Source of the DNA: Roseovarius sp.
GTDB lineage: Bacteria > Pseudomonadota > Alphaproteobacteria > Rhodobacterales > Rhodobacteraceae
Length of the DNA: 64,000 bases
Direction: 5' to 3'
Assembly: GCA_027493545.1 (NCBI GenBank)
Contig: JAOSKR010000002.1
Coordinates: 1-64,000, forward strand
In this document: positions 1 to 64,000 of the stretch, piece after piece
Layout: each line of letters starts with the position of its first letter
Numbering within the stretch: position 1 is the first letter of the stretch
Notes under the pieces: generated by a model
What the model saw: the letters and a program-made list of their open reading frames with translations, nothing else
What the model was told of the DNA's origin: nothing
The model's database searches: none
Translations under genes and position numbers: made by a program

Positions 1-8
1 GCAAGAAC

Positions 9-1332
9 ATGTACACTTTCCTGCGCATTCTTGCTGCCCTGGCCCTCGTCGGAGTGCTGGCGCTGGTCGCTTTCATCTTCTGGCCGGTGCAGACGACATC
101 GCCCCGGACCGACTTGCCTGCTGATTACCAAGTGCCCGAAGGGGCCGGTGAATACGCAATGCAACTGTCCGATTGCGCCGCCTGTCACACCGCCGAGGAT
201 GGTGAACGCTTTGCCGGGGGCCGCGCGATCAAAAGCCCGATGGGGGTGATCTATTCGTCGAACATCACCCCCGACCCGGAGACCGGGATCGGCGAGATGA
301 CGCTGGATCAGTTCCGCGCGGCCGTCTACGACGGTATTGGCAAAGAGGGCGAACATCTCTATCCGGCGATGCCCTATGCCAATTACCGCAAGCTGAGCGA
401 GATCGACGTGCGTGCGCTCCATGGCTATTTCATGGACGAGGTGCCGCCCGTGAGCAACGCCGTGCCTGCGCCGGACATGGGCTTTCCCTTCGATCAGCGC
501 TGGGGCATCCGGGCGTGGAAATGGGTGGCACTGGGCGAGGCCGGATTCACGCCCCGGTATGACGACGAGCAACTGATCGCGGCGCCTATCTGGTCGAAGG
601 CCCGGGCCATTGCGGCGCCTGTCACAGCCCGCGCAACGCGTTTTTCGCGGAAGCCGGTTACACTGCGACGGATGATCGGTTTCTGACCGGGGGCGAGATT
701 GGCGGATGGCACGCGCCCGATCTGCGCGAACCGAACAGCGCGCCGCAGAAATGGGCGGCTGAACAGTTGGCCCATTGGCTGCGCACCGGGCGCAACAACC
801 ATGCCGGCGTCAGCGGTGGGATGCTGCTGGTCGTGGGTGAATCCCTGCAATTTCTGAACGATGAGGATGTGGCCGCGATGGTCGCCTATCTGCGCCATAT
901 CGGCCGTGACGGTCCGGCACCCGATACGCCGGCACCCCCGTCCCGAGACGTCAGGGAGAAACCGAGGCGTTGCTTGCCTCGGCCGATCCCGGCATGGAAC
1001 TGGGCGCGCGTCTCTATCTCGACAACTGCAACGCCTGTCATTTCGTGGACGGGCTCGGCGCCGACGAGGTGTTTCCGGAACTTGACGGCAATTCGCTTGT
1101 GAACGCGCCAGGCGGAACAGGCCTGATCCATATAATCCTGCATGGCGCGGAGTTGCCTTCGACCGAAATTCGGCCCATGCGCCTGCGCATGCCGGGTTTT
1201 GGCAACCGTTTGTCGGATGACGAGGTAGCCACGCTGGCGAACTTCGTTCGCAGCGGCTGGAGCAACACTGCCGACGCAGTTGATGCGGATATGGTGGCAG
1301 AGGTGCGCAGCCAATTCTCTGAAACCGAATGA
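9..1332 (+). CDS. multi-heme cytochrome c (alcohol dehydrogenase cytochrome subunit-like), split by apparent frameshifts
   Basis: ORFs 9..686, 767..1102 and 970..1332 lie in three frames; three CxxCH sites (CAACH, CGACH read across the frame change near 600-640, CNACH). Confidence 0.7.
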
Positions 1333-1348
1333 ATCGAAAGAAACGGGA

Positions 1349-2272
1349 CATTCCCTCTGGCAGCGCTGGATCGGAATATCCTTCCCGAAGGTCCGGCGGA
1401 TCGCCTTGGTCAGGGCCTTTGCGCCATCGACGATGAACAGCCGACAGACCTGCGCGTCGAGCCCGCGCTCGATCAGGTTGTCCAGCAGGGCCTGAACGGT
1501 CGCGGTGTTCTCGGTGGCCCCCTCGACCACGCCGAGAGGGTGCTTGCCACCTTCCGCATCGACCCCGACGGCGCCGATCATCAGCAGGTTGTCATCCGGT
1601 GCAGACCATCGATCTGGATCACCAGCAGGTCGAGCTGCGACAGATCCGAGGCCATCCATTCCGCCAGCCGCGCCTCGGTCAACGCCTTGAACCGCCGGGA
1701 GACCGCGGATTTCGACAGCCCCGATCCCGCCTCCGCCACGATCCCGGCCTCGGGCAGGCGCACCGCGCGCCCGAACTTGCGCGTGGCGACGTTCATCAGC
1801 ATCAGGCTCATCGCCCATTCCTCCAGCCAGCCGCCCTCGGCCGCTTCCTTCCAGCTGGGCAGCGGCAGTTTCCTTTCCCGTGCTTTTCGAGGCGGACCAC
1901 GGGGCGATCGAGCGCGACCTTGCCGCCATGAAAGCCGACACGGCCCTTCGTGCGGCCCCAGCGATATCCGGGCTTGTCGGTGCTGCGGGCATGTGCGGCC
2001 CCCGCCAGGGTCTTCACGTCGTCTTCCAGCATCTCGCTCAACGCCGCGACGCCCGCAATCAGGCAGAACTGGTCGAAGCTCTGTCCAACCCCGTCCCGGG
2101 GCCGCATCGACGGCCAACGCCAGAGTCCGTTTGGCTGGTCAGCGCCCGGTCAGATGTCGTAGTCTTCTTCATGGTGTTGCTTCCCTCTCGGTTTGAACAC
2201 CCCGAGCCTACGGCTCGAGGGAAGCAACGCCACCCCTCAGCCCAATTTCAACATTCACCGGGACATTCCCTG
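1349..2272 (-). mobile_element. partial mutator/IS256-type insertion sequence, copy 1; transposase frameshifted and lacking its C-terminus
   Basis: Fragments in three frames: ...GVGQSFDQFCLIAGVAALSEMLEDDVKTLAG..., LPSWKEAAEGGWLEEWAMSLMLMNVATRKFGRAV..., DDNLLMIGAVGVDAEGGKHPLGVVEGATENTATVQALLDNLIERGLD...IPIQRCQ, then non-IS sequence. Terminal gggaatgtcccggtgaatg matches copy 2 at about 29975. Confidence 0.75.
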
Positions 2273-2380
2273 TCTCGCTGGCTGGCCCCACAGGCCGCTG
2301 CGCACGATCACCGATAGCGGGATGCATGACGGCCGAGCCAACGGGAAGCGCGATGGACAGGGCGAGCCGGGCAGCGCCGG

Positions 2381-3029
2381 TCAGGACGTCTGCCACCAGA
2401 TCAGCATTGCCGCAAATGCAGTTAACGCCAGGACGGAGAATGCGAACAACGCGACCGCGAGAAGCACGGGACCCGATCGGCCTGGAAGCCTGTGGGCAAG
2501 CCCGCCCAGTTTATCAGAATCCTCGATGGCCGTGACATAGAGCGGCAGCGCACTGACCAGCGTCGCGTAGAGATAGGCACCGGAGATATTCTCGAAGAGG
2601 ATAGAACGGACCAGCGTCGGCGCCACGACCCGAAGGGGCTGTCGCACGGCTTCCTCCGAAGGATCCAAACAGATCAGCTGACAGGACATAGATCACCGCA
2701 TGCAAAGCGATAAACCCCAGGACGCGGACTGGCAGATCGACCAGAAGAACAAGTCTGATCCCATAGTCCCGACCTGGCTTGGCCACGATCGAGGCGAACA
2801 GAAAGAAACTCACATAGTTCACGACAAAAACGACGGGCAGGCCGTTGGTCGCGACCTGCCTCAAGAACCTGCCGAGCGGCAGGCCACCGCCAGCCAGCAT
2901 GCCGCCGAAACCGGGGGTCGTCGCAACGTACATCATGACGGCCGGCACCAAGCTGAGCAGGCTGAAGACGAGCGTATTCCATATGAAACGCCCGGCCAGC
3001 ATGTCGATCGCGAAGTATCTCTTCATCAT
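2381..3029 (-). CDS. integral membrane protein, apparent frameshift near 2640
   Basis: Hydrophobic ORFs 2514..3029 and 2381..2689 continue each other in different frames. Confidence 0.45.
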
Positions 3030-3281
3030 TGGCAGTATTCCACGGATGTTGTGAGAATACTCTCAGGTCTTGCGGGCGATATTGCACTGGACAGCCTGAC
3101 CAAGCCTACACCCATGGTGATACAGCGGCCTGGCGCAACCGTAACAAAGCGGCTCGGAAACTGTCATTCGGTCCGAAATACCTCTTGAGGTTCCGGCTGC
3201 TCTATATCCTACTCTTGTGCCGGTGTAGGGTTCTGGCGGAAAAGCCTTCGCCGGGAATTGCAGGAGTAAATTGCAGGAGCG

Positions 3282-3956
3282 ATGTGTGACATGCTGACAA
3301 GACGCCATTTCGTGATGACGACGGCCGCACTGTTCTCGACACCCGTCATGAGTCCGGCTTTCGCGAGCACCCGGCCGTCCAAGGCGCAAAAAGCCGCGTG
3401 GGACGCGCAGGTGACGCCGCCAAACTACGACCCCGCGACCTCCAATCCATGGGGTCTGCATCCGCGCTTTCTTCCGCGGCGCGTGGTCGCCAATGACGGG
3501 CTGACGCCGGGCGACATCCATGTGGATGCGGTCGCACGCTACCTCTATCACATCGAGGCGGGCGGGACGGCCATGCGCTACGGTGTGGCCATCGGCCGGG
3601 GGGATCTCTACGAGGCGGGCACCTATACGATCCGGCGAAAGGTTGAATGGCCACACTGGACCCCGACCCGAAACATGATAAAGCGCGAGCCGGAACTCTA
3701 TGCGAAATATGAGGACGGGATGGAGCCGGGTCCGACCAACCCGCTCGGTTCGCGTGCCCTGTACCTCTATCTCGGCGACCGGGACACCTATCTTCGCATT
3801 CACGGCACACCCAGCCCCTGGTCGATCGGCGGCCGTGCGAGCTCCGGCTGCGTTCGGATGGTGATGGCCCACATGAACGATCTCTATCCAACCGTCAAAA
3901 TCGGATCGACGGCGTTTCTCTACCCACCCGAAGACCGCGTTACCGCGCAAAGCTGA
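3282..3956 (+). CDS. L,D-transpeptidase (YkuD family)
   Basis: 224 aa with HGTPSPWSIGGRASSGCVRM, the typical HGT...SxGC(I/V)R(M/L) motif, plus an N-terminal signal-like segment. Confidence 0.88.
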   Translation: MCDMLTRRHFVMTTAALFSTPVMSPAFASTRPSKAQKAAWDAQVTPPNYDPATSNPWGLHPRFLPRRVVANDGLTPGDIHVDAVARYLYHIEAGGTAMRYGVAIGRGDLYEAGTYTIRRKVEWPHWTPTRNMIKREPELYAKYEDGMEPGPTNPLGSRALYLYLGDRDTYLRIHGTPSPWSIGGRASSGCVRMVMAHMNDLYPTVKIGSTAFLYPPEDRVTAQS

Positions 3957-4019
3957 CGCAAGGCGCCGATACGGCCAGTGCGGGCGGTCGCGAAATGCCT
4001 TGGGCAGTTCGTCCAGCCG

Positions 4020-4376
4020 TCAACCGTCCTGATACGGATAGAGGCCGCAGCGATGAAAGCCGCCGGGGCAGGAGATTGACCGACATACTTCCGGATCACA
4101 ATGCCGTCGACGCGCAGATCCGTTGTCCATCGGTCGTACGAAGCGGCAGCAACGTGGTTTCCACAGGTCCGGCGTATCGATACCAGTAACATCCGTCTTC
4201 GGGTCGCAGGTGTGCGGATAGAAGATCCTGATTGGGGTCCGCGAGCGCAGCCACCGATGCGGGAAGCTCCCCGATCCGGGGTCGGTCGCTTGCGGCTCTC
4301 CGGTCAGGGATGCCGAACACGCTCCCAGCAAGAACATCGCCGCCAGCAGCCCTGCAGGGCGAGATCGCGCTTTCAT
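4020..4376 (-). pseudogene. small putative lipoprotein, frameshifted
   Basis: LLAAMFLLGAC lipobox; the remainder (PEDGCYWYRYAGPVETTLLPLRTTDGQRIC / VDGIVIRKYVGQ) lies in other frames. Confidence 0.4.
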
Positions 4377-4853
4377 GTCGTCCTCATCTCACGGCCTTTC
4401 CAAGGGTCTGTCCGCGTCAACGTCGCATTCCACGAAACGAACCGCAATGCGGAAGTAAACGTGGGTGAAGGCGGTCCGGTTGTGTCTTTGCTTCAGGGCA
4501 GGACGATGGTCCCGATGGCTTCGTCAAGAAACGGGCCGCTGAAAATCCCCAACTCGATCAGCGCGGCGGCGCAAAGCACCGCCACCGCACCGCTCGATCT
4601 GCCCAAGGTGGCGAGCTCGTCGCCCTGCGGCGCTGCGAAATGGTACTGTCCAAGGAACTTGGGTTGAGGCGAGGTTGGCACCACCCTATCCTGCCCGCAT
4701 TGACGTAACGCGATCCATTCAAAAGACCTCTGGGTAATGGAGGATTCTCATTGCAATCGTAATTTGGTATCTTTGCGGCAGGATGCTGAATGACGACATG
4801 GGGCCGAGACTTCCGGCTCACCGCCGCCGATGCTTCGTTGCGGATCGGTGCAG

Positions 4854-6903
4854 CTACCGCCGCAAATCGCGGCGGCGGGCCACCCAGGCCGGCAGAACCG
4901 TGCGCAGCGTGTCGCCTTCGGCGCCCTTGGCGATTTGCCTGATGTCGCGGAGAACGCGTTTGTCGTCGGGGCAAAGAAGCCTTGGCGGCCAGGACCCTCG
5001 GGTCGCCGTCACGAGGTCGTCGAATCCCGCCGCCCATTGCTTCAAACCGTCTTCATTCAACGCGGCAAGAGCGCCGGCCACGATCTTCGGGTCGCCGGCG
5101 TCGTCATTGGCCTGGTTGGCGTGCATCATGATGAACCCCATCAGGCGGTCAATCACGCCCTCGCCGGGAAACTCGATCCCGCCGAGGAGTGATCCCAGCC
5201 AGTCCTGCGGCGATGGCTCCAGCGGCGCGATCACCAATGCCATGAGATAGCCCTGCAGATAGGCGCTGCTGATCCCGGCCTGCGCGAGCAGAGGGCCGAT
5301 CTCATCCCGAGTACCGGACCGAAACGTCGGCGGAGCGTCCCGGTCGCGCGCGGCGGCCGCATCCAGCGTCATGGCCACGATCTCGTCCATGATCGGGATC
5401 CGCCTCAGGGACCGCCCGTCGACAAGCGCCTGTGCCACTGCTGCAAAGGACAACCAGAGCGTCGGATCGACCCCCGCCGCGGATTTCAGCACTGCGGCAG
5501 AGACCGCGAAGTGGCGCGCCCACCAGTCCCGGCGGGTCGCGAGGTGCTTCCAGACAGCGGTCTCGCGCCCCTTGTCCGTCCGGGCGCGTGCAATAGCGGC
5601 GCGCAGGACGCCGGTGTCCTCGAACCAGCTGTCCGCCTGATCAAAGCGCCCCATCCAGTCGGCACTGGCCTTGACGAGCGCGGAGCGGCGGGCCGCGGAA
5701 AGACCGGCGAGCGCGTCGGCCGCACCGATGGCGTCGAGAATGGCCCCGGTATCGCCCGGGGCAGGTGCCAACGTGTCGGATCCAAGCATTTCGGCGAGAT
5801 CGAGCATGCCCGGCGCCGGCATCAGATCCAGCGCCAGCCCTTCGCCAAGACCGCGCGCCAGCATCGCGGCAAGCATGTCGGGGGAGACGTCAAAGGTTTC
5901 GATCTCGTCCAGGATGCGCGCGAGCATCTGCTTCTGCTCGGTCGCGCTGGCGCAGGGGATGACGAAGGCATCCTTCACGCCGTGACCCTGCTTCAGCATT
6001 GCCATGGCAACCCCGCGACGGCTGCCGATCCGGACGGCGGCGATCAGGCTTTGTGCGCCGGCACCGTCCGGCAGGCTGGCGGCGGCGCGATGAATGGTCG
6101 GGGCGGGTGGCGCGGCCCGGGTTGTGCCACTTCGCATTCGCTGCCGGATCACCCCGTCGAGGGCGGCGCGTGTGTTATCATCCGGCAGCCACTTGCGCAG
6201 CGTCGGCAGGAGCGCGCCAATCTCCGGCGCCAGCGTCCCCGCCTCGGTACGGGACAAGAGCGCCGTTGCGGCGGCGAGGCGCAGGTCGGGCTTTGGGTCG
6301 AGCAACCAGTAAAGGCCAAGCCGCGCCTCCACCGGACCTGGCCGCGCGACCGTCATGGAGACCAGCATCGCCGCCAGTTCCGGCGGCAGCCCCGCCAACA
6401 GCTCGACAAGCGCGGCATGGACCTGCAGGGGGCGCGTCACCGATCTCCTGCAGGATGGGGTCGATCAACTCGCCGAGGTCGGGCATCTCTTCGGACCCCG
6501 CCGGGGTCTCAGCCATGACGTCGGCGGTCAACATGGCGAAGTCCGGCGGCGCAAGGCCCGCACGGGCGTAGATCTGGGCGAGGCGCAGGCGCGGGGCCGG
6601 CGCGAACGGCTGGGCGGCGTCCCGAGCCGTCAGAGCCTCATCGAGGGTGTCGATCAGGGCCGCACCCTCGGGCGCGTCGTTCTCCCGGGCCATCCGTGCC
6701 TCGTCCAGCGCGCTGGACAAGAGCGTCGCAGCCGCCTGCGTGGCGGCATCGTCGGCTGAATCGAGCGCGACGGCGGCAATATCCGGGATGGCAGCGGGAT
6801 CGAACAGCAGGTCTCGGGCGCCGTCGCGGAGCAAAAGCGCGTGTGCGGCGTCATCCGGCGCGGCGACGATGGCATCGATCAGGGAGAGGGGTTCGCGAGT
6901 CAT
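4854..6903 (-). CDS. large hypothetical protein with C-terminal UPF0149/YecA-like segment; apparent frameshift near 6420
   Basis: ORF 4854..6440 continues upstream in ORF 6178..6939 in another frame. C-terminus YLQGYLMALVIAPLEPSPQDWLGSLLGG...ALAALNEDGLKQWAAGFDDLV resembles the YecA/UPF0149 pattern. Confidence 0.5.
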
Positions 6904-7099
6904 GCGGGCATGAATACGGTATCGGGCAAGTCCTGCCAACGCCGCAGACGCATCTCTGCCGTTCGAAACCGCCTCTCATAGAATGCGCGAGTGTCAACAA
7001 CGGCGGAGTGAAAACCGCACCGGGTAGCGCGCCGGGAACAGGACGGACGGGCTGCCGGAGCGGCTCAGAACCAACTTTTGCGCGTCACTCATTCCCGAC

Positions 7100-7798
7100 T
7101 CCGATCAAGTGCTCACACGAGTCTGGTCAAGATCAAATATATATCACATCGGGTACGCCGATGTATGGGTTCCCCTTTCATTGCGAAATGTGGAAGACCT
7201 GCCGCACGAGCGCGGCATCGACGTCAGCCACGAAACAGTGCGGTTTTGGCGGAATAGGTTCGGCCGGCTTTTTGCGTCCGAGATCCGCAGAAAGCGGGTT
7301 CAACAGCGGCGCGCATCCTCGAAATGGCAGTGGCACGTGGACGAGGATTTCATGAAGATGAACGGCTAGCGCCATTATCTCTGGCGGGCCATGGATCATG
7401 AAGGCGAGGTGCTGGAAAGCGTCGTGACGAAGCGACGAAACAAGAGCGCCGCATTGAAAATGCTAAGAAGATTGATGCGCCGATATGAAACACCAGAGGC
7501 CCCGGTCACCGATCGCTTGCCATTCTACAGAGCTGCGCTGCGCGAACTCGGGTGCGATGATCTGCAGGCATGTGGGCGCTGGCGCAACAACCGTATCTGG
7601 AATTCACACCTGCCATTCCGACGAAGGGAAAGGGCAATGCAGCGCTGCCGCCGAATGCGGAGTTTGCCGAAGTTCGTCGCCGTCCACTCTTCCGTCTTCA
7701 GCCACTTCAATCAGGGCCGCAGCCTCTCCCGTCGCGACATCTTCAAGCTGAACAGAACCGCCGCCCTTGCCGAGTGGCGCAATCTCGGCGCTGCATAA
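7100..7798 (+). pseudogene. IS6-family transposase remnant with internal stop
   Basis: RNVEDLPHERGIDVSHETVRFWRNRFG...WQWHVDEDFMKMNG*RHYLWRAMDHEGEVLESVVTKRRNKSAALKMLRRLMRRY; in-frame TAG at 7367. Confidence 0.82.
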
Positions 7799-7873
7799 AG
7801 GACAGCGTCCCTGCCCTTCCCCGGACGAGTTGGAATTGGTCTGACACCACCTTTCTGACAGCGTGATACTCTT

Positions 7874-8764
7874 TCAGCCCGCCCCGCCCAGCCAGCGAAA
7901 GACCACATTTGCAACATATCTGCCCGACGACGGAATTGCGCGGGTCAGGAAATAGCTCTGCCGGGCCAGCAGTGTCTTGCGTGAAAGAGCAACCAGTCGG
8001 CCCTCGGCTATCAGGTCCTCGATCAACGGCAAAGTGCCGAGTGCGATACCATGGCCGCGCAAGCAGGCCTCGATCATCAGGGCCGGATCGTCGAAAATCC
8101 ACTCGTTGGCGAACTCGCATGTGTCGACCCCGGCCATGGAACACCAGTTCCGCCGGGCAGCGACGCTCCCCTCGTGAAGAAGGCGATACTCGCTCAACAG
8201 GTCCAACTGATCTTCGACCATGCTCGAACTCAGCAGTGCCGGGCTGGCAACCGGCGTCTGGTTGACCGACATCAGCTTCACGCCTTCGAACCCGTCGGGT
8301 ATTTCGGCGCCCCAGTGAACCGCGATGTCCACCTCACGGGAAAGCTCGGGGCGATCCTCGGTTGCATTGATCAGGCGGATCTCGATCCCCTGATTGGCCG
8401 AGGTGAACCGCTCGATGCGCGGGAGCAGCCAATGGGCGCAGAACAGCGGCGGGGCAGAAATGGTGATCGTTCCCGACAGGTCCCGGTCTTCCGTTTCGGA
8501 GACAAGACCGGAGAGGCCGGCAAAAGCGCCCTTGGCCACCCCGAACACCTGTTGCCCGCGTCTGGTCAGGATGAGCCCCGACCGTGTCCGCCGGAACAGG
8601 GCGGTGCCGAAATAGGTTTCGAGTGCCTTCACTTCGTGGCTGACCGCGCTCTGGGTCAGCGACAGCTCTCTTGCGGCAGCCGAAAAGCTGCCATGCCGCG
8701 CCGCGGCCTCAAAGGCGCGCAGGGGATAGAGCGGCGGAAGGCGTCGGGACAAGGCAAGCCTCAT
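7874..8764 (-). CDS. LysR-family transcriptional regulator (GcvA-like)
   Basis: LPPLYPLRAFEAAARHGSFSAAARELSLTQSAVSHEVKALE, a typical LysR helix-turn-helix. Confidence 0.9.
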   Translation of the reverse strand: MRLALSRRLPPLYPLRAFEAAARHGSFSAAARELSLTQSAVSHEVKALETYFGTALFRRTRSGLILTRRGQQVFGVAKGAFAGLSGLVSETEDRDLSGTITISAPPLFCAHWLLPRIERFTSANQGIEIRLINATEDRPELSREVDIAVHWGAEIPDGFEGVKLMSVNQTPVASPALLSSSMVEDQLDLLSEYRLLHEGSVAARRNWCSMAGVDTCEFANEWIFDDPALMIEACLRGHGIALGTLPLIEDLIAEGRLVALSRKTLLARQSYFLTRAIPSSGRYVANVVFRWLGGAG

Positions 8765-8857
8765 GAATTTGCTTCATATGCCCCGTGAGGATTATCCGTA
8801 CCCGCCTGCCGGGGCAAATCATCTATCTTTCCGGAGGATGTCGGGAGAGGCGGACGC

Positions 8858-11198
8858 ATGATGCAGAACGCGGCAGAGGCTCTTATCATCGGCGGCGGCG
8901 CGATCGGATGCAGCGTTGCCTATCACCTGACGAAGAAGGGCTGGAACAATGTCGTCTTGTGTGAGCAGCATGACTTCGCCACGGGCGCGACAGCCTATGC
9001 CGCGGGAAATGTCATTCTCTACACGCTCAACGCGACGATCAGCCGGCTAAACCAGTATGGTGTCGAGCTTTATTCTAGGCTCGAGGCCGAGACCGGCCTC
9101 TCTCCGGGTTATCACGCCTGCGGCAATCTGAGACTGGCCACGCACCCGGACCGGATGGACGAATTTCGCCGCTACATGGGCATTGCCGAGGCGACCGGCG
9201 TCGAGGCGCGGCTGCTGACCCCCGAAGAGATCGCCGCGCTCTGGCCGCTGATGAAAACCGATGGTGTGCTGGGCGGGCTTTTCAACCCGCGCGACGGGCA
9301 TATCGCGCCGGCCGATCTTGCGCAGAGCCTTGCCGCGGGTGCGCGCAAGGGCGGCGCGCGGCTCTTGCGCAACTGCGAAGTGACGGCGCTGTCGCAAGAG
9401 GATGGCGGGTACTGGAACGTCACGACCTCGCAAGGAGCGATCCGTGCGAAACATGTCATCAGCTGTGGTGGAAACCATTCACAGCGCATCGCGGAAATGG
9501 TCGGCCTGACCGCGCAGTCCGTTCCGGTCCGGCACCAGTATTTCGTCACCGAACCGCTGGCCGAACTGAGCGCGCGGCGGGCGGCGAGACTGCCGGAAAT
9601 GCCGGTCATGCGTGATCCCGAGGACGTCTTTTACTGCCGACAGGAAGGCGATGCCCTGACGGTCGGGGCCTATGACGGGCGCGGCGAGGCGCGCTTTGTC
9701 CACGACGCGCCATCCGGCCCGGCCGAGCCCTTCCCCGACGAGCTGGAAAAGCTGCTGCCCTACCTGGAGCGTGCGATGGAGCGTATCCCGGCATTGGGCC
9801 GCGCGGGTGTGCGCCGGGTGGTGAATTATGCCATGCCCTATACGCCCGACGATCTGCCGACGACCGGCCCCGCCTTCGGGCTGACGAATTTCTGGCTGGC
9901 CGAGGGCAATCCTTTCGGCATCACGCTGGCCGGCGGGATCGGCTGGCAGCTGGCGGAATGGATGACGCACGGCGCGCCGTCGATCGACATGTGGGCCTGC
10001 GATTCCCGCCGTTTCGGGGACTGGGCATCGCGCGAATGGTCGGCGCGCAAGGTCGAGGAAGCCTATGAACATACCTACCTGCTGCCCAAGCCCGGCGAGG
10101 AACTGCCCGCCGCGCGCCCCTTGCGCACGACGCCGATCCACGACCTGCTGAGCGCGCGCGGCGCGCGTTTCGGGGTTGTCGCCGGCTGGGAGCGGCCGAA
10201 CTGGTTCGCACCCGACGGAGTGGAGGATGCACCGTCTTTTGCAAGACCGAACTGGTTCGAGACCGTCGGCGCCGAATGCCGCGCGGCCTTGACGGGGACG
10301 GTTCTGGCCGATGTCAGCCACAATGCCGTCATCCGGGTTTCGGGCAGCGGGGCGAGCGATTTTCTGGGCCGGATCTTTTCCGGCGACCTGCCGCGGCCGG
10401 GTCAAGGCGGCGCCGTGACAGCGCTGAGCGCGCGCGGGACGTTCGCCGCCGAGGCCGAACTGGTCTGCGAGGCGCCCGAGCGCTACACTCTGACGGGCGC
10501 CGCCGTGTCCGAGCGATATCTCCTTGATATCCTGCGACGGCAGGCACCGCAGGCCGGCCTGCGTGTCGATAACCTCACCGGACGGGTCGGGGCGCTGATG
10601 CTGTTCGGCCGGACCGCGCGCGACCATCTTCTGGCCGCCGCCGGCATGACGCCGGCGGATGCGGATTTGTCCCCTTGTTCGGTGGGGACGGTCATGGTCG
10701 GCTATGCCCGAGTGCAGGTGGTGCGCTGCGATCCATTCGGGTTCGAGGGCTACCGCCTTCAGGTTGCGCCGGACCTGTTGCGCCACGTGTTTCTGGCGCT
10801 TGGCGATTGCACCCTGATCGGTGCCCGCGCGCTTGAATGCCTGCGGCTGGAGCACGGCGCCCCCGTCATGGCCGAGCGAGCTGAATGTCGAGGTGACGCC
10901 GGGGGATGTGGCACGGGCCCCGGATGCTGCGCGCCATCTGCTGCATCTGGAAATCGACGGTGATGAAACGATCCCGCACGGGCTTGAACCAATCCGCGAC
11001 AGCCGCGGGCGTATCGTCGGGCGGACAACCTCGGCGGGCTGGGGCCATCTGAGAGGCAGGGCGCTGGCCCTTGCACTGGTCGAACCGGGGGCGGACGATC
11101 TGGAGATCTGCGTGATGGGACGCTGGCACAAGGCCGGCCCCACGCACGGCTATCACAATGCCCGGGGACGCGGCATTCATGAAAAGGAAACGGCATGA
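8858..11198 (+). CDS. FAD-dependent oxidoreductase/GcvT-domain protein (dimethylglycine/sarcosine dehydrogenase-like), apparent frameshift near 10870
   Basis: N-terminal GGGAIGCSVAYHL FAD motif, C-terminal GcvT-like region; C-terminus continues in ORF 10821..11198. Confidence 0.85.
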
Positions 11199-12650
11199 AC
11201 CGACCAATGAAGGATTACTGGAAAAACTACATCGGCGGGAAATGGGTCGATGGATCGGACGGCGGCAGGGTCACACTGCTGAACCCGGCCACCGGCAAGC
11301 CGCTGGCCGAGGCCGCCCGGGCAACGGCTGCGGACGTGGACAGTGCCGTTGCCGCTGCCCGCAAATGCGTCCGCTCGCGGGCCCTGGTGGACATGCGCCC
11401 GATGGATCGCGGCCGGATGGTTTCCGAAATGGGCCGTCTCCTGCGCGCCCGAACGGAAGAGATCGCCACGCTGATCTCGCTCGATGCCGGCAAGCGGATT
11501 TCCGAGGCGCGCGGCGAGGTCGAGGGATCAGCCAAATACTTCGAATATTACGGCGGTCTCGCCGCCCGCATCGAGGGGCGATACATCCCGCTCGGCGGCG
11601 GCTATGTCGATTTCGTGGTGCCCTATCCTTACGGCGTCAGCGCCCATATCATCCCGTGGAACTTCCCGCTGAACATGATCGCGCGCTCGATGTCGGCGGC
11701 GCTGGCGGCGGGCAACGCCTGCGTGGTCAAGCTGCCCGAGCTTGACCCGACCGCAGGCTATGTGCTGGCGGAGCTGGCCGAACAGGTCGGCCTTCCCGAA
11801 GGAGCCGTCAACCTGATCTGCGGGCTCGGGGAAGAGGCCGGAGCGGACCTTGCCAGCCATTCGGACATCGACCAGGTGGTATTTACCGGGTCGGTGGCCA
11901 CCGGCCGCAAGGTGGCCCATGCGGCGGCTGAAAGCCTGATCCCCGCGGTTCTGGAACTGGGGGGCAAGTCGCCCGGCATCGTCTATGCCGATGCCGACAT
12001 GGACAACGTGATCGCAAATACCCAGGCCGGCATCTTCATGAATTCGGGGCAATGCTGCGATGCCATGTCGCGCCTCGTCGTGCATGACAGCGTCTATGAC
12101 GAAACCATCGACCGCCTCGGCGAGATGGCGAAGGGGCTCAGCATCGGAGCCGGCATGGACGACCCCGACATCACGCCGCTGATTTCGGCCGAACAGCTTG
12201 CCCGCGTCGATAACTACGCCCAGATCGGCGTGCAGGAGGGGGCCCGGGCGATTGCCGGCGGGCGCAGGATCGATCGTGACGGGTTCTTCATGGCGCCGAC
12301 CATCCTCGTGGACGTGGACCCTTCGTCGCGCGTCAATAAGGAAGAGATCTTTGGCCCGGTCCTGTCGGTTCTCAGGTTTTCCGATCCGCGCGAGGCGGTC
12401 GAGATTGCCAATGGCACCGAGTTCGGGCTGGCGGCGGTGGTCTTTACCAACGATCTCGATCGAGCGATCTGGACGACCGAGCGGCTGGATGCCGGTCAGG
12501 TCCATGTCAATGAATGGGGTGTGGGCGGTGTCGAGACGCCATTCGGCGGCTTCAAGAATTCGGGCATCGGCCGCGAGAAAGGGGCCGAGGCGCTGGCGAG
12601 CTACTACCAGTCGAAAAACGTCGGCATGAAGCGCCTGCAATCCTTTTTGA
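11195..12650 (+). CDS. NAD(P)-dependent aldehyde dehydrogenase
   Basis: IIPWNFPLNM, VFTGSVATG, LELGGKSPGIV and NSGQCCDA motifs; end placed at a possible native stop hidden by a T-run indel (ORF runs on to 13438). Confidence 0.85.
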
Positions 12651-12703
12651 ACGAGGTGTCGGCACCCGCGATCCGGGGGCCGACTGCTTGCGGAGCAACC
12701 GCC

Positions 12704-13438
12704 ATGATCTACAAGGCAACTCAGGGCCGGGATATTTACGGCGCCCCGGTGGGCGTCATCGTCATGGATTGCCTGATCCCCTATCCGCCGGGCACCCCCG
12801 GCAATGCCAGCACCTTCGGCTTTCCGGTCCTTTTTGAGATTGTCCGGGGCGCGACGATGGAGAGCCTGATCTACACGCCCTCGGCGGAACTGGTGGAACC
12901 ATTCATCGAGGCGGGTCGCCGTCTGGTGGCGCAAGGGGTCAGGGCGGTGTTCGGGAATTGCGGTTTCATGGTTCTCTTTCAGGAGGAGATGGCCGCCGAG
13001 CTTCCGGTTCCGGTCTTCATGTCCAGCCTGCTGCAACTGCCGCTGGTTGCACGCGGGCTGGCGCGCGGGCAGTCGGTCGGCATCATCTCGGCCAGCGCCG
13101 CATCCCTGACCCCGCGGCACATGGAGATCGCGCTTGGCGGGGCGACCGCCAGTTTCCATATAGCGGGGCTCGAGGCCAGGCCCGCATTCAGGGCCGCGGT
13201 GCATGACCAGTGCGGTTCGCTCGATTTCGATGCGGTCGAGGCCGAAGTGGTCGCGGCGGCCTGCGATCTGATCGCCGAGCATCCCGACATCCGGGCCCTG
13301 CTGTTCGAATGCACCGACCTGCCGCCCTATGCCCATGCGGTTCAGCAGGCCACCGGCCTTCCGGTCTATGATGTCTCGACGCTGATCGACTATGGGGCGG
13401 CGGCGGTAACGCGGACGCGGTTTTCAGGGCATTACTGA
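12704..13438 (+). CDS. aspartate/glutamate/hydantoin racemase-like protein
   Basis: In-frame tail of ORF 11195..13438; GNCGFMVLFQEEMA and LLFECTDLPPYA resemble the paired Cys regions of the Asp/Glu racemase superfamily. Confidence 0.55.
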   Translation: MIYKATQGRDIYGAPVGVIVMDCLIPYPPGTPGNASTFGFPVLFEIVRGATMESLIYTPSAELVEPFIEAGRRLVAQGVRAVFGNCGFMVLFQEEMAAELPVPVFMSSLLQLPLVARGLARGQSVGIISASAASLTPRHMEIALGGATASFHIAGLEARPAFRAAVHDQCGSLDFDAVEAEVVAAACDLIAEHPDIRALLFECTDLPPYAHAVQQATGLPVYDVSTLIDYGAAAVTRTRFSGHY

Positions 13439-14382
13439 ACGGGGTTGCCCGCGGGGCCATGATCCATTCGCGTCCGGTCTGCTTCCACGTCCGCCAGAAG
13501 CCAGTTGGCAAACGCCTTGATCTTGGGATCACGCTCGCGATCGGCCCGATAGAGCAGAGCCCAGTAACCGCGTGATTGTGCCACCAGATCGATCGGCAGG
13601 ACAAGCTGCCGGCTGCGCAGTTCCGTGTCGGCAAAAGGGCCGTTCAGCATGGCCACGCCGGCCCCGTTGATGGCCAGTTCAAGGGCAAGGGCATATGTAT
13701 CGACCTTCTGGTAACGCGGTGAGGGAACCGCATCCACACCCGCAACGGCGAACCAGTCACGCCAGTCATTTGGCGCCGATGATACCTCGATCAACGGCAG
13801 CTTGAGCAGATCGGCCGGTGCCAGCACCGGGCTGAGTGTCTCGAGAAGCCCGGGACTGCAGACCGGAAAGAGGGTTCCGCCGAACAGATGCCGGCTGCGC
13901 AGGCTGGCCGGAACGTCGCGGTCCACATACATGATCGCCACGTCGGTATTGGCTTCGTCGAACCACCATTCCGTTCGCCGCGTATTGAGCGAGAAATTCA
14001 CCTCGGGATGGGCGGCGTGAAACCGTGACAGGCGATGCGAGAGCCAGCGGATCGCGACGGTCACATATGTCTCGGATCTGCAACGCGGCTTGGGATCCGA
14101 GCGGCGCAGGATACCCGCGCCGGTCAGCAGGCTTTCCAATGCCTGCCGGACATATTCGTGAAACAGCCGCCCCTCAGGCGTGAGGACGACGCCGCGCCCC
14201 TCGCGTGTGAACAGCAGACAGCCGAGATCGGTCTCCAATTGCTGGACCTGATGGCTGATGGCGACATGGGTGACGTGCAGTTCCTCGGCGGCGCGACGGA
14301 AACTGCCAAGCCGTGCGGCGGCCTCGAACCCCTTGAGCGCGTTCAGCGGCGGCAGCAGACGATAATTCAGACGCGCGATCAT
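13432..14382 (-). CDS. LysR-family transcriptional regulator (GcvA-like)
   Basis: LLPPLNALKGFEAAARLGSFRRAAEELHVTHVAISHQVQQLE; internal start chosen. Confidence 0.88.
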   Translation of the reverse strand: MIARLNYRLLPPLNALKGFEAAARLGSFRRAAEELHVTHVAISHQVQQLETDLGCLLFTREGRGVVLTPEGRLFHEYVRQALESLLTGAGILRRSDPKPRCRSETYVTVAIRWLSHRLSRFHAAHPEVNFSLNTRRTEWWFDEANTDVAIMYVDRDVPASLRSRHLFGGTLFPVCSPGLLETLSPVLAPADLLKLPLIEVSSAPNDWRDWFAVAGVDAVPSPRYQKVDTYALALELAINGAGVAMLNGPFADTELRSRQLVLPIDLVAQSRGYWALLYRADRERDPKIKAFANWLLADVEADRTRMDHGPAGNPVQ

Positions 14383-14513
14383 TGCATGGCTCCGATGCGG
14401 TGCGGATATGCGCCAGTGGTAATCTGACGTTACCAAAGCCGCGGAATCTATCAATTGTCCAAAATCGACGTTGCCCGCAATCTGGCGTGACACGAACGCA
14501 CAGGCCGGAGAGG

Positions 14514-16109
14514 ATGCCCGTGATGCTGGATCAGATTGCAAAGCCCAGGCGTGGTGGACGCGACGCCCGCAGGCTGCTCAGATCATTGCCGCAGGCGGAT
14601 GAAACGAAACCGGTGCGGGGCGGAATGGAGCATGCGCAGCAGTTCCGGCCCCTGAGCGAGCAGGATATGGTGCGCATCCACCGGGCCGCGCTTGACGTGC
14701 TGGAAACCGTCGGCATCGGCGACTGTATTCCCTCGACCATAGAATACCTGACCGGCGTCGGTTGCGTGTTGCATGACAATGGCCGGATAACCTTCCCCCG
14801 CGCGCTGGTCGAGGATTACATCCCGCGGATCAATCGCGATTTCCTGCTGGCTGGGCGCGATCCGCGTCACGACATGCACATGCAGGGCAGCCGGCTTTAT
14901 TGCGGCACTGCGGGCGCCACGGTGAGCATGGTCAATCCGCGCACCGGCGCATACCGCGGCACCACGCTGAACGATCTCTACGACTGTGCCCGCCTGGTCG
15001 ATACGCTGGACAACATCCATTTCTTTCAGCGCACGGTGGTGCCGCGGGAAATCGAAGACTTCTACGAGATGGACGTCAACACCTGCTACGCAAGCCTGGC
15101 CGGGACGTCGAAACATGTCGGCACCAGTTGGGGCGGCGTTCGCCAGCTCGAGGATTCCATCGAGATGATGCACATGCTTGCAGGGAGCGAGGCAAGGTGG
15201 CGCGAGCGCCCCTTCGTCTCGATGTCCTGCTGCTTCACGGTCTCGCCGCTGAAATGGGCCCCCGACAGTTGTCAGTGCCTCGAGGTCGGCGCAAGGGCCG
15301 GGATGCCAATCATGCTGGTGTCGCTCGGTCAGGCCGGCGCGACCGGCCCGGCTTCGCTTGCCGGCAACGTGGTCATGATCCTGGCCGAGTTGCTGGCCGG
15401 GATGATCTACGTCGATGCCGTCGCGCCCGGCAACCCGGTCATCCTCGGGTTCTGGCCTTTCGTGTCCGATCTTCGGACCGGAGCGATGTGCTGCGGAAGC
15501 GGCGAACAGGCGCTGTTGACGGCGGCCTGCGGCCAGATGAGTCGCCACTACGGGTTGATTTCAGGTATTCCGGCGGGGATTGCCGACAGCAAGATGCCCG
15601 ATGCGCAGTCCGGCTACGAAAAAGGCCTCAACCATGTCGTCACCGCCAATTCCGGGGCCAACCTCATGTATGAGGCGGGCGGAATGGTCGCCTCGCTGAT
15701 GGGATTTTCGCTGGAAAGCCCGGCGATGGATAACGATTCTGTCGGGGCGGCGCTGCGCGTGGTGCGCGGGATCGAAGTCAATGACGATACTCTCTCGGTC
15801 GATGTAATCCGCGAGGTCTGCGTCGGCGGGCCTGGCCATTTCCTCGCCCACAGCCAGACCATGAACCTCATGGAGCGCGACTACGTCTATCCGCAGTTCG
15901 CCGACCGGATGAGCCCGGGCGAATGGAAGGAAAAGGGAAACGGGACCGCGCTGGACCGGGCGATCGACCATGTCGATGCGACGCTGGCCCAACATTACCC
16001 GGAATACATCACGCGCGAGATCGACGAGCAGATCCGCGCGAAACTTCCGGTTCGCCTGCGCAAGGATCGAATGCGCCCCAACCTCGATTGGCCGCGCAAC
16101 TGGCCGTGA
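14514..16109 (+). CDS. trimethylamine methyltransferase (MttB) superfamily protein, no in-frame amber
   Basis: Continuous ORF with an MttB-like C-terminus (DYVYPQFADRMSPGEWKEKGNGTALDRAIDHVDATLAQHYP). Confidence 0.82.
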   Translation: MPVMLDQIAKPRRGGRDARRLLRSLPQADETKPVRGGMEHAQQFRPLSEQDMVRIHRAALDVLETVGIGDCIPSTIEYLTGVGCVLHDNGRITFPRALVEDYIPRINRDFLLAGRDPRHDMHMQGSRLYCGTAGATVSMVNPRTGAYRGTTLNDLYDCARLVDTLDNIHFFQRTVVPREIEDFYEMDVNTCYASLAGTSKHVGTSWGGVRQLEDSIEMMHMLAGSEARWRERPFVSMSCCFTVSPLKWAPDSCQCLEVGARAGMPIMLVSLGQAGATGPASLAGNVVMILAELLAGMIYVDAVAPGNPVILGFWPFVSDLRTGAMCCGSGEQALLTAACGQMSRHYGLISGIPAGIADSKMPDAQSGYEKGLNHVVTANSGANLMYEAGGMVASLMGFSLESPAMDNDSVGAALRVVRGIEVNDDTLSVDVIREVCVGGPGHFLAHSQTMNLMERDYVYPQFADRMSPGEWKEKGNGTALDRAIDHVDATLAQHYPEYITREIDEQIRAKLPVRLRKDRMRPNLDWPRNWP

Positions 16110-16204
16110 TGGCCAGCATCGCCGGCCGGAAACCGGGCCGTTACATCGCTGCGCCGACGCGCGCAGGGGCGGCGCCATCCCTGTCTTGCGGCAGACCGGT
16201 ATCG

Positions 16205-16332
16205 CGGCATTCCCGGCATGCGGGTTCCGCGAAGCGACCACATTCAACAAGCATTTCAAGCGCGTTTTCGGCGTCTCGCCGGGCCATTTCCGGCGGTTCG
16301 GGTTGCGCGCGGAGCGGGTGAAAGCGCCCTGA
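16205..16332 (+). pseudogene. C-terminal remnant of an AraC-family regulator
   Basis: CGFREATTFNKHFKRVFGVSPGHFRRFG is the second AraC helix-turn-helix; no intact N-terminal portion precedes it. Confidence 0.7.
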
Positions 16333-16464
16333 TCGCGGCGTCGGGCAAGCTGATTTCCGTTCGGCCGCGGGAACGCGACGGACCCCGGTCAATACCTCGA
16401 AGACGCGCCCGGACTGTCACACCGCCGGATGATGAGGGCGGCGGAGACCGCCGCCCCCAAGTGA

Positions 16465-18027
16465 TCACGCGAACCAGACCCGTTCGGATACCCGGCAGCC
16501 CATCAGGCGGGCTACCGCGTCGGTGGTCGCCCCCTGAACGTTCAGGGCATAGGAATCGAGCTCGGCGGGAAACGCGAAGAGGGCGTTGCCACCGTCCCGA
16601 TGCACGATTTCCTGCATCTCCCAGTAGATTTCCTTGCGTTTGTCGAAGTCGGTCTCCGCCTTGCCCGCAACGAGAAGTTCATTGAAGCGATCATTGCTCC
16701 AATAGGCCTCGTTCCAGGGGGCATTCTCGGCGAAGGCGACCGAGAACATCATGCCGGGCGTCGGGCGCACGCCCCAGGCCGACATGCAATAGGGTTTCTT
16801 CATCCAGACATCCGACCAGTAGCTGTCGTTCGGCACCCGGTCGACATTGATGTTGAGCCCCGTTTGTGCAGCGCTGGCCTGCATCAGAACGGCAACGTCC
16901 ACCGCACCGGCATATGCACCGTCCGCGGCGGAAAGGGTGATGTCCAGACTGTCGAGCCCGGCCTCCTTCAGATGCCAGCGCGCCTTGTCGGGATCATAGG
17001 GCCGCTGCGGCAGTTCCGAGTTGTAGAACGGATCAGTTGGCGGGACCGGATGATCGTTGCCCACCGCACCATACCCGCGGTAGATCTTTTCCAACAACTC
17101 GTCGCGGTTGATGGCGTACTTGATTGCCTCGCGCACATTGGCATCATCGAAGGGCGCGGCGCGCGTATCCATCACGCTTTCATGGAATGCGGTGCCGACA
17201 CTTTCGACGATCTGGAACTTGTTCATCGCCTTGATACGATCGACGATCATGTTGTCGGTGCGGTCGATGACATCGACTTCACCGGTCATCAGGGCCGATG
17301 CGCGTGCCGTCGGGTCGAGTATGAACAGCATCTCGACCGAATCCACCCAGCCACGATCCGGCTTCCAGTAGTTGGGATTGCGCGTGGCGGTGAACTGCAC
17401 GCCCGGCTCGAAACGGTCGAGCACATAGGCGCCGGAACCGACGAAACCTGTCCAGTCGTCATGTCCCTCGGGCAGGATCAACAGGTGAAACTGGCCCATG
17501 ATGATCGGAATGTCGGCATCGCCGGTTTCGTGTTCGATGATGACGTTGTCGCCATCGGCACGGATCGAGGAAACGCCCTCGAGAAAGCCCTTGGCGGCCG
17601 ATTTCGAATCCGGCGCGATATGGCGGTTGAGCGACCAGACCGCGTCGGCGGCGGTGACGGTCTTGCCGTTGTGGAACTCCACGCCCTTGCGCATCTTGAA
17701 GACCCAGCGCTTGGCGTCCTTGCTGCCTTCCCAGCTTTCGGCCAGCTCGGGGATCGGCTGCTTGTTCGCGTCAAGCTCGACCAGCGTGTTCCCGAGCGTG
17801 TAGCCTACCGTGTACATGTGATAGGAAAAGTAGGTGGTCGGGTCGAGCGAGTCGCTGGTTCCGCCTTCGGCCTCTCCGATCCTGAGTGTACCGCCCCTTT
17901 GCGGGGTCTGGGCGTGAGCGAAGGATGCACCAAGCGTCCCAGCGGCCAGAACGCCTCCGCCCAGCACACCCAGTGCGCCGCGCCGGGTGAACGGTGGGGC
18001 GTGGAAGCCGTTTCGTCGAGTGGTCAT
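16465..18027 (-). CDS. ABC transporter substrate-binding protein, family 5 (peptide/opine/nickel type)
   Basis: 520 aa with TAT-like signal (TRRGALGVLGGGVLAAGTLG) and solute-binding signature LAESWEGSKDAKRWVFKMRKGVEFHNGKTVTAADAVWSL. Confidence 0.9.
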   Translation of the reverse strand: MTTRRNGFHAPPFTRRGALGVLGGGVLAAGTLGASFAHAQTPQRGGTLRIGEAEGGTSDSLDPTTYFSYHMYTVGYTLGNTLVELDANKQPIPELAESWEGSKDAKRWVFKMRKGVEFHNGKTVTAADAVWSLNRHIAPDSKSAAKGFLEGVSSIRADGDNVIIEHETGDADIPIIMGQFHLLILPEGHDDWTGFVGSGAYVLDRFEPGVQFTATRNPNYWKPDRGWVDSVEMLFILDPTARASALMTGEVDVIDRTDNMIVDRIKAMNKFQIVESVGTAFHESVMDTRAAPFDDANVREAIKYAINRDELLEKIYRGYGAVGNDHPVPPTDPFYNSELPQRPYDPDKARWHLKEAGLDSLDITLSAADGAYAGAVDVAVLMQASAAQTGLNINVDRVPNDSYWSDVWMKKPYCMSAWGVRPTPGMMFSVAFAENAPWNEAYWSNDRFNELLVAGKAETDFDKRKEIYWEMQEIVHRDGGNALFAFPAELDSYALNVQGATTDAVARLMGCRVSERVWFA

Positions 18028-18266
18028 GTCTTTTTCTCCTCCCGGCGGGACTGGAATTCGCCCGCAGGAGTCACCGGACCGGATCCTGCCAGGGGGCGTC
18101 CGGCGCCGTGGCCCGCCACCGCGGCACCGGGGTGTGGAAATCGGGGACGACGCGGCGCGGTATTCGCGCTGTCATCCCGAACGCGTGTCATGCCGCCGGC
18201 CACGGGGGGCCGGACCGGACCGGCGTTGCGGCTGGCGCGGCACTGTTTGGAGCCCCGTCCGACCGT

Positions 18267-18659
18267 TCAGCTCTTGCCCTCCCCCTTCTCATCGCCCAGC
18301 ACCTTTCGCGCCACGCGGAAGCATTCGAGCGCCTGCGGCACGCCGCAATAGATGCCGATCACATGGATGATCGCGCGAATCTCTTCTCGGCTGACGCCGT
18401 TGTTGACCGCGCCGCGGCAGTGGGTTTCCCATTCGTGCATCTTGCCGAGCGCGCCGATCATGGCGAGGTTCATCATCGAGCGTGTCTTGGGGTCGATGGC
18501 GTCATCGCCCCAGCCGAAGCCCCAGCACCACGCGGTCATCGCCTCCTGGAACGGGCGGGTGAAGTCATCGGCGGCGGCGAGGTTCCTTTCCACATACTCC
18601 GCCCCCAGCGTCGCCTTGCGCCGCTCCAGCCCTTTCCTGAAGAGGTCCTCGTCGGGCAT
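18267..18659 (-). CDS. carboxymuconolactone decarboxylase family protein
   Basis: AMTAWCWGFGWGDDAIDPKTRSMMNLAMIGALGKMHEWETHCRGAVNNGVSREEIRAIIHVIGIYCGVP. Confidence 0.85.
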   Translation of the reverse strand: MPDEDLFRKGLERRKATLGAEYVERNLAAADDFTRPFQEAMTAWCWGFGWGDDAIDPKTRSMMNLAMIGALGKMHEWETHCRGAVNNGVSREEIRAIIHVIGIYCGVPQALECFRVARKVLGDEKGEGKS

Positions 18660-18660
18660 G

Positions 18661-19791
18661 CTACTGTTCCGGGTCCTGGCTGATCGTGGCGGAGCCATCC
18701 ACGGCTTCGCGCATCCACTGCTGCAGTGTCCGGACCGAATGTTCCGAGTTCAGCCCGCAGGCGGGATCGAGGACCAGCGGCCCGGGCCTGTAGCCGCGGC
18801 TTTGCAGGCCGCGATAGACGCTTTCGACAAGGTGGATATCTTCTTCCACCGTGGTCGCCCGGTCCTGGATTGCAAGGCGGCGGATCACCTCGCTGTCTTC
18901 ACCCCGTGGCGTGAACCAGCCGCGCCAGACGGTGCAGCGGCCGACGTCATGGGCGCGCCAGTGATAGGTGTTCAGCACGTTGCCGGGATAGACCTGGAAC
19001 GAGAACATCGGCCAGAGGTAAAAGCTGCGATACTCGTCCGCATGCGGCCTTGAAAGGTCGATGTCATAGGTCATCGCGTCCAGCGACTGGCATTCGGTGG
19101 TGTGACGCAGGACATAGCCCTTTGCCAGCGGCTGGATGTCATAGGTCTCGGGCCGGATCACCCCGGTCGAGAATGTCGGATGATTGAGCGAGCAGTGATA
19201 GCATTCGGAATAGTTCTCGACCGAGACCTTCCAGTTGCACCGTTCCGGAATCTCGACCCATTCCAGCGGCTCGAGCATGTCAATATCGGGCACGTATTCG
19301 CCCAGTTCGGCCCGCACGCCGGGATACCAGTCGTCCATTGGCGCCGCGTCGTCGTTGAGGTTGACGAAGATGAAGCCGTGAAAGACCTCGGTCCTGACGC
19401 CGGTCAGGCAAATCGCCGACCGGTCGAAGCCGGGCACCGCCTTGAGGTTCGGCCCCGACCGCAGCTGGCCCGACAGCTCGTAGGTCCAGGCATGATAGGG
19501 GCACACGACGACCCGGGTCGTGCCCGAGCCCTCGACGAGCTGATGCGCGCGGTGCTGGCAGACGTTGAAGAACGTGCGCAGCTCGCCGTCGCGGCCGCGG
19601 ATGCAGAACAGGCTCTCGCCCGCCAGATCGAAGGTGAAATAGTCGCCCGGATTGCGGACCTGGCTTTCGTGGCCGGCGAATTGCCAGCTTCGCGCCAGCA
19701 GCCCGTCCCTTTCCTGCTCGAAGATGGCGGGGTCCGTGTAATAGCGCGCCTCAAGCGAATGGACGAGCTGCGAACCCTCGTGAATGCTCAT
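18661..19791 (-). CDS. Rieske 2Fe-2S ring-hydroxylating oxygenase alpha subunit (betaine demethylase-type)
   Basis: Rieske CQHRAH...CPYHAW, and NYSECYHCSLNH catalytic-domain motif. Confidence 0.88.
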   Translation of the reverse strand: MSIHEGSQLVHSLEARYYTDPAIFEQERDGLLARSWQFAGHESQVRNPGDYFTFDLAGESLFCIRGRDGELRTFFNVCQHRAHQLVEGSGTTRVVVCPYHAWTYELSGQLRSGPNLKAVPGFDRSAICLTGVRTEVFHGFIFVNLNDDAAPMDDWYPGVRAELGEYVPDIDMLEPLEWVEIPERCNWKVSVENYSECYHCSLNHPTFSTGVIRPETYDIQPLAKGYVLRHTTECQSLDAMTYDIDLSRPHADEYRSFYLWPMFSFQVYPGNVLNTYHWRAHDVGRCTVWRGWFTPRGEDSEVIRRLAIQDRATTVEEDIHLVESVYRGLQSRGYRPGPLVLDPACGLNSEHSVRTLQQWMREAVDGSATISQDPEQ

Positions 19792-20699
19792 TTGCTCTGA
19801 ACCTTCTGCGAGACATAGATGCCCAGGGCCTGACGCTGGCTGTGATAGCTTTCGATCGACGACACCACGTCCTCGCCGGCCTCGGCGATGATGAAGGCGA
19901 TCAGAACCTCGAAGAACGCGGTCAGCGCAATTGTCGAGATGAAGAACTGCGGCGTGTCGGTCGGCACGATGAACCGGTGCTGCGCGTCGGGCATGATCGG
20001 GCATGCAAGGCTGTCCGAGATCGCGATGACACGCACTCCCTGCGCGCGGGCGACATCGACCGCCTCGACGATCTCGCGCCGGTAGGGCCGGAACGTCATG
20101 GCGATCAGGATGTCGCTTGCACCCGCGCGGGCGATGCCGTCCACCGGCAGGGTGCCGCCCTGCGGCAGGGCGCGCACGCCGTCGATTGCCATGCCGGCGA
20201 GATAGGCGAAGTTCTGTGCGATCGCGTTGTTCACCCCGACCCCGAGCACGTAGCATCGCCGTGCGGTGACGATCTCCCGTGCCGCCACCTCGATGGCGCG
20301 GTGATCCGTCGAGGCGAACAGCCCCTCGATATTGTCGAGCGCCGATTCGGCGCTGGCGGCATAGAGCGCGCCCATCTCGCCGCGCTGCGCCAGCGATTGC
20401 AGCCAGCGCGCCCGGTCGGGAAAGGTTTCGCGGCCCTGACGGATCTCGTCGCGGAACACCTCGCGGAACGACTCGTAGCTGTCCATGCCGACGGTGCGGG
20501 ACAGACGTACCAGCGTATTGGGTTTCACATCCGCCTTGCCGGCCAGCTGCCGGATCGAGCAGACGCCGATCTCGTTGGGATTATCCAGCAGGAAGCTCGC
20601 CAGTTTCGCCAGCTCCGGCGTCAGATCCGCGCGCGCCGCCTGAATCCTTTCCAGGATTTCGCTGGAGGTGGCAGGCGATGGTTCATTTGTCTGTTTCAT
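19788..20699 (-). CDS. MurR/RpiR-family transcriptional regulator with SIS domain
   Basis: RQLAGKADVKPNTLVRLSRTVGMDSYESFREVF helix-turn-helix followed by a SIS-type domain. Confidence 0.88.
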   Translation of the reverse strand: MKQTNEPSPATSSEILERIQAARADLTPELAKLASFLLDNPNEIGVCSIRQLAGKADVKPNTLVRLSRTVGMDSYESFREVFRDEIRQGRETFPDRARWLQSLAQRGEMGALYAASAESALDNIEGLFASTDHRAIEVAAREIVTARRCYVLGVGVNNAIAQNFAYLAGMAIDGVRALPQGGTLPVDGIARAGASDILIAMTFRPYRREIVEAVDVARAQGVRVIAISDSLACPIMPDAQHRFIVPTDTPQFFISTIALTAFFEVLIAFIIAEAGEDVVSSIESYHSQRQALGIYVSQKVQSK

Positions 20700-20767
20700 G
20701 ATTGACGAGACTACATTTGTATTTTACGTCTGTCCATAGCAAACATTTGTGCGAAAGGGCGCATCAC

Positions 20768-23219
20768 ATGATTCAATCCCACGCCGGGGTCGTCATCATC
20801 GGCGGTGGCATCATGGGGTGCGGTCTTGCCTATCACCTCGCACATGAAGGCTGGAGCGATGTCGTGCTGCTGGAAAAGGCGGAACTGACCTCGGGGTCCA
20901 CCTGGCACGCGGCGGGGCAGATCACCCATTCGACCAGCAGTTTCGCCCTGGGCAAGTGCGTGGGCTACAATATCGACCTTTACTCCAGGGTGCTGGAGGC
21001 CGAGACCGGGCAAGGCGTCACCTGGCACGGCTGCGGCTCGCTGCGGCTGGCCTATACCGATGACGAACTCGACTGGCTGCACCAGACGATCTCGGTCGGC
21101 CGGGGCCTCGGCTTTCCGATGGAGATGGTCGGACCGGACCGCATCCGCGAATTGCATCCCTTCTACAATCTCGATGGCGTCAAGGCGGCGTTGCACACGC
21201 CTGACGATGGCCACGTCGATCCCGCGGGTGCCGCCTTCGCGCTGGCCAAGGGCGCGCGGCAACTGGGTGTCACGGTCATCCGCCAGTGCCGCGCCACCAA
21301 TGTGACGCAGACCGAAAGCGGCGAATGGCTGGTCGAGACCGAGCAGGGCGACATCACCTGCGAACATGTGGTCAACGCCGGCGGCACCTATGCCCGGCAG
21401 ATGGCGGCGTGGTCGGGCTATGATCTGCCCGCGACCTCGATGACGCACCATTACCTGATCACCGATACGGTTCCGGAATTTCAGGCCCTCGACACCGAAC
21501 TGCCGGTGGTGCGTGATGACAGGCTGGTATCGGGCTACATCCGCATGGAGCAGAAATCCGGCCTGATCGGCATCTACGAAAAGGCCAATCCCAACACCGT
21601 CTGGGAGGATCACTGTCCCTGGGACGCCGAACATGAACTGTTCGAGCCGGATTATGACCGGATCATGCCGTGGCTGGAAAACGCCATGGACCGGATGCCG
21701 GTGCTGGCGGAACTGGGCATCAAGCGCGTGGTGCATGGCGCGATCAGCCATCCGCCCGACGGCAATCCGCTGGTCGGCCCGGCGCCGGGGCTGCGCAATT
21801 ACTGGTGCTGCTGCGGCACCCAGATCGGCATCGGCTGGGGGCCGGGCCTGACCCGCGAACTGGCACGCTGGATGGTGCATGGCGCCGCCGATATCAGCAT
21901 GCGCGAATTCGACCCGCGCCGGTTCGGCGCCTATGCCGATCAGGAATTCCAGATCGCCAAGGCGAAGGAAGACTATCTTCTGCGCCATGAAATCCCCTTT
22001 CCGCATTTCAACCGGCTGGATGCGCGCCCGGTCAAACCCTCGCCGCTTCATGAAGACCTCAAGGCCGAGGGCGCGGTGTTCGAGGAAGTGTTCGGCCACG
22101 AGCGCCCGCGCTGGTTTGCGCCCGAGGGAACGGAGGCGCGCGATATCTACGGCTTTCGCCGCACCGCGCTGCACGACATTGTCGGCGCCGAGGTCCGCGC
22201 GGTCCGCGAGCGCGCGGGGATCATGGATATTTCGGCCTTCAGCAAGGTCGAGCTCTCCGGGCCGGACGCCGCGACGTTCCTCGACGCGCTGGTGCCCAAC
22301 CGTCTGCCGTCCGCACCGGGACGCATCGCGCTCGGCCATCTGCTGACCGAGAGCGGCCGGATCGAGTTGGAGATGACCATCGTCCGGCTGGCGGAGGATC
22401 GTTTCTACCTCGTCTGCGCCGCGTTCTTCGAGCAGCGTCTGATGGACATCCTGAGTTTCGCGCGGCGGGGGCGAAAAGGTCACGATCACCAACCGCTCGA
22501 CCGACTGGGGCGCGTTCACGCTCAACGGTCCGCGCGCGCGCGATATTCTGTCCGCCTGCACCGGCGCGGATCTCACGAATGCCGGGTTCAAATGGCTGAC
22601 GGCGCGGGAAATCAATGTCGGTGGCCACCTCCTCTGGGCCTTCCGCATGTCCTATGCCGGCGAGCTGGGCTGGGAGTTCCACGGCCCGCGCGACGCGATC
22701 CCGGGCGCGTTCCGGGCGGTCAAGGCGGCCGGCAAGGCGCATGGCCTGACCAATTACGGATCGTTCGCGATGAACGCGATGAGGATGGAAAAGGGCTTCA
22801 AGGGCGCGGGCGAGCTGACCAACGAGGTGACGCTGCCCGAGGCCGATGTGATGCGCTTCGTGCGCATGGACAAGGACTTTCGCGGCAAGGCCGCAACCGA
22901 GGCGGCGCTGGCCCGGCCCCTGCGCTGGCTCTGCGCCTATCTCGAAATCGACAGCGACGGCATATCCGACGGCAACGGCGGCGAGGCGGTGCTGTCGGGC
23001 GGACGGCAGGTCGGCACGGTCAGTTCCATCGCCTTCGGCCACGCCACCGGCAAGCTGCTGGCCTTCGCCTATGTCGAGGCCGAACATGCCGCGCCGGGGT
23101 CCGATCTGGAGGTCGTCATCATGGCCGAACCGCGCGCGGCAAGGGTTCTGGGCGATCCGGTCTACGACGCCGCAAGCCTGCTGCCGCGAACCGAAGCAAG
23201 CGAGGTGGCGGCGCAATGA
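20768..23219 (+). CDS. FAD-dependent oxidoreductase/GcvT-domain protein, apparent frameshift near 22470
   Basis: N-terminal GGGIMGCGLAYHLAHEGW; GcvT region continues in ORF 22647..23219. Break lies at a G-rich run (gcggcgggggcg). Confidence 0.87.
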
Positions 23220-24292
23220 GCGACACCATGAAAGCGATGGTGCTGACCGGGCATGGCGGGCTGGACAAGTATGTCTGGCACGACGATTGGCCGAAACCCC
23301 GGCCGGGCCCGATGGAGGCACTGATCCGTGTCGGCGCCTGCGGGCTGAACAATACCGACGTGAACACCCGCACCGGCTGGTATTCCAAGGCGGTCAGCGA
23401 GGCGACCACCGGCGAGGCCTATGCGACGGTGTCCGGGGACGACCCGACCTGGGGCGGTGCGCCAATCACCTTTCCGCGCATCCAGGGCGCGGATGCGGTG
23501 GGCGAGGTGGTCGCGGTGGGCGAGGGCGCGGACGCGGCCCTGATCGGCAAGCGGGTGATGACCGACGGCTGGCTGCGCGACTGGACCGATCCCGACAACA
23601 TGGACAAGGCCGGCTATCTCGGCTCGGAGATCGACGGCGGTTTCGCCGAATTCACCAAAACCGATGTGCGCAACATGGCGGTGGTGGAGTCCGATCTGAG
23701 CGACGCCGAACTTGCGACCTTTTCGTGTTCCTACACGACCGCCGAGGGCATGCTGTCGCGGGCGAATGTCGGTGCCGGTGACACGGTTCTGGTTCCCGGC
23801 GCGTCGGGGGGCGTCGGTGGCGCGCTCGTCCAGCTCGCCAGGCGCCGGGGCGCGCGCGTCATCGCCATGGCATCAGAGGCGAAACATGCCGAGGTGGCCC
23901 GGCTCGGCCCCGACCTCGTCCTGCCGCGCGCACCGGAAAACCTGCGCGAGGCGTTGGGCGGCAGAAAGGTGACGGTCGTGGCCGACATCGTTGGCGGCCC
24001 CTACTGGCCCAGGCTGATCGACATCCTCGAACGCGGCGGGCGCTATACCTGTTCCGGCGCGATCGCCGGCCCGATCGTCACGCTCGATCTGCGCACTTTC
24101 TATCTGCGCGACCTGACCTTTACCGGTTCGACGGTCATTCCGTCGGGCATCTTCAAGGATGTCGTCGGCTATATCGAGCGTGGCGAGATCAGGCCGGTGC
24201 TGGCGGCCACCTATCCATTGAGCGAGCTTCGCCGGGCGCAGCAGGCCTTCATCGACAAGCGCCACGCCGGCAACATCGTGGTGATCCCGTGA
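23216..24292 (+). CDS. zinc-type/quinone alcohol dehydrogenase family protein
   Basis: Starts at MSDTMKAMVLTGHGGLDKYVWHD; VLVPGASGGVGGALVQLARRRGA; reported inside one long ORF because of the upstream frameshift. Confidence 0.86.
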   Translation: MSDTMKAMVLTGHGGLDKYVWHDDWPKPRPGPMEALIRVGACGLNNTDVNTRTGWYSKAVSEATTGEAYATVSGDDPTWGGAPITFPRIQGADAVGEVVAVGEGADAALIGKRVMTDGWLRDWTDPDNMDKAGYLGSEIDGGFAEFTKTDVRNMAVVESDLSDAELATFSCSYTTAEGMLSRANVGAGDTVLVPGASGGVGGALVQLARRRGARVIAMASEAKHAEVARLGPDLVLPRAPENLREALGGRKVTVVADIVGGPYWPRLIDILERGGRYTCSGAIAGPIVTLDLRTFYLRDLTFTGSTVIPSGIFKDVVGYIERGEIRPVLAATYPLSELRRAQQAFIDKRHAGNIVVIP

Positions 24293-25405
24293 AGATCACC
24301 CGTATCACCGTCTGGGCGCTGGATCTGCCGTTGACCGAGCCATACTGGCTCTCGGGCGGGCGGCTGAAGTTCGAACGGCTCGACAGCACGTTTTTGCGGA
24401 TCGACACCGACAAGGGCGTCAGCGGCTGGGGCGAGGGCTGCCCATGGGGCACCACCTATCTGCCCGCGCACGGGCCGGGTATCCGGGCCGGGATCGCCAC
24501 GCTCGCGCCCGCGATCCTGGGCCGCGATCCGCGCAGCCTGCGGGCGCTGAATGATGCGATGGACATGCAGTTGCCGGGGCATCTTTACGTCAAATCCGCA
24601 ATCGACATGGCCTGTTGGGACATTCTGGGGCAGGTCGCGGGCCTGCCGCTGTGGCAGTTGTTCGGCGGGGACCGCGCCGCGCCGGTGGCGGTGAATTCCT
24701 CGATCTCGACCGGCACGCCGGATCAGATGATCGCGCTCATCCGCAGTGCCAGCCAGAAGGGGTATCGGGTACATTCGGCCAAGCTGGGCGGGCATGACAT
24801 CGCCGCCGACATCGCACGGATAGAGGCAATATCCCACGCCTTGCCATCGGGTGAGAAGGTGACCTACGACATCAACCGCGCGTGGACGCCGGGCGTCGCG
24901 GTGCAGGTGCTCAATTCGGTCACGGCGCGCGACTGGGTGGAACAACCCTGCGAGACGCTGGATCAATGCGCCCATGTCGCGCGCCGCGTGGCCAATCCGA
25001 TCATGCTGGATGAATGCCTGCACAGCTTTCAGGATCATCTGGACGCCTGGCGACTGGGCGCCTGCGAGGGTGTCAAGGTCAAAGCCGAACCGCGTGGGCG
25101 GGCTGACACGCGCGTTGCAGATCCGGGATTTCGGCGTCTCGGTGGGTTGGCAGATGCATATCGAGGATCTGGGCGGCTCGGCCCTTGCCGACACGGCTGC
25201 GATCCATCTGGCAAGTGCCACACCCGAGGCCAACCGGCTGGCCAGTTGGCTTTGCCATTATCACCTGTCGGTCGATCCCGTGCCGGGCCAGGGCGCGCGC
25301 AACGAGGGCGGGTTCGCGACGCCGCCATCGGCGCCGGGCCTCGGCGTTGTCCCCGATCCTGCCCGGCTGGGCGACCCGGTCGCCGTTCATGAGGTGCCAA
25401 GATGA
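24289..25405 (+). CDS. mandelate racemase/muconate lactonizing enzyme superfamily protein, apparent frameshift near 25085
   Basis: SAIDMACWDILGQVAGLPLWQLFGG, VSGWGEGCPWG; C-terminus in ORF 24974..25405. Confidence 0.85.
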
Positions 25406-26504
25406 AGATCACCCGGCTCATGTTCTGGGAGGTGCCCTCACCAGTCACGTCGCCTATCACATGGCCGGCGGCAAGACCTGCGATACGGTCACATCCGTTG
25501 TCTTGCGCGTCGATACGGACGAAGACGTGTCAGGCTGGGGCGAGGTCTGCCCGATCCCGCATTATCTGCCAGCCTATGCCGAGGGCGTGCGCCCGGCGCT
25601 GGAATACCTCGCGCCGGTGCTGATCGGCGCCGATCCGGTCGGACCGGAGGCGCTCATGGCGCGCGCCGACGCCTGGCTGCAGGGCCACCCCTACGCCAAG
25701 TCGGCTCTGGACATCGCGCTTTGGGATATCACCGGGCAAGCGGCGGGGCTGCCGCTTTACGCGCTGCTTGGCGGCCGGCAGGCGGCCGACATGGCGCTAT
25801 ACCACTCGATCACCTGTGTCGCGCCCGAAGAGATGGCGCGCATCGCCCGCGACGCGCAACGCTCGGGCATTACCCAGTTCCAGGTCAAGCTCGGTGCCGA
25901 CAACGACTGGCAGGCCGATGCCGCCCGGCTGCGGCTGGTGCGCGAGGCGGTGGGCGACGGCCCGCTCGTCTACGGCGACTGGAACTGCGGCGCGACGCGG
26001 CTCGATGCCACGCGGGTCGGCAGGGCGGTGGCGGGGCTCGACGTCATGCTCGAACAGCCCTGCGCGACCCTCGAGGACTGCGCCGCCGTGCGCGCCGCGA
26101 CCGGTTTGCCGATGAAGATCGACGAGAACGGGCATGACACCGCGTCGCTTCTCAGGGCTCATGAACTGGGCTGCATGGATGCGGTTGCGTTGAAGTTGTC
26201 GAAGTTCGGCGGGCTTTCGGCGTCCCGCCGGGCGCGCGATCTCTGCCTGCATCTCGGGCCGCGGATGTGCATCGAGGACACCTGGGGATCGGACATCACG
26301 ACCGCCGCACTCCTGCATCTTGCCGCCGCGACACCGGAGCGGGCGCTTCTCAACACCTGTGACCTTTCGGGCTATGTCGCGCCGCGCCTCGCGCCCGGGG
26401 CACCCACCCGCCGTGACGGGCGCATCGCCCCGCCCGACGGGCCGGGCCTCGGCGTCGCGCCCGACCCCGACACGCTCGGCCAGCCCGTGGCCATCATCGA
26501 CTAG
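25402..26504 (+). CDS. second mandelate racemase/muconate lactonizing enzyme superfamily protein, apparent frameshift near 25440
   Basis: TSHVAYHMAGGKTCDTVTSVVLRVDTDEDVSGWGEVCP, KSALDIALWDITGQAAGLPLYALLGG. Confidence 0.85.
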
Positions 26505-26514
26505 GAGATGACCG

Positions 26515-27797
26515 ATGCCCGACAAGGCCCCGATGAAGGCCCTCGCCGAACGCGCCCGCGCCGTGCTGCCCGCGGGCGGTTTCGGCAATTTCGACCCATC
26601 CATCTTCATCCGCGAGGGCCACGGCGCGCGCGTTCTTGACGAGGACGGACGCGAATATGTCGACTACCTGATCGGCTCGGGGCCGATGCTGCTCGGCCAT
26701 GGCCATCCGGAGGTGCTGGAGGCTGTGGCCGAACAGTTGCCCAGGGGCATGACCTTTTTCGCCAACAACGCCGCCGGCCTGGAACTGGCGGAGGAAATCT
26801 GCCGCGCGGTGGCCTGCGCCGAACAGGTGCGTTTTCTCGCCTCGGGTGGCGAGGCGGACATGTACGCGATGCGTCTTGCGCGCGCCTTTACGGGCCGCGA
26901 CAAGATCCTCAAGTTCGAGGGCGGCTATCACGGCATGTCGGCCGAGGCGCAGATGAGCCTTGCGCCGACACGGCTGGTGAATTTTCCGCAAGCGGTGGCC
27001 GACAGCGCCGGCATTCCCGAGGCCGTGCGCGGCGAGATGCTGATCGCGCCGTTCAACGATCCCGAATACCTGGAAAGCCTGCTGGCCGAGCATGGCGACC
27101 AGATCGCCGGACTCATCGTCGAACCCCTGCAGCGGATCATCCCGCCCGAGCCGGGATTTCTCCTCACGGTGCGCAACCTGTGTGATCGCTACGGCATCGT
27201 GCTGATCTTCGACGAGGTCGTGACCGGTTTTCGCCTCGCCTATGGCGGCGCGCAGGAAGTCTATGGCGTGACACCCGATCTCTGCACGCTGGGCAAGGTC
27301 ATCGGCGGCGGCTTTCCACTGGCCGCGGTGGCGGGGGCGCAAGGATATCATGGACCATTTCGACAAGGCCATCGTCGGCGCCGACAAGTGGCTGATGATG
27401 CTCGGCACGCTGTCGGGCAATCCGGTCGCCGCCGTGGCGGGCCTGAGGACGATGGAAATCCTGCGCCGCGAAGGCGCCCATGACCGCCTGCACGGGTTCG
27501 GGAAGCGCCTGCAGGCGATGTTCGCAAAGCACCCTCAATGCTGCCGGCGTGCCCCACCGCATCGTCGGCCATCCGGCGCTTTTCGACGTGGTCTTCACAA
27601 ATCGCGAGGTCAGGACCTACCGCGATGTCCTCGCCGCCGATGGCAAGAGGAACGCCGCCTTCAACGCGGTCCTGCGCGAGAATGGCGTCTTCAAGTCGCC
27701 GGGCAAGCTCTACCCCTGCCTTGCGCTGACCGAGGCCGATCTCGATCTGACCGACGCCGCAATCGCGAAAGCCGCGCAAGCCGTGGCCGAGGAGTGA
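26515..27797 (+). CDS. class-III aminotransferase (glutamate-1-semialdehyde aminomutase-like), two apparent frameshifts
   Basis: LIFDEVVTGFRLAYGGAQEVYGVTPDLCTLGKVIGGGFPLAAVAG; continuation in ORFs 27350.. and 27480..27797. Confidence 0.85.
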
Positions 27798-28353
27798 GTT
27801 CGGGCAATTCGACGGCAATGACGACGATCCGATCCGTGACGCGAGGGATCGACTGCGACGCGAAGGCCCGCATGATGATGGGCCGTCTGCATGATGGCCT
27901 GTCTGCCCGAAACCGCCCGGTTTGGGCTGTAAGATGTGGTAGAAATAAGCGCTGCAACATATGGTGGGAGGTAAGGACATGGCGATGGTCCGGGCAATGA
28001 TTTCGACTGGACGATCGAGAGTGCAGCCGCGCCCTTCACATCTTTTGCCGTTATTGTGACACGCAACCTTTCCAAGTCAGGGCGGTTACGGACGCCGAAC
28101 GAACGAGCGGCATCGGCAACAATGTGATCATCGCGGGGAGGAGGGGTTGCCTGCACTAATGCAGATCAGGTATGAACGAGCCACATAAGGGCTCAAGGGC
28201 AGTAAGAAATCCGTAAAGGCCGGGACAGCAACTGCATCCGGCAAGAGCCGATGAAGCACGACCGAGACTGGTAACAGCTTGCAGGCAGCTTTGTCTGGCC
28301 GGCATCCGGCTGCCAGCAATCGTGACCCCACCAAAGGAACCCTTGATCAGCGC

Positions 28354-28380
28354 GGAGGCCGCAAATCGTTGCGGACCTCC
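28354..28380 (+). promoter_or_regulatory. stable hairpin in the 5' leader of the GcvT-like gene
   Basis: ggagg-c-ccgcaa-atcg-ttgcgg-a-cctcc: 11 paired positions with one mismatch, about 30 nt before the ATG at 28412. Confidence 0.4.
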
Positions 28381-28411
28381 TCAGAGAGTAGTCCGGGAAA
28401 GGACCTGAAAA

Positions 28412-29511
28412 ATGACAGATCGTATTTTCGCTCTTGAGGACGAACATAGTGCCCTGGGCGCAGAGTTCATGGACTGGAACGGCTTGAAGCTGGCTGCGAA
28501 CTATTCCGGGATCACGACCGAACAAGAACATGACGCGGTGCGCGATGCAGCCGGAATGTACGACCTCACCGCGTTCCGCAAGCTATGGCTCAGGGGGCCC
28601 GATGCGCGCGCGGTTCTGAACCGGGCCTGTACCCGCGACATCACCGGGCTCAAGCCGAACAGGGCCACCTATACCTGTGTTCTGACTGCCGACGGTGGGG
28701 TGGTCGATGACAGCGTGGTTTTTGCACGGCCAAGGACGAATTCCTTTATGTCATCGGCACCGGTGACAGTGGCGAGGTCATTGAGAACATCGCCAAGGGC
28801 AAGGATGTCGAGCTGACATGGGACAATTCGCTTCAGCTCATGTCGCTCCAGGGACCGAAGGCAGTCGATATCCTGGCGCCGAACACCAGTGGGGACGTGC
28901 CCGGGTTGAAATTCTTCCATCAGATGGACACCCAGCTGTTTGACCGCGACGTTATGATCGCGCGCGTCGGATATTCTGGTGAGCGCGGCTATGAGATCTA
29001 TGCCAAGCCTGAAGATGCGCCACAAATCTGGCGCAACCTGCTCGACGCCGGCAAGGAACACGGTATCCAGCCTTGCTCGTTCGCCAGCCTGACGCCGGTA
29101 CGTGTTGAGGCTGGCCTGTTGTTCCACCCCTTTGACGTCAACGAGGACACGACCCCTTGGGAAGTCGGTCTTGGATTTACCATCGACAAGAACAAGGGCG
29201 ACTTCGTCGGTCGGGATGCCGTTCTGGCAAAGGAAGGCAAGGAACGTTTCATGACCCGCGGCGTCTCGTGCCCGTCGGACAAGCCGATTTTCGAGGGCGA
29301 AGAGGAGCTTTATCGCGACGGCAAGAAGGTCGGCACCATCGTCACCTCCGCCTATTCGCACCGCATGAAGAAATCGCTTGCCTTCGCCTATCTCGATCCG
29401 GACGTGACCGAGGGGGCGACACTGACGGTTGGCAAGAATGCCGGCGCTCGGGAGGTCGCTGTCGAGGACCTGCCGTTCTACGACAAAAAGAAGAAGAGGC
29501 TGCGCGCATAA
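28412..29511 (+). CDS. GcvT-like aminomethyltransferase family protein, apparent frameshift near 28730
   Basis: GMYDLTAFRKLWLRGPDARAVLNRACTRDI...GYSGERGYEIYAKPEDAPQIWRNLLDAG. Confidence 0.82.
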
Positions 29512-29555
29512 GCGGGCGGCATGTTCCGGTTGCGATCAGCGGATTGGCTCGGTCT

Positions 29556-29819
29556 TTACTTACGATCCCGCAAATCCTTGATCGCAACCAGCAGTGCAAG
29601 AAGAACCACAAGTGCGATCAGACTGAACCCGACGATCATCACCGTCGACCGGGCCGCCTTCGCAAGCGTGGAGAAAACCGCCGTCGTGATGATCGCAATC
29701 CCGACAGCCGTGCCGATACGCTGACCGGTCTGCATAATGGCGCCTGAACCGCCTGCATATTCCAAGGGCACCTCCGGCAACGAGGACGTGCTCTCATCCG
29801 TCTCCGGCGAAACCATCAC
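29556..29819 (-). pseudogene. C-terminal remnant of an MFS (DHA2/EmrB-type) transporter
   Basis: GGSGAIMQTGQRIGTAVGIAIITTAVF...; only about 87 aa remain before the IS-rich region. Confidence 0.6.
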
Positions 29820-29974
29820 TGTGGCTTTCCTGGCAGGAGTCAGGAGGCCGTATGGCGCCGGCGTTGCGTGGCTACGAAATGCCGAGATCCGACATCAATT
29901 GCTTGTCCGAGCGATCGACAGGCTCGTCCACGTCTGCTCGCAATCGATGTGCCGGGTCATGTCCGTTTCTTTGG

Positions 29975-30314
29975 GAATGTCCCGGTGAATGTTGAAATTG
30001 GGCTGAGGGGTGGCGTTGCTTCCCTCGAGCCGTAGGCTCGGGGTGTTCAAACCGAGAGGGAAGCAACACCATGAAGAAGACTACGACATCTGACCGGGCG
30101 CTGACCAGCCAAACGGACTTGGCGTTGGCCGTCGATGCGGCCCGGGACGGGGTTGGACAGAGCTTCGACCAGTTCTGCCTGATTGCGGGCGTCGCGGCGT
30201 TGAGCGAGATGCTGGAAGACGACGTGAAGACCCTGGCGGGGGCCGCACATGCCCGCAGCACCGACAAGCCCGGATATCGCTGGGGCCGCACGAAGGGCCG
30301 TGTCGGCTTTCATG
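29975..30314 (+). mobile_element. partial mutator/IS256-type insertion sequence, copy 2, truncated by the IS21-type element
   Basis: Near-identical to copy 1 from gggaatgtcccggtgaatg through ...RTKGRVGFH, then switches abruptly to the IS21 left end. Confidence 0.8.
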
Positions 30315-30432
30315 TGAGAACGGCGGTGCAAAAGTCGGCCACGGTAGCGGCGGGATGATCCTGCTGCGGGCGGCGGAATAGTCGTCCACCTTTACCCTTT
30401 CTGGCGACAGGGAGGGCAGGAGGATTTTTACT

Positions 30433-31921
30433 GTGGACTTGTATCGCAAGGTTCGTCTGGCTTGTGCGGAAGGTATGAGCCAGCGAGAAGCGGCGCGGCA
30501 TTTCAACATCTCGCGTGACAGCGTCCGCAAGATGATGGCGTTCTCGGTACCGCCCGGGTATCGGCGGACGGCGCCGGTGAAGCGGCCGAAGCTGGATGCC
30601 TTTACTGGCATTATCGACAGCTGGCTGGACGGCGATCGGGAGGTCCATCGCAAGCAGCGCCATACGGCGAAGCGGGTGTTCGAGCGGCTTCGTGACGAAC
30701 ATGGGTTCACCGGCGGCTACACGATTGTGAAGGATTACATGCGGCAGCGTGAACGGCGCGGTCGCGAGATGTTCGTGCCGCTGGCGCATGCGCCCGGACA
30801 CGCTCAGGCCGATTTCGGTGAGGCGGTGGTTGTCATCGGCGGTGTCGAGCAGAAGGCGCACTTCTTCGTCATGGATCTGCCGCACAGTGATGCCTGCTTT
30901 GTGCGGGCCTATCCCGCAGCGACAGCGGAGGCCCGGGTCGACGGTCACGTCCACGCCTTCACGTTTTTCGGCAAGGTGCCTACGTCGGTCCTATACGACA
31001 ACGACCGCTGTCTGGTTGCGAAGATCCTGCCGGATGGAACGCGCAAGCGGGCGACGCTCTTCAGCGGGTTCCTGTCGCATTACCTGTTCCGCGATCGTTA
31101 CGGACGGCCGGGCAAGGGCAACGACAAGGGCAACGTGGAAGGCCTGGTCGGCTATTCCCGCCGCAACTTCATGGTGCCGATCCCGCGGTTTGCGTCCTGG
31201 GACGCGTTCAACGCCTACTTGGAGGATCAATGCCGCAAGCGCCGGGCGGATATCCTGCGGGGCCAGTCCGAGACCATCGGAGACCGGCTCGCGCGGGATC
31301 TGGCCACGATGACCGACCTGCCGGCCGCGCCGTTCGATGTCTGCGATCAGGCCACCGGACGGGTCAGTTCCCAGGCGCTGGTGCGCTACGAGACCAATGA
31401 TTACTCGGTGCCGGTCTCCTACGGCCACCGTGACGTCTGGATCAGGGGGCTATGTCGACGTGGTCGTGATCGGCTGCGGCGGCGAGGTGATCGCACGCCA
31501 TCCCCGCTGCTACGACCGTGAGGACATGGTCTTCGATCCGGTGCATTACCTTCCGCTGATCGAGCGCAAGATCAATGCCCTGGATCAGGCGGCGCCCCCG
31601 GCTGAATGGGACCTGCCGCCGGAGTTCGCGACCCTGCGCCGCCTGATGGAGGCGCGGATGATCAAGGCCGGACGCCGCGAGTATGTCCAGGTTCTGCGCC
31701 TGCTGGAGACCTTCGACATCGACGACCTGCACGCGGCGGTGAAGAAGGCCCTGCAGCTGGGCGCGGTCGGCTTCGATGCCGTCAAGCACCTCGTCCTCTG
31801 TCACGTCGAGAAACGGCCGCCGAAATTGGATCTCGATGTCTACCCATACCTGCCACGGGCGAACGTCGAGACCACATCCGCGGCCAGCTATATGGCCCTG
31901 ATGTCGGAGGATGCAGCATGA
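30433..31921 (+). CDS. istA: IS21-family transposase IstA, apparent frameshift near 31445 in a G run
   Basis: MSQREAARHFNISRDSVRKMM; HAQADFGEA; PTSVLYDNDR; C-terminus in ORF 31337..31921. Confidence 0.87.
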
Positions 31922-32680
31922 CCGTCGCCCCGAAGATCCTGCTCGCGGATCATCTCAAGACGCTGAAGTTACCCACCTTCCTGCGGGAATACGACAAGCT
32001 TGCCCGCCAATGCGCCACCGAGGGTCGGGATCACGTCCAGTTCTGGCGCGCCTCGTCGAACTGGAACTGATCGACCGAGAGCGCAGGATGATTGAGCGGC
32101 GTATAAAGGCCGCGAAGTTCCCGGCCGCCAAGAGCCGGACAGCTTCGACTTCAAGGCGATTCCAAAGCTGAACAAGATGCAGGTGCTGGAACTGGCCCGC
32201 TGCGAATGGATCGACCGGCGCGAGAACGTCATCGCCTTGGGGCCCAGTGGAACCGGCAAGACCCATGTTGCCCTGGGTCTCGGGCTGGCCGCATGCCAGA
32301 AGGGCATGGCGGTCAGCTTCACCACCGCTGCGACGCTGGTCAACGAGATGATGGAGGCCCGCGATGAACGCCGCCTGCTCCGCCTGCAAAAGCAGCTGGC
32401 CAGCGTCAAATTGCTGATCATCGACGAACTGGGCTTCGTGCCGCTATCCAAGACCGGCGCCGAGCTCTTGTTCGAACTGATCTCGCAGCGCTATGAGCGT
32501 GGCTCCACGATGATCACGAGCAACCTGCCATTCGACGAATGGACCGAAACCTTCGGCACTGAACGCCTGACTGGCGCGCTGCTCGACAGGCTGACACACC
32601 ACGTCAACATCCTCGAGATGAACGGAGACAGCTATCGGCTCGGCCAAAGCCGCGCCCGAAAAGCCGAAGCCTCAACCTAA
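31918..32680 (+). CDS. istB: IS21-family helper ATPase IstB, apparent frameshifts near 32050 and 32130
   Basis: GPSGTGKTHVALGLGLAACQKG Walker A, LLIIDELGFVPL Walker B. Confidence 0.88.
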
Positions 32681-32845
32681 TCATCCGTCACAGGATTGGC
32701 CCTGTGGGCCAATGCGCCATGGCACGCGCCAGCTATCTGGAGAGCGCGCGCGCCATGGCGCTTGCCACCCCGCCACTGGCCTGGTTTTGCGCCGCCGCGT
32801 GGCCGGATTTGTCTCCGCCGTTGACAAGTATATTGGCTGTACTGG

Positions 32846-32917
32846 CTGGGGTGGTAGGATTCGAACCTACGGTACACGGTACCAAAAACCGCTGCCTTAC
32901 CACTTGGCTACACCCCA
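32846..32917 (-). tRNA. tRNA-Gln(TTG), with encoded CCA at 32843-32845
   Basis: Minus strand tggggtgtagccaagtggtaaggcagcggtttttggtaccgtgtaccgtaggttcgaatcctaccaccccag-cca; 7-bp acceptor stem, TTG anticodon, GGTTCGAATCC T arm. Confidence 0.95.
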
Positions 32918-32985
32918 TCAATGCGGCGCTAAGTACTCCGGACGCCGCGGCGGTTCAAGTGCGGATTGGCAAAATTCACGCCGCC

Positions 32986-33526
32986 TCAATCGACGATCTC
33001 GTCGGCGCCCACGCCCCAGAGTTCCGACCGGGGCGCCCAGCCGGCATAGCCGCCGGCATCGAGCCGGCACCAGCGCGCCTTGCAGGCCCTCAGCCGGGCG
33101 ACGACGCCCAGCTCCAGCCGCGCGACCACCGGCGCGTCGGGGGTCCGGGCGGGCATGGAGTTCGGTCATGTCCTTTTCCACCAGAACCGTGCGCACCCCC
33201 GACAGGAGCGAATAGTGAACCCATCCGCCGGCGCCGTCGCGGTCGCGCACCCGCCGCCAGTGGCCGTATTCGGCGGTGATCTCGAGCGGCATGTCCTCGC
33301 GCTTGAAAATCCAGTCGATGCGGTGGGTCAGGCTGGGGCCGCGGCGGACATTGGCCTCGCCGGTCTTCATCGACACGAAGCGCGGCAGCGGCAGGTTGGT
33401 GACCGGCCCGCGTTCGCTCGCCCATGCCGGCAGGCCCGCGAAGGCGGCACAAAGACAGGCGGAAACGAAAAGGGCGGTCACGGAACGGGCCAATCCGACC
33501 GGCATGCTGATATTCCTGCTCGTCAA
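32986..33526 (-). CDS. bacterial SH3-domain protein with signal peptide, apparent frameshift near 33150
   Basis: FVSMKTGEANVRRGPSLTHRIDWIFKREDMPLEITAEYGHWRRVRDRDGAGGWVH; C-terminus in another frame ends EIVD*. Confidence 0.75.
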
Positions 33527-33610
33527 TGCTCACGGGGTTCTTGTGCCCCGCTGCGTCCTGCGTCAGTCTGGCAGCATCGCGCAAGCTTTGGAAGTCGAAG
33601 GAGACGCTTC

Positions 33611-34597
33611 ATGCCATCTGCCCGCCTGAGTGTTGTCGTAACGCGACGCCTGCCCGAGGCGGTCGAGCGCCGGATGGCCGAACTGTTCGACACCCGCCTG
33701 CGCGAGGACGATACCCCGATGACGCGCGAGGAACTGGCCGAGGCGATGAAGACGGCCGACGTGCTGGTGCCGACCATCACCGACCGCATCGACGCCGGGC
33801 TGATCGCGCAGGCGGGCGACAAGCTCAAGCTCATCGCCAATTACGGCGCCGGGGTCGACCATATCGACGTTCATACCGCCCGCCAGCGCGGCATCCTGGT
33901 GTCGAACACGCCGGGGGTTCTGACCGACGACACCGCCGACATGACCATGGCGCTGATTCTCGCGGTCCTGCGGCGCATCCCCGAGGGGCTCGCCGTGATG
34001 CAGGCGGGCGAGTGGCGCGGCTGGGCGCCCACGGCCTATCTCGGCGGGCGCGTCGCCGGGCGGCGGCTGGGCATCCTCGGCATGGGGCGCATCGGCCAGG
34101 CGGTGGCGCGGCGCGCGACCGCGTTCGGCCTGCAGATCCACTATCACAACCGCCACCGCCTGCGCCCCGAGATCGAGGAAGAACTCGGCGCGCGCTATTG
34201 GGAAAGCCTCGATCAGATGGTGGCGCGGATGGACGTGATCAGCATCAACTGCCCGCACACGCCCTCGACCTTTCACCTGATGAACGCCCGGCGGCTGAAG
34301 CTGATGAAGCGCGACGCGGTGATCGTGAACACCTCGCGCGGCGAGGTGATCGACGAGAACGCGCTCACCCGCATGCTGCGCACGGGCGAGATCGCGGGCG
34401 CCGGACTCGACGTCTTCGAGCGCGGCGCCGAGATCAACCCGCGCCTGCGGGCGCTCAAGAACGTGGTGCTCCTGCCGCATATGGGCTCGGCCACCCATGA
34501 AGGCCGCATCGAGATGGGCGAAAAGGTGCTCCTGAACATCAAGACCTTCCAGGACGGCCACCGCCCGCCCGACCAGGTGGTGCCGAGCATGCTGTGA
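33611..34597 (+). CDS. D-isomer-specific 2-hydroxyacid dehydrogenase
   Basis: RRLGILGMGRIGQAVARRA NAD-binding motif; VIVNTSRGEVIDENAL. Confidence 0.9.
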   Translation: MPSARLSVVVTRRLPEAVERRMAELFDTRLREDDTPMTREELAEAMKTADVLVPTITDRIDAGLIAQAGDKLKLIANYGAGVDHIDVHTARQRGILVSNTPGVLTDDTADMTMALILAVLRRIPEGLAVMQAGEWRGWAPTAYLGGRVAGRRLGILGMGRIGQAVARRATAFGLQIHYHNRHRLRPEIEEELGARYWESLDQMVARMDVISINCPHTPSTFHLMNARRLKLMKRDAVIVNTSRGEVIDENALTRMLRTGEIAGAGLDVFERGAEINPRLRALKNVVLLPHMGSATHEGRIEMGEKVLLNIKTFQDGHRPPDQVVPSML

Positions 34598-35061
34598 GGG
34601 GTTTCGTGGCCCCGATGTTCTTTCCGATCGAAATCACCCGCGCCGACGCCGCCGGAGCGACTCGTCAACGGATGACCACGCCGTCACGCCTGACCCCGCC
34701 CGCCCCGGCCCCCGAACCGGACCCTTGCGTCAGGGTAAACAGGCCCCGGATCGCGCCCGGGGCGGGCGGGCTTTGAGGCGTTTGCGGACGGACGGCCCAA
34801 CCTCAGATGCCGTGGGCACAGCCGGCGGATGCCAGCCCCTTTGCGGACGGTCAGCGTGAACCCCGCATCCAGTGGTACAACCGTCATGGAGGGTGGGAGG
34901 CGGTCGTTCGTTGCGCTCTGCACTTGTGGAAGCTATGCGCAGGGAGCTGACGCTGTAAAGTTGCGGACTGCGGTCGCCTTTCAGAACCTGATCGGCTCTT
35001 GGCGAAGTTCAGGGTTCATTGTGCAAGTCAACAAGGCATTGTTCCAAACACTGACAACCTG

Positions 35062-35070
35062 TGCTAGACT
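35062..35070 (+). promoter_or_regulatory. possible extended -10 promoter element upstream of the retron candidate
   Basis: TGcTAGACT; predicted start about 7 nt downstream, at 35077. Confidence 0.3.
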
Positions 35071-35076
35071 CAATAA

Positions 35077-35160
35077 CGGAGCAGCTTGACGACAAGGTTA
35101 AAGGTGCGAGTCGCATCTGCCTATTACGGTACCACTTGCTACGTGTGTCTTGCTGCTCCG
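35077..35160 (+). ncRNA. candidate retron-type ncRNA (msr/msd-like) bounded by a 9-bp inverted repeat
   Basis: cggagcagc (35077-35085) and gctgctccg (35152-35160) are exact reverse complements; a2 ends 14 nt before the RT ATG; internal hairpin aggtgcg-agt-cgcatct at 35102-35118. Confidence 0.35.
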
Positions 35161-35174
35161 CCTAAGAGATTAAA

Positions 35175-36938
35175 ATGGCATTTGATTACGATTTACGACG
35201 TATAAAGACAAAAGATCAGCTTCTCACCTATATTGGATTAGAGGAGTACTTTTTCGACAAAGCGCTGGACTTCAGCATCACTGAGTATGAAGCGCGTATG
35301 GCCGAATACTCAAATGAAACGGAAGTCGGCAGCCTGTACCTACCTCTGTTTTGGAAGCACGAAATCCCCAAGCGTAATCCGAAGCGTGGCAAACGGGTTG
35401 TCTGGGAGGCCAACAGTCACATCAACAATACCCTAAAAGGCCTCGCCAGACGCCTCACATTGTTTTTTGGGACTGTTATTCCCGACTTCCCGCATCCGCA
35501 AAACTGCGGCTATGTTCGAGGCCGCAATATTAGGGAAAACGCTCAATTCCACGTTGGCGCGAGGTACCTTCTGAAAGCTGATATTGAAGACTACTTCCCC
35601 TCGATATCCTTTGAACGCATTAGCAACTTCTTCGAAAATCTAGGCGTGAATGCTGTTATTGCGCGGCAGATTTCTAATTTCCTGTGCATCGATGAAAAGC
35701 TACCTCTTGGCCTCCCGACTAGTCCGATCATTGCAAATGCGATTAGTCACCTGATGGACTTTGATCTCAGCAGCTTGGCCGAAACACATGGTGCCGTTTA
35801 TAGCCGATATGCTGACGACCTGACGTTCTCATCCAATGACACCCTGCCTTCGGAAGATGATATTTCAAAAGTCGTCGAACACCACGGCTTTGTGCTGGCA
35901 GCGGACAAAACGCGACACAGCAAACGAGGCCAAAATCACTACGTAACGGGTTTGAGCGTGTCAGAATCTGACGCGCCCCATGCACCTCGAAAAATGAAGC
36001 GCAGCTTGAGGCAAGAGCTCCATTTTTCGAAGAAATATGGCTTAGACGATCATCTAGACCACCTAGGGCTTCAAGATCAATTCGAGCGACAAAGCTATAT
36101 CAACCATCTCGACGGGCGCGTAAAATACATCGGGTTTCACGAGCCTCATTTGGCTTCCAAGATTGTCCCGCTATGGCAAGACATCTTGGGAAAAAGCGGT
36201 GAAGCACCAAGCTTCAAGCCCAAAAACCAACACCGAATGCCCTTTCAATTCTACGTGGATGAAACCGAATTCACCCTAGATGGCGTGAACTACCTCGCGC
36301 TTGGAATGAGCGCCAGTCAGCATCAAGATCACCTAAACGATACGACCAAAAACCTGTGGGAAAACTACTTGGCGAACCCGTGGTCAGATGGTGACCGCGA
36401 CCAAATCTTCGCCAAAGGCATGCACTTCACAGATACGACTGAGGATTTGCGGCGCGCCTATCTATCCGCACTCCAACCCCTGCCATTCAATGGCTACATT
36501 GTCTTTGGCAAGCTCACATTAGACTATCAAGAAACCTACCTAACCCTGCTCAATTTCATTCTCAGGCGGCGCTTAATGGCTGCCGAAAGCCAAGCGGCGT
36601 ATTTCCATTTTGAACAAACGAGCAAGGTTTCAAAAGATGCCCTCATAAAAACAGTAGATGCCGTATGGAAAGAACTACGCCACGAAAATAATAGGCGTCC
36701 AGACTATGTCATCACCGAGATCGTCGATAAGAAGTACTTTGGCATTGCCGTCCCGGATTTCATGCTGGCCGTTTTCCGTAGGTATCTAACTGCGAACCCG
36801 TCCGAAAAGGACTATCGTCGAAGAGCCAATATGTTCGAGATGCTACGGGACAAAGTCCGACTCATTGTGAACGCAGATACTGGCGAAGAATTCGGTCGCC
36901 GAAACCCGCTCGTTAATCCGGATATTGAAAACTTGTAG
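35175..36938 (+). CDS. retron-type reverse transcriptase fused to a C-terminal DUF3800-like domain
   Basis: 587 aa: GYVRGRNIRENAQFHVG (NAxxH), LKADIEDYFPSI, LPLGLPTSPIIANAI, YSRYADDLTFSS, NHYVTGLSVSE (VTG). C-terminal FYVDETEFTLDGVNYLALGMSAS...DYVITEIVDKKYFGIAVPDFMLAVFRRYL resembles DUF3800. Confidence 0.88.
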   Translation: MAFDYDLRRIKTKDQLLTYIGLEEYFFDKALDFSITEYEARMAEYSNETEVGSLYLPLFWKHEIPKRNPKRGKRVVWEANSHINNTLKGLARRLTLFFGTVIPDFPHPQNCGYVRGRNIRENAQFHVGARYLLKADIEDYFPSISFERISNFFENLGVNAVIARQISNFLCIDEKLPLGLPTSPIIANAISHLMDFDLSSLAETHGAVYSRYADDLTFSSNDTLPSEDDISKVVEHHGFVLAADKTRHSKRGQNHYVTGLSVSESDAPHAPRKMKRSLRQELHFSKKYGLDDHLDHLGLQDQFERQSYINHLDGRVKYIGFHEPHLASKIVPLWQDILGKSGEAPSFKPKNQHRMPFQFYVDETEFTLDGVNYLALGMSASQHQDHLNDTTKNLWENYLANPWSDGDRDQIFAKGMHFTDTTEDLRRAYLSALQPLPFNGYIVFGKLTLDYQETYLTLLNFILRRRLMAAESQAAYFHFEQTSKVSKDALIKTVDAVWKELRHENNRRPDYVITEIVDKKYFGIAVPDFMLAVFRRYLTANPSEKDYRRRANMFEMLRDKVRLIVNADTGEEFGRRNPLVNPDIENL

Positions 36939-37189
36939 GTAGCCCGCAAAGCCATTTACGGGCCTGCCACGTGGCGAACTCGGGGGCAGAGGCCGCGGCG
37001 ATAGCTCCCGCGTCAGCTTTGGGCTGTGACCACTCATCCTCTGCGCACCTTGTGAAGGTTCAGTTTGGGCCGGTCGCACCCAGGCAACCGGCCACCAGTT
37101 TGCAACTTTGCGCCGCCCCCTTCCTGCACATCGCCACCGCCTCGAAAACCGCACCCCGGGTGCGGTCCCCGCACGCGCTCCGCCCCCAC

Positions 37190-38162
37190 TCAGAGCGTGA
37201 TCACCGTCGAGCCCGTGGTCTCGCGTGCCTCGAGCGCGCGGTGCGCCTCGGCAATCTCCTCGAGCGGCCAGCGCTGGCCGATATTGGCCCTCACCGCGCC
37301 GCTCTGCATCTTCTCGAACAGGTGCCGCGCCATCGCCCGGCAGCGGTCGTGATCGGCGAGAAAGGTGAAGAGCGTGGTGCGCGTGAGCTTGAGCGAGCCC
37401 TTGGCGGCAAGCGTCAGCAGGCTCACCGGTTCGACCGGGCCCGAGGCGTTGCCGAACGAGATCATCATGCCGAGCGGCTTGAGGCAGTCGAGCGAAGCGT
37501 CAAAGTGTCCTTGCCGACCCCGTCCATCACCGCGTCGACGCCCGCGCCGCCGGTGATCGCCTTTACCTCGGGCACGAAATCGGTTTCGCGGTAGTTGATG
37601 CAATGGGCGGCGCCGTGCTCGCGCGCCAGCGCGCATTTGGCGTCCGTCCCCGCCGTGCCGATCAGCTCGATCCCTTCCGATCTCGCCCACTGGCAGGCGA
37701 TCAGCCCGACCCCGCCGGCGGCGGCGTGAAAGAGCACGCTGTCGCCCTTTTCGAGCGGCCAGACGCGGTGAAAGAGGTATTCCACCGTCATCCCCTGCAG
37801 CATCATCGCCGCCGCGTCCTCGTACGAGATCGCGTCGGGCAGGGGGCAGACCTGGGCGGCCGGCATGACGCGGGCCTCCGCATAGGCGCCGGGGGCATGG
37901 CGGCATAGGCCGCGCGGTCACCCTCCTTGAGGTGCGTGACACCCTTGCCCACCGCCTCGACCATGCCGGCGGCCTCCATCCCCAGCGCGTGCGGCATCGT
38001 CAGCGGATAAAGCCCGGTGCGCTGGTAGACGTCGATGAAGTTGAGCCCGACGGCGTGGTGGCGGATGCGGATCTCGCCCGGACCGGGATCGCCGATCTCG
38101 CGGTCGACGAGTTTCAGGGCTTCGGGCCCGCCGTGTTTCTCGATGATGATTGTGCGTGACAT
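37190..38162 (-). CDS. quinone oxidoreductase (zeta-crystallin type), apparent frameshifts near 37495 and 37890
   Basis: GGPEALKLVDREIGDPGPGEIRIRHHAVGLNFIDVYQRTGLYP; SVLFHAAAGGVGLIACQWARSEG. Confidence 0.87.
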
Positions 38163-38399
38163 GGGGTGTGCCTCCCGGCTCGATCTGTGGGGTTTGATCC
38201 AATTGATGCACCCGATGCGCGGAGGACTCAACCCGCCCCGCGCTTTCGGTGCCATCGCTCCGGCCGGCGCCGGCGTTTTCCGGCCGCGAGGCGGCGGTGG
38301 AGAATGCGGCCCCGTGGCATTCGGGCGTCCTTGGCTGTCGGAGATGCCGATGCCCGCGATCGCGGCGGCACATATGCCGGCGGGGCGGGCCTGAGGGCA

Positions 38400-38483
38400 G
38401 GAAAAACGGCGGTACCCGGGGAGGAGGTCGGGCACCGCCGTTCCGATACGTCCGGCCCCGGGGAGGAGGAGACGGGCCGGACG
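38400..38483 (-). ncRNA. CcsR/cuckoo-like sRNA unit with two hairpins displaying CCUCCUCCC; distal hairpin followed by a U tract
   Basis: Hairpins 38405-38442 (aacggcggt/accgccgtt) and 38449-38483 (cgtccggccc/gggccggacg) with GGGAGGAGG-type loops on the plus strand (CCTCC(TCC) on minus); minus-strand TTTTT after the distal stem. Confidence 0.7.
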
Positions 38484-38617
38484 TTATCGGTCAGGGCCTT
38501 GCGGCCTCCTGACCTGAGCGCGCGGCGTTCATACGCAATCGCGCGTCGTGTATTGACCGGTTGATGCTGCGCGTTCGAAAGGCGCGGGACCGGTTTTCAC
38601 TGCTGTGCGGTTCTGGC

Positions 38618-38693
38618 GGCGGCGGCACCAGGGAGGAGGAGAGATGCCGCCGCCGGGTTCAGGCGCTTCCAAGGGAGGAGGAAAAGAAACGCC
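38618..38693 (-). ncRNA. CcsR/cuckoo-like sRNA unit with two hairpins displaying CCUCCUCCC
   Basis: Hairpins 38618-38654 (ggcggcggca/tgccgccgcc) and 38662-38693 (ggcg-ttc/gaa-cgcc); GGGAGGAGG in both loops; lies directly downstream of the DUF1127 gene. Confidence 0.7.
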
Positions 38694-38703
38694 CGATCTG
38701 GTG

Positions 38704-38919
38704 TCACGCGCCGTAGACGGCCTTGTGCGCCTCGAACTGGATGCTCGAGCGATAAATGCCGAGGTCGGCCAGCGTGGCATCGTCGAGCCGCGACAGTTCG
38801 CGTACGGTGGTGCGGTAATTGATATGGTCCTGCAGGCGCTGCACGAGGCGATGCACACCAGCGCTGATGTCCAGCGCGAGGCTCGACCGGGCGGTGCGGG
38901 TTTCGGTGTTGAAGGCCAT
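38704..38919 (-). CDS. DUF1127 small protein
   Basis: MAFNTETRTARSSLALDISAGVHRLVQRLQDHINYRTTVRELSRLDDATLADLGIYRSSI. Confidence 0.88.
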   Translation of the reverse strand: MAFNTETRTARSSLALDISAGVHRLVQRLQDHINYRTTVRELSRLDDATLADLGIYRSSIQFEAHKAVYGA

Positions 38920-39175
38920 TGGTTCGGCTCCGTTCATCTGTGCCGCCCCGTGTCCGGGGCCGCGTTTTCAATCTCTGAACAGCAACATAGGCAAATGCTG
39001 CAATTGCACAATAGCCGGCAGGACAATGCTGCTATGCAGAAACTGCATAAGCCTTCCTGACCTAAATTTTTTTGAGCGGCAAGCCTGCGGCGCGATGTCC
39101 CGATATCCGGGGCGCGCCCTTGCGGAGGCTGAAAATTCTGCCACTTATGCCGGCAGAAACGGCAGGAGAGTGCAG

Positions 39176-40264
39176 ATGGCGGATATTCGCGCGGCGATCG
39201 AGGCGGAACTGGAACGGCTGGAGCTGCCCGGCGGCGGCAATCTGGTCTCGCGCGACATGGTGCGTGCGCTCAGCGTCGAAGGGGGGGTTGCGCGTTTTGT
39301 CATCGAGGCGCCAAGCCCCGAAGAGGCCCGCGCGATGGAGCCCTTGCGCGCCGCCGCCGAACGCGCGGTGCGCGCCTTGCCGGGGTGAAAGGGGCGTCGG
39401 TGGCGCTCACCGCGCACGGGCCGGCGGCCGGGGGGCGGCGCGGGGGCAGGGGCGGCGGCGCCCTCGCTCAGGATCGGCGGCCACGCCAAGGGCGGGCAGG
39501 AGTCGATCCGGCCCGCTTCGGTGCGTTCGATCCTGCCCATAGCGTCGGGCAAGGGCGGTGTCGGCAAATCCACCGTGTCGTCCAATCTCGCCGTGGCGCT
39601 GGCGCGGCGCGGCCGGCGCGTGGGGCTTCTCGATGCCGATATCTACGGACCCAGCCAGCCGCGGATGATGGGCCGGAACGAAAAGCCCGCCAGCCCCGAC
39701 GGCAAGATCATCGAGCCGCTGGTGGCGCATGGCGTCACCTTCATGTCGATCGGGCTGATGCTCGACGCGGATCAGGCGGTGATCTGGCGCGGACCGATGC
39801 TGATGGGGGCGTTGCAGCAGCTCTTGTCCCAGGTCAGGTGGGGCGATCTCGATGTTCTGATCGTCGATCTGCCGCCTGGCACCGGCGACGTGCAGCTGAC
39901 GCTCTGCCAGCGTGCCCAGCCCACCGGCGCGCTGGTGGTATCGACGCCGCAGGACGTGGCGCTCATGGATGCGCGCAAGGCGATCAGCATGTTCAACACC
40001 CTCAAGACGCCGGTGCTGGGGCTGATCGAGAACATGTCCTTCTACACGTGCGAGAATTGCGGCCACGAGGCGCATATCTTCGGGCATGGCGGCGTCCGGG
40101 CCGAGGCCGAAAAGCTGGGTGTGCCGCTTCTGGCGGAAATGCCCATCGACATCGAGACGCGCATCGCGGGCGATGCCGGAACGCCGGTGGCCGCCGGCGA
40201 CGGACCCATCGCCGAGGCCTATCTGCAACTGGCTGACCGGCTGATCGAGGGCGGTGTCGCCTGA
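39176..40264 (+). CDS. apbC: iron-sulfur cluster carrier protein ApbC/Mrp, apparent frameshift near 39390
   Basis: [64 protein letters not shown]-terminal MIP18-like segment in another frame. Confidence 0.9.
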
Positions 40265-40345
40265 GCCGCGCAGTTGATCATGATCAATGACGCGTAGGGT
40301 CGCGGCAGCTAGCGTCTTCCGGCACGAAGTCGGGAAAACATACCC

Positions 40346-40984
40346 ATGCCGTTTTCGACGCCGGAATTCTTCGATGTCTTCGCGCGCTACAATCTTGCGA
40401 TCTGGCCGGTACAGGTACTGGCCTATGTGGCGGGCCTGACCGTTCTGGCCCTTGCATTGCGCCCTTTCCGGTACTCGGTGAGAAGCATCGGCGCATTGCT
40501 GGCGCTGATGTGGGCGGTCAACGGGATCGGCTATCACCTGATCTTCTTTACCGCCATCAACCCGCTGGCGCAGGTTTTCGGGGTCGCGTTTCTGGTGCAG
40601 GCGGTGGCGCTGGCGGTGTGGCCGTGGATTCAGCCCAGGGCGGAGTTGCGCCTCGGGCGCGACGCTCGCGGCACAGCGGCGCTGGCGCTGGCGGTTTTCG
40701 CGATGGTGCTTTACCCGCTCTGGGGTTACGCGGCGGGGCATGGCTGGCCAGGGATGCCCGCCTTTGGCGTCGCTCCTTGTCCGACGACGATCTTTACCAT
40801 CGCCATCCTGTTGCTCGCACCGTGGCGCGCCGCGCGATGGCTGCTGATCATCCCCGGTCTTTGGGCGTTGGTGGGCGGCTCGGCGGCGATCCTGTTACGC
40901 GTACCCCAAGATACCGGCCTGTTGTTCAGCGCCGCGCTGATTGTGGCGTTTTCGCTTGCCCGCCGCCGGATCGGTTGGGGCTAG
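40346..40984 (+). CDS. membrane protein (DUF6064-like)
   Basis: Intact hydrophobic ORF MPFSTPEFFDVFARYNLAIWPVQVLAYVAGL... Confidence 0.65.
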   Translation: MPFSTPEFFDVFARYNLAIWPVQVLAYVAGLTVLALALRPFRYSVRSIGALLALMWAVNGIGYHLIFFTAINPLAQVFGVAFLVQAVALAVWPWIQPRAELRLGRDARGTAALALAVFAMVLYPLWGYAAGHGWPGMPAFGVAPCPTTIFTIAILLLAPWRAARWLLIIPGLWALVGGSAAILLRVPQDTGLLFSAALIVAFSLARRRIGWG

Positions 40985-41033
40985 CGACTTTGGCAGGCCG
41001 TTACCCTGTTGACACAGCGCGGACGCTGAGCCG

Positions 41034-41981
41034 TCAGAGGATCATGTCCTCGACCCTCCGGCGCGGCGAGGGCACCAGCCGGTCGCCGGTATAGCCCATC
41101 CGCAGCAGGATCTGCGGCGCGCCGCCCTTCCCGCTCAGCGCCGCCAGGCGCGGGCGCAGGGCCGCCACCTGCAGCGGCTGGTTGAGATAGGACGCCTGCA
41201 GCCCCGAGGCCGACGCCGCGGAGCAGCAGCCGCTGCAGGGCCTGACCGGCGATCAGCCATTCGCGCGGGGGTGTCGCCCTCGGTGCCCAGCACCGCCAGC
41301 AGCGGCGAGCCCCCGGCGAGGTGAGGCGTCATGGGCGGCGACGCCCCCGCCCATGTCGAAGCTGCGCACCACCAGCCGCGCCGCCGGCAGAGTCAGCCAC
41401 GGCAAGGTCAGCCCGTCACCCTTGCGGCGCGGATGCATCCATTGCGAGAGCTCCCGCCGCCAGCTCGGGTCCTGCCAGAGCGCGGCATCGCCCTGGGCGA
41501 CGAGGGCGGCGGCCTCGGCGCGCGCCGCCTCGTCCCGCAGTGGCGCGAACCACGCGCCCTCGGCAGTCGCGGCGTCGGTCAGAGCGGCGACATGCTCGGG
41601 CGCCACCGGACGCTTGTCGAAGGCGGCGCGAAAGGTCTGGCGCGCCTCGATCGCGGGCGCCAGTGCCGCCAGAGCGGCATCCACGGGTCCGGTCAGGTCG
41701 AGCCGCGCCAGCAGATCCTCGTCGTCGGGGTCCGGCATCGTCGCCGTCACGCAGCCCAGATGCGCGGCGGCGATGGCGACGCGCAGGTTGAACAGTGCGC
41801 AGCCGCAGCTGATCGTCAGTTCGCGGTCGTCGGGGTCGTTGGCGGGCAGGGCGCGGGTGCGGTCGGCCAGGAGCTCGATCCGGTCCTCGCCGGGGCGAAA
41901 GAGCCATGGCTGGGTGTTGTGGCTCGAGGGGGCGCGCACGGCACGGGTCAGGATCTGTTCCAGCGTCGGGATGTCGGTCAT
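41034..41981 (-). CDS. nitroreductase/Acg-type FMN-binding protein, apparent frameshift near 41310
   Basis: LTRAVRAPSSHNTQPWLFRPGEDRIELLADRTRALPANDPDDRELTISCGCALFNLRVAI. Confidence 0.82.
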
Positions 41982-42091
41982 GGCTCAGCCTTTTTCTCGG
42001 GGGCGTCGATGCGCATCATGGCACGAATTGCGGCCTTTCGTCTTGCGCCGAGTCGAAGGTGGCCGGCCACGGCCCGGTCCGCGGACGCGGG

Positions 42092-42979
42092 TCAGTAGGT
42101 CTCGGCCGAGACCGGCAGCGGCCTGGGGGCAGAGGCGCGCGCGGCGCTCTCGGCGGACAGCGCGGCGCGCAGTTCGGCCTGCCGGGCGGCGTCCCGGGCG
42201 GCTTGCGCCCGCGCCCCGGCCTCCTCCTCGGCCCTTGCTTGCGCCTCGGCCCTGGCCCTGGCCTCGGCCTCCGCTCTTGCTGTCGCCTCCGCCTGCTCCG
42301 CCAGCTTGCGGGCGTGGGCCCCGTCCGGTGCGGTTTCAGGCGCTGCGGGGCGCGGCGTTGTCCGGGCTGTTTCGTCCGGCACGTCCGCCGCCTCCTCGAC
42401 CGTTTCGGGTCGTGCCGTTGCCGGCGGCGCTTCGGCTCCCGTCTCCGCGTCCCTTTCCGGGTCGGACGGCCTGACCGCGATGAGCCCCATCTGCCGCGCC
42501 GCAGCCAGCGAGATCATGCCCGAATCGAGCCCCTGCGGCCGCTGATAGGCGCGTATCGCGGCGCGGGTGCGTGCATCCATCCGCGCGGTCACCGGCCCGC
42601 GGTAATGTCCGCGCGCCGCCAGCGCGCGTTGCAGTGAGGCGGTGAACTCGGCCGTCAGCGCCGCCTCGCAGGGGGTTTCGAACCACGTCGCCTTGCGCGG
42701 CTTCACGATCCGCTGCCGGGTCTCGGTCTTGTAGACGGCCGGCCGCTGGACGGTGCCGTCGGTCAGGATCTCGGGCGGTTGCAGCACGATCTGCTCGGTC
42801 ACGGTCTCGACCACCGCGGGGGTCTCGTCCTGCCCCCAGCAGGTGCCGGGAGCGGCGCCGGGCGGGGCCTCGTCGCGGGCGCTGACATGCACCGGCTCGG
42901 CCATGCGCGGCAGGGCCGCCTGGCAGCCGCCAAGTGCCAGAACCGCCAGCAGGGCGGCAAGTGGGGGGCGGGGCGTCAT
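42092..42979 (-). CDS. putative lipoprotein with peptidoglycan-binding-like segment and Ala/Glu/Arg-rich tail
   Basis: LAVLALGGCQAA lipobox; LQRALAARGHYRGPVTARMDARTRAAIRAYQRPQGLDSGMISLAAARQM. Confidence 0.65.
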   Translation of the reverse strand: MTPRPPLAALLAVLALGGCQAALPRMAEPVHVSARDEAPPGAAPGTCWGQDETPAVVETVTEQIVLQPPEILTDGTVQRPAVYKTETRQRIVKPRKATWFETPCEAALTAEFTASLQRALAARGHYRGPVTARMDARTRAAIRAYQRPQGLDSGMISLAAARQMGLIAVRPSDPERDAETGAEAPPATARPETVEEAADVPDETARTTPRPAAPETAPDGAHARKLAEQAEATARAEAEARARAEAQARAEEEAGARAQAARDAARQAELRAALSAESAARASAPRPLPVSAETY

Positions 42980-43039
42980 GCTCGGTGCCTCGTGCCTCTT
43001 GAGCGCCTTCGCCTTCGGGCGCCCTGGTTTTACCCCAGT

Positions 43040-43443
43040 CTACCCGTTTCCGGCCCTTTGGGAAAGCGCGCAGTCGGGATCGGCCAGCCGGTCGAGCAGG
43101 GCCGAGATGTCCTCGATTCCCTCGGCCAGCACGTGCACCACCCCGCCGCCGCGCTGCACCCGCCCCGTCACCCGCAGCAGCCGGCCCGCGATCACCGCCC
43201 GGCGGAACCGCTCGTAGACCGCGCGCCAGACGATGACATTGACCACCCCGGTCTCGTCCTCGAGGGTGAGGAACACCACCCCCGCGCGGTGCCCGGGCGC
43301 TGGCGCAGGATCACCAGCCCGGCCACGGCGACGCGCGCGCCCCCGGGCGGCTCGTTCAGCCGCGCCGCCGGCAGTGCCGCGGGCGGGCGCGGCCAGTCGG
43401 TCGCGGGGCAGGGGGGCGTCGTCGTCGAACCAAAGGCCGTCAT
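43040..43443 (-). pseudogene. 3' remnant of an error-prone DNA polymerase gene (dnaE2/imuC-type, OB-fold region)
   Basis: RVAVAGLVILRQRPGTARG / VVFLTLEDETGVVNVIVWRAVYERFRRAVIAGRLLRVTGRVQRGGGVVHVLAEGIEDISALLDRL matches the DnaE2 C-terminal OB region in two frames; no polymerase or PHP domain upstream. Confidence 0.75.
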
Positions 43444-43445
43444 GC

Positions 43446-43460
43446 GAACAAAAATAGAAC
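43446..43460 (-). promoter_or_regulatory. alphaproteobacterial LexA/SOS box, GTTC-N7-GTTC
   Basis: Plus-strand gaac-aaaaata-gaac (minus GTTC-TATTTTT-GTTC), directly upstream of the dnaE2-like remnant. Confidence 0.72.
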
Positions 43461-43532
43461 ATTCGCGAATTTTCGCAATGCCCCGGCGAAGTCTCGCAAA
43501 AGGGGCTGGTCTGGACTAGATCGCTTGTCTAG

Positions 43533-45270
<1,738 letters not shown>

Positions 45271-45353
45271 CTGCCGCCCTTCCGCTTGGCCTTCGCTGCC
45301 GCGCGTTCTAAGGTGGCGCCGCGACAGAGACAAGCCAGCCCCGAAACCGAGCC

Positions 45354-46838
45354 ATGTCCGACCTGATCGACGACCCCGCACCGGGCGAGAACGCTCCCGA
45401 ATTCACCGTCTCCGAGCTCTCGGGCGCGGTCAAGCGCGTGATCGAGGGCGAGTTCGGCTTCGTGCGCGTGCGCGGCGAGTTGGGCCGCGTCAGCCGGCCG
45501 CGCTCGGGGCATGTCTATCTCGACCTCAAGGACGAACGCGCGGTGCTCGCCGGCGTGATCTGGAAGGGCAACGCCGCGCGGCTGGCCATTCAGCCCGAAG
45601 AGGGGATGGAGGTCGTGGCCACCGGCCGGCTGACCACGTTTCCCGGGCAGTCGCGCTATCAGATCGTGATCGAGAGCCTCAAGCCCGCGGGTGAGGGCGC
45701 GCTGATGGCGCTTTTGGAGAAACGCCGCAAGGCGCTGGCGGCCGAGGGGCTTTTCGCCGAGGAACGCAAGCGCCCCCTCCCGTTCCTGCCCGAGGTCATC
45801 GGCGTCGTCACCTCGCCCTCGGGCGCGGTGATCCGCGACATCCTGCACCGCCTGCGCGACCGTTTCCCGCGCAAGGTGCTGATCTGGCCGGTGGCGGTGC
45901 AGGGCGAGGCCTGCGCGCCCGAGGTGGCGCGCGCAATCAAGGGGTTCAACCGGCTCGAGCCCGGCGGCGCGCTGCCGCGTCCCGACCTGATCATCGTGGC
46001 GCGCGGCGGCGGTTCGGTCGAGGATCTCTGGGGCTTCAACGAAGAGGTGGTGGTGCGTGCCGCCGCGGCGTCGGATATTCCGCTGATCTCGGCGGTGGGA
46101 CACGAGACCGATACCACGCTGATCGACCTTGCCGCCGACCGGCGCGCGCCCACGCCCACGGCGGCGGCGGAAATGGCGGTGCCGGTGCGGCTCGAGCTGA
46201 TGGCGTGGCTCGACGGGCAGGGTGCGCGGCTCAGCCATGCGCTCAGCCGGTCGATGGGTGAGCGCCTTCGGCGCCTGCGCGATCTCGCGCGTGCCCTGCC
46301 GCGGCCCGAGACCCTGCTCGACGGCCCGCGCCAGCGCCTCGACGGGCTGTCCGAGCGGCTGCCCGGGGCGCTGACCCGCTCGGTGCAGCGGCGGCGCATC
46401 CGGCTTTATGAGCAAAGCGGCGTACTGCGCCCGGGCCTCCTGCGCAACGCGGTGGCCGGCCATCGCCGCGACTTGCGCGGACTTTCCGCGCGGCTCAACG
46501 TCGCCGCGCTGGAGCGTGACATTGCCCGCAAGCGGGACGAGGCCGCAAGGCTGGCGCGGCGTCTTTCCGAGGCCGGGATCCGCCAGACGGGGCGCTGGCG
46601 CGACCGGATGGAGACGCTCGACAGGCTGATGTCGTCGATGAGCTACAAGGCGACGCTGGGGCGCGGCTACGCGGTGGTGCACGGCCCCGCGGCGGTGGTG
46701 ACCAGCCGCGCCGAGGCGGCGCGCGCCGGCGCGCTCGAGATCGAGTTCGCCGATGGCCGCCTGGCCGTCGCCCCCGCCGGAAAACCCGGCCCGGGCAGGT
46801 TGAGGCCCGAAAGCCCCGACCAGGGCTCGCTGTTCTGA
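45354..46838 (+). CDS. xseA: exodeoxyribonuclease VII large subunit
   Basis: EFTVSELSGAVKRVIEGEFGFVRVRGELGRVSRPRSGHVYLDLKDERAVL; VGHETDTTLIDLAADRRAPTPTAAAE; intact 494 aa. Confidence 0.95.
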   Translation: MSDLIDDPAPGENAPEFTVSELSGAVKRVIEGEFGFVRVRGELGRVSRPRSGHVYLDLKDERAVLAGVIWKGNAARLAIQPEEGMEVVATGRLTTFPGQSRYQIVIESLKPAGEGALMALLEKRRKALAAEGLFAEERKRPLPFLPEVIGVVTSPSGAVIRDILHRLRDRFPRKVLIWPVAVQGEACAPEVARAIKGFNRLEPGGALPRPDLIIVARGGGSVEDLWGFNEEVVVRAAAASDIPLISAVGHETDTTLIDLAADRRAPTPTAAAEMAVPVRLELMAWLDGQGARLSHALSRSMGERLRRLRDLARALPRPETLLDGPRQRLDGLSERLPGALTRSVQRRRIRLYEQSGVLRPGLLRNAVAGHRRDLRGLSARLNVAALERDIARKRDEAARLARRLSEAGIRQTGRWRDRMETLDRLMSSMSYKATLGRGYAVVHGPAAVVTSRAEAARAGALEIEFADGRLAVAPAGKPGPGRLRPESPDQGSLF

Positions 46839-46932
46839 CGCAGCGTCCGACCGTCGGGATGGCGCGACCCGCCAGATCGGGTGCCGCACCCGTCCCGGCC
46901 TCCGAGCCGGGATGTTCAACCGAGGCGGCAAG

Positions 46933-46953
46933 GCCCCGGGTCAGGCCCGGGGC
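46933..46953. repeat. GC-rich palindromic (REP-like or terminator-like) element
   Basis: gccccggg-tcagg-cccggggc; related elements at 34743-34763 and 61287-61304. Confidence 0.45.
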
Positions 46954-47049
46954 GGAAAATGCCGTGACGTACGCGCCATGCCTTGAAAGTGATAGAATTC
47001 AGTCAATTGTGATGACTAATTCTATTACCGAGATCGTGTTTGTGAAAGT

Positions 47050-47454
47050 TCAGACACCCACATCCGGTCCCGGACAGATCAGCGGGTCGCTGGTCCTGCG
47101 GACTTCGTAGAGCTCGGTCAGCGCGGGGTCGTTCTCGAACCGCGCGATCAGCCCGCCGGCCGAGCGGGTGAAGCTCCAGCACTGCGGATCGGGTTCCTTG
47201 TCGTAGACAAAGCAGATCAGGCCGTCCTCTTCGTACCAGGTCCCGTTCTGGCACTCGCCGTTCAGAAAGGTCCAGATCACGCGGCGGTTGGGCAGGTATT
47301 CCTCGGCCCCGTAGGGCTCGCCCAACGAGCCGTAATAAAAGGTCTTGCCGCGGGTGTAGTCGTCGAATTCCCCGGCGCTCATCGCCGCCGGGGCCGCCGT
47401 GGCCGCCGCCGGCGCGACAAGCAGAACCCACATGATGATGGCGCGTATCCACAT
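47050..47454 (-). CDS. hypothetical secreted protein
   Basis: 134 aa with signal-like N-terminus; YEEDGLICFVYDKEPDPQCWSF. Confidence 0.6.
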   Translation of the reverse strand: MWIRAIIMWVLLVAPAAATAAPAAMSAGEFDDYTRGKTFYYGSLGEPYGAEEYLPNRRVIWTFLNGECQNGTWYEEDGLICFVYDKEPDPQCWSFTRSAGGLIARFENDPALTELYEVRRTSDPLICPGPDVGV

Positions 47455-47486
47455 GCGCAGAGTTTGGCAGATGCCGCGCGGCGAAG

Positions 47487-48524
47487 CTAGCGCGATTCGT
47501 CCGCACCGGCGCGGTCCTGCCAGGTCTCGCAGCGCGGGTCCATCAATCGGAACCAGACCGGCGGCACCAGCGCCAGCGCCGCCATTACCGGCAGCGGTCG
47601 GGGCAGGCAGGGCATGGTCTGCGCGTCGATCTGCAGCGCCGGGTAGGGGCGCGATGGAGTGACGTGGTGGTCGGAATGGCGCGGCGCATTGAGCGACAGC
47701 GCCGAGGATATGACATGCGGCGAATTCCACGAATGCCGCGGGCCCACCGGCTCGGCCCGGCCATCGGGACGCCGCTGCCGGCGCAGGCCGTAATGCTGCA
47801 CGTAATCCGACATCTGGATCTGCAGCTGCGCGTGCGCCGCCATCGCAAGGAGTGCCGCCACGCCGCCCGCCCCGGCCAGCGCCCCGGCCGCCGCAAGCGT
47901 CAGCGCGCCGCCGCCGATATAGAGCACGTAAGGATGCCGCCAGAGCGCGCGCCCCGCCTGACGCCGGTTTTCGGCCGCAAGCCCTGCGCGGAACGCCCCA
48001 CGCCATGCCCGCCATGCGAACCGGTAGAACCCGACCCCGCGCGGGGCGCTGCTGGGGTCGGCGTCGGTGCCGACATGGACGTGATGCACCAGAAGATGCG
48101 CGCTGGCGTGATGGCCGATCAACAGCGAGGTGTAGACCAGCCGCCCCAGCCGCCGCAGCGCGCGTCTTGGCCGGTGGATGAGTTCATGCGCCGCCGGGTG
48201 CGAAATCTGCCCGAAGACGAGCCCCGCCGCGAGGCCGACACCGAGGCGCTCGGGCAGGCTCAGCCCGCTTTCGCCGCCCACCGCCCGGATGGCGAGGCCC
48301 AGCAGCGCGAAATGCGCGAGCCCCAGGCAGACCAGAAGCGCATCGGCCGCCGGGAACTCCTCGCCGGGATCGCGATTGCGGTTGCTGGCGGCAACCAGCC
48401 GGTCCGCCGCCGCGACCAGCACGGTCATGTAACCCAGCGCAAGCCACACCCAGGCACCGCCCGAAAGCGCCGCCGGCACGATCAGCAGAAACGGCGCCAG
48501 CGTGACCACGGCAAAGAGCCCCAT
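47487..48524 (-). CDS. AlkB-type alkane 1-monooxygenase/fatty acid desaturase family protein
   Basis: Histidine boxes HELIHR, HHVHV and NAPRHSDHH; several transmembrane segments. Confidence 0.87.
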   Translation of the reverse strand: MGLFAVVTLAPFLLIVPAALSGGAWVWLALGYMTVLVAAADRLVAASNRNRDPGEEFPAADALLVCLGLAHFALLGLAIRAVGGESGLSLPERLGVGLAAGLVFGQISHPAAHELIHRPRRALRRLGRLVYTSLLIGHHASAHLLVHHVHVGTDADPSSAPRGVGFYRFAWRAWRGAFRAGLAAENRRQAGRALWRHPYVLYIGGGALTLAAAGALAGAGGVAALLAMAAHAQLQIQMSDYVQHYGLRRQRRPDGRAEPVGPRHSWNSPHVISSALSLNAPRHSDHHVTPSRPYPALQIDAQTMPCLPRPLPVMAALALVPPVWFRLMDPRCETWQDRAGADESR

Positions 48525-48675
48525 GCAGCACAGTCCTTTCACTCCGCCAGGCCCCACTCCTACACTCCGGCGCGGGCCACCGGCAACGCTTCCGGTGCTC
48601 GATACGTCGCTTTTGCTCTCGCATCTCCGTTTGGTCCGCGGCTATGGTGGAAGGCGTCACAAGGAGGGGTCCGGC

Positions 48676-50362
48676 ATGGCTTTGGATCAACGCAAGGGCG
48701 TCTGGAAATCGGGGCGCGGCAAAGGCCGGCCCACGCCCAAGGGCCGCCAGCTCGACGATCGCGCCTGGGAAGAGGTGCGCTCGCTTCTCGGCGAGGGTCC
48801 GCACCGGCGCGATCTGCTGATCGAGTATCTGCACCGCATCCAGGATACCTGTGGCCATCTTTCCGCGGCCCATCTGCGGGCGCTGGCCGAGGAACTGCGC
48901 ATCGCCCAGGCCGAGGTCTATGAGGTGGCGACCTTCTACGCCCATTTCGACGTGGTGAAGGAGGGCGAGACCCCGCCGCCGGCACTGACCATCCGGGTGT
49001 GCGATTCGCTTTCCTGCGAACTGGCTGGCGCGCAGGAGCTGAAGGCGGCGCTGGAGAAGGGGCTTGATCCGGCCGAGGTGCGGGTGCTGCGCGCGCCCTG
49101 CATGGGCCGCTGCGATACCGCGCCGGTGCTGGAGCTGGGGCACCGCCATATCGACCATGCCACGCCGGAAAAGGCCCGGGCGGCGGTGTCCGCCGGCGAT
49201 GTCCATCCAGTTATTCCCGATTATCAAGGGTTTGACTCCTACCGCGAAGGTGGCGGCTACGGGGTGCTGGCGCGTCTGCGGCGCGAGGGCGATTTCGAGG
49301 CGGTGCAGGAGGAACTGCTCGCCTCGGGGCTGCGCGGGCTCGGCGGGGCGGGTTTTCCCTCGGGGCGCAAATGGGGTTTCGTGCGGGCCGAGCCGGGGCC
49401 CCGTTACCTTGCCGTGAACGGCGACGAGGGCGAGCCCGGAACCTTCAAGGATCGCTTTTACCTCGAGAGAGAGCCGCATGTTTTCCTTGAGGGAATGCTG
49501 ATTGCCGGCTGGGCGGTCGAGGCCGAGACCTGTTTCATCTACATGCGCGACGAATATCCCGCCGTACTGGAAATCCTGCGCCGTGAAATCGCCGCGCTGG
49601 AGGATGCCGGCATCGTCGCTCCGGGATACATCGACCTGCGCCGCGGCGCCGGCGCCTATATCTGCGGCGAGGAATCGGCGATGATCGAATCGATCGAGGG
49701 CAAGCGCGGCCTGCCGCGCCACCGCCCGCCCTTCGTCGCGCAGGTGGGGATTTTCGGCCGGCCGACGCTGGTCAACAACGTCGAGACGCTCTACTGGGTC
49801 ACGCGGGTGCTGCGCGAGGGTAAGGATATCCTCGCAAGTGTCGAGAAAAACGGCAGAAAAGGGCTGCGCTCCTATTCGGTTTCGGGGCGGGTGAAAAACC
49901 CCGGCGTCCACCTGCTGCCGGCGGGCTCCACCATCCGCGACGTCATCGAGGCCGCCGGCGGCATGACCGAGGGGCATGTCCTCAAGGCGTATCAGCCCGG
50001 CGGGCCGTCATCGGGGCTGCTGCCGGCGAGCCTCGACGATGTGCCGCTCGATTTCGACACGCTTCAGCCCCATGACAGCTTCATCGGCTCGGCGGCGGTG
50101 GTGGTGCTGTCGGACCGTGACAGCCCCCGCGCCGCCGCGCTCAACATGCTGCGCTTTTTCGAGGACGAAAGCTGCGGCCAGTGCACTCCCTGCCGGGTGG
50201 GCTGCGAAAAAGGCGGTGAAGCTGATGCAGGCCGACCGCTGGGACCGTGCCTTGCTGGATGACCTCTGCGACGCCATGGCGGACGCCTCGATCTGTGGTC
50301 TGGGCCAGGCCGCGCCCAACCCGATCCGCCTGGTGATGCGGCATTTTCCGGATGAGGTTTGA
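48676..50362 (+). CDS. NuoE-NuoF-type fusion (formate dehydrogenase beta subunit FdsB-like), apparent frameshift near 50210
   Basis: NuoE-like CDSLSCELAGA...APCMGRCDTAP, NuoF-like NGDEGEPGTFKDRFYLEREPHVFLEGM and ESCGQCTPCRVGCEK; frame break at gaaaaagg. Confidence 0.88.
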
Positions 50363-50374
50363 GGGGCAAGCGTC

Positions 50375-50614
50375 TCAGATTGCTTTGAAAAGCCGCTGAA
50401 ACACCCGGCCGCCCAGCCGTGGCATGCCCGCCATGTAGACGATCCACAGCGCGAACATGACGATCGCCGGCAGGCCGGTGAGCGCAAATCCCTCCTCGGT
50501 GGTGTCGCCGGTGACGGCGGCGATGGCGAAGCCGATCAGGAAGAAGCTGAAGACGAGATCGAGGATGAAGGCTGTGACCACGCGCCATGTCGCGGGCCTT
50601 GCGGGGTCGGTCAT
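50375..50614 (-). CDS. small RDD-like membrane protein
   Basis: 79 aa, RPATWRVVTAFILDLVFSFFLIGFAIAAVTGDTTEEGFALTGLPAI. Confidence 0.6.
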   Translation of the reverse strand: MTDPARPATWRVVTAFILDLVFSFFLIGFAIAAVTGDTTEEGFALTGLPAIVMFALWIVYMAGMPRLGGRVFQRLFKAI

Positions 50615-50751
50615 GCGTCGCTCTCCTTTGCGCGTTGTCCGGCAAGGATAGCGCGATCCGACGCCAAAAGGCAGTCCGCGCGCGGCGGTGCAAGGCTTCC
50701 ATCTGCCGCGTGATGCGATTAGGTGACGTCAGGCATCCGGCTGGAGGGCTC

Positions 50752-51861
50752 ATGGCGTTATTCTCGAAACTCAAGGAACGGCTCTTCAAGTCCTCCTCAA
50801 GGCTTGAACAGGGGCTCGACGCGATCGTCGACGAGGGCGTCGATGAAGGCGTCGAGGCAGGTCCGGCCGATGAGGCCATTGATGAGGCTGTTGCAGTCCG
50901 GCCCGATGACAGCGCGGCCGAGGCGCCCGCGCCCGCCGCGAAACCGGCGCCCGGGCACCCCGACAGCCCCGACAGCCCTGACCGCCCGGGCCTGCTGGGC
51001 CGGGTTCTGGGCCGGGGCGGCGAGCCCCGCCGCGTCCTCGACGACGAGATGCTGGAAAGCCTCGAAGAGTTGCTGATCACCACCGACATGGGGGTCGAGA
51101 CCGCCCTGCGGGTGACCGCCAACATGGCCGAGGGGCGGATGGGCAAACGCCTTTCGACGCGCGAGATCAAGGCGCTGCTGACCGCCGAGATCGCCCGCAT
51201 CATGGAGCCCGTGGCCCGGCCGATGCCGCTTTACGCCAAGCGCCCGCAGGTGGTGCTGGTCGTGGGGGTGAACGGCTCGGGCAAGACCACAACCATCGGC
51301 AAGCTGGCCAACCAGTTCAAGGCCGCCGGCAAGACGGTGGTGATCGCCGCTTGCGACACCTTCCGCGCGGCGGCGGTGGAGCAGCTGCAGATCTGGGGCG
51401 AGCGCGCCGGCGTGCCGGTGCTGAGCGCGCCGGAGGGCTCGGATCCGGCAAGCCTTGCCTTCGACGCCATGGCCAGGGCCGAGGCCGACGGCGCCGATCT
51501 GCTGCTGATCGACACCGCCGGGCGGCTGCAGAACCGTGCCGACCTGATGGAGGAACTGGCCAAGATCGTCCGCGTCATCCGCAAGCGCGACGAAAGCGCG
51601 CCACACAACACGCTGCTGGTGCTCGACGCCACCACCGGGCAGAACGCGCTGAGCCAGGTCGAGACCTTCCGCAAGCTCGCCGATGTGACCGGCCTGGTCA
51701 TGACCAAGCTCGACGGCACCGCGCGCGGCGGCGTGCTGGTGGCGGTGGCCGACCGCTTCGGCCTGCCCATTCACGCCATCGGTGTGGGCGAGCAAATCGA
51801 CGATCTGGTACCCTTCGACCCACAGGAGTTCGCCGCGGCGCTGACCGGTCTGGAGGCGTGA
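50752..51861 (+). CDS. ftsY: signal recognition particle receptor FtsY
   Basis: VVLVVGVNGSGKTTTIGKLANQFKAAGKTVVIAACDTFRAAAVEQLQIW; DTAGRLQNRADLMEEL; TKLDGTARGG. Confidence 0.95.
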   Translation: MALFSKLKERLFKSSSRLEQGLDAIVDEGVDEGVEAGPADEAIDEAVAVRPDDSAAEAPAPAAKPAPGHPDSPDSPDRPGLLGRVLGRGGEPRRVLDDEMLESLEELLITTDMGVETALRVTANMAEGRMGKRLSTREIKALLTAEIARIMEPVARPMPLYAKRPQVVLVVGVNGSGKTTTIGKLANQFKAAGKTVVIAACDTFRAAAVEQLQIWGERAGVPVLSAPEGSDPASLAFDAMARAEADGADLLLIDTAGRLQNRADLMEELAKIVRVIRKRDESAPHNTLLVLDATTGQNALSQVETFRKLADVTGLVMTKLDGTARGGVLVAVADRFGLPIHAIGVGEQIDDLVPFDPQEFAAALTGLEA

Positions 51862-51996
51862 TGAACCGCCCGGCCCGTTCTTCCAGGCGGAAATACCCCG
51901 GCGGGATCGGCGGGCCGGCGCCCCGATCGGCGGGCTTTCATCCGTGAGCGGGTGGATCGTCGCGCTCGAGGGCACGGCCGAGGGCCACACCCGGCG

Positions 51997-52845
51997 ATGG
52001 TCCTGGCGCTCCTGGCGGCGTTTTTGCATGCAATTTTCGGCGCGCTGCAGAAGGGGCGCCACGACCCCTGGCTCAGCCGGCTTTCGATCGACGTGTGGCT
52101 GGTGGTGCTGTCGCTGCCGCTCCTCTTTCTCGTGCCGGTGCCCGAGGCGCATATGTGGCCCATCTTCGCCGGCGCGATCGTCATTCATTTCACCTACAAG
52201 TCCCTGCAGGCGATGGCCTACAGCCGCGGCGCCTATACCGTGGTCTATCCGGTGGTGCGGGGCGCCGGGCCGCTCTTTACCGTGATCGGAGCCTGGGTGA
52301 TCTTCGGCGAGGTATTCACTCCGGTGCAGTGGCTGGGGCTGGGTGTCCTGCTGGCGGGCATCTTCGGGCTGGCGGTCTACAACCTGATCTTTCTGGTCTC
52401 CGCGCGCGAGACGCTGGTTCCGGCTTTGGGGCTGGCCGCGATCACCGGGCTCTTCGTGGCGCTCTACACCACCTACGACGCCTACGGCATCCGCGCCTCC
52501 GCCGACCCGTTCACGTTTCTGGCGTGGTTCTTCTTTCTCACCGCCTTCGACTTTCCGCTGCTCTTCGCGCTGACCCCGATGGGCGCGCGCATCTCGGGCC
52601 TGCCGCTCAGGCCGCTTCTGCTGCGCGGGCTGGCGGGGGCGCTGGTGGCCTATGGCAGTTTCGGGGCGGTGATGCTGGCCACGCGGCTCGACAAGGTGGG
52701 CCAGGCGGCGGTACTGCGCGAGACCTCGACGGTTTTTGCCGCGGTGATCGGGTGGCTGGTGTTGCGCGAAACCGTCGGGCCGCGGCGGATCGCGCTGATG
52801 GCATTGATCGCCGCCGGCGCCGTGATAGTTGAGTTTGGCGGTTGA
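51997..52845 (+). CDS. EamA/DMT-family transporter
   Basis: Multi-TM: GAYTVVYPVVRGAGPLFTVIGAWVIFGEVFTPVQWLGLGVLLAGIFGL. Confidence 0.85.
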   Translation: MVLALLAAFLHAIFGALQKGRHDPWLSRLSIDVWLVVLSLPLLFLVPVPEAHMWPIFAGAIVIHFTYKSLQAMAYSRGAYTVVYPVVRGAGPLFTVIGAWVIFGEVFTPVQWLGLGVLLAGIFGLAVYNLIFLVSARETLVPALGLAAITGLFVALYTTYDAYGIRASADPFTFLAWFFFLTAFDFPLLFALTPMGARISGLPLRPLLLRGLAGALVAYGSFGAVMLATRLDKVGQAAVLRETSTVFAAVIGWLVLRETVGPRRIALMALIAAGAVIVEFGG

Positions 52846-52859
52846 ATGAGAGGCAGGGC

Positions 52860-53468
52860 ATGGCGAAACGGCATCTGAACCCGAAACTGAAGGCGGCGCT
52901 GGAATTCGGCCCCGTCCTGGGCTTTTTCGTCGCCTATCTCTGGCTCAAGGACGAGACCTTCAGCATTTCGGGCGCCGATTATGCCGGCTTCATCGTCGTC
53001 ACCGCCGGGTTCATCCCGGTCTTTCTGCTGGCGATGGCGGCGCTCTGGCGGCTTACCGGGCACCTGTCGCGGATGCAGGTGATGACGGCGGTGCTGATCG
53101 TGGTCTTCGGCGGGCTCAGCGTCTGGTTCAATGACCCGCGCTTTTTCAAGATGAAACCAACCTTCATCTATCTGCTCTTCGGCGGTGTGCTGGGCCTGGG
53201 GCTCTTGCGCGGTCAGTCCTGGCTGAAATACGTGATGGAAGGAGTGATGCCGCTCAGCCATGAGGGCTGGATGATCCTGACCCGGCGGCTGGCGATCTTC
53301 TTTCTCGGGCTCGCGGTGCTCAACGAGGTGATCTGGCGGGGCTTTTCGGAAGAGACGTGGGTCTATTTCAAGACCTTCGGGCTGACCGCGGCGATCTTTG
53401 GCTTTTTCCTGCTCCAGGGCCCGCTTTTCCGCGACCACGGCTTCGGAGGGCGACGACGCGCGCGATGA
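52860..53468 (+). CDS. yciB: inner membrane-spanning protein YciB (septation protein A family)
   Basis: LKAALEFGPVLGFFVAYLW...NDPRFFKMKPTFIYLLFGGVLGLGLLRGQSWLKYVM; LNEVIWRGFSEETWVYFK. Confidence 0.92.
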   Translation: MAKRHLNPKLKAALEFGPVLGFFVAYLWLKDETFSISGADYAGFIVVTAGFIPVFLLAMAALWRLTGHLSRMQVMTAVLIVVFGGLSVWFNDPRFFKMKPTFIYLLFGGVLGLGLLRGQSWLKYVMEGVMPLSHEGWMILTRRLAIFFLGLAVLNEVIWRGFSEETWVYFKTFGLTAAIFGFFLLQGPLFRDHGFGGRRRAR

Positions 53469-53518
53469 CAACGGCGATGCGGGTCATTGACGCGCGGCCG
53501 GGACGCGGCTAAAGCGGC

Positions 53519-53583
53519 CGCCGGGTGTGGCGATTTGTGACCGGATTGCGGGCCACGTTAAACAACTCCGCTAAAGAGGCGAG
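53519..53583 (+). promoter_or_regulatory. SAM-II riboswitch
   Basis: gggtgtggcgatttgtgaccggattgcgggccacgttaaacaactccgctaaagaggcg: conserved gatttg, CCACGTTAAACAA and GCTAAAGAG blocks, located before metZ. Confidence 0.93.
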
Positions 53584-53671
53584 GCATGAAGGGCTTCCTT
53601 CCGCTTGGCCGGGTTCAGGGGGTTCTTTCACGGGTCGCGTCGACGCTGCGCGAATGCCTCGGAGACGGAAC

Positions 53672-54855
53672 ATGACAGAGAACTGGAAGACGCGCACCGA
53701 GGCTGGTGCATGCCGGCAGCCGCCGCAGCGGCTGGGGCGAGGTGAGCGAGGCGATCTTTCTCACCCAGGGGTTCGTCTATGACAGCGCCGAGACGGCGCA
53801 GGCGCGGTTCATCGAGTCCGGGCCTGACGAGTTCATCTATGCCCGCTACGGCAACCCCACGGTGCGCATGTTCGAGGACCGCATCGCCGCGCTCGAGGGC
53901 GCCGAGGACGCCTTTGCCACCGCCAGCGGCATGGCCGCCGTCTCGGGTGCGCTGACGTCGTGCCTGCGCGCGGGCGATCACGTCGTCGCGGCGCGGGCGC
54001 TTTTCGGGTCGTGCCTTTACGTGCTCGAGGAAATCCTGACCCGCTTCGGCGTCGAGGTCAGTTTCGTTGATGGCACCGATCTCGCGCAGTGGCGCGCCGC
54101 GATCCGGCCCGGCACGCGTGCGGTCTTTTTCGAGTCGGTCGCCAACCCCACGCTCGAGGTGATCGACATCGCCGCGGTGGCGGATCTGGCCCACGCCGCG
54201 GGTGCCGTGGTGATCGTCGACAATGTCTTTGCCACCCCGGTCTTTTCGCGCGCGCTGGAACTCGGCGGCGATGTCGTGGTCTATTCCGCGACCAAGCATA
54301 TCGACGGGCAGGGGCGCACGCTCGGCGGGGGTGATCCTGGGTACGCGCGAGTTCATCCGCAAGACGGTGGAGCCCTACATGAAGCACACCGGGGGCGCGA
54401 TGTCGCCCTTCACCGCCTGGGTGTTGCTCAAGGGGCTCGAGACGCTCGATCTGCGGGTGCGGGCGCAGGCCGCGACGGCGCTGGCGCTCGCGCAGGCGCT
54501 GGAGGGGCACGCCAGGCTCGAACGCGCCATCTATCCCGGCCACCCGGCGCACCCTCAGCACGCGCTGGCGATGCGCCAGATGGGTGGCGGCGGCACGGTG
54601 GTGGCGCTCGACATCCGGGGCGGGCAGGCGGGGGCGTTCAGGTTTCTCGACGCGCTCAAGATCGTGCTCATCTCCAACAACCTGGGCGACGCCAAGTCGA
54701 TCATCACCCATCCCGCGACCACCACCCACCAGCGCCTAAGCGACGAGCGCAAGACCGCGCTGGGCATCACCCCGGGGCTGGTGCGGCTGTCGCTGGGGAT
54801 CGAGGACACCGGCGATCTGATCGCCGACGTGATGCAGGCGCTCGACGCGGTCTGA
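53672..54855 (+). CDS. metZ: O-succinylhomoserine sulfhydrylase, two apparent frameshifts
   Basis: FVYDSAETAQARFIESGPDEFIYARYGNPTVRMFEDRIAALEGAEDAFATASGMAAV; YSATKHIDGQGRTLGG | VILGTREFIRKTVEPYMKHTGGAMSPFTAWVLLKGLETL. Confidence 0.93.
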
Positions 54856-54948
54856 AGCGGTGGTGTCAGGGCCCGGCCTGCGGACCGCACCTGCGGGCTG
54901 CAGGCCGGGTCGCGTCAGAGACCGCCGCGTCAGGTCTGATACAGCCCC

Positions 54949-56325
54949 CTATCGCCGCGGCGTATGCCAGTCCGAAGGCGGAATGTTCCGGCGGTAGAGC
55001 CTGAGCGCCAGCCCGACGATGACGCCAACCCCGATCGCCAGCGCCAGATCCGCGACCACCGTCAGCACGAAGGTCAGCAACAGCAGGAACTGGTCGGACC
55101 GGCGTTCGCGCAGATAGCCGGGCCAGCGGTGCGGCTCGCTCATGTTCCAGGCGGTGATCATCAGCAGCCCGGCAAGCGCCGGCATCGCCAGAAAGCCCGC
55201 CAGCGGCGCGGCCAGCAGCATCACCAGCAGGATCGTCACCGCGTGCGTCATGCCCGCCACCGGGGTGCGGCCGCCGGCGCGCACGTTGGTGGCGGTGCGC
55301 GCGATCGCGCCGGTGGCGGGCAGCCCGCCGAAGAGCGCCGAGCCGAGGTTGGCCACGCCCTGCGCCAGAAGTTCGGCATTGGGGCGGTGGCGGCCGCCGA
55401 TCATCCGGTCGGCCACGATCGCCGACAAGAGCGACTCGACCCCGGCGAGGAACGCGATCACCAGCGCCGAGGGCAGAAGCTCGACCATCCGTTCGGGCGT
55501 TATCGCGGGCAGGGTGGGCATCGGCAGGCTGCGCGGCAACTCGCCGAAACGCGACTGGATGGTATCGACCGGCAGCGTTGTCAGCGCCACCACCGCCGAG
55601 GTTGCCGCTACCGCCACGATCAGCCCCGGCACCCGCGGAAATGCCCGGCGCATCACCACGATCAACACCACCGTGGCGACGCCGATGAGCGCCGCGGCGG
55701 TGTTGAAGGTTTCGCGCACCTGCCAGAGCGTCTCGAGCTTGGCAAAGAACGCGGCCGGCACCGCGTCGGCCGTGAGCCCGAGGAAATCCTTCAGCTGGCT
55801 CGCCGCGATGACCACTGCGATGCCGAGGGTAAAGCCGTTGATGACCGGCTCGGGCACCAGCTGGATCAGCCGCCCGGCGCGCAGCAGGCCGCCTGCCAGC
55901 AGGATGGCACCGGCCATCAGCGTCGCGATGACCAGCCCGTCATAGCCGTACTCGGCAATGACCCCGTAGACGACGACGATAAAGGCGCCGGTGGGCCCGC
56001 CGACCTGCACCCGGCTGCCGCCGACAAGCGAGATCAGGAACCCCGCGACGACGGCGGTCACCAGCCCAGTGGCCGGATCGGCGCCCGAGGCGATGGCGAT
56101 GGCGAGGCTGAGCGGCAGCGCCACCATCGCCACGGTGACGCCGGCGATGATGTCGGCCAGAAAGGTCTGGCGATCATAGTCCCGGATCGTGGCCAGGATT
56201 TTCGGCTGTCTGGGCAAGATAGGATTCCGGTATCTCAGAATGCGTATCCGGCGCCTGCACGGACCCGCCCGCTTGCAGGTACGAGCGGACGTTTCGTCGC
56301 CGTGGCGCCGCGCAATCATTAGCAC
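54949..56325 (-). CDS. SulP-family inorganic anion transporter
   Basis: TFLADIIAGVTVAMVALPLSLAIAIASGADPATGLVTAVVAGFLISLVGGSRVQVGGPTGAF. Confidence 0.9.
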   Translation of the reverse strand: MLMIARRHGDETSARTCKRAGPCRRRIRILRYRNPILPRQPKILATIRDYDRQTFLADIIAGVTVAMVALPLSLAIAIASGADPATGLVTAVVAGFLISLVGGSRVQVGGPTGAFIVVVYGVIAEYGYDGLVIATLMAGAILLAGGLLRAGRLIQLVPEPVINGFTLGIAVVIAASQLKDFLGLTADAVPAAFFAKLETLWQVRETFNTAAALIGVATVVLIVVMRRAFPRVPGLIVAVAATSAVVALTTLPVDTIQSRFGELPRSLPMPTLPAITPERMVELLPSALVIAFLAGVESLLSAIVADRMIGGRHRPNAELLAQGVANLGSALFGGLPATGAIARTATNVRAGGRTPVAGMTHAVTILLVMLLAAPLAGFLAMPALAGLLMITAWNMSEPHRWPGYLRERRSDQFLLLLTFVLTVVADLALAIGVGVIVGLALRLYRRNIPPSDWHTPRR

Positions 56326-56436
56326 CGGGCAAAAGTGATCCGCAATGCCGCTTTCAGCGTATGCTCAATCGTCATTGGGAATTTCCGTCCGAAAGCATTA
56401 TGTGATAGGGCGGCGACAGCAGGAAAGGGGCCGTCG

Positions 56437-57543
56437 ATGAACATCCACACCGTCAAGCCGGATCGCGTGATCGGACGCGAGGATGCCGAGCAGGCGCTAT
56501 CGGTGCTGCGCGCCTGGGCCGCGAACGCCACCGCCGGCGAGGTGGCCGAACTCGATCCGGGCGTGGCCCGGCTCCTGCAGCGCGGCGCGACGCCGGACTA
56601 TCCCGCGCTCGCCCGCGACTATCGCGACGATTTCGTGCCCGACAAGGCCTATCTCGCCTCGATGCCCGATCTGCAGAACGGGCCGGCCTCGCTCATTCGC
56701 GGCGCGCGCCAGCATCTGCAGCATGTCGGCATCTCCAATTTCCGGCTGCCGATCCGGTTTCACACCCGCGACAACGGCGACCTGACGCTCGAGACCTCGG
56801 TCACCGGCACGGTCAGCCTCGAGGCCGGCAAGAAGGGCATCAACATGTCGCGGATCATGCGCAGTTTTTACCGCCATGCCGAAAAGACCTTCAGCTTCGA
56901 CGTGATCGAGGCCGCGCTCGACGACTACATCGCCGATCTCGACAGCCTCGACGCGCGTATCCAGATGCGCTTTTCCTACCCGATGAAGATCCGCTCGCTG
57001 CGGTCGGGGCTCGAAGGCTTTCAGTATTACGACTTCGCGCTCGAACTGGTCGAGCAGGCCGGAGAGCGGCGCCGCTTCATGCATCTCGACTACGTCTATT
57101 CCTCGACCTGCCCGTGCTCGCTGGAACTGAGCGAACACGCGCGCCAGATGCGTGGTCAGCTGGCGACGCCGCATTCGCAGCGCTCGGTGGCGCGGATTTC
57201 GGTCGAGATCGATCCCACCGCACCCGGCTGCCTGTGGTTCGAGGACCTCATCGACATGGCCCGCAGGGCGGTGCCGACCGAGACCCAAGTCATGGTCAAG
57301 CGCGAGGACGAGCAGGCCTTCGCCGAACTCAATGCCGCCAATCCGATCTTCGTCGAGGACGCGGCGCGGCTCTTTTGCGAGCAGTTGCAGAAGGACCCGC
57401 GAGTCGGCGATTTCCGCATCATCGCCAGCCATCAGGAAAGCCTGCACAGCCACGACGCCATCAGCGTGCTGAGCGAAGGCCCGACCTTTGAGGCCCAGAG
57501 CATCGACCCCAGGCTCTTCAGGACGCTCTACCACGTCGGTTGA
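56437..57543 (+). CDS. folE2: GTP cyclohydrolase FolE2
   Basis: LDYVYSSTCPCSLELSEHARQ; INMSRIMRSFYRHAEKTFSFDVIEAALDDY. Confidence 0.93.
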   Translation: MNIHTVKPDRVIGREDAEQALSVLRAWAANATAGEVAELDPGVARLLQRGATPDYPALARDYRDDFVPDKAYLASMPDLQNGPASLIRGARQHLQHVGISNFRLPIRFHTRDNGDLTLETSVTGTVSLEAGKKGINMSRIMRSFYRHAEKTFSFDVIEAALDDYIADLDSLDARIQMRFSYPMKIRSLRSGLEGFQYYDFALELVEQAGERRRFMHLDYVYSSTCPCSLELSEHARQMRGQLATPHSQRSVARISVEIDPTAPGCLWFEDLIDMARRAVPTETQVMVKREDEQAFAELNAANPIFVEDAARLFCEQLQKDPRVGDFRIIASHQESLHSHDAISVLSEGPTFEAQSIDPRLFRTLYHVG

Positions 57544-57754
57544 TCGCGGCGCCGGCGGAGTGCGGCCGCCGGGCCTGCTCCCTCGGCGGCGGGAGCCAGA
57601 CCGACCCGGCCAGTGCCGCGATGCCCCCCGCGCGCTTGGGGGCCCATGCACCACGCGCAACCCGGCCTTACCCGAATGCCGCTTCTCTTCGCCGGCCCGG
57701 GGACATAGCTGTCGCCGTGAGGGAGGAGACCGACGCCAACCCGCGAGGTTTCCA

Positions 57755-57991
57755 GTGACAACCGCAACCACCGATATCCGCGCCACCAGCCACGCCACCA
57801 AACCCCGGCCGGGGTTTCTTGCGCGCGCTCTGGCCGGGTTTTTCCACCGGATCGAGACCGGCGGGCATTTTGGCGCGCGCCGCCGCCGGCTCGAGGCGCT
57901 GGAGGCACGCACCGACGCCGAGCTGGCCGCGATGGGCCTGCGCCGCGAGAACATCATGCATCACGTCTTTCGCGACCTCTATTACGTCTGA
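57755..57991 (+). CDS. DUF1127-like small protein (GTG start)
   Basis: RRRRLEALEARTDAELAAMGLRRENIMHHVFRDLYYV. Confidence 0.65.
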   Translation: MTTATTDIRATSHATKPRPGFLARALAGFFHRIETGGHFGARRRRLEALEARTDAELAAMGLRRENIMHHVFRDLYYV

Positions 57992-58044
57992 TCCCGGATC
58001 CGGCCCCGGTGCGGCACGGCCGCCCGGCAGACGCTTGACAGTTC

Positions 58045-59520
58045 ATGACCCTCCCGCCAAGGCTTCGCGGCATGGACGACATTCGCCCCGTCGGATACAT
58101 CATCGGCCTGGCAGTCATGACGCTCGGTCTGACCATGATCCTGCCGCTGGCGGTGGACATGGCCGAGGGGCGCGAGCACTGGCCGGTTTTCGTTGAAAGC
58201 GCGCTTCTCTCGACCCTCGTCGGCGGGCTGGTGGCGCTGTCGTGCCACAACGGCGTGCGCGAGGGGCTGACCATCCGGCAGGCGTTCATGCTGACCACCG
58301 GGGTTTGGGCGGTGCTGCCCTTTTTTGGGGCGCTGCCGTTCATGCTGGGCGCCACCCAGGCCAGCTTTACCGACGCCTATTTCGAGGCCATGTCGGGCGT
58401 GACCACCACCGGCACCACGGTGTTTCGGGGGCTCGACGACCTGCCGCGCGGCCTGCTGCTGTGGCGCGGCATCCTGCAATGGCTGGGCGGGCTGGGGATC
58501 GTCATCGTTGCGCTGGTGTTCCTGCCGATCATGCGCGTGGGCGGCATGCAGTTCTTTACCTCCGAGGGGTTCGACACCTTCGGCAAGGTGCTGCCACGGG
58601 CGGTCGACATCTCCAAGGGGGTGCTCAACGTCTATCTGCTGCTGACCATCGGCTGCATTCTGAGCTACATCGCGCTGGGCCTGTCGGCATTCGATGCCAC
58701 GGCGCATGCGCTGACCACCATCTCGACCGGGGGGTTTTCGACCCGCGACGCCTCGTTCGGCACCTTCGGGGCGCTGGCGCAGTATGCCGCCATCGTGTTC
58801 ATGATCCTCGCCAGCATGCCGTTCGTGCGACTGATGCAGGGCGTCAACGGCGATTTCCGCCCGTTTCTGCGCGACCCGCAGGCGCGCGCCTATGCCTTGT
58901 GGATATTTTACGCCTTCGCCCTGGTGGTGCTCTATGACCTCGTGGCCAACGGGCGGATGACCGAAGCCTCGGCGCGCGAGCGGCTCTTCAACCTCGCCTC
59001 GATCTTTTCCGGCACCGGCTATGGCGACGGCGACGTCATGGCCTGGGGGGCGGGGCCCTTCATGGTCCTGATCCTCGCCGGCGCCATCGGCGGCTGCACC
59101 GGCTCGACCGGCTGTTCGATCAAAGTCTTCCGCTACCAGATCCTGTTTCGGGCCATCAGCCTGCAGCTCAAGCGCATCTTCAATCCGCACGGGGTCTTTG
59201 TCATGCGCTATGGCGGGCGGCGGGTCGATGAGGACGTGCTGCAATCGGTGATGACGCTGCTGACCGTCTTCATTCTGCTGTTCGGCCTCTTCACCGTGGG
59301 GCTCGAGTTGACCGGGCTCGACTTCACCGAGTCGGTGACCGGCGCCCGGACCGCGCTCTACAACATCGGACCCGCCTTCGGCCCCGGCGTCGGGCCCACC
59401 GGCGCCATCGACGGCTTTCCCCAGGCGGCAAAATGGCTCATGATCCTGGCGATGCTGGTGGGGCGGCTCGAAGTGGTGTCGGTACTGGTGCTGCTGCTGC
59501 CGGCCTTCTGGCGAAACTGA
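58045..59520 (+). CDS. TrkH-family potassium uptake protein
   Basis: FEAMSGVTTTGTTVFRGLDDLPRGLLLWRGILQWLGGLGIVIVALVFLP; STGGFSTRDASFG. Confidence 0.92.
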   Translation: MTLPPRLRGMDDIRPVGYIIGLAVMTLGLTMILPLAVDMAEGREHWPVFVESALLSTLVGGLVALSCHNGVREGLTIRQAFMLTTGVWAVLPFFGALPFMLGATQASFTDAYFEAMSGVTTTGTTVFRGLDDLPRGLLLWRGILQWLGGLGIVIVALVFLPIMRVGGMQFFTSEGFDTFGKVLPRAVDISKGVLNVYLLLTIGCILSYIALGLSAFDATAHALTTISTGGFSTRDASFGTFGALAQYAAIVFMILASMPFVRLMQGVNGDFRPFLRDPQARAYALWIFYAFALVVLYDLVANGRMTEASARERLFNLASIFSGTGYGDGDVMAWGAGPFMVLILAGAIGGCTGSTGCSIKVFRYQILFRAISLQLKRIFNPHGVFVMRYGGRRVDEDVLQSVMTLLTVFILLFGLFTVGLELTGLDFTESVTGARTALYNIGPAFGPGVGPTGAIDGFPQAAKWLMILAMLVGRLEVVSVLVLLLPAFWRN

Positions 59521-59580
59521 GAAAAACAGCCGAACCGGCCGGAGGCAGGGCCCCGGCGGCGGACACGAAAGGAGCATCCG

Positions 59581-61178
59581 ATGGATCACAAGAGGGGCGA
59601 CCCCACGCGGCCGCTGGGCGCGCAGATCAGCCACATGCTGAAATCGCGCGGGGTCGAGGTGATCTTCGGCATTCCCGGCGTACACAACCAGGAAATGTAT
59701 CGCGGCATCGAGGAGGCCGGGATCACCCACGTGCTGGCGCGCCACGAACAGGGGGCGGGGTTCATGGCCGACGGCTATGCCCGCGCCACCGGCCGCCCCG
59801 GCGTGGCCTATGTCATCACCGGGCCGGGGCTGTGCAATACCATGACGCCCCTGGGACAGGCGTGGTCGGACAGTGTGCCGGTGCTGGCGATCTCGTCCTG
59901 TCTCGATGAGACCGCGGCGCGGCGCGGGCAGCTGCACCAGATGCGCGACCAGCAGGCCGCCGGCGCCACCGTCTGCGACTGGAGCCTTGAGGCACGCGAT
60001 GCCGCCAGCGCCTATGCGCTGATCGACCGCGCGCTGGCCGAGTTCGCCACGCTTCGCCCGCGCCCGCGCCACATCCAGTGCCGATCGGCGCGCTCGAGGC
60101 GCGCGCGCCGGCTCCGCCCGCGATCCCGCCCGCACCTTGCACCGAGACCCGGCCGGTCGCGGCGGCAAAGGCGCTGGCCGCGGAGCTGAAAAAAGCGCAA
60201 CGTCCGCTCTTTGTCTTTGGCGGCGGCGCGGTTTTCGGCGCGGCCGAGTGGGCCAGGGTCGCCGAGCGCGCGGGGGCGGCGAGTTTCACCACCTATGCCG
60301 GGCGCGGCATCAATGGTGGCGGGGCGCTCGATTTCGGAGCCTGGCTCGCCCGGCCCGACAGCGCGGCGGTAATCGCCGGCGCCGATCTGGTGGTCGCGGT
60401 GGGCACCGAGCTGTCGCAGGTCGATCTGTGGCGCGATCATCTCGGCCATACCGGGCGGTTCGTCCGCGTCGATATCGACCCCGCCGAACTCGCCGGCGTG
60501 GCGGGCACGGACCTGGCCATTCGGGCGAACGCGGCGGCGCTGGCGCGCGAGGTGCTGGCGCTCGATGAATTCCGCCAAGCTACCGGCTGGGCAACCGATG
60601 AGGTCGCCGCCGCCCGCGCCCGCTGGCGCGCCGAGGTCGATGCCGAGCGCCCCGGCATCGCGGCCCATTGCGCCGCGCTGCATGCCGCGCTGCCGTCCGA
60701 GACGATGATCTATTCCGACATGACCCAGTTCGCCTATGCGGCCAAGGAGGTCTGGCCCATGGACCGGCCCGGCCACTGGCACCACCCGTTCGGGTTCGGC
60801 ACGCTGGGCTATGCGCTGCCCGCCGCCATCGGTGGCGCGGTGGCGCGGCGGGGAAGCCCACGCTCTGTATCGTGGGCGACTACGGCTTTCAGTACACCTT
60901 GCAGGAGCTTGGCACCGCGGTCGAGCTGGGGCTGGCGCTGCCGATCCTGATCTGGGACAACGGCAAGCTCAAGGAAATCGAGGACAGCATGGTGCGCGCC
61001 CAGATCGCGCCGCGCGCGGTGGCCGCGCACAACCCCGATTTCTGCGCCCCCGGCGCGTGCCTATGGCGCCCTTGCCGAGGCACCCGGCAACCCCGAGGAC
61101 GTTGCCGCGGCGGTGCTGCGCGCGTTTCAGGCCGACCGGCCGACACTGATCCACGTCAGCGCGCCGCGACCGGGCTGA
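59581..61178 (+). CDS. thiamine-pyrophosphate enzyme (acetolactate synthase-like large subunit), three apparent frameshifts
   Basis: VEVIFGIPGVHNQEMYRGIEEAGITHVLARHEQGAGFMADGYARATGRPGVAYVITGPG; GDYGFQYTLQELGTAVELGLALPILIWDN. Confidence 0.87.
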
Positions 61179-61341
61179 GGCGGCGGAGGGCCTTTGCGTC
61201 TCATCGCGTCGGTTCAGGTGTCCCGCACCCCGCACCCCGCGCGCCCGCGCTCCGGGCTCGACCCGGGGCCCTGCCGTGCGGTGAAAGGCCCCGGCTCCGG
61301 GGCCGGGGCGCGCGACGTGCCTGACCGGCGCTTTCCGCGCC

Positions 61342-62796
61342 TCAGTCCCAGCAGCTGACCAGGACGGTCATGCCGGTGGCGCGTTCGGCCAGGCTTTCGG
61401 GCGAGAGCGGCAGGCGGTCCTGCGAGGCGGCCGGGCTCACCCCGGCGTCGGCCAGAATTGCGCGCAGCGCCCCGGCATCGGCGGCGAAGCTCACCCCGTC
61501 GGGCAGTTGCCGGTCACCCTGGCGCGTGGGCAGGAGCATCCCCACCACCGCGCCATAGCCGTCCACCACCGGCCCGCCGGCATCGCCCTCGAGCGCGCTG
61601 AGCGCCAGTCGCTTGAGGTCTTCCTCGCCGGCAAGGCCGCGAACGTCGGCGAGTTCGCCATAGGTTAGTGTCGGTGCGCCCAGCACGCCGCCATAGGAAT
61701 AGCCGGCCAGCGCGATCTCGGACTTGATGCGTGGCGCGACCTCGGCAAAGGTGGCCACGGCGATGGGTGCCATCGCATCGAGCGGGCGCAGCACCGCCAC
61801 GCCCAGCCGGTCGTCGATGGCCACGACGCGGGCGTCGTAATCCTCGTCGAGCGTCACCCGCTCGCAGCCCTGCACCGCCTCCAGCGTCGTCACCACCGTG
61901 CCCTGGCCATCGACATAAAAGCCCGAACGCGAGAGCTTGGGTTGCCGGATCTCCAGCCCCGCGAGCAGATCGACACGCTCTTCGGTATCGCCGCCGGCGG
62001 CCGGGTCGAGCACGCCGTCGATGCGTGTGAAACTGGCCTGCATCTCGTCCGCCAGCCGGGTGCGGCGGTCCTCGTCGCCGGTGGGCCAGATCAGGGTAAA
62101 GCCCTTGATCTGGCCGCCGCGCAGCGTCACCTGGGTCTGTGACACGATGCGGTCGTTGCGCCCGATCAGGGTGAAGTCGTCGCCATTGACCTGGCGCGGG
62201 CCCTCGGGCGGCACGATTTCCAGCGTCTGCATGATGTCGTAGAGCCCGACCATGGTGTTGCGGTCGCCGCGCTGGCTGATCAGCAGCACCCGCGCCTCGG
62301 GCATCGGGCCGCTGGCCTTGAAATGCGCGAATGGCGGTTCGTAATGGTCGAACGCCACCACCGCCAGCGGGATTTTCATCTCGATGCCGGTGGCATCGTC
62401 ACGCACCGTGCGCAGGTCCAGCCCGTCGAGGACGGTGTTGTAGCTGTCCAGAAGCTGGGCGCGCTGGCGGGTGGTCAGGATGCCGGTGGGCTCATGCCCG
62501 TTCTCGCGCTGCCAGGCCGCCATCGCCGCGCGCGTGCCCGGCCCGAAGGCGGCGTCGACGAAGCTCTGGTAATAGCCCGCCCATTGCAGCGCCTCCTGGA
62601 TCTGGGCGCGTTCCTCGCGGCTCAGCCGGGCCTCGTTCTGGGTCGCCTCGAAAGGCGTTTCGAGTGGGATTTCGGGATCCGGCACGATTTGCGGGGCCGG
62701 ATCGCCCTGGGCCTGGGCCTGGGCGGGGGCTTGGACGACAATGAAATGGAGGGCAAGAACGATCGTGAAAAGAAGGGCATTCGCAATGCGCGTCAT
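61342..62796 (-). CDS. trypsin-like peptidase-domain protein with peptidoglycan-binding-like N-terminus
   Basis: IQEALQWAGYYQSFVDAAFGPGTRAAMAAWQRENG; C-terminal trypsin-like region with ALEGDAGGPVVDGYGAVVGML; signal peptide. Confidence 0.8.
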   Translation of the reverse strand: MTRIANALLFTIVLALHFIVVQAPAQAQAQGDPAPQIVPDPEIPLETPFEATQNEARLSREERAQIQEALQWAGYYQSFVDAAFGPGTRAAMAAWQRENGHEPTGILTTRQRAQLLDSYNTVLDGLDLRTVRDDATGIEMKIPLAVVAFDHYEPPFAHFKASGPMPEARVLLISQRGDRNTMVGLYDIMQTLEIVPPEGPRQVNGDDFTLIGRNDRIVSQTQVTLRGGQIKGFTLIWPTGDEDRRTRLADEMQASFTRIDGVLDPAAGGDTEERVDLLAGLEIRQPKLSRSGFYVDGQGTVVTTLEAVQGCERVTLDEDYDARVVAIDDRLGVAVLRPLDAMAPIAVATFAEVAPRIKSEIALAGYSYGGVLGAPTLTYGELADVRGLAGEEDLKRLALSALEGDAGGPVVDGYGAVVGMLLPTRQGDRQLPDGVSFAADAGALRAILADAGVSPAASQDRLPLSPESLAERATGMTVLVSCWD

Positions 62797-62959
62797 AGAG
62801 CTACCTTTGCATTTGGGCCTTGGTGCCGGTCCTGGAGTCATTCTTAACAAATTGCGCCCGGCTTGCATCCAAAATATGCGCGTGCCCGCGATTGACCCGG
62901 CCCGGCCTGCGCCGTAGGTAGTTGCCACGGTCCGCGAGGGCCCCGGGATAGGGACGAAA

Positions 62960-63889
62960 ATGGCGCAAACGCAGGAAAAACCCCGCTGTTTCCAGGACAT
63001 CCTCCTGCGGCTCCAGGGCTACTGGGCGGCGCAGGGCTGCGCCATCCTGCAGCCCTACGACATGGAGGTGGGCGCCGGCACCTTTCACCCCGCCACCACG
63101 CTGCGCAGCCTCGGCCCCCGGCCCCGGGCGGCGGCCTATGTGCAGCCCTCGCGCCGGCCCACCGACGGACGCTATGGCGAGAACCCCAACCGGCTGCAGC
63201 ACTACTATCAGTACCAGGTGCTGATCAAACCCAGCCCGCCGGAGCTGCAGGCGCTCTATCTCGGCTCGCTTCAGGCCATCGGCATCGACCCGGCGCTGCA
63301 CGACATCCGCTTTGTCGAGGACGACTGGGAAAGCCCGACGCTGGGCGCCTGGGGGCTCGGGTGGGAGGTCTGGTGCGACGGCATGGAGGTCAGCCAGTTC
63401 ACCTATTTCCAGCAGGTCGGCGGGCATGACTGCCACCCGGTCTCGGGCGAGCTGACCTATGGGCTCGAGCGGCTGGCGATGTATGTTCTGGGCGTCGATC
63501 ACGTGATGGAGATGCCCTTCAACGACCCCGACGCGGACATTCCGCTCAGCTATGGCGATGTCTTCCGCCAGGCCGAGGAGGAATACAGCCGCTTCAACTT
63601 CGACGTTGCCAACACCGCGATGCTGCTCGACCACTTTGCCGCGGCCGAGGCCGAATGCGCCGCCATACTCGCCGCGCCCGCCAGTGATCCGAAAACCGGC
63701 AGGCGCATCGTCATGGCCCAGCCCGCCTATGACCAGTGCATCAAGGCCAGCCACATCTTCAACCTGCTCGACGCGCGCGGCGTGATCTCGCCGACCGAGC
63801 GGCAGGCCTATATCGGGCGCGTGCGCGCGCTGGCGAAACGCTGCGCCGACGCCTTCGTGCAGACCGAGGCGGGGGGCTGGCAGGCGTGA
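62960..63889 (+). CDS. glyQ: glycyl-tRNA synthetase alpha subunit
   Basis: [75 protein letters not shown]. Confidence 0.97.
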
Positions 63890-64000
63890 TCGGAAAGCTT
63901 CTGGCCGGCATCATCGTCGTCACCGCGCTGGCGGCGGGCGCGGCGGTCTATTACCTGCAGGTCTACGCCTTCTATGAAGAGATGGCGCCCTCGGGACCCG
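63886..64000 (+). CDS. small membrane-anchored protein (DUF6446-like), cut by window end
   Basis: GTG start overlapping the glyQ stop; [36 protein letters not shown]. Confidence 0.6.

Follow-up and report, generated by a model that had tools for sequence, protein, structure and literature searches.

The window, a 64,000-nucleotide stretch of a Roseovarius sp. contig, carries an inserted segment that is flanked by a 2-hydroxyacid dehydrogenase gene (left) and a convergent qor gene (right, minus strand), the same neighbours that had been named in a first-pass annotation of this DNA. The insert holds a gene encoding a reverse transcriptase (RT) fused to a DUF3800-like domain, and a conserved structured RNA lies directly upstream of this gene (Table 1). 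The 587-aa reading frame of the first-pass annotation is present and runs from the ATG at 35175 to 36938, while position 35062, given there as the start, falls upstream of the gene. Upstream of the ATG the frame stays open for just three further codons (590 open codons). The gene is AT-richer than its surroundings, as had been remarked (48.4% GC versus 65.7% for the 64-kb window), and both its reading frame, described earlier as free of frameshifts, and its catalytic residues are intact. The RT-DUF3800 gene is thus real and intact, and it is not a chance ORF, because it gives a full-length 933-bit profile match and has orthologues with the same upstream RNA. A one-gene system had also been proposed; there is indeed a single protein gene, but the upstream RNA had been missed, and the locus consists of one gene plus one RNA.

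Table 1. Positions of the retron gene, its domains, the upstream RNA and the inserted segment, in window coordinates
Feature	Position	Strand	Remarks
RT-DUF3800 fusion gene, 587 aa	35175..36938	+	PADLOC PDLC02958, 1.7e-281, 932.9 bits, residues 1-581
Reverse transcriptase domain	35355..36194	+	~residues 61-340; NAQFH 122-126, YADD 212-215, VTG 257-259
C-terminal DUF3800 / RNase H-like domain	36240..36908	+	residues 356-578; invariant D362, E363, E365, E480, D528
Conserved structured RNA, candidate retron msr-msd, 82 nt	35078..35159	+	seven loci, covariation
a1 inverted repeat, 5' arm of closing helix, GGAGCAGC	35078..35085	+
a2 inverted repeat, 3' arm of closing helix, GCTGCTCC	35152..35159	+	ends 15 nt before ATG
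Hairpin AGGTGCG-AGT-CGCATCT, with invariant GCGAGTCGC	35102..35118	+	probable msr recognition hairpin
Candidate template (msd), at most ~33 nt	35119..35151	+	holds small CAC/GTG hairpin (35133-35145); template role inferred
Candidate branching guanosine	35088	+	alignment column 11; position by analogy with retrons (PMC8989520)
Inserted segment between 2-hydroxyacid dehydrogenase gene and qor	34601..37188		2588 bp, 53% GC
Unit common to Celeribacter halophilus locus	34882..37039		82-88% identity

Comparison of the protein with the PADLOC profiles revealed an end-to-end match to RT-DUF3800_VII-A1, in which residues 1-581 of 587 covered positions 1-574 of 575 (932.9 bits), whereas the runner-up retron RT class, RT_VII-A2, reached 212.6 bits. 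The best 25 of 70 PADLOC families were all retron RT models, and the models for group II introns and DRT systems scored far lower, in agreement with the initial view that this RT is distinct from those of group II introns. Among the NCBIfam models, retron St85 (2.5e-46) and retron Ec67 (1.4e-45) matched but scored below their cut-offs, and the group II intron RT gave 9e-5; the sequence matches in the PDB were mostly retron RTs (Ec86, Ec67 and Ec78). The retron RT hallmarks listed in the first-pass annotation are all found in the protein, as NAQFH, YADD and VTG. In an alignment of seven sequences, N122, A123, H126, Y212, D214, D215 and V257-T258-G259 are invariant; the catalytic box reads YxDD with both aspartates invariant, and a plasmid-borne relative (L009) carries YSDD. 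The placement of the RT as a retron RT rests on these profile scores and motifs, and the full-length best match upheld the type VII assignment made in the first-pass annotation.

Judged by its sequence, the locus is a type VII-A1 retron, a type already catalogued (PADLOC PDLC02957/PDLC02958), with which it shares the full-length match, the domain order and the single gene. The protein reads as a further example of this described type, with nothing new in the protein itself. Type VII-A2 (PDLC02953, PDLC02917) is the next best by RT, and its effector is related to that of the window over the full length (1.4e-18). The two types differ in that the RT and DUF3800 of VII-A2 are on separate genes, as is also apparent from the PADLOC model names. 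No VII-A2 RT was found in the 200 genomes searched, a sample from which absence does not follow.

The resemblance of the C terminus to DUF3800, proposed at the outset, falls below Pfam detection: PF12686 gave no match even at E<=10 to the window protein or to five of its relatives. The resemblance held, however, in three other comparisons. First, the PADLOC model for type VII DUF3800 proteins (DUF3800_VII) matched the isolated C-terminal domain with 1.4e-18 over residues 7-228 of 236. Second, hhalign of an alignment of nine C-terminal domains against 24 PF12686-passing proteins gave a probability of 88.6% (E 2.6e-6, 182 columns), against 0.1% for reversed alignments, at most 0.6% for 40 column shuffles and 0.3% for the RT region. 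Third, an AlphaFold2 model of the domain built from five sequences (pLDDT 81.7, pTM 0.84) had an RNase H-like predicted fold, as had been anticipated, and its top PDB structure matches were RNase HII (E 1.9e-5, probability 1.00, with a modest TM of 0.44). A search of PDB sequences with the C-terminal profile returned no match, nor did a genuine DUF3800 protein produce a significant one there; the full-length model from four sequences had a pLDDT of 36.6 and was not interpreted.

A published account of DUF3800 assigns it an RNase H fold that is catalytically rearranged (PMC10910872). The window domain and the PF12686 proteins share the RNase H-like fold, an N-terminal D-E motif and an aspartate in a C-terminal helix; they differ in that the window domain has DETEF in place of DESG and PDF in place of AD. 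DETEF occupies residues 362-366, and the acidic motif, first read as DxxE, is in fact D-E-x-E; its three acidic residues, E480 and D528 are invariant among the aligned relatives. On sequence homology, then, the C terminus is DUF3800-like and is not a PF12686 member under Pfam's gathering rule. Together with the predicted fold, this indicates that it is most likely a divergent DUF3800/RNase H-like domain acting as a metal-dependent nuclease. Such a nuclease might act on DNA, in which case activation of an otherwise retron-like system would degrade phage or host DNA. The RNase H fold includes DNases, and the weaker structural matches comprised integrases, NurA and endonuclease V in addition to de novo designs, RNase H1 and MutS. 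However, RNase HII provides the two best solved matches and DUF3800 has been linked to RNA (PMC10910872), and while neither point decides the substrate, we consider DNA a somewhat unlikely target.

Orthologues of the protein were found in Celeribacter halophilus (L002, 88% identity), Phaeobacter (L004, 71%), a further member of the family (L006, 58%), plasmids of Rhizobium and Aminobacter (L009 and L010, 43%) and a member of the same class (L008, 32%). A phage-like contig (L011) carries an orthologue that is missing its 5' end, and a partial copy is present in L003/L007. Type VII-A1 is rare: it was detected in 3 of 397 genomes sampled from the family, the window genome included, and a class-wide sample of 386 contained one further genome.

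The upstream RNA was found by aligning the DNA that precedes the ATG, where a block is kept while the surrounding sequence diverges. Its edges are sharp. The blastn similarity to the Phaeobacter locus starts at 35078, which is the first base of a1, and the comparison with L006 gave a single alignment (35077-35163, 91%), the gene itself being hardly detectable at the DNA level. The nearer relatives (L002, L004 and L006) preserve the RNA better than the protein, with RNA identities of 91.5-96.3% and identities of 56-88% for the RT and DUF3800 domains. The fold consists of a closing helix formed by a1 and a2 (an 8-bp inverted repeat), the hairpin given in Table 1 and the small CAC-GTG hairpin, and the inner junction is ambiguous, since it can pair either columns 19-21 to 42-44 or columns 19-22 to 53-56.

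Across the seven loci, standard pairs occupied 97.6% of the pair cells, compared with 85.0 +/- 1.7 in shuffles (none of 500 was as high), and two-sided changes occurred in 12 of the 24 pairs, compared with 5.3 +/- 1.6 in shuffles, counts that are biased toward this structure because the alignment was fitted to it. Sliding the partner along the alignment lowered the pairing to 29-49%. Compensatory changes affect 9 of the 11 pairs of the closing helix and are visible by eye in GGAGCAGC/GCTGCTCC, GGGCGATG/CATCGCCC and GGGGTGGC/GCCACCCC. The evidence for the RNA is therefore covariation and not energy, since a single-sequence fold of the 236-nt upstream region had no unusual stability (z -0.74). 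A covariance model matched all seven complete VII-A1 loci, which are those used to build it. It gave no match in 80 further loci, the majority being retron-type RTs of other kinds on viral contigs, and in 327 genomes its sole match was the window locus. An Rfam search of the region yielded nothing relevant, and a DNA-level search of plasmids, phages and E. coli for the RNA was negative. The compact covarying RNA is absent from Rfam and may be new, provided that neither the original classification of retrons nor the PADLOC covariance models already include it.

Retron RNAs are insulated by a1/a2 repeats and primed from an adjacent guanosine (PMC8989520), and both the position of the RNA and its closing helix fit this pattern. 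In size it departs from it. Retron RT-DNAs are screened for at 40-180 nt on gels (PMC12548924), a usual trait and no strict criterion, and Retron-Eco2 makes a 67-nt DNA (PMC12405507). With 82 nt in total, it falls well short of the length of described retron RNAs. The stretch of at most 33 nt from the invariant hairpin to a2 lies below the 40-180 nt range if the template is confined there; it may be the smallest template of any retron. The msd of retrons is usually variable in sequence. In the VII-A1 loci, however, the template region is conserved, which counts against reading it as a retron msd. Either the RT-DNA is unusually short, or the RNA is partly a scaffold.

The second possibility can be taken further, to a locus that makes no retron-like branched DNA at all. 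The short RNA would then be a scaffold with a structural or regulatory part, like those of DRT systems, or else an RNA antitoxin, and any DNA synthesis would be repetitive or untemplated, or would need phage as its trigger. Such a role would agree with the mere ~30 nt between hairpin and a2, with a candidate branching guanosine that is G in six of the seven loci and A in L008, with hairpin and template sequences that are kept even among proteins only 32% identical, and with the occurrence of DUF3800 genes beside other structured RNAs (PMC10910872). Nevertheless, we regard it as unlikely: an a1/a2-like inverted repeat that closes an RNA directly upstream of the RT is a hallmark of retron RNAs (PMC8989520), and the RT, with its NAxxH and VTG motifs, scores as a retron and not as a DRT enzyme. 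We tentatively suggest, as a possibility to be held with reserve, that the RNA of VII-A1 retrons is a miniature form not described before (82 nt, with a conserved template of at most 33 nt) that either gives rise to the shortest retron RT-DNA or supports some other chemistry as its scaffold, and that controls the fused RNase H-fold nuclease. The retron type is known, and the miniature RNA is the interesting part of the locus.

For the locus as a whole, we favour as quite probable a type VII-A1 retron in which a short, RNA-primed RT-DNA cages the DUF3800 nuclease until phage infection frees it. The sequence itself shows the fusion, the intact RT motifs, the conserved nuclease residues, the covarying RNA, the mobility and the defence genes nearby. 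The functional steps are argued by analogy with other retrons: binding of the RNA, the site of priming, the length of the RT-DNA, the caging, its trigger, the substrate and the defence itself. The RT domain would bind the 82-nt RNA transcribed just upstream, and priming would probably start from the guanosine beside the closing helix. The stretch from the invariant hairpin to a2 would be copied into a very short RT-DNA (~30 nt) that is retained in the complex, and this nucleoprotein would hold in check the DUF3800 domain, which is predicted to be a two-metal nuclease with an RNase H fold (D362, E480 and D528). A phage product that displaces the RT-DNA or the RNA, or that cuts or modifies either of them, would free the nuclease, which would then cut RNA (or DNA) and stop phage growth by abortive infection. 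The role of the system is thus probably abortive anti-phage defence via a caged nuclease. Retron-Eco2 offers a mechanistic precedent, being a single-gene fusion of an RT and a Toprim domain, whose RNase activity is proposed to be caged by msDNA and freed when a phage nuclease attacks the msDNA (PMC12405507). Both loci have a single-gene RT-nuclease fusion with a retron RNA in front; they differ in that Eco2 has a Toprim and not an RNase H-like domain, and that its RNA is longer and carries a DNA of 67 nt.

Type VII retrons appear to be little studied, as no paper in the collection that we searched pairs a retron with DUF3800 or with VII-A1. The anatomy of the locus raises two testable questions, namely whether an RNA this short is reverse transcribed and whether the DUF3800 domain is a toxic nuclease. 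A retron product of 30 nt, if true, would push down the smallest size at which an msDNA is known to work as a sensor, and could supply a compact single-protein tool for making DNA inside cells.

The closest congener examined (G1141) has 36 bp between the dehydrogenase and qor, where the window has 2588 bp. Blastn of the flanks to L128 defined this empty site, with window position 34600 at position 961 and 37189 at position 997. The unit common to Celeribacter is, from its sequence, probably a horizontally moved cassette. No integrase was recognised in the insert, and direct repeats of 9-14 bases were looked for at its junctions and not found. The left part of the insert has 71% GC, unlike the retron, and contains a perfect 14-nt GC-rich inverted repeat, CCCGCCCGCCCCGG / CCGGGGCGGGCGGG (34695-34770). 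The ~100 bp past the stop codon that are common to Celeribacter (36939-37039) include a short CCCG/CGGG stem that lacks a T-run and may be a terminator or mark where the cassette ends.

The qor copy (37189-38165, minus strand) has two 1-nt gaps relative to that of the congener (82% identity), due to pseudogene formation or assembly errors. About 2.4 kb upstream of the RNA, IS21-type istA/istB genes (30433-32680, plus strand), identified from the sequence, have both frames broken. The retron gene could likewise be a decayed or silent passenger with no current function, a view to which these broken neighbours and the failure to find a clear sigma-70 promoter upstream lend something; yet the promoter scan was confined to that promoter type, and across genera the ORF, the full set of catalytic residues and the RNA have been kept intact, which makes this very improbable.

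The neighbours of the related retrons are the usual company of defence systems. The Rhizobium plasmid locus L009 adjoins a PDC-M41A gene, and L010 a HerA-like gene; resolvase genes, recognised by reading the sequence, stand beside the L004 and L006 retrons. On the Aminobacter plasmid (L010, 2160-3749), a Drt8-like RT lies directly upstream of the VII-A1 retron, placing two different defence RTs in tandem. In Phaeobacter (L004, 2016-3374), a UG17 RT occupies the opposite strand ~1.5 kb from the VII-A1 RNA. On the viral contig (L011, 1-4661), the retron adjoins genes that read by eye as phage portal and terminase, which suggests that it is carried by a P2-like phage.
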